Source of the DNA: a virus
Reading direction: 5' to 3' (one strand)
IMG/VR virus record: IMGVR_UViG_3300022074_000480
Span: 1-20,351 of that record
DNA length: 20,351 nt
The notes below the pieces were generated by a model, which was not told where the DNA came from, did no database searches, and worked only from the letters and a program-made list of their open reading frames with translations. Within the stretch, counting starts at the first letter, position 1, and every line of letters starts with the position of its first letter. A program made the translations under genes and the position numbers. Shown piece by piece: positions 1-20,351 of this stretch.

Positions 1-20
1 AAAGGAAATAGGTTACATTA

Positions 21-2228
21 ATGAATTACGCAGACGGCTTTAAATCTATCCTTGAAGCTGCGAAAGACCGGAGAGGCGATTCATCTACAGACACGATGAT
101 CGTTGCTTCACATCTCTCGCAGATGCGGACATTTATCCTCCGTCGTGGCATTGAGTTTTACTGTGAGCAAGATAGCTACGGTAAGCGTAAAGAGTTTCTG
201 CAGAAGATATATGACGACAACATGCTGGAGATGAAGCTTGACAGTATCATCGACCACTTCCTGTGTGACGGCCAAGGTCTGTTCTACTTCCGTCCTACAG
301 GTGATACCTATCAACTGCTGTATTTCCCAAAGGATCGATACCGTGTGTATCGGGACCAGATGGGCAACATCGAGAACTGTGTTCTGATCTACAGCTTCGG
401 TGTCAAAGGTAAAGATCAAATGGCTGGCATGTATGCACAGCCAGGTATGCGTGGCGGTAAGAAAAAGTATATCCGCTTGAGCGTATTTAAAGATCGGATT
501 GAGCAGACCATCTCTGATGAGAAGATCAACTTTGAAGATGAGAATCCGTTGGGTGGCCAACGTGCCATGGGGCAGACAGAAACCCTGACCAACTCACTCA
601 GCTTCATTCCTGCTGTTGAGGTCTTCAACCACCTCGACTGCACAGGTGAAGCAACTGGACGTGGTGAGTTTGATTGGCTGAGCCATCAGATCCTGTATCA
701 CGATGAGCTAGTGCGTAACGTCCGTAAGAACATGAAGTTCTTCGGCAACCCCACACTGCTGTCCTCACGACCTAAGCACGACATTGTTGAGTCTGGTGAA
801 GGTGAGCAAGGCATCCGCCCCACCATTAGTTCACAGGCAGGCTTCCGCCCAATGCAAAGTGCGGGTTCACCTTTTGGTGCTCCGTCTCCTATCGATGGTC
901 AGATCAAAGTTCCCCGTGTTATTGCAAACCTGGAGCCTACTGATCGTGTCAACTACCTGACGCCTGATGCTGTTTCTGGTGACCAGAACTTGTACGTCAA
1001 ACAATACCGTTCTGAGATCCGTCTTGCACTTGGCGGGGTTGATGACATTGACATCAATACTGCAGCTACTGCATACGAAATCAAGACGCTTTACGGTCGT
1101 GTTGCTGCAACAGCTGAGAAAAAGGCTAAAGCAATGTTCGAGTTTGGCCTCTGCAAGCTCCTGGCCATGATGATTCAGCATGAGGAATTCTTGTTTGAAG
1201 AATCCTTTGCAAGTGCCATGGGTCTTGAGAAGCCCCCAGTACCACTGCCTGAAGTCTTCCCCGATACAGAAACATACGAACAAGCATTAGCCAAATACAA
1301 CAAGGCGCAGCAAGACTTCCTGTCAAATAGGGACGAAATGTTCCGTGCTAAACTTGAGGCAGGTGAAATACCTCCAGGAGTTACTGGTCTTATTCCTGAC
1401 GGCAGCACAAAAGTTAGCTGGCGTTGGACCGGGCAAGTATTTGAAGACGATTCCAACGATATTCTTCAAAACAGTATTGTTGTTCGTAACCTTCAAGAAC
1501 TTGGTGTTGATTCTATTGAAGCACTGAAGTTCCTCTTCCCTGGCAAAACGGATGAAGAGCGAGCAGCAATGCTTTCTGGATATCCGTTCAGGATGGTTCA
1601 GCAAACTCAACAGTCTTTGAACCAATTTATTGGTCTCCTCGGCAATCTTTATCAGTTGCCACACCCACAGACGCCCAACATGCCTCTTGCGTCTGACCCC
1701 AACCTGGATATCACAGGTTTCTTATATCGATCACTTGAATTTTTACGTAAGGAGTTAAGTTACAGTGGAACCTACAAGTCAAGCGGCACCGACAACCGCC
1801 CAAGTAAGCTCTCCGACGCCGATCGCCTCCGTGCCCAGTTCGGTGAGCAGCCAAGAGATGAGCGCTCCGTCTCAATACCAGGCATCTCAACCCCAGGCTC
1901 CGGCGGTTTACCAGACCTCGACGGCTCCGGCTCCGGCGGGGAATCCATGGCAGGAAGCGTTCCAGGCTCTCAGCGCAAGTCTGAATACGCCCAGCCAATC
2001 CCTGGCCCAGGTACCGTCCTCGGCTTACCAGACTCCGACACCTCAGGTTCCTTCCCAGGTGTCATGGGCTTCAACTCAGGCACAGCCGCAAGCCCAGTAT
2101 TCGGAAGCCCAGACATATCAGCCCCAAGCTTCAACCCAGGCGTTTTCGGCCCAGGACGTTCAGAGTTTATTGAGCCAGCAGGCCGCCCAACTCCAAAGCG
2201 CTCCGGTTCAAAGCGCACCCGCAAGTGA
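21..2228 (+). CDS. Portal-like protein with a long Gly/Ser/Pro tail
   Basis: This 735-aa protein is probably the portal, the ring at the capsid vertex through which DNA is packaged. The call rests on its size, its place ahead of a scaffold candidate and the capsid gene, and an alpha/beta body with a long helical segment (about residues 340-400, around LALGGVDDIDI and AATAYEIKTLYGR) that reads like a portal wing/stem. I see no diagnostic portal motif, so this is inference. From about residue 582 the protein changes to a Gly/Ser/Pro-rich, probably disordered tail ending in a basic stretch (KRSGSKRTRK). That tail is encoded by the same DNA as the first 155 codons of the next gene in another frame. 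The ATG at 21 is the only sensible start in view; the upstream AAAGGA is rather far away. Confidence 0.6.
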   Translation: MNYADGFKSILEAAKDRRGDSSTDTMIVASHLSQMRTFILRRGIEFYCEQDSYGKRKEFLQKIYDDNMLEMKLDSIIDHFLCDGQGLFYFRPTGDTYQLLYFPKDRYRVYRDQMGNIENCVLIYSFGVKGKDQMAGMYAQPGMRGGKKKYIRLSVFKDRIEQTISDEKINFEDENPLGGQRAMGQTETLTNSLSFIPAVEVFNHLDCTGEATGRGEFDWLSHQILYHDELVRNVRKNMKFFGNPTLLSSRPKHDIVESGEGEQGIRPTISSQAGFRPMQSAGSPFGAPSPIDGQIKVPRVIANLEPTDRVNYLTPDAVSGDQNLYVKQYRSEIRLALGGVDDIDINTAATAYEIKTLYGRVAATAEKKAKAMFEFGLCKLLAMMIQHEEFLFEESFASAMGLEKPPVPLPEVFPDTETYEQALAKYNKAQQDFLSNRDEMFRAKLEAGEIPPGVTGLIPDGSTKVSWRWTGQVFEDDSNDILQNSIVVRNLQELGVDSIEALKFLFPGKTDEERAAMLSGYPFRMVQQTQQSLNQFIGLLGNLYQLPHPQTPNMPLASDPNLDITGFLYRSLEFLRKELSYSGTYKSSGTDNRPSKLSDADRLRAQFGEQPRDERSVSIPGISTPGSGGLPDLDGSGSGGESMAGSVPGSQRKSEYAQPIPGPGTVLGLPDSDTSGSFPGVMGFNSGTAASPVFGSPDISAPSFNPGVFGPGRSEFIEPAGRPTPKRSGSKRTRK
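1749..1754 (+). promoter_or_regulatory. Shine-Dalgarno AAGGAG for the overlapping gene at 1765
   Basis: AAGGAG lies 10 nt before a GTG, inside the portal-like reading frame. It decides the start of the overlapping gene, since a perfect ribosome binding site with correct spacing is unlikely at a random GTG. It shares the GGAGTTA-N6/7-start layout with the sites before the genes at 6231 and 7395. Confidence 0.75.
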
Positions 2229-2763
2229 TTCCTACCTGAGTCAGATCTCTGACACCAGCCTGGAAGTCCTTGAGCACTTCGGTGCTGAAGCTCCTGCGCT
2301 GCTGAACAACTACGCATGTGCCGTGGAAGATGCCCTGATCGAACAGGTCAAAACCACCCAGGCCATGAACGTGATGCTGAACGCTGCTGGTGAAGAGCGT
2401 GCTGCTATGAACGTCATGCTGACTGATCCCGACATTCTTGCTGACTACGTCAACGAGTTCTTCGGTGCTGAAGGTCCTTACCCGACTGAGACTCCTCAGG
2501 AAGCTATGGAGCGTGAGCAGATCGAAGCTCGTGAACAGTTTGAATCCGAGATCGAAGCTCAAGAGCAGCGTCAAGTTCCTCAGAACTTCCAGCGCCCTCA
2601 GATGGAAATGCCTACCCCTGGCCAACAGTCTTCTAACGAAGCAGCCAACTTCTGGGGCAACTTCTCTGAAATGATGGATAACAACCCTGAGAACGCTTGG
2701 CAGTATCTGTCTGGTGCAGCCCCCGCTGCTTTCCAGCAGAAGATGATGATCCAAGACGTGTGA
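1765..2763 (+). CDS. Gln/Pro-rich candidate scaffolding protein, overlapping the portal-like gene
   Basis: This 332-aa protein starts at a GTG with a strong Shine-Dalgarno site and runs in the +1 frame relative to the portal-like gene for 464 nt before becoming the only frame. Residues 1-155 are low-complexity Gln/Pro/Ser/Ala, probably disordered. Residues about 160-332 are acidic and helical, with a Glu/Gln-rich coiled-coil-like stretch near residues 245-275 and a C-terminal part containing NFWGNFSEMMDNN. An acidic, helical, low-complexity protein between portal and capsid genes fits a capsid scaffold or assembly protein. No scaffold family signature is recognised, so function comes from context only. 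It could instead be an internal virion protein. The frame is well supported because the last 178 codons are unambiguous. Confidence 0.75.
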   Translation: MEPTSQAAPTTAQVSSPTPIASVPSSVSSQEMSAPSQYQASQPQAPAVYQTSTAPAPAGNPWQEAFQALSASLNTPSQSLAQVPSSAYQTPTPQVPSQVSWASTQAQPQAQYSEAQTYQPQASTQAFSAQDVQSLLSQQAAQLQSAPVQSAPASDSYLSQISDTSLEVLEHFGAEAPALLNNYACAVEDALIEQVKTTQAMNVMLNAAGEERAAMNVMLTDPDILADYVNEFFGAEGPYPTETPQEAMEREQIEAREQFESEIEAQEQRQVPQNFQRPQMEMPTPGQQSSNEAANFWGNFSEMMDNNPENAWQYLSGAAPAAFQQKMMIQDV

Positions 2764-2770
2764 TCTAAGT

Positions 2771-2788
2771 GGGGGTCTTCGGACCCCC
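2771..2788 (+). terminator. Strong UUCG-loop hairpin after the scaffold candidate
   Basis: GGGGGTC (2771-2777) pairs perfectly with GACCCCC (2782-2788) around a TTCG loop, the very stable C(UUCG)G form. It begins 7 nt after the stop codon. No T-tract follows; the next bases are the TACAATAG box. It may be a weak terminator, an RNA 3'-end protector or a processing barrier. The hairpin is certain, its role is not. Confidence 0.7.
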
Positions 2789-2794
2789 TACAAT
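2789..2794 (+). promoter_or_regulatory. TACAAT -10-like box
   Basis: TACAATAG starts immediately after the hairpin and ends 30 nt before the ATG at 2825. It belongs to the recurring TANAAT set. The upstream hairpin leaves no room for a -35 element. Confidence 0.45.
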
Positions 2795-2824
2795 AGTTAT
2801 TAAGAACAAAAGTATTGCATAACA

Positions 2825-3292
2825 ATGAGTAATCACATGCGAGTTGGTTCACCTGCAAGGCATGGACTGCCTGACAACATGGCTCCTGGATATGAGGCAA
2901 TGATTCCTGCTAATCAGGGCCTGCCTAATGCATTTGATGGTGTGGCAACACAAGGCATGACATCTGGTGCAATGAGCAAGGTGTATGCAGAGCAGCAGCC
3001 TGAGCGAGCCACTTATCAGGAAATTCAGAACAAGCAGCTGAATATACGTGATGGTCAGACTTATGCAATCAACGAATCTCTCGCTGGTGCACAGCAAGCA
3101 TCATTGAAAGAAGCTGACCTTCGCAATAAAACCCAAACTGGTCTGACTCACGTTCTGGCAAGCATCGCTGAAAACCGTCTGCCAAGCAAAGGTGAGAATC
3201 TGAAAATGTTGGCTGATGCAACAGAAGCCGATCCTGATTTCTATAACAAAGTTGCTCGTGGCCGTTCAGCTGGCACAGGTAACTTTGCTTGA
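2825..3292 (+). CDS. Unknown 155-aa protein
   Basis: I do not recognise this protein. It is hydrophilic, without signal peptide or membrane segment. The first 60 residues are Gly/Pro/Met/Asn-rich and probably flexible; a more helical, charged middle (about residues 65-115, around YQEIQNKQLNIRDGQ and QQASLKEADLRN) follows, and the C-terminus is Gly/Ser/Arg-rich (GRSAGTGNFA). It sits alone between a promoter-like box and the next small gene, in a region of candidate virion genes. A minor or internal virion protein is possible but unproven. Codon use resembles its neighbours. No strong Shine-Dalgarno site is visible before the ATG. Confidence 0.75.
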   Translation: MSNHMRVGSPARHGLPDNMAPGYEAMIPANQGLPNAFDGVATQGMTSGAMSKVYAEQQPERATYQEIQNKQLNIRDGQTYAINESLAGAQQASLKEADLRNKTQTGLTHVLASIAENRLPSKGENLKMLADATEADPDFYNKVARGRSAGTGNFA

Positions 3293-3298
3293 TATTGA

Positions 3299-3304
3299 TA
3301 GAAT
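3299..3304 (+). promoter_or_regulatory. TAGAAT -10-like box
   Basis: TAGAATAA begins 7 nt after the previous stop and ends 25 nt before the GTG at 3330. It is followed, after five bases, by TACT, as at 4628 and 8475. Confidence 0.4.
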
Positions 3305-3329
3305 AAGGGTACTAATTAACAGATAAGTT

Positions 3330-3641
3330 GTGTCTGATAGTTGCTCTTGTCGAATGGCTGGTCAAAGATTTGAGGACACTGATCCTGAAATCTTTCAAAC
3401 CATCTTCAAACATCTGACGTCTGATGGCGTCGATGATCAAGCAGCCAATCATTTGACAGCTGAGATGCTTCAGCACGGTGAGGACTTTGAGTCCTCGATT
3501 GAGAAGTATCAAATGTATTACGACAACTATATCTCCAAAGGATTCAATGAGCATGCGGCTCAAGCAATGGCTGTAGAAAGTATGGAAGGCAGAGAAGAAC
3601 CTCCCGAGAAAAGTCAACGCTTTGCTATGCTGATTAGTTGA
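3330..3641 (+). CDS. Unknown small acidic helical protein
   Basis: This protein of about 100 aa is rich in Asp, Glu, His and Met and is predicted largely helical (for example YDNYISKGFNEHAAQAMAVE). It is not recognised. The start is uncertain. A GTG at 3330 gives 103 aa with an odd Cys-containing start (SDSCSCRM); the ATG at 3354 gives 95 aa. The GTG fits better the 20-30 nt spacing from the TAGAAT box seen elsewhere; neither start has a good Shine-Dalgarno site. It lies directly ahead of the sigma factor gene. An accessory role with the sigma factor cannot be excluded, but nothing in the sequence shows it. Confidence 0.65.
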   Translation: MSDSCSCRMAGQRFEDTDPEIFQTIFKHLTSDGVDDQAANHLTAEMLQHGEDFESSIEKYQMYYDNYISKGFNEHAAQAMAVESMEGREEPPEKSQRFAMLIS

Positions 3642-3670
3642 CTATTTAATACTTAGCAGGTAGACTAAAG

Positions 3671-3676
3671 TATAAT
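3671..3676 (+). promoter_or_regulatory. TATAAT -10 box before the sigma gene
   Basis: A perfect TATAAT ends 15 nt before the sigma factor ATG. A TTGACT at 3638-3643 lies 27 nt upstream, too far for a normal -35 of this box, but exactly 17 nt before a TAGACT at 3661-3666. Two overlapping promoters are therefore possible. Confidence 0.5.
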
Positions 3677-3691
3677 CAATAGACAAACTAT

Positions 3692-4627
3692 ATGGCACAA
3701 AAAGGTACAGGCGATTCCGTCAGAGCTTATCTGCGGGATATTGGACGCATTCCTCTTCTTGAGCACGACGAAGAAATTCTTCTAGGTCGTAAAGTTCAAC
3801 GAATGATGGAACTGAACGAGATGAAGAAAGAGCTAGAGCTTAACGATCAATCTCTTGCTGATGTACTGGATGTGCCATTAAAGCAAATCAAACGAGAGTT
3901 CCGTGATGGCGAAAGAGCTAAAGACAAGATGGTTACTGCAAACCTGCGGCTCGTGGTTAGTGTTGCAAAAAAATACACTAAGCGCAATATGGAACTACTC
4001 GACATTATCCAAGAGGGAACCATCGGGCTCGTCCGTGGTGTTGAAAAGTTCGATCCTGGCCGGGGGTATAAGTTTAGTACTTATGCTTATTGGTGGATCC
4101 GTCAGGGTATTACGAGAGCTATCGCCGAGAAGTCACGTGCAATTAGACTCCCCATCCACGTTACTGAGAATCTCAACAGACTTAAGAAAGCACAGCGAGA
4201 ACTATCACAATTGAACGGTCGTATGCCCAACGTGGCAGAGCTGGCTGAAGAGCTTGGTCTTACACAAGATGACGTTAAAGATCTGATGTGTAAGGCACGT
4301 CAGCCAACGTCACTTGAAATCAAGATCGGAGAAAACCGTGACACTGCACTGGTGGACCTGCTTGAAGATGACACTCAAATCCCTGAGGAGATTCTTGAAG
4401 CAATGTGCATCAAAGAAGATATCCGCAATCTGATTGGCGATCTTCCTGAGATGCAAGCAAGCGTAATCTCCATGCGTTACGGCATTGGCCATGAAATGCT
4501 TGAACCAATGTCTATGACAGCAATTGGTCAAGTACTAAACATGTCACGTGATCGTGTTCGTACTCTTGAGCAAAAAGCTCTGAAGGCTTTACGTGAGCAC
4601 TCTGCGAAGATCAACGAATATCTCTAA
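3692..4627 (+). CDS. Sigma-70 family RNA polymerase sigma factor, cyanobacterial group-2 type
   Basis: This 311-aa protein directs host RNA polymerase to promoters. It shows the typical cyanobacterial start of region 1.2 (DSVRAYLRDIGRIPLL, residues 8-23). Region 2 spans about residues 76-156, with NLRLVVSVAKKY, the core-binding DIIQEGTIGLVRGVEKFD, and the -10 recognition part FSTYAYWWIRQ. Region 3 follows, then region 4 near the C-terminus with a helix-turn-helix (IGQVLNMSRDRVRTLEQKALKAL). The acidic region 1.1 is absent, and length matches group-2 sigmas such as SigB/SigD. It is a full sigma-70 with region 4, unlike the short T4 gp55-type late sigma. Host origin is likely. Lying among virion genes, it probably acts on phage transcription, or reshapes host stress transcription. 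Confidence 0.95.
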   Translation: MAQKGTGDSVRAYLRDIGRIPLLEHDEEILLGRKVQRMMELNEMKKELELNDQSLADVLDVPLKQIKREFRDGERAKDKMVTANLRLVVSVAKKYTKRNMELLDIIQEGTIGLVRGVEKFDPGRGYKFSTYAYWWIRQGITRAIAEKSRAIRLPIHVTENLNRLKKAQRELSQLNGRMPNVAELAEELGLTQDDVKDLMCKARQPTSLEIKIGENRDTALVDLLEDDTQIPEEILEAMCIKEDIRNLIGDLPEMQASVISMRYGIGHEMLEPMSMTAIGQVLNMSRDRVRTLEQKALKALREHSAKINEYL

Positions 4628-4640
4628 TACAATAGAGATA
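4619..4640 (+). promoter_or_regulatory. Palindrome enclosing a TACAAT box after the sigma gene
   Basis: TATCTCT (4619-4625) and AGAGATA (4634-4640) form a perfect 7-bp inverted repeat whose 8-nt centre holds TACAAT (4628-4633). The box overlaps the end of the sigma stop region and ends 23 nt before the ATG at 4657. It could be a promoter with an overlapping operator, or a small RNA hairpin. Confidence 0.45.
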
Positions 4641-4656
4641 CTGTGTAGGTCAAGGC

Positions 4657-5346
4657 ATGGGAAGAGACGTCTCTGCAACATTAGATAGATACGATCTTCA
4701 ATACGGCGGTATGGGCTCGACGAAGCAGCAAGCTACGTCAGTCAACCGTCGTTTAGATTATGCTGCTGGTAATACAATTCAAAACCCTGTCGTTGAATCA
4801 ATTACGACTGCGCCTGCAACCTTAAATTTTGAAAACTCTGTAGGCCTGTTTGGAGCAGAAAACACTTTTGTAAAAGTACAGCTCAATATTATTTCAGCAG
4901 CAGTGGCTGAAGAATCATTTGAAACTCCTGACGGCTACTTTACTGCATTTGTAGATAGACGGGCGGCATCTGGTGACGCCCCGGATTACTTATCAGCATC
5001 TATTGCAGACACCCTTGATCTGACAACTGTGAATACCTATGAGCCTGCCAGAATGACATCCTTGATTGGTGGAGTGGTAAATCCTGTTGTGTCTGTCAAT
5101 CTAGAGAACCTAAAGACAGGAAATATCTATATCGACAATTACTTGGATATGGAATTGTATGGCCCTGATCGTAGAGCTATAGGAAATGACACGATTTACG
5201 TTGATATTGATGGGTTCTTTTATATTGGATTCCATGCACGCAAAACAAAGCGACTTCCGTATAAAGCGAAAGTCACTGTTGGTTCTGAATTGTTATCTGA
5301 CTTAGTTCTTACTGACGAGCAACGTCGATATAGAATTAAGGCGTAG
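4657..5346 (+). CDS. Unknown 229-aa protein, candidate virion protein
   Basis: This protein is predicted mostly beta, with a flexible N-terminus (RDVSATLDRYDLQYGGMG), many short hydrophobic strands and a basic C-terminus (DEQRRYRIKA). It has no signal peptide or membrane segment. I do not recognise a family. Its amino-acid profile, rich in Thr, Val, Asn and Asp, is like that of phage head or tail surface proteins, and it lies between the sigma factor and the capsid region, so a virion role is inferred. The start is supported by the TACAAT box 23 nt upstream. Its last 11 nt overlap the end of the convergent minus-strand gene. Confidence 0.8.
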   Translation: MGRDVSATLDRYDLQYGGMGSTKQQATSVNRRLDYAAGNTIQNPVVESITTAPATLNFENSVGLFGAENTFVKVQLNIISAAVAEESFETPDGYFTAFVDRRAASGDAPDYLSASIADTLDLTTVNTYEPARMTSLIGGVVNPVVSVNLENLKTGNIYIDNYLDMELYGPDRRAIGNDTIYVDIDGFFYIGFHARKTKRLPYKAKVTVGSELLSDLVLTDEQRRYRIKA

Positions 5347-5728
5347 GCAGAGGAGAGATCAAACGCTTCAGCACAGCACCACCACTGATCTTGCTGAATT
5401 GATACTCCTGAAGCAGTGCATTCGTAGTGGGATCAACGATAGCCACACGATCAACTCCACGGTGCACAGGGAACTTGAAAGTATCTGTGGTGTCTTCCCA
5501 CAGCAGCTCAATGTGAGTGTTGATAGAAGTCGGGATCACAACTTTGACATCGCCATCAGTGCGGCTGACAGTAAAGATTGAGCAGTTCAAATACTGCACA
5601 GTGCCTTTCTTGTCATACCACTTAGGGAAGAGATGAAAGTCCCGTCCATTAGGACGAATAAAAGTAAGGTCACTACCAGTCTGGCCAGTGACATCATCAT
5701 ATCCCTTCAAAGTAAGACGGTCAGCCAT
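5336..5728 (-). CDS. Unknown 130-aa beta-rich protein on the minus strand
   Basis: This protein has alternating hydrophobic strands (for example VQYLNCSIFTVSR and GDVKVVIPTSINTHIELLWE) and no transmembrane segment. It is not recognised. It is convergent with the 229-aa gene and shares 11 nt with it. It is considered real because the plus-strand frames opposite it are broken, it has a normal ATG, and a TACAATAG box lies 26 nt before the start in the correct orientation. It follows the HNH gene on the same strand with a 24-nt gap. It may be a small virion protein or cargo that came with the endonuclease. Confidence 0.7.
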   Translation of the reverse strand: MADRLTLKGYDDVTGQTGSDLTFIRPNGRDFHLFPKWYDKKGTVQYLNCSIFTVSRTDGDVKVVIPTSINTHIELLWEDTTDTFKFPVHRGVDRVAIVDPTTNALLQEYQFSKISGGAVLKRLISPLPTP

Positions 5729-5743
5729 CTAATTTCGCCAACG

Positions 5744-5760
5744 ACAATATAACTATTGTA
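5744..5760 (-). promoter_or_regulatory. Minus-strand TACAAT box within a palindrome
   Basis: On the minus strand TACAATAG (5760-5753) ends with the TAG stop codon of the HNH gene, so promoter and stop share bases. ACAATA (5744-5749) and TATTGT (5754-5759) form an inverted repeat with a TAAC centre. The arrangement resembles the palindrome around the box at 4628. Confidence 0.45.
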
Positions 5761-6115
5761 AGTGATTTCTAGTAGACCATTTCAGATTATCTGCTGAACA
5801 GTTACTACGATCACCATCCTTGTGCGTTACACCTGAGCAGCCTTTACTACGGCCATAAGGTGTAGGCGAAGGTCCAAGGAATGCAAGGGCAACTAGTTTA
5901 TGAACATATACTGAGACTACAGACTTACGACCAATTCTCTGTGTGAGGTTAACCGACAGATATCCTTTCTTGTTTACTTTTGGTCTGAGGATACGTTCGA
6001 TCGAACCCTTGGTACTTTTTACTTGACCAAGCTTATTTACGTAGTATTCGATGCAGCATTCATATCCAGGAAGACTGTGAATCGGCTTCCATTCTCCGCA
6101 ATCAATGAATTCCAT
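5753..6115 (-). CDS. HNH homing endonuclease with NUMOD4-type N-terminus
   Basis: This 120-aa protein is a free-standing site-specific endonuclease that spreads its own gene. The N-terminal part (EWKPIHSLPGYE, residues 8-19, then VNKLGQVKS) matches the NUMOD4 DNA-contact motif. A conserved middle (ILRPKVNKKGYLSVNL) and VHKLVALAF (residues 71-79) follow. The C-terminal HNH core has THKDGDRSN (97-105) and DNLKWST (109-115), with catalytic/metal candidates H98 and N105 and structural N110. It is short but all parts are present, so it may be active. It lies opposite in direction to, and 115 nt from, the capsid gene, a typical place for such intruders. Confidence 0.9.
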   Translation of the reverse strand: MEFIDCGEWKPIHSLPGYECCIEYYVNKLGQVKSTKGSIERILRPKVNKKGYLSVNLTQRIGRKSVVSVYVHKLVALAFLGPSPTPYGRSKGCSGVTHKDGDRSNCSADNLKWSTRNHLQ

Positions 6116-6230
6116 TACCCCTAATATTTTGTGGCACTTAACCCATAATAGAAGATTTTAAATTACTATTTGAATATGTGACTAGTCGAAGTCACTATAA
6201 ACACTTTTTAGTTTCTGGAGTTATTATCCC
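6116..6230 (+). promoter_or_regulatory. Divergent regulatory gap before the capsid gene
   Basis: This 115-nt AT-rich gap separates the HNH gene from the capsid gene. It holds CATAATAG at 6144-6151 (a variant of the recurring box, 81 nt from the capsid ATG), an inverted repeat GTGACT (6178-6183)/AGTCAC (6190-6195), CTATAAAC around 6195-6202, and the Shine-Dalgarno TGGAG at 6216-6220, 10 nt before the ATG. It probably carries the capsid promoter and a structured leader. Confidence 0.5.
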
Positions 6231-7379
6231 ATGTGGATTGATAATGATTTTCCGAAGCTTCTTGGTGCTGAGCTTTATCGTCCCCACCCCGCATACATCA
6301 TTGAGATGGCTGTGGAGCCTGTGGTGGTCCACGACTTCAGCAAGCAACCCGGTCAGACTGTTCAGCTCGACCGTTATCGCTTCTGGGGCAAGCCTGGTAC
6401 TAAGGAGTCCCGTGAGCGTACTGCTGACCAAACTCTTGGCACCGCATCTGCACGCAACATTGTGAAGGACAAGGTGCTGGTTACTCTGCGTGAGTACACC
6501 GGACCTGCCGACACCCGTGACAGTGCACAGCCTTCTACCTTCAAGGTTGCACGTGAAACTCTGATCACTGCCCAGCGTCTTCTGCTGGACACCGGCAACC
6601 TCAACGTCTTCCACCAGTCCATCGGTTCACTGACACTGCTCGACGACTACCGTCGTTGGCGTGACCGGGTGTTCGCTAACGAACTCCTCAAAGCCGAAGC
6701 CAACGGTGCTGCTAACAAGGATCAAGGTGGTTACTACCTGCCTGGTTCCAAGACCAAAGGCGGTTCCGGCGGAACCTTGGGTGTGACCTACGGCGCTGGC
6801 GAATCTGCCAAGTTCGATGTCACCACCGACCTGCTGGAAGTTGTTAAGGACATGCGTAAGCGCAACGTCCCTACCTTCGCTGACGGTTACTACCGTTGCA
6901 TCGTCGATCCCACCGCAATGATGCACCTGCGTCAGAACAGCGACTTCCGTGAGATCGCACGTTATCCCGGCCAAGGCATGATCAACCCGATGCAGCCTAA
7001 CGCCGCCCCTAACGCCAACTTCTACCAAGGAATGGGACCTGCCTACGGTCAGGCTGGTTTCGTGGCTGGACAACCTGTCATGCCGACTGGTTTCCTGTTT
7101 GAAGGCGTCCGCTGGTTCGAGAGCACCAACCTCCCCGAGACCACCTACAACCTCGTTGTTACCGATAACAACAGCTCTGCTGCTGACTACACCGCCAGCC
7201 AGCTGATCTTCTTCGGTCCTCAGGCTGTCGGCGTGGGTATTGGTGGAAACAATGCTCAGATCCTGCTGAACAACAACGACGACTTCAGCCGCTTCATCAT
7301 CATGATCTGGAGCCTCTTCGCTGGTTTTGAAGTTCTGAACAAGGACTTCATCACGGTTGGTTACTCATTCGTTTATTGA
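6231..7379 (+). CDS. Major capsid protein, HK97-fold, N4-gp56-like
   Basis: This 382-aa protein most likely forms the head shell. An N-terminal arm (DFPKLLGAELYR) is followed by a loop around residues 40-55 (VQLDRYRFWGKPG), a long helical spine (about 105-150) and a C-terminal region with GFLFEGVRWFESTNLP, FFGPQAVGVGIGGN and DDFSRFIIMIWSLFAGFEVLN. Those C-terminal elements recall the N4-gp56 family of HK97-fold capsid proteins, recognised from memory. There is no prohead protease region at the N-terminus. The gene has a strong Shine-Dalgarno site and many C-ending codons, unlike most neighbours, which suits very high expression. It is followed closely by the decoration candidate. Confidence 0.75.
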   Translation: MWIDNDFPKLLGAELYRPHPAYIIEMAVEPVVVHDFSKQPGQTVQLDRYRFWGKPGTKESRERTADQTLGTASARNIVKDKVLVTLREYTGPADTRDSAQPSTFKVARETLITAQRLLLDTGNLNVFHQSIGSLTLLDDYRRWRDRVFANELLKAEANGAANKDQGGYYLPGSKTKGGSGGTLGVTYGAGESAKFDVTTDLLEVVKDMRKRNVPTFADGYYRCIVDPTAMMHLRQNSDFREIARYPGQGMINPMQPNAAPNANFYQGMGPAYGQAGFVAGQPVMPTGFLFEGVRWFESTNLPETTYNLVVTDNNSSAADYTASQLIFFGPQAVGVGIGGNNAQILLNNNDDFSRFIIMIWSLFAGFEVLNKDFITVGYSFVY

Positions 7380-7380
7380 T

Positions 7381-7385
7381 AGGAG
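7381..7385 (+). promoter_or_regulatory. Shine-Dalgarno AGGAG before the decoration candidate
   Basis: AGGAG begins two bases after the capsid stop codon, 9 nt before the ATG at 7395. With no promoter-like box in the 15-nt gap, the two genes are probably co-transcribed. Confidence 0.75.
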
Positions 7386-7394
7386 TTACTAACT

Positions 7395-7955
7395 ATGTCC
7401 GTCATTTATCCCGGCAACTACGTTGCCCACCTGAACGCTTACAAAGGCCAGGGCGTTGAAGCTATCCCCGGCGTTGAGTTCTATCAAGTCATCGGCGTCC
7501 TGACTGCTGATGGCACTGTTGCTTCCGGCACCAAGTCCCTCGTGATCCCTTCCCCGGATCAGCGCTCTGACGACAAGCCCCGTCTCGACAAAGCTTTCGT
7601 CATCCCTGCTGGTGCTTCCATCTACCGCACAGCTGTGAACGTGGAGAACCTCTCCTCTTCTGCTGCTTCCGGCACTATCCAGGCAACCGGAATCTCCGGT
7701 GGCGTCACCCTGACTGCTTCGAGCAAACTGTTCGACGCTAATGGTGCTGCTTCTGGTTTCGACCTCAGCTCTGCTATCACTCCTCTGGTTTCTGCCACGA
7801 CCGTGACCGCAACTGTGTCTGACGACCTGGCTCTCGTTGATCCCAACTCTATTGGTGCTGTCATCGTTGAAGTCTGTTACTACATCGATGCCCCTGCTCC
7901 ATGTGGTGATGATATCCATCTCGGATACAAAGTTGAAGCTGGTCAGTCTGCCTGA
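7395..7955 (+). CDS. Candidate capsid decoration or head protein
   Basis: This 186-aa protein is rich in Ala, Ser, Thr, Val and Gly, predicted almost all beta, with no membrane segment. It lies 15 nt after the capsid gene, has a strong ribosome binding site, shares the same C-rich codon use, and is followed by a terminator. Those features point to an abundant virion protein made with the capsid, such as a head decoration protein. The middle (for example SGTIQATGISGGVTLTASS) could form an Ig-like or jelly-roll-like sandwich, and there are two cysteines near the C-terminus (CYYIDAPAPCGDD). No family is recognised, so the role is by context. Confidence 0.65.
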   Translation: MSVIYPGNYVAHLNAYKGQGVEAIPGVEFYQVIGVLTADGTVASGTKSLVIPSPDQRSDDKPRLDKAFVIPAGASIYRTAVNVENLSSSAASGTIQATGISGGVTLTASSKLFDANGAASGFDLSSAITPLVSATTVTATVSDDLALVDPNSIGAVIVEVCYYIDAPAPCGDDIHLGYKVEAGQSA

Positions 7956-7975
7956 TTCATATCAACTTAATTCAC

Positions 7976-8002
7976 AAGGCTCTCTTCGGAGGGCCTTTTT
8001 TT
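7976..8002 (+). terminator. Rho-independent terminator after the capsid pair
   Basis: AAGGCTCTC (7976-7984) pairs with GAGGGCCTT (7989-7997) with one G-U pair, around a TTCG loop, and runs into a seven-T tract ending at 8002. This is a textbook intrinsic terminator. It shares the UUCG loop with the hairpin at 2771. Confidence 0.92.
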
Positions 8003-8008
8003 GTGCCT

Positions 8009-8014
8009 TATAAT
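8009..8014 (+). promoter_or_regulatory. TATAAT box directly after the terminator
   Basis: A perfect TATAAT begins 7 nt after the terminator T-tract and ends 25 nt before the ATG at 8040. Transcription from it would start near 8020, so the in-frame starts at 8001 and 8016 would lie upstream of the RNA start. Confidence 0.55.
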
Positions 8015-8039
8015 TATGAAAGAAGATTCAAATACCCTA

Positions 8040-8474
8040 ATGGCTAGCAATCTATTCCAGGATGATAATACTGGCAAACTCGTAGAGTTCATCAATAAGA
8101 TTGATGGTGAGTATGCAATGGTGCGTGACTCTGGTGGCGCTATCAGTTATGTGAACCTGAGTTCACTTACTCCTTATGACAAAGACAAAGGACGTCTCGC
8201 CAAAGTTGAAGCCCCTCAAGTGCAGCCTGCACCAGAAGAGCAAGCACCTGCAACCGTGGTTCCCCTTGAAGACACACGTTTGAACCTGAACACTGCTCCC
8301 CCGGAAGTTATTTCCAAGCGTCTGCCTGGTGTTGGCTATGCAACTGCCAAGCGTATTGTTGAGCTGCGTATGTCACTGTCTGGTGAGCGTTTCTCTAACT
8401 TGAAGCAGCTTGAGAATATTCCCCGTGTTAACTGGGAACAACTTATCAAAGATGATCTTATCTTTATCGCTTGA
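8040..8474 (+). CDS. Helix-hairpin-helix (ComEA-like) protein
   Basis: This 145-aa protein ends in a helix-hairpin-helix domain, about residues 80-145: LNLNTAPPEVISKRLPGVGY, then ATAKRIVELR and NLKQLENIPRVNWEQL. The pattern matches ComEA/PsbU-type HhH repeats, which bind DNA without sequence preference or serve as protein folds. The N-terminal 50 residues form a small beta region (GKLVEFINKIDGEYAMVRDS), joined by a Pro/Glu/Gln-rich linker. Start choice: ATG 8040 is preferred over 8016 and over TTG 8001, because the TATAAT box at 8009 would put those outside the transcript and 8001 lies in the terminator. Role is unknown; binding packaged DNA or the connector is possible. Confidence 0.8.
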   Translation: MASNLFQDDNTGKLVEFINKIDGEYAMVRDSGGAISYVNLSSLTPYDKDKGRLAKVEAPQVQPAPEEQAPATVVPLEDTRLNLNTAPPEVISKRLPGVGYATAKRIVELRMSLSGERFSNLKQLENIPRVNWEQLIKDDLIFIA

Positions 8475-8480
8475 TAAAAT
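8475..8480 (+). promoter_or_regulatory. TAAAAT -10-like box
   Basis: TAAAATAA begins at the base after the HhH stop codon and ends 22 nt before the ATG at 8503. TACT follows after five bases. An AAGG Shine-Dalgarno site at 8492-8495 sits 7 nt before the start. Confidence 0.45.
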
Positions 8481-8502
8481 AAAGTTACTACAAGGTAGAT
8501 AG

Positions 8503-8901
8503 ATGCAACAGCTCACGCCTGAAATGCAGCAAATGCTGCTAAACGCTATCGCTCAGAAGAACGAGTCACAAGTTCCTGATGAACTTGCCACGGGTGCTGG
8601 AGCTGCTGTTGGTGGATTAGCTGGAGTTGGTATTGCTCAAGCCCCGCACATGGTAGGCAAAGGGCTTGGTGCAATTCGTGGTACTAACCGCATGATGAAG
8701 CCTGGCTTGCGTATGGCAGGAGGTCTTGCAGGATTGCTTGGAGGCGGCGCACTTGGACCAGCAATTGCCCAACAGTTCAATAGCAGTTCACCTGAAGCTG
8801 AGCTTCTGGCTCGCATTCAAACGGGAACAACTGCTCCTGGTGATGAACTCGTTCTGCAACGCATGCTGGCAGATCAGTACAACAAGATTGGTATTGCCTG
8901 A
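8503..8901 (+). CDS. Glycine-zipper protein, candidate internal or membrane-active virion protein
   Basis: This 132-aa protein has two short hydrophobic Gly/Ala-rich segments with repeated small-xxx-small spacing, at about residues 29-48 (ATGAGAAVGGLAGVGIAQAP) and 71-89 (MAGGLAGLLGGGALGPAIA). A basic stretch lies between them (RGTNRMMKPGLR), with polar helical ends. Such glycine zippers occur in membrane-inserting proteins and in internal virion proteins ejected into the host envelope. A holin is less likely, because the segments are short and the gene lies among virion genes. No family is recognised. Its stop overlaps the next ATG (TGATG), so the two are translationally coupled. Confidence 0.75.
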   Translation: MQQLTPEMQQMLLNAIAQKNESQVPDELATGAGAAVGGLAGVGIAQAPHMVGKGLGAIRGTNRMMKPGLRMAGGLAGLLGGGALGPAIAQQFNSSSPEAELLARIQTGTTAPGDELVLQRMLADQYNKIGIA

Positions 8902-9383
8902 TGGAATTAGATGATCTAAGTAAATCAAAGGTACGTTGGCACCTTGGTTTCAATGCTGGCTCAATGATCCCAGCTGGTGACCGTGCACGTTTGGAAGAGG
9001 CAATGTCCCTCATTCCTGATGAGTATTGGTACGGGGAGATCATTAACCACATCCGTCGTTGTGACGTTGCGTACGAGAACTCTGAATACTTCCCACGGGA
9101 TGCATCAGGTTCACCCAACTACAGCCGTTTGGAACAAATTGCTGGTGACGTCCAACGGACGATGGCAACCTCTGATCCTCTCAAGGGTGATCAATACTTC
9201 CGTGAAATATACCTGCGTGAAGTCGATCGACTAGCCGAATCTCTCTACGTGCCTAATTATCGTAGGCCCGAGCAACGTAGGTATGCCTTTGAAAGGGCAG
9301 GCAGTGAGTTCATTCTTGCAGTCCCTGGTCCTGCTGATACAGCTGTTGGTTCACGTATTTATCTCAACGAGAATTTCAGATAA
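8901..9383 (+). CDS. Unknown 160-aa protein, possible head-tail adaptor
   Basis: This protein is mostly helical and charged. It starts with DLSKSKVRWHLGF and has helices around GDRARLEEAMSLIP, YWYGEIINHIRRCDVAYE and REIYLREVDRLAESLY, then a short beta C-terminus (GSEFILAVPGPADT). Size, helical layout and position between capsid and tail genes are compatible with a head-completion/adaptor protein, but I recognise no family signature and give this only as a suggestion. Its start overlaps the upstream stop in TGATG, so translation is coupled. The stop is followed by an unusual repeat-rich gap. Confidence 0.75.
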   Translation: MELDDLSKSKVRWHLGFNAGSMIPAGDRARLEEAMSLIPDEYWYGEIINHIRRCDVAYENSEYFPRDASGSPNYSRLEQIAGDVQRTMATSDPLKGDQYFREIYLREVDRLAESLYVPNYRRPEQRRYAFERAGSEFILAVPGPADTAVGSRIYLNENFR

Positions 9384-9530
9384 CCACAAAACCACAGTAA
9401 CCACGCTGCTTACCTAACCCTTGAAAATGAATATTGATAGGGGAGGATAGAGAGGAATAAATTAGGGTATTTATAGAAAACCACAGTGTTTAGCGTGGTT
9501 AGAATAGAGTCAGGTAACTGTGAGATAGTG
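9382..9530 (+). repeat. Repeat-rich noncoding gap with direct and inverted repeats
   Basis: The gap opens with three near-tandem AACCAC units (9382, 9390, 9399). AAAACCACAGT is present twice, at 9388-9398 and 9477-9487. AACCACGCT (9399-9407) is the inverse of AGCGTGGTT (9492-9500). Between them is a purine-rich stretch (GGGGAGGATAGAGAGG, 9440-9455). No open reading frame of useful length fits. The right end carries the TAGAAT box. It may be a transcript-end structure, a protein-binding site, or the scar of a small insertion. Confidence 0.6.
9500..9505 (+). promoter_or_regulatory. TAGAAT -10-like box
   Basis: TAGAATAG starts in the last base of the right inverted-repeat copy and ends 25 nt before the ATG at 9531. 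It lies inside the longer GTG-initiated version of the next gene, which argues for the shorter one. Confidence 0.45.
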
Positions 9531-9971
9531 ATGCTTCCTCCGTTCATGGGCAAACCTGATGTTGTCCGCACCAAAGGTGACGGTGACTATCAGTCAAAGC
9601 TGGCTCAAGCAAATGCGTTGCAAAACAATGCTTTCATCTTTGGCATGCAGCAAGCCTTTGAACAAGGCGGTGGAGCTGCCATTTCTGCCAATCGTGACCC
9701 TGTTCGTGGTAACTCCAACTTCACCACTGGTGATGTGATGGGAGGTTCACAAGGTAACTTCAAACCAACGAGAGATTCAGCTGGCAATGTTGTCATGACT
9801 GACTTCTCTAATCAGACTGGATTCGGTCCTGCTACTGGCACTTCCAGTACAACTAATCCCCAGATCGATCCCCGTATGCTGGGACAAGATGCAGAAGCTC
9901 GTGTAGCAATGCTGCAGCAAGGTGTTCAGTTTGGTGGATACAACAATCGTCAACAAACCTATAGAGCTTGA
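9531..9971 (+). CDS. Unknown Gly/Gln/Asn-rich protein, candidate virion protein
   Basis: This 146-aa hydrophilic protein has low hydrophobicity and is rich in Gly, Gln, Asn, Thr and Ser, with a helical patch near residues 20-45 (YQSKLAQANALQNNAFIFGM) and another near the C-terminus (GQDAEARVAMLQQGVQF). It is not recognised. The frame is open from a GTG at 9486, but that codon lies inside the repeat-rich gap and upstream of the TAGAAT box, so ATG 9531 (MLPPFMGKPD) is preferred. It is followed, almost touching, by another low-complexity gene. The pair may be disordered internal or connector proteins. Confidence 0.7.
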   Translation: MLPPFMGKPDVVRTKGDGDYQSKLAQANALQNNAFIFGMQQAFEQGGGAAISANRDPVRGNSNFTTGDVMGGSQGNFKPTRDSAGNVVMTDFSNQTGFGPATGTSSTTNPQIDPRMLGQDAEARVAMLQQGVQFGGYNNRQQTYRA

Positions 9972-9973
9972 TC

Positions 9974-10669
9974 ATGGCTAGTGCACGTCAACAGGAGCGT
10001 ATAGATGCGAGGCAGAAGCGTCGTGAAATGTTTGGGATGGATAAACCAGTCCAGAAGTCAAACTCCTCCCACGCCGGGTCTATTGTGGACTCTCTTGTGC
10101 CTTCTCCTGGGAATCCACAAAACCCGAATCATCAGGCGATGAATCCCCTCAACCTGTATGAGCAGCCTGCAGGTAGCAATACAGTTGATGGTAAGCCTTA
10201 CAAGATGCCTTTCGGCGACATGGAGTTGGCCAATGATGGCCGTGCTGGATACGTTTCAGCAGCAACTCCTCCTTCAGGCACTCGTCAGGGAATGATGGGA
10301 CATCGTGGCCAGAACATGGCGCGTGATGGTGGTCAGCTGCAAGACACTGATGCCAGTGCGTTCGACAAGTTGGACATGGATTATCACGGCATGCAAGCCA
10401 TGGACCGTGCAAATAAAAACTATGCTGCTGCTCAAGATAAAACTCCTTCCTACAATATTGATGGGCTGGGGATATCTGGAACCCAAGCAATGGCAGCTGG
10501 CAATCCTCAACTCCAAGAGCCCCCGCCACGTATTGGTCAGGAGCTAGGATTACAGGGAGTGCAAAGTGCACAAGGTGTCAGCTTTGGTGGACAACCAGTT
10601 GGCAACGAAATGGTACCTGGATCAAGTAAAACAACTATTCGCAAGCAAAAAAGAGGAGCTAGAAAGTAA
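9974..10669 (+). CDS. Unknown low-complexity protein with basic ends
   Basis: This 231-aa protein starts with a basic helix (ARQQERIDARQKRREMFGMD, residues 4-23) and ends in a basic tail (TTIRKQKRGARK). The long middle is rich in Gly, Pro, Gln, Asn and Met and probably disordered. ATG 9974 is preferred over the TTG at 9968, which overlaps the previous stop. The layout, charged ends around a flexible body, is seen in phage internal or assembly proteins, but no family is recognised. Its stop overlaps the next ATG (TAATG). A good Shine-Dalgarno site (AGAGGAG, 10652-10658) for that next gene lies within its last codons. Confidence 0.75.
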   Translation: MASARQQERIDARQKRREMFGMDKPVQKSNSSHAGSIVDSLVPSPGNPQNPNHQAMNPLNLYEQPAGSNTVDGKPYKMPFGDMELANDGRAGYVSAATPPSGTRQGMMGHRGQNMARDGGQLQDTDASAFDKLDMDYHGMQAMDRANKNYAAAQDKTPSYNIDGLGISGTQAMAAGNPQLQEPPPRIGQELGLQGVQSAQGVSFGGQPVGNEMVPGSSKTTIRKQKRGARK

Positions 10670-11181
10670 TGGCCGCAACGTCTACTAATAAACAACCACT
10701 GCTAGTTGACCGTGTATTCCACGAGGTCTACAGCATGAATGACGCAACCATTCTGCAGACCGACGTTACTGGTACTAACTTTGCACAGCTGATCCTTAAC
10801 TGCTCCACTAATGACGGTGGTGTGATCGAGGACATCTACGCCATCTCTCGTGGCCAGGACGGCAGCTCAGCCGACTATGTGATCAATCTGTACCTGTCAA
10901 GCGATCAGGACTTCTTGAGGCCCTCCTCGCAGTCAGCTGGAGCTGTCTCCGGTGGTATCTACGTTGGATCCATTACAGGTGGTTCTACAGCTGGTGACAT
11001 CACTCACCGCACTGACATGCCGTTCATTCTTGCTCCTGTTCCTCAGGTTGGCACTCAGCAAAAAGCTACTGCCTTCTATGTGCCCAAGGGTAAGAACTTG
11101 TGGGCAGCTCGCTTGACCAGCAACCTGACTGACGCTGTTACTAACGCACCTCTGATTGGAATCCAGGGCGGATTCTTTTGA
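10669..11181 (+). CDS. Candidate virion (tail or decoration) protein
   Basis: This 170-aa protein is predicted largely beta, with Ser, Thr, Gly and Asn in the loops. It resembles phage head-surface or tail-tube-like proteins in composition. Recognisable parts are an N-terminal VDRVFHEVYSMNDAT and a C-terminal KATAFYVPKGKNLWAARLTS, which reads like the strand end of a beta-sandwich. I recognise no family. Coupled translation with the preceding gene (TAATG) and a strong Shine-Dalgarno site 10 nt upstream suggest good expression. The gene's codon use is somewhat C-rich, in the direction of the capsid pair. Confidence 0.75.
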   Translation: MAATSTNKQPLLVDRVFHEVYSMNDATILQTDVTGTNFAQLILNCSTNDGGVIEDIYAISRGQDGSSADYVINLYLSSDQDFLRPSSQSAGAVSGGIYVGSITGGSTAGDITHRTDMPFILAPVPQVGTQQKATAFYVPKGKNLWAARLTSNLTDAVTNAPLIGIQGGFF

Positions 11182-11184
11182 TCC

Positions 11185-12975
11185 ATGCCTCGGAAGCAGA
11201 ACGGCTTTGGTGCTCCTAAAGCTAATCAAGGCTTCAAAGGAGTTAGCAACAGAACTGACATTGGTAGAAAGAAAGGAGCTGCTGGTTACTATCCCAGTGA
11301 CCGCAGCTTCGGTTCTACTGTCAACCGTACTGCTATTGAACAGTTCGACATTGACAGCGACTGGTCATCATGGCGTAAAGGACTTGAATACTATTATCAG
11401 TTTGCGTGGTATCGGCTGAAGGGACTGGATGATAATCCCAGCTCACCCACGTTCGATGAATACGTAGATCTGGACTTCAGCTCCAAGCTATATCAGGGCA
11501 CGCCTGAAGAGATTGAAGTAAAGTTTGACGGATATAAGTTTGCCACCAAGGATTCGGATACAAACAATCACTTCGTTATCAAGCGAACTCCTGTCAACCC
11601 ACCGTCGCTAGGAACAGTGGCTGCCGTAAGAGCAGATCAGCAACTATATCCAACAAACTTTCAGAACAAGGAAGTACACGTACAGCTCAACACGTCAGTT
11701 GACACACCTCTGCTTACCAACATGAGTGGTGATCGGGTGACTGATGGTGTCACAGAAGCAACAGTGAAGAAGGTGCTGACTTCTGATGGACGTCCGGCAC
11801 TTTATCTAGGAAAGTCAACTACTTCAAAAGTCTTCGTAGAAGTTCCAACGGTTGAGCTACAGGGCAACGCTTTCATTCAATCAAACAACAATCAACTGTT
11901 CTCTCTAGTGGGGAAGATTGGTTATGTTCCCGACCTCTACACACGTAGAGCGTTCTCTAGTACAACTGATGAGCTGAGAGATGATAGGGAGACATTTACT
12001 CTGGACATTATCTCCAACGAATCACCACAGCTATTTCAGATCCTAGATCAACAGCAGCTGCCAGCCACCCTGTATGACATTACAGACCTCACTCCACTGT
12101 TCACTACGTCTAACGCTATTCCCACTATCAAAGGGCGATACACATTCCAGAAGGACAAGTACCAGGCAGAGTTCGGAAGCCAGTACCTGACTGCAGACTT
12201 GGTAAAAAGTGAAGTCACTGAGCTGAGCTACACCATTCTCCCCTTTGTAATACAAAGCGTACAGGAACTACAAAACGGTAATACATTGATTGAGGCAGAA
12301 GTCTTTGCAGGAGAAGTAAAACTGTATGCACCCGCAGACAACGGCTTCTTTGTGTTCACAGACTTCAGCTTTACAAGGCTTGTGCGTGACGAGTACAACG
12401 GTACCTACTACCACACAGAGCAACCTGGAGGAACAGACTGGCTGAGATTGGAGACTGACATTGACCCATGGATGGATGAGATATTCACATCAGGCAATCC
12501 ATTGATTCCAGCCACTCTCTACACCTGCTCCTGTCCTGCTTATTCTCATGCCAAGTTGGCCATGCCACAGGAAGGACAAGACGAAACAGAGAAGCGAAAC
12601 AACAGACAGTCACGGTATCCCCTGCCTACAGCCAAAGGTAAAGCTGATGCTGATCAGCAAGGATTAGCCAAAGCCGCTGGTCGTATTGCTAGCTGGGAGA
12701 GTGAGCGTCAAAGGCTGAGCTTCAAACAGTGCAAGCACACAATTGCTGCAAAGTTTATCGAGAATATCAAGACTAAAGAACCTAACCAGTATCCAAGTCA
12801 AGACAGTCGTGACAAGTTTGAGGCAAAGCTCAAAGGTGAGATCAAAACAGTTGGCTCTGAGTTCACTGATTCCTACAGACGTGGTGGCTTGAGTGAAGAA
12901 GAACTGGTGTTCGCAATGGCCGGTAGTTTGAATCTCGATGAAATCGAGCTGGCGTATGTGATGCTATTCAGCTAG
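11185..12975 (+). CDS. Large structural protein with a SWIM-like zinc-finger motif
   Basis: This 596-aa protein is probably a tail or neck component. Residues about 1-430 are beta-rich with many Thr, Asp and Asn. The C-terminal part has CSCPAY (C448, C450) and CKHTIAA (C516, H518), a CxC...CxH arrangement like SWIM zinc-binding domains. The 65 residues between are longer than in most SWIM domains and contain conserved-looking NNRQSRYPLPTAKG and a helix QQGLAKAAGRIASWESERQ. A charged helical tail follows. SWIM domains bind DNA or proteins; in a virion, zinc could lock a fold. I recall similar CSCP...CKH proteins from cyanophages, unverified. The start is 4 nt after the preceding stop. Confidence 0.75.
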   Translation: MPRKQNGFGAPKANQGFKGVSNRTDIGRKKGAAGYYPSDRSFGSTVNRTAIEQFDIDSDWSSWRKGLEYYYQFAWYRLKGLDDNPSSPTFDEYVDLDFSSKLYQGTPEEIEVKFDGYKFATKDSDTNNHFVIKRTPVNPPSLGTVAAVRADQQLYPTNFQNKEVHVQLNTSVDTPLLTNMSGDRVTDGVTEATVKKVLTSDGRPALYLGKSTTSKVFVEVPTVELQGNAFIQSNNNQLFSLVGKIGYVPDLYTRRAFSSTTDELRDDRETFTLDIISNESPQLFQILDQQQLPATLYDITDLTPLFTTSNAIPTIKGRYTFQKDKYQAEFGSQYLTADLVKSEVTELSYTILPFVIQSVQELQNGNTLIEAEVFAGEVKLYAPADNGFFVFTDFSFTRLVRDEYNGTYYHTEQPGGTDWLRLETDIDPWMDEIFTSGNPLIPATLYTCSCPAYSHAKLAMPQEGQDETEKRNNRQSRYPLPTAKGKADADQQGLAKAAGRIASWESERQRLSFKQCKHTIAAKFIENIKTKEPNQYPSQDSRDKFEAKLKGEIKTVGSEFTDSYRRGGLSEEELVFAMAGSLNLDEIELAYVMLFS

Positions 12976-12976
12976 A

Positions 12977-12982
12977 TACAAT
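12977..12982 (+). promoter_or_regulatory. TACAAT -10-like box
   Basis: TACAATAG begins 2 nt after the TAG stop and ends 20 nt before the ATG at 13003. It has the same 8-mer as the boxes at 2789 and 4628 and on the minus strand at 5760. Confidence 0.45.
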
Positions 12983-13002
12983 AGTAAAAAACGGTAATAC
13001 GG

Positions 13003-13530
13003 ATGCCCGAGCCTAATTACAGTACCTTGACACCAAACTTTCGGGACTTGATTGATGCAATCAACCTGAAGAGGATTGAGAACTATCAGGCTGTCAAAGA
13101 GTATCCAGCTAACTACGCTGGCCTGGTTGCTGCAATCTTAGATCTGAACTGGGGACAGGCAGCTACAGGACCACAACCACCTACGTGGGATGAAGCGTCA
13201 GGTACCTTCCCTGCCTCTCCCTCAGAAGGTGCACTGTGGTATGACACACGTCAAGGTCGCCTATATGTCTACGCACATGGTGATTGGTATCAGACAAATG
13301 GTGGTGATGGTTACGCAACAGTGCAGGCAAACACTGCCCCTAGTCAGCCTCTGCCGGGTCAGTTCTGGCTAGATCCTCTGCCGAATGAACTTTATGTGTT
13401 CAACGGAGAGGCATTCCAGCCGGTGACATCTTCTCAGACACTTACAAAAGACCAGATGGAAACAGTCTTAAATGCTTCTGCTGACTTTGGTGAATTCAAA
13501 ACTAATATGTTGGCCCTAATTAATTCATAG
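13003..13530 (+). CDS. Tail-associated protein with two Trp/Tyr beta modules
   Basis: This 175-aa protein carries two copies of a short beta module: residues 72-97 (around GALWYDTRQGRLYVY) and 113-141 (around GQFWLDPLPNELYVFNG). The pattern, Pro-x-x-Gly-x-(L/F)-W-Y/L-D...G-x-L-Y-V-Y...W, is common in cyanophage tail-fibre proteins and recurs in the genes at 14352, 17722 and 19807. The N-terminal helix (FRDLIDAINLKRIENYQAVK) may anchor it to the tail; the C-terminal helix (QMETVLNASADFGEFKTNM) may trimerise. A host-contact or fibre-connecting role is inferred. Confidence 0.7.
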   Translation: MPEPNYSTLTPNFRDLIDAINLKRIENYQAVKEYPANYAGLVAAILDLNWGQAATGPQPPTWDEASGTFPASPSEGALWYDTRQGRLYVYAHGDWYQTNGGDGYATVQANTAPSQPLPGQFWLDPLPNELYVFNGEAFQPVTSSQTLTKDQMETVLNASADFGEFKTNMLALINS

Positions 13531-13544
13531 TTAGTTAAAGTTAG

Positions 13545-13550
13545 TGTAAT
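13545..13550 (+). promoter_or_regulatory. TGTAAT, weak -10-like box
   Basis: TGTAAT ends 13 nt before the ATG at 13564. It deviates from TANAAT and is the least convincing of the set. Confidence 0.25.
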
Positions 13551-13563
13551 CGGTGGATACATT

Positions 13564-13791
13564 ATGTTTGACGCAGACGATTTTAAACTGTCGATGGAAT
13601 CTCAGCTGAAGCTGCGGATCATCAGCGATGAAATTGACAACTGCAAGAATATTGAGGCGTTGAAAGAGCAGCTCAAAGATTGTGTCAAGATGACAATGAC
13701 ATATCAGCAGATGCTTCAAAAGGTTCTAGAGAGAACTATCATTCGTGATTTAGATGATTGGATTGAAAAGATAGAACAAGAAGCCAGCTAA
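13564..13791 (+). CDS. NblA-like small helical protein (possible phycobilisome degradation adaptor)
   Basis: This 75-aa acidic protein is predicted to be a helical hairpin. Residues 9-18 (LSMESQLKLR) match the NblA/Ycf18 start pattern L-S-x-E-x-Q-x-x-x-R. A second helix (IEALKEQLKDC, residues 30-40) aligns with the NblA stretch after its turn, and MTMTYQQMLQKVL (43-55) falls where NblA has its C-terminal helix. NblA brings the Clp protease to phycobilisomes during starvation, and cyanophages are known to carry it. The C-terminal extension (residues 60-75) is longer than in typical 55-65-aa NblA. A Shine-Dalgarno GG patch (CGGTGG) lies 7 nt before the ATG. Alternatively it is a small tail chaperone; the position among fibre genes allows that. 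Confidence 0.7.
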   Translation: MFDADDFKLSMESQLKLRIISDEIDNCKNIEALKEQLKDCVKMTMTYQQMLQKVLERTIIRDLDDWIEKIEQEAS

Positions 13792-13794
13792 AAT
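13789..13794 (+). promoter_or_regulatory. TAAAAT -10-like box overlapping a stop codon
   Basis: The TAA stop of the NblA-like gene is the first half of TAAAAT, which ends 27 nt before the ATG at 13822. A TATATAA follows at 13794. Confidence 0.4.
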
Positions 13795-13821
13795 ATATAA
13801 AGTAGTAGCTGTGCGCCAGGT

Positions 13822-14352
13822 ATGCCTGCAATTGGGGAAACTAAAACTCTTTATGGGCGTTCCTACGTGTACATTAACCCTGAATTAGGAAACGGTCCCG
13901 GTACCTGGGCATTATCTTCTCGTGATCTGTCACCGTCAGACCAAGGAGATGACATCAGTATTGCATACGGATCAGGAACGTTAGCAGTCGATTCACCTTC
14001 TGTTCAACGTGGATCCCTGGTTTACTTCAATGCTGGAGGCCAGCTATCAGCGGCTATAGCAAATAGTGTGACTGAAGGTATCCCTGTTGGAGTTGCTCTA
14101 AACGCTTCCAACCCTGGACAGCAAGTTACATTTACCAATAGCAATAAGCTTGACTTCAACTCTCAGCTCTTGGTAGAAGGTGCACCTTCTGCATTAATTC
14201 CTGGAGAACTTTACTACTTAAGTTCGACTGAAAAAGGGAAGTGGACAACCACACCAGACACAACGACAACAGGAAATGTAGTTGTCCAATGCGGTCAAGC
14301 AATGGGCGAAGGCTTTATGGCAATTGAAATCCAGCAACCAGTAGTGGTCTAA
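13822..14352 (+). CDS. Candidate fibre-associated beta protein
   Basis: This 176-aa protein is predicted all-beta with Gly, Ser, Asn and Thr in turns. The opening (YGRSYVYINPELGNGPGTW) looks like a short repeat of the tail-fibre type, and the middle (GSLVYFNAGGQLSAAIAN, then TEGIPVGVALNASNPGQQV) resembles capsid-decoration or fibre-knob proteins that include a small barrel. No family is confidently recognised. It is translationally coupled to the following fibre gene (TAATG), which suggests that the two products act together, perhaps as connector and fibre. Confidence 0.7.
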   Translation: MPAIGETKTLYGRSYVYINPELGNGPGTWALSSRDLSPSDQGDDISIAYGSGTLAVDSPSVQRGSLVYFNAGGQLSAAIANSVTEGIPVGVALNASNPGQQVTFTNSNKLDFNSQLLVEGAPSALIPGELYYLSSTEKGKWTTTPDTTTTGNVVVQCGQAMGEGFMAIEIQQPVVV

Positions 14353-15869
14353 TGGCAAACCGTAGTCTTACAGTCCTGAACCCTGCTGGTTATCAGGAGA
14401 TCTTACAAGCAGCTGATAAGCTGATAGTTCCCGGTGAAATGCAAGTCAATAGTCAACTGACTGTTGGCCAACCAATTATTAATAATGGTAGTGGTACCAG
14501 TCAACTTGGAGATATACAAGCCACCACTGCTTTGTTTACTGGTGATATAACACTCGATTCTAATAGTATTGATTCGATTAGTATTGTTTTGGGTACTGAC
14601 GGATCCGTAACCCTCAGTGGCAGATTAACCTCGGGTAGTGTTGACATCGGTGGCTCTACAGTCATCGATGGCATCCTTGATGAAGATAACCTCGCAAGTG
14701 ACAGCGCAACTAAACTTGCCACACAGCAATCAATCAAAGCGTACGTAGATACACGAACTGCAGAAGAAAAAGATTTTACTATTCGTGGAAATACTGGTGC
14801 AGACGATACGGTCAGCACTGGAGAGATTCTCTCCATCATGGGTACTGCTGGTGAGATCACCACAGCAATCACTGACAATATGGTCACGATTGCATTTACT
14901 CAAGATGTAACGGTCCCACGTGATTTAAATATTACTCGTAATCTTCAGATCGCTGCTAATGGAACTCTGAAGTTTGGGACCAGCACAGCCGTCAGTTCAA
15001 TTCTTGATGAAGATGATTTCAATAGCGATAGCAATACAGCTCTTGCAACTCAACAATCAATCAAGGCGTACGTTAATAACTTCCCGACTGCGACCATCAC
15101 AGACAAAGGATTTCTGTCAGCTTCTGACAAAAACAAATTAGATGGTGTACAAACTGGAGCTACTGATGATCAGACTGGAGCTGAAATCAAAGCTCTATAT
15201 GAGCTAGAAGCGAATGCCTATACCGATACAAAAGACACGAAGCTGACTGGTATTGAGACTGGAGCACAAGTTAACGTAGCAACTAATCTTGGGTTTACTG
15301 CAGGAACAAGTACTCTTACTTCTAGTACTGGTACTGGTGTTGTAATTCCAGCTGCTGTGCCAACTGGTAATGCAGGTTTGCTTAGTGGCGCTGATGCTCA
15401 AAAGCTCAATACTCTGACTTCAGATCTTGCTGGAAAGGCCGACTTAGTTGGCGGTAAGCTCAGCACTTCTCAGCTGCCTGATCTTGCAATAACTGAGTTC
15501 CTTGGCACAGTTGCTAATGAATCAGCAATGACAGCACTCACTGGCCAAAAAGGTGACTGGGCAGTAAGAAGTGATGTTGGTAAGGTTTACGTTATCACTG
15601 GAGACGATCCAACAGATAACGGAGATTGGACTGCCTTGGCATACCCTGCTCTACCTTCCGACGACATTCTGTTTGCTGCAGATAGCGGTGCTACAGATTC
15701 AGTAGTATTGGGAGAGACAGTCACTATGGCTGGTACTACCAATCAGATTGTGACTACTGTCACTAACAATCAGGTGCAGTATGCACTTACATCGAATGTA
15801 GAAATCACCGGCACACTAACTGCAGACACAGTTGATGCCGATATTGACGGAGGCGTTTACGCAAGCTAA
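14352..15869 (+). CDS. Tail-fibre protein with repeats
   Basis: This 505-aa protein is a fibre of the repetitive beta type. Two copies of a fibre repeat are seen at about residues 108-132 and 217-243, sharing ILDED, SDS and LATQQSIKAYV, a motif common in phage fibres. A second motif, FLSASDKNKLDGVQTGA (about residue 256), is also shared with the fibre at 17722. A Trp/Tyr beta module lies at about 393-430 (GDWAVRSDVGKVYVI). The C-terminal part (TNQIVTTVTNNQVQYAL, then ITGTLTADTVDADI) again has short beta turns. It is coupled to both neighbours by TAATG overlaps. Host adsorption is the expected role. Confidence 0.85.
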   Translation: MANRSLTVLNPAGYQEILQAADKLIVPGEMQVNSQLTVGQPIINNGSGTSQLGDIQATTALFTGDITLDSNSIDSISIVLGTDGSVTLSGRLTSGSVDIGGSTVIDGILDEDNLASDSATKLATQQSIKAYVDTRTAEEKDFTIRGNTGADDTVSTGEILSIMGTAGEITTAITDNMVTIAFTQDVTVPRDLNITRNLQIAANGTLKFGTSTAVSSILDEDDFNSDSNTALATQQSIKAYVNNFPTATITDKGFLSASDKNKLDGVQTGATDDQTGAEIKALYELEANAYTDTKDTKLTGIETGAQVNVATNLGFTAGTSTLTSSTGTGVVIPAAVPTGNAGLLSGADAQKLNTLTSDLAGKADLVGGKLSTSQLPDLAITEFLGTVANESAMTALTGQKGDWAVRSDVGKVYVITGDDPTDNGDWTALAYPALPSDDILFAADSGATDSVVLGETVTMAGTTNQIVTTVTNNQVQYALTSNVEITGTLTADTVDADIDGGVYAS

Positions 15870-16552
15870 TGGCATACGGAACTCTACAAATTGGCGTCAC
15901 TGGTCCCCAAGGACGCATTGGCTCAGGTACTGAATATCACATTGATACTAAGTACAACAAAGCTCTTAGTTTTGGTGACATCGTTGATCGCTTCGATGCT
16001 AAAGCTAATAAGTACGGAGAGACGGGACGTAACATTGTATTCTCCAATCCAGATGTAGCTGGTTTGGTTTACAACCCTCTTGCTTCGAGGTCAGAAAAAT
16101 TAGATCTAATACAACGTGCAGCTGGTGCTCACAGTCACAGCATGCATGATGACTTTCACTCTTTTGATTACTACGCTCCGATAGGAACGGATCGTTACGA
16201 CAAGAGTGCAGAGGGTGCTCCTATTTATCTAGTGGGAGCTGAAGGCCTGTCAGCACAAGGTGACAGTGGTGGTGGCTATGGCAACTTTGCTTTTGTTGAA
16301 GACGGTTTAGGAACGGTGCTCAGCAAAGTGGGGCATGGTGACACAAATGAAGCAGTCTTTGCTGGTGGCACGTTTGGCAGTACGGCTGAAGGAACTAAAC
16401 CAAGCAAGCAGCAAAGTGCTGTAGAGAAAGCCAAGTCTTACAGCAACATGTCTAAGGCTGAGCTAGATGCTGCCTACGATAAAATGAGAAGTGATCCTAA
16501 TGCTGCAGCAGAAGGGATGAAGATGCATAAAGCTTACTTCGGTAAAAAATAA
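15869..16552 (+). CDS. Unknown virion-associated protein with a His-rich segment
   Basis: This 227-aa protein begins MAYGTLQIGVTGPQGRIGSG, with a short Gly-rich, collagen-like opening (GVTGPQGRIG) as in fibre tip or adhesin proteins. A His-rich stretch at about residues 86-100 (GAHSHSMHDDFHSFDYY) could bind metal. A Gly-rich middle (QGDSGGGYGNFAFVEDG) and a helical, charged C-terminus (KAKSYSNMSKAELDAAYD) follow. It is coupled to the fibre gene before it and the basic-protein gene after it by TAATG overlaps. No family is recognised; a fibre tip, chaperone or connector is plausible. Confidence 0.75.
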   Translation: MAYGTLQIGVTGPQGRIGSGTEYHIDTKYNKALSFGDIVDRFDAKANKYGETGRNIVFSNPDVAGLVYNPLASRSEKLDLIQRAAGAHSHSMHDDFHSFDYYAPIGTDRYDKSAEGAPIYLVGAEGLSAQGDSGGGYGNFAFVEDGLGTVLSKVGHGDTNEAVFAGGTFGSTAEGTKPSKQQSAVEKAKSYSNMSKAELDAAYDKMRSDPNAAAEGMKMHKAYFGKK

Positions 16553-16854
16553 TGGCAGAGAGAGCTAAGGCAAAGTCAAAAGCAAAGTCACGCATTGACA
16601 AAGGTGCAATGCGTTGCAACAAGCCGAAGAGAACTCCTGGGCACAAGACTAAGTCTCACATTGTGAAAGCCTGTAAGGGCGGCAAGGAGAAGATTATTCG
16701 ATTTGGTCAGCAAGGCGTAAAGGGTGCTGGTGCTAATCCAAAGTCCAAGAAAGACAAAGCACGTAAGAAGTCTTACTATGCCAGACACAATGCACAGGAT
16801 TCTAAGCCAAGTATTTTTTCTGCTCGTTACTGGGCACACAAGGTGAAGTGGTGA
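16552..16854 (+). CDS. Small, strongly basic Cys-containing protein
   Basis: This 100-aa protein is rich in Lys and Arg with few acidic residues. It has a Lys-rich start (RAKAKSKAKSRIDKG), Cys37-type pairs around MRCNKPKRTPGH and VKACKGGKEKIIRFG, a basic middle (PKSKKDKARKKSYYARH) and a conserved-looking C-terminus (SIFSARYWAHKVKW). Similar small basic proteins occur in many phage and bacterial genomes, without known function. Nucleic-acid binding is likely from charge alone. It opens a run of five overlapping tiny genes, coupled to the next by TGATG. Confidence 0.75.
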   Translation: MAERAKAKSKAKSRIDKGAMRCNKPKRTPGHKTKSHIVKACKGGKEKIIRFGQQGVKGAGANPKSKKDKARKKSYYARHNAQDSKPSIFSARYWAHKVKW

Positions 16855-17006
16855 TGCAACGAATGGCAGGCGAGGCAATGCCAAAGGGCTTCTTGCCCAA
16901 GGCATATCTGATCGGCGAAGGCTGTGAAACGAAGCCTGTCGATACGTATCCGGCTCCAGTGAAGCCGACAATCCAGGCTAGACCTGGAGTGATGATGCCA
17001 CGATGA
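16854..17006 (+). CDS. 50-aa Met/Pro-rich protein in the small-gene cluster
   Basis: This short gene fills the apparent gap between two basic-protein genes. It starts at the ATG of a TGATG overlap with the preceding stop, has a good Shine-Dalgarno site (AAGGTGA, 16840-16846, 7 nt upstream), and its TGA stop overlaps the next ATG (ATGA at 17003). The product begins MQRMAGEAMPKGFLPKAYL, has one Cys, and ends PGVMMPR. It is less basic than its neighbours. The precise overlaps at both ends are strong evidence that it is translated. Function is unknown. Confidence 0.75.
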   Translation: MQRMAGEAMPKGFLPKAYLIGEGCETKPVDTYPAPVKPTIQARPGVMMPR

Positions 17007-17230
17007 GTAGAAAGAAAGCGAAAGGATTAGCCAAAGCATTCAAGAAAATGTCTCACCGCAAAAAAGGTGGAACCAAAGGGACATTCACTGCAGCCGCAAC
17101 AAAAGCTGGCTATCCAGATACTCCAGCTGGACGCAAGCAATATGCGAACAAGGTTTTAAAAGACCCTGATGCAACCACTAAAATGAAGAGGAAGGCTACC
17201 TTCTATAAGAACATTATCAATAAAGACTAA
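17003..17230 (+). CDS. Small, highly basic lysine-rich protein
   Basis: This 75-aa protein has about 22 Lys/Arg and four acidic residues. Its start (SRKKAKGLAKAFKKMSHRKK) is a basic amphipathic helix, followed by GTFTAAATKAGYPDTPAG and a second basic helix (DATTKMKRKATFYKN). It reads like a small nucleic-acid-binding or condensing protein. No characterised family is recognised. The start overlaps the upstream stop (ATGA), and its own stop overlaps the next start (TAATG). The GGAG at 16985-16988 is somewhat far from the ATG, so translation probably depends on coupling. Confidence 0.8.
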   Translation: MSRKKAKGLAKAFKKMSHRKKGGTKGTFTAAATKAGYPDTPAGRKQYANKVLKDPDATTKMKRKATFYKNIINKD

Positions 17231-17427
17231 TGGCTGAAAAGAAGAAAAAGTCGAGGGTCAATGAATCTGGCTGTTATACCAAGCCAGGGATGCGGAAGAA
17301 CCTGTTCAATAGCATCAAAGCTGGCAGCAAAGGCGGTAAGCCTGGTCAGTGGTCTGCACGCAAAGCTCAACTTCTGGCTAACCGCTACAAAAAAAATGGT
17401 GGTGGCTACAAGAAAGGTTGTAGCTGA
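17230..17427 (+). CDS. Small basic protein with a KPGQWSARKAQ motif
   Basis: This 65-aa Lys-rich protein has a short basic start (KKKKSRVNES), then YTKPGMRKNLFNSIKAGSKG, and a conserved-looking GKPGQWSARKAQLLANRYKK, ending in GGGYKKGCS. I recall this GGKPGQWSARKAQ pattern in uncharacterised phage and bacterial proteins, which would need a profile search to name. Two Cys are present, one near each end. There is no Shine-Dalgarno site; the start overlaps the preceding stop (TAATG), so it depends on coupled translation. A nucleic-acid-binding role is inferred from its composition. Confidence 0.8.
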   Translation: MAEKKKKSRVNESGCYTKPGMRKNLFNSIKAGSKGGKPGQWSARKAQLLANRYKKNGGGYKKGCS

Positions 17428-17678
17428 TGGCTAAACATAAAACTCAAAAGTCCTTAGACAAGTGGACGAAAGAAGACTGGGGAACTAAGTCTGGAAAGAA
17501 TAGTACTCAGGGTAAAAAGGCAACTGGTGAGCGCTACTTACCTAAAAAAGCTCGTGAAGCTCTGTCTGACAAAGAGTATGCACGGAGTACAGCTAAGAAG
17601 CGTGCTGCTATTCGTAAGGGCAAGCAATTTAGTAAGCAGCCTGATGACGTGGCCAAGAAAACAGCACGTTATCGATAG
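17427..17678 (+). CDS. Small basic protein of an uncharacterised widespread family (DUF5872-like)
   Basis: This 83-aa basic protein shows a strongly patterned sequence: SLDKWTKEDWGTKSGK, then GKKATGERYLPKKAREALSD, YARSTAKKRAAIRKGKQF and a closing KQPDDVAKKTARYR. I recall this pattern as a domain of unknown function, probably DUF5872, found in phages, bacteria and large algal viruses; the name is from memory. The Shine-Dalgarno AAAGG (17413-17417) lies 9 nt before the ATG, and the start overlaps the upstream stop in TGATG. It closes the basic-protein cluster. Confidence 0.8.
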   Translation: MAKHKTQKSLDKWTKEDWGTKSGKNSTQGKKATGERYLPKKAREALSDKEYARSTAKKRAAIRKGKQFSKQPDDVAKKTARYR

Positions 17679-17681
17679 AAT
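17676..17681 (+). promoter_or_regulatory. TAGAAT -10-like box overlapping a stop codon
   Basis: The TAG stop of the last basic-protein gene is the first half of TAGAAT. The box ends 40 nt before the ATG at 17722. A strong GGAGG at 17686-17690 follows, but no ATG, GTG or TTG lies at usable distance from it. Confidence 0.4.
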
Positions 17682-17721
17682 AAACGGAGGGTTATTACTC
17701 ATCGTTTAGAGCTTATTAGCA

Positions 17722-19764
17722 ATGAAAATTCAGTTAAAGCGCAGTAGCGTACTTGAAGGTGGTTCGGCTAAGGCACCATCCGCTGGCGGTATGGAGTTCG
17801 GTGAACTCGCCATTAACTTTGAAAGTACTGATCCAACTATTTTTTATAAAGATAGTGCAGGAAATATTCGTGACGTAAAACTTGGAATCTTACCTGACTT
17901 AAGTGATAGCAGCTTCCAGTCAGGAACTCTGGATGATCGATTCCTAACCTTGACTGGTGGAACTCTGACGGGCAATGTCGTAGCTCCGAGCTTCGTTGGT
18001 GGTGTAGCTCGTGTTTCTTCTACACCTCCTGCATCAGCTGTTAACGGTGAGTTTTGGTATAACAAAGACGACGGGCGTACTTATATCTATTACACGGACG
18101 TTGACTCCAGTCAGTGGGTGGATGCTTCTCCTGACACATTTGCACTAACAGAGAATTTCTACAGCAAGACTGCTGCAGATGCCAGATTTATGTCGTTGTC
18201 TGGAACTACCAACACTGCTTTCGATCAAGCAACAGGGAATGCTGTGTTCGCTGGTGATATTACTTGCAACAGTATTACACTCACCTCTGGATTATTTGCA
18301 GTTAATGACACTTCAAATTTGGGTGGTCAACCTCCTAGTTACTATTTAGATTACAGTAATTTCACTAACACTCCAACTCTTTCAGACCTTGGATATGTCG
18401 GCGACCTTAATGCTGAAGCCAACCCTGGAGTTGCTACGACGTCAACAGACGGCTTGCTGTCTAGTGGAGATAAAACCAAGCTTGACGGCATAGCTGCAGG
18501 CGCAACGAATGTCACTAATAATAATCAAATTACTAACGGAGCTGGTTACATCACGTCTGCTGGAACTGCCGCTGAAGCAAATCAGTTGAGCGCAACTCGT
18601 ACGTTTGCACTTACAGGTGACGTAACTGGATCAGCTACGTTTGATGGATCAGGTGACTGTTCAATCGCCACAACATCAGTAGGCGGAAGTGGAGGTTTTG
18701 GTACTCAGACTGTGACAAGTATCAACGATACTGTCCAAACTTCTACAACTATCCAGTCAACAACTACTATTGCATTTGCAAACACTGTTGATGACTTATA
18801 TGGTGCTGGTGCCGGTTCCATTCTTCATTTCCAAATGACAAATGATGGTGACGCTATCGACTTACAATTTGATAATTTAAGCTCAGGTGATCAGTTCGTC
18901 GTGAACTTTACTGCCGGTGCTGAAACATATACATATTCATCGCATATTATTCAGGCTGACTTTCCTAAAGATAGATTAGTTGTTTCTTACACTGGAACTG
19001 GCACAAGTAAAAGCCAAACTAATCTGTCTGTTGATTTCCCAGGCCCTCAACAACGTCGAATAACTGGTAGCAATACTCCCATCTGGAATGTTGATTTTCC
19101 AACTGTAGAACTTGGTGGTGTTATTTACAGCACTGATGATTGGGATGTTTCAGGTTCTCAAGCTACACATAAAAGTAGCAATCCTGGTGTTGGTCAATCA
19201 GCAACCATTATTCAAGAAGGTGCCGATGTAGCTTTTGGTTCGACTTCAGATGACAGCAATATCCTGGATATCAAAGGACAACGTGCTCAGCTGAAGCTAA
19301 CGAGTCCTACTGATTCATTAACGATTAACCCAACAGACAAGCTATCAGCCAAAGGTACATTTGATCCGATTTTTGCATACGTTACTGGCACTAAGTCTGG
19401 CTATTGGGTTAGCGACTACAAAACAATAGATATTGTAATTAAGGTCGAACTGTCCAATAGTCAACAAGCATTTTTTACAGGAATTGATAACAACAGTGGA
19501 AATTATCGATCAACGGTTTTTTTCAATGGTCCTCCAACTCCAGTCCAAGTTGGTGCAAACTTGGTTGGTTTACATCCTGGAGTAATGATGTACTACCCTG
19601 ACGCAAACAGCTTTCCTAGAGTTGATACTGATGTCGCATATACCAATGCTCTATTAGGATTTAACGGAAATACTAATCAGTATTACGTACAGCTTTATCA
19701 GCAAGACATTACTTCCACTGGTAATAACATTATCCTTATTCAGTGTAGAGCTGTCTTCCAATAA
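17722..19764 (+). CDS. Long tail-fibre protein
   Basis: This 680-aa protein is a tail fibre. The N-terminus (IQLKRSSVLEGGSAKAPSAG, then GELAINFESTDPTIFYKD) matches the head of many phage fibre proteins that attach to the baseplate. A Trp/Tyr beta module is at residues 100-136 (GEFWYNKDDGRTYIYY). Repeats follow: FLTLTGGTLTG, then DGLLSSGDKTKLDGIAAGA and ITNGAGYITSAGT, all common in fibre shafts. The C-terminal 250 residues are more globular and probably form the receptor-binding tip. The start is the ATG at 17722; the strong GGAGG further upstream is too distant for it. Confidence 0.9.
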   Translation: MKIQLKRSSVLEGGSAKAPSAGGMEFGELAINFESTDPTIFYKDSAGNIRDVKLGILPDLSDSSFQSGTLDDRFLTLTGGTLTGNVVAPSFVGGVARVSSTPPASAVNGEFWYNKDDGRTYIYYTDVDSSQWVDASPDTFALTENFYSKTAADARFMSLSGTTNTAFDQATGNAVFAGDITCNSITLTSGLFAVNDTSNLGGQPPSYYLDYSNFTNTPTLSDLGYVGDLNAEANPGVATTSTDGLLSSGDKTKLDGIAAGATNVTNNNQITNGAGYITSAGTAAEANQLSATRTFALTGDVTGSATFDGSGDCSIATTSVGGSGGFGTQTVTSINDTVQTSTTIQSTTTIAFANTVDDLYGAGAGSILHFQMTNDGDAIDLQFDNLSSGDQFVVNFTAGAETYTYSSHIIQADFPKDRLVVSYTGTGTSKSQTNLSVDFPGPQQRRITGSNTPIWNVDFPTVELGGVIYSTDDWDVSGSQATHKSSNPGVGQSATIIQEGADVAFGSTSDDSNILDIKGQRAQLKLTSPTDSLTINPTDKLSAKGTFDPIFAYVTGTKSGYWVSDYKTIDIVIKVELSNSQQAFFTGIDNNSGNYRSTVFFNGPPTPVQVGANLVGLHPGVMMYYPDANSFPRVDTDVAYTNALLGFNGNTNQYYVQLYQQDITSTGNNIILIQCRAVFQ

Positions 19765-19767
19765 TCA

Positions 19768-19775
19768 TATAAAAT
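19768..19775 (+). promoter_or_regulatory. TATAAAAT, -10-like box
   Basis: TATAAAAT begins 4 nt after the stop of the long fibre gene, and its first six bases end 33 nt before the ATG at 19807. It is an imperfect member of the TANAAT set. Confidence 0.35.
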
Positions 19776-19806
19776 TAAAGTAGCGATACTTGGGTAATAG
19801 GGTCAA

Positions 19807-20351
19807 ATGGCTGTCTTAAATTTTCCGTTGAATCCTTCTGACGGAAATACTTATGTAGAGAATGGTGTAATTTACACTTACGTAGGGACGGCTCCTGACG
19901 GATTTTGGAAAGCAGATAATCAGAACTTTGTGGCAGATACGTTTGTAGACGTAACTGGAGATACGATGTCAGGAAACCTGACAATCACTCCTCTTGGCGG
20001 TAGCGGCGACCGTGCTCTGTATGTTGATAACAATGGTTTCATTAAGGCTGCAAATGGTAGCGAAGTAGTCACCAGCCCGTTTGTTGCCAAAATTGGAGGC
20101 ACAATGAGTGGGAACCTTGTGTTTTCCGCTGCTCAGATTTCAAACTCAGAAGGTCATTTAAAACTCGGCGGCACAGGATCGATCAGTGCATCCAACACTA
20201 AGCTTGAGCTTCGCACAACTGGTACTTCTATATATCAGGAGTACAACCTTAATGATACAAAGCGTGCTTATATTGGTGTCAATCAGAACGAACTTCAGCT
20301 GCGTGGTGTTGAGGGACCGATTACTTTCTTCCAAGGTAATGCTGACGGATT
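19807..20351 (+). CDS. Tail-fibre protein, cut by the window end
   Basis: This open frame runs from the ATG at 19807 through the end of the window, giving 181 codons with no stop. It starts MAVLNFPLNPSDGNTYVENG, a short Trp/Tyr beta module (residues 9-36, ending GFWKAD), followed by two TMSGNL-type repeats (VTGDTMSGNLTI and GGTMSGNLVFSA), a fibre-shaft motif, and LKLGGTGSISASNTKLELR. This is a tail fibre, probably part of the same fibre set as the gene at 17722. An AGGG at 19799-19802 sits 4 nt before the start, which is rather close. The 3' end is missing. Confidence 0.88.
   Translation, partial: MAVLNFPLNPSDGNTYVENGVIYTYVGTAPDGFWKADNQNFVADTFVDVTGDTMSGNLTITPLGGSGDRALYVDNNGFIKAANGSEVVTSPFVAKIGGTMSGNLVFSAAQISNSEGHLKLGGTGSISASNTKLELRTTGTSIYQEYNLNDTKRAYIGVNQNELQLRGVEGPITFFQGNADG

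Follow-up and report, generated by a model that had tools for sequence, protein, structure and literature searches.

At the start of a viral sequence from IMG/VR (record IMGVR_UViG_3300022074_000480, positions 1 to 20,351; the whole stretch of 20,351 nt that was analysed is called the window below), two long reading frames are open over the same DNA. This raises the question of whether a tailed phage makes two head proteins from one stretch of sequence. The original prediction, made from the letters alone, held that a portal gene runs on through the beginning of a second gene, a scaffold candidate, and that both frames are real.

Layout of the locus and identity of the portal

The portal protein gene (21–2228, plus strand) encodes 735 amino acids, of which approximately residues 1–580 form a structured core and residues 582–735 a disordered tail of Gly, Ser and Pro. 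The putative scaffolding protein gene (1765–2763, plus strand) begins with GTG and encodes 332 amino acids in the +1 frame relative to the portal. Both genes use the 464 nt at 1765–2228 of this strand, which specify portal residues 582–735 and residues 1–154 of the second protein. A Shine-Dalgarno sequence, TAAGGAG (1748–1754), is embedded in Lys-Glu codons of the portal on the same strand, placing AAGGAG (1749–1754) 10 nt 5' of the GTG. An in-frame TAA (1756–1758, plus strand), three codons 5' of the start, keeps the second frame apart from upstream reading. The two open frames, their coordinates, the GTG and the AAGGAG are all present as first described.

The DNA of the overlap is GC-richer and of low complexity; the low complexity had been attributed to CCAGGCTCC-like units. 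This part of the prediction was not borne out: the window contains five matches with at most one mismatch, three of them inside the overlap, versus 3.7 expected by chance. Tandem Repeats Finder detected no real tandem array in this DNA, leaving a repeat origin unsupported. The low complexity reflects biased composition, with one frame rich in Gly/Ser/Pro and the other in Ala/Gln/Ser/Pro, and not a repeat array.

The product of the first gene belongs to phrog_20475 (head and packaging; E 2e-176). Its sole portal relative in the phage collection is that of Synechococcus phage S-EIV1, with 47.7% identity, and a sequence-profile search of the PDB with the portal returned no match. When its AlphaFold model was compared with the PDB using Foldseek, all 28 matches at E<=0.001 were portals, with that of T7 in first place, albeit from a model of modest confidence (pLDDT 52, pTM 0.49). 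The genomic position agrees with the fold. In S-EIV1 the gene order is TerL, three small genes and portal, and at a locus of a third clade (L173) TerL lies immediately 5' of the portal. Both features expected of a tailed-phage portal, the fold and a place in the head module near the terminase large subunit, are therefore found, and together they strongly identify the first gene as the portal. The terminase large subunit itself varies in size: in S-EIV1 it has 846 amino acids (L002 1520–4060) and contains a match to an intein splicing domain (Pfam, E 1e-11), and the third-clade enzyme in L173 has 510.

In the AlphaFold model, the part of the portal encoded by the overlap (residues 582–735) lies beyond the conserved core and is mostly disordered. 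Residues P661, P663 and G664 are nevertheless invariant across 64 portals. The tail closes with a basic segment, RPTPKRSGSKRTRK (2184–2225, plus strand), and the net charge of the last 20 residues averages +6.6 in marine, +6.5 in freshwater and +8.75 in third-clade portals. A Gly/Ser/Pro tail with a basic end had been predicted for the window and is confirmed, the basic end being retained in nearly all loci. The portals of one marine subclade (L039, L040 and L049) stop early and do not carry the basic C-terminal end found elsewhere.

Conservation and selection in the two frames

Relatives were sought by scans seeded with the window, with S-EIV1 and with a third-clade portal, and the 80 best matches per search were retained. 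This yielded 238 complete loci, comprising 80 marine, 80 freshwater and 78 third-clade loci, whose portals are 44–51% identical between clades. The overlap is kept in the same frame and at the same place in every one of these loci (238/238, best 80 of each search), with lengths of 443–533 nt in the marine, 551–638 nt in the freshwater and 455–521 nt in the third clade. The overlap is ancient. No overlap-free relative was found by the scans seeded in the three clades or among GTDB genomes. A stop in the portal frame near the start of the overlap, named at the outset as the observation that would speak against dual coding, occurs in none of the relatives examined.

The start signals are conserved as well. 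The second gene begins with GTG in the marine clade; freshwater loci use an ATG located one codon further 5', and 75 of the 78 third-clade loci also start with ATG. AAGGAG precedes it in 80/80 marine and 80/80 freshwater loci and is degenerate in the third clade. There the internal start (e.g., L173 6709) has no good Shine-Dalgarno sequence and the frame is equally constrained; reinitiation or coupling may take the place of the Shine-Dalgarno sequence. In 79/80 marine loci, the in-frame stop precedes the start by three codons; the distance is two codons in 80/80 freshwater and 68/78 third-clade loci.

Two irregularities were noted among the sequences collected. The second ORF of L066 has 253 codons, compared with 343 in its close relative L067, which is a probable assembly frameshift. 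Furthermore, contigs of these phages (L163–L171), probably binned in error, occur in GTDB genomes labelled as Blastopirellula, Rhodobacteraceae, Crocinitomicaceae, Euryarchaeota and others.

Selection was analysed in sister pairs of less than 25% divergence, each sequence being used once (25 marine, 30 freshwater and 27 third-clade pairs), and each possible change was classed by its effect in both frames. In the marine portal, the rates of change at codon positions 1, 2 and 3 shift from.060/.030/.273 outside the overlap to.114/.048/.090 inside, and the shift is repeated in the freshwater and third clades. The third position is held inside the overlap because it is the second position of the scaffold frame; the first position rises because it is the scaffold third position, and is nonetheless much lower than at an unconstrained site. 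In the scaffold frame the pattern is mirrored, its third-position rate being.239 downstream and.111 inside the overlap.

Expressed as simple pairwise counts without saturation correction, dNN/dSN of the portal within the overlap is 0.49 (0.33–0.62) in the marine, 0.59 (0.49–0.71) in the freshwater and 0.48 (0.40–0.56) in the third clade. The corresponding uncorrected dNN/dNS of the scaffold frame is 0.37 (0.27–0.45), 0.34 (0.29–0.39) and 0.37 (0.29–0.43). As a control, the portal body was read in a fictitious +1 frame, which gave 0.92, 0.85 and 0.93 in the same order. In the reciprocal control, based on the scaffold-frame alignment, a fictitious continuation of the portal frame past the overlap reached 1.56 (1.37–1.85) versus 0.50 inside. 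Changes that create a stop in the scaffold frame amount to 0.016 per site inside the overlap versus 0.080 in the portal body. Changes that are free in both frames proceed at about the normal rate (dSS 0.30–0.33), so the overlap is not simply slow-evolving. With random synonymous codons, the chance that the +1 frame would stay open given the residues of the portal tail is 0.0003–0.07 per locus, and the reverse chance, that of the portal frame given the scaffold residues, is 0–0.002 per locus.

Open frames are thus conserved, and the comparison of synonymous and nonsynonymous rates that had been proposed as a check reveals purifying selection on both of them in each of the three clades. These findings strongly support the predicted dual coding. 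Very probably, the 464 nt genuinely encode both proteins, and a second head gene, most likely that of the scaffold, is started internally.

The portal ratio is not uniform along the overlap. In the first two thirds it is 0.40–0.53 in all clades; in the 3' third it is 0.85 (0.53–1.14) in the marine and 0.89 (0.66–1.17) in the freshwater clade, and 0.54 in the third clade. Constraint on the portal frame in this last third is consequently weak in two clades. A ratio near 1 in this part, as well as the predicted disorder of the tail, would fit a portal tail that is unselected read-through without a role, with the scaffold frame as the only functional one. This is very unlikely, given the low ratio in the first two thirds compared with 1.56 for the fictitious frame, the three invariant residues and the widely retained basic end.

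Programmed frameshifting might instead join the two ORFs into a portal–scaffold fusion with no separate initiation. The geometry of a long overlap in the +1 frame would allow it, and the weak Shine-Dalgarno sequence of the third clade would be in keeping with it. Such a fusion is difficult to reconcile with the conserved start codon, which sits where the open frame begins, and with the in-frame stop that precedes it by two or three codons in 229/238 loci (best 80 matches per search); it is highly improbable.

The GenBank annotation of S-EIV1 implies yet another arrangement, in which the portal frame alone codes in the overlap and the second protein begins past the portal stop. S-EIV1 (KJ410740) is a cultured phage that resembles the window in having a homologous portal (AHV82224.1) and a likewise homologous overlapping ORF in the same +1 frame; its overlap measures 551 nt, and the second gene starts with an ATG preceded by AAGGAG. 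The record differs in that the second gene (AHV82225.1) is given as 133 amino acids from after the portal stop, whereas the conserved ORF has 325, so that about 190 residues of the second protein are dropped. The annotated start can hardly be correct: portal third-position changes fall three-fold in the overlap, the scaffold-frame ratio is 0.34–0.37 against a control of about 0.9, the start codon is conserved, as is the Shine-Dalgarno sequence in two clades, and an invariant NPW..AF motif lies within the overlap part. In a reference genome, the start of a structural gene is therefore misplaced by nearly 200 residues, an error that may recur with gene callers in which long overlaps are penalised. 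That the second frame is open merely through composition or chance, as the GC-richer, low-complexity DNA might suggest, is virtually excluded, being refuted by the selection tests, the reciprocal control and the conservation in three clades.

Relative age of the frames and nature of the second protein

Read in the portal frame, the overlap uses codons much as the other genes do; read in the scaffold frame, its codon usage is no closer to theirs than random. This holds for 164/164 loci under two nulls. Codon usage has been reviewed as an ancestry criterion for overlapping genes and has served to infer the ancestry of viral overprinted pairs (PMC8227390); by this criterion, the portal frame is ancestral. 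Since the portal third base is the scaffold second base, the test is biased, and the confidence placed in its outcome was lowered for this reason. On codon usage, it is fairly likely that the portal frame is the older and that the scaffold N-terminus arose by overprinting of the portal tail. Of the overprinting originally proposed, the dual coding thus stands firmly and its direction, scaffold over portal tail, with moderate support from these 164 loci. The reverse course, in which the scaffold N-terminus came first and the portal tail was laid over it once an earlier portal stop had been lost, would suit the stronger constraint on the scaffold frame today (0.34–0.37 vs 0.48–0.59). The codon usage of all 164 loci opposes it, and it is the less likely course.

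The second protein has no match in Pfam, PHROGs or PDB profiles. Its AlphaFold model predicts disorder at residues 12–57 and 76–127, a short helix at residues 61–73 (NPWQEAFQALSAS) and helices throughout residues 129–331. The disordered N-terminus that had been anticipated is thereby supported, and the model as a whole is mostly helical with disordered regions, as expected for a tailed-phage scaffold. Residues P61, W62, A65, F66 and L73 are invariant in 59 sequences and include the NPW..AF motif. In the window, this dual-coded stretch (1942–1983, plus strand) reads NPWQEAFQALSASL in the scaffold frame, corresponding to the predicted helix 61–73, over ESMAGSVPG in the portal frame.

In the viral structure library BFVD, the top match of the model is a protein of 133 residues, the length of the truncated S-EIV1 annotation, followed by a weak match named 'Scaffolding protein' (E 0.07, prob 0.12). 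No homology to known scaffolds, in sequence or fold, rose above noise in these searches. Scaffolding proteins diverge fast, so such homology is not a strict requirement. A disordered part combined with a helical part is usual for them.

The second gene lies directly 3' of the portal in all three clades, and between portal and capsid wherever the capsid was found (45 marine and 65 freshwater loci). The major capsid protein gene of the window (6231–7379, plus strand) matches phrog_1357 (major head protein, E 1.5e-18), and its product is 66% identical to that of S-EIV1. In the S-EIV1 record the capsid gene is also mis-annotated: the true ORF of 383 amino acids is at L002 8299–9450 (KJ410740.1 about 60859–62010), and in its place the record gives an ORF on the reverse strand and a fragment from the C-terminal end. 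At the third-clade locus L173, the second gene is followed by a small gene and then by an endolysin (lysis) gene, and no capsid gene was found near it in the stretch of this one locus; position is less telling there.

Gene position, a mostly disordered N-terminal half and a helical C-terminal half make a scaffold the best guess for the second protein, and probably the right one. With the dual coding left intact, the protein might also be another head component, such as a minor internal or ejection protein. The missing homology to any known scaffold and the lysis neighbourhood of the third-clade locus would be compatible with such a component. The conserved place directly after the portal in all clades, the place 5' of each capsid gene found in marine and freshwater loci, and the scaffold-like division into disordered and helical halves render it rather unlikely.

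Comparison with known systems and a possible role in assembly

Most known cases of long overlaps that code in two different frames, both demonstrably under selection, come from small viruses. The pairs of phiX174 and other viruses resemble the window in their out-of-frame dual coding with selection on both frames, but belong to small ssDNA or eukaryotic viruses, whereas the window comes from a tailed dsDNA phage of about 70–90 kb and its pair consists of portal and putative scaffold. A functional parallel may be seen in phage lambda, whose Nu3 scaffold is made from an internal start within the upstream head gene C, a protease gene, in the same frame. The window likewise has its probable scaffold starting inside an upstream head gene, and differs in using two frames instead of one and in having the portal as the upstream gene. 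As its second start lies in the +1 frame, it is not an in-frame internal start of the Nu3 type.

Lambda Nu3 acts with the portal B in an initiator complex (PMC3224144). For P22 and HK97, the accessible portions of two sources describe joint nucleation of the procapsid by scaffold and portal and mention no dual coding, unlike the window (PMC12005531, PMC10275583). No sequence relation was found between these scaffold–portal systems and the genes of the window. No report of an out-of-frame overlap of portal and scaffold was found in the literature searched, mostly papers available without subscription.

In the window, the overlap links two genes that are essential for the assembly of a tailed phage, those of the portal and of the probable scaffold, in a group of abundant, little-studied cyanobacterial viruses. 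In a marine survey, the genus-level group of S-EIV1 represented 3.3% of marine cyanophage abundance (PMC5332604). There is no obvious shortage of genome space, and the arrangement has survived to portal identities of 44–51%, which argues for a benefit other than compression. Candidate benefits are coupling of the two genes or reuse of disordered tails.

A possible sequence of events can be outlined. Some ribosomes would read the portal gene through to its basic C-terminal end, and others would use a second entry site within the portal message and produce the scaffold from the internal start in the +1 frame. The flexible scaffold N-terminus would have been overprinted on the equally flexible portal tail, double use being tolerable because both dual-coded segments are disordered. 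During procapsid assembly, the flexible arms might act as binding tails, the scaffold through its NPW helix and the portal through its basic end, and scaffold output would depend on the portal message; the amounts of the two proteins may be tied, as first proposed.

The portal body shows a further zone of reduced synonymous change immediately 5' of the overlap (1321–1764 in the window, plus strand). The ratio of observed to expected synonymous change is 0.38–0.76 from -444 to -12 relative to the second start in the marine clade and 0.07–0.51 from -276 to -1 in the freshwater clade. In the third clade, the raw third-position rate from about -360 to -1 is 0.12–0.23 vs 0.31. This zone of about 300–440 nt coincides with a very conserved segment of the portal. 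It is tempting, if doubtful, to regard overlap and zone as one unit, through which the portal message would set the amount of scaffold per portal and both arms would bind partners in one nucleation complex. If so, the ratio and the interface of both assembly partners would be written in the same DNA.

Several other explanations of the constrained zone were considered. A third hidden ORF was rejected, as a scan of the other five frames for stops revealed none that is conserved open across clades. RNA structure is not convincing, with changes on both sides in 5/71 pairs of the full alignment; windowed RNAalifold gave a signal in the freshwater clade only (SCI 0.77, z -4.3). Searches of the zone detected no promoter and no Rfam family.

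Further genes of the window deserve brief mention. An RNA polymerase sigma factor gene (3692–4627) is located 3' of the second gene and before that of the capsid; it is found downstream in 59 marine loci and was not found in freshwater or third-clade loci. Upstream of the capsid gene, an ORF on the minus strand (5753–6115) resembles, by eye, a NUMOD4/HNH homing endonuclease. A 157-residue ORF (8001–8474) contains a helix-hairpin-helix-like stretch, LNLNTAPPEVISKRLPGVGYATAKRIVELR, which by eye appears ComEA-like.
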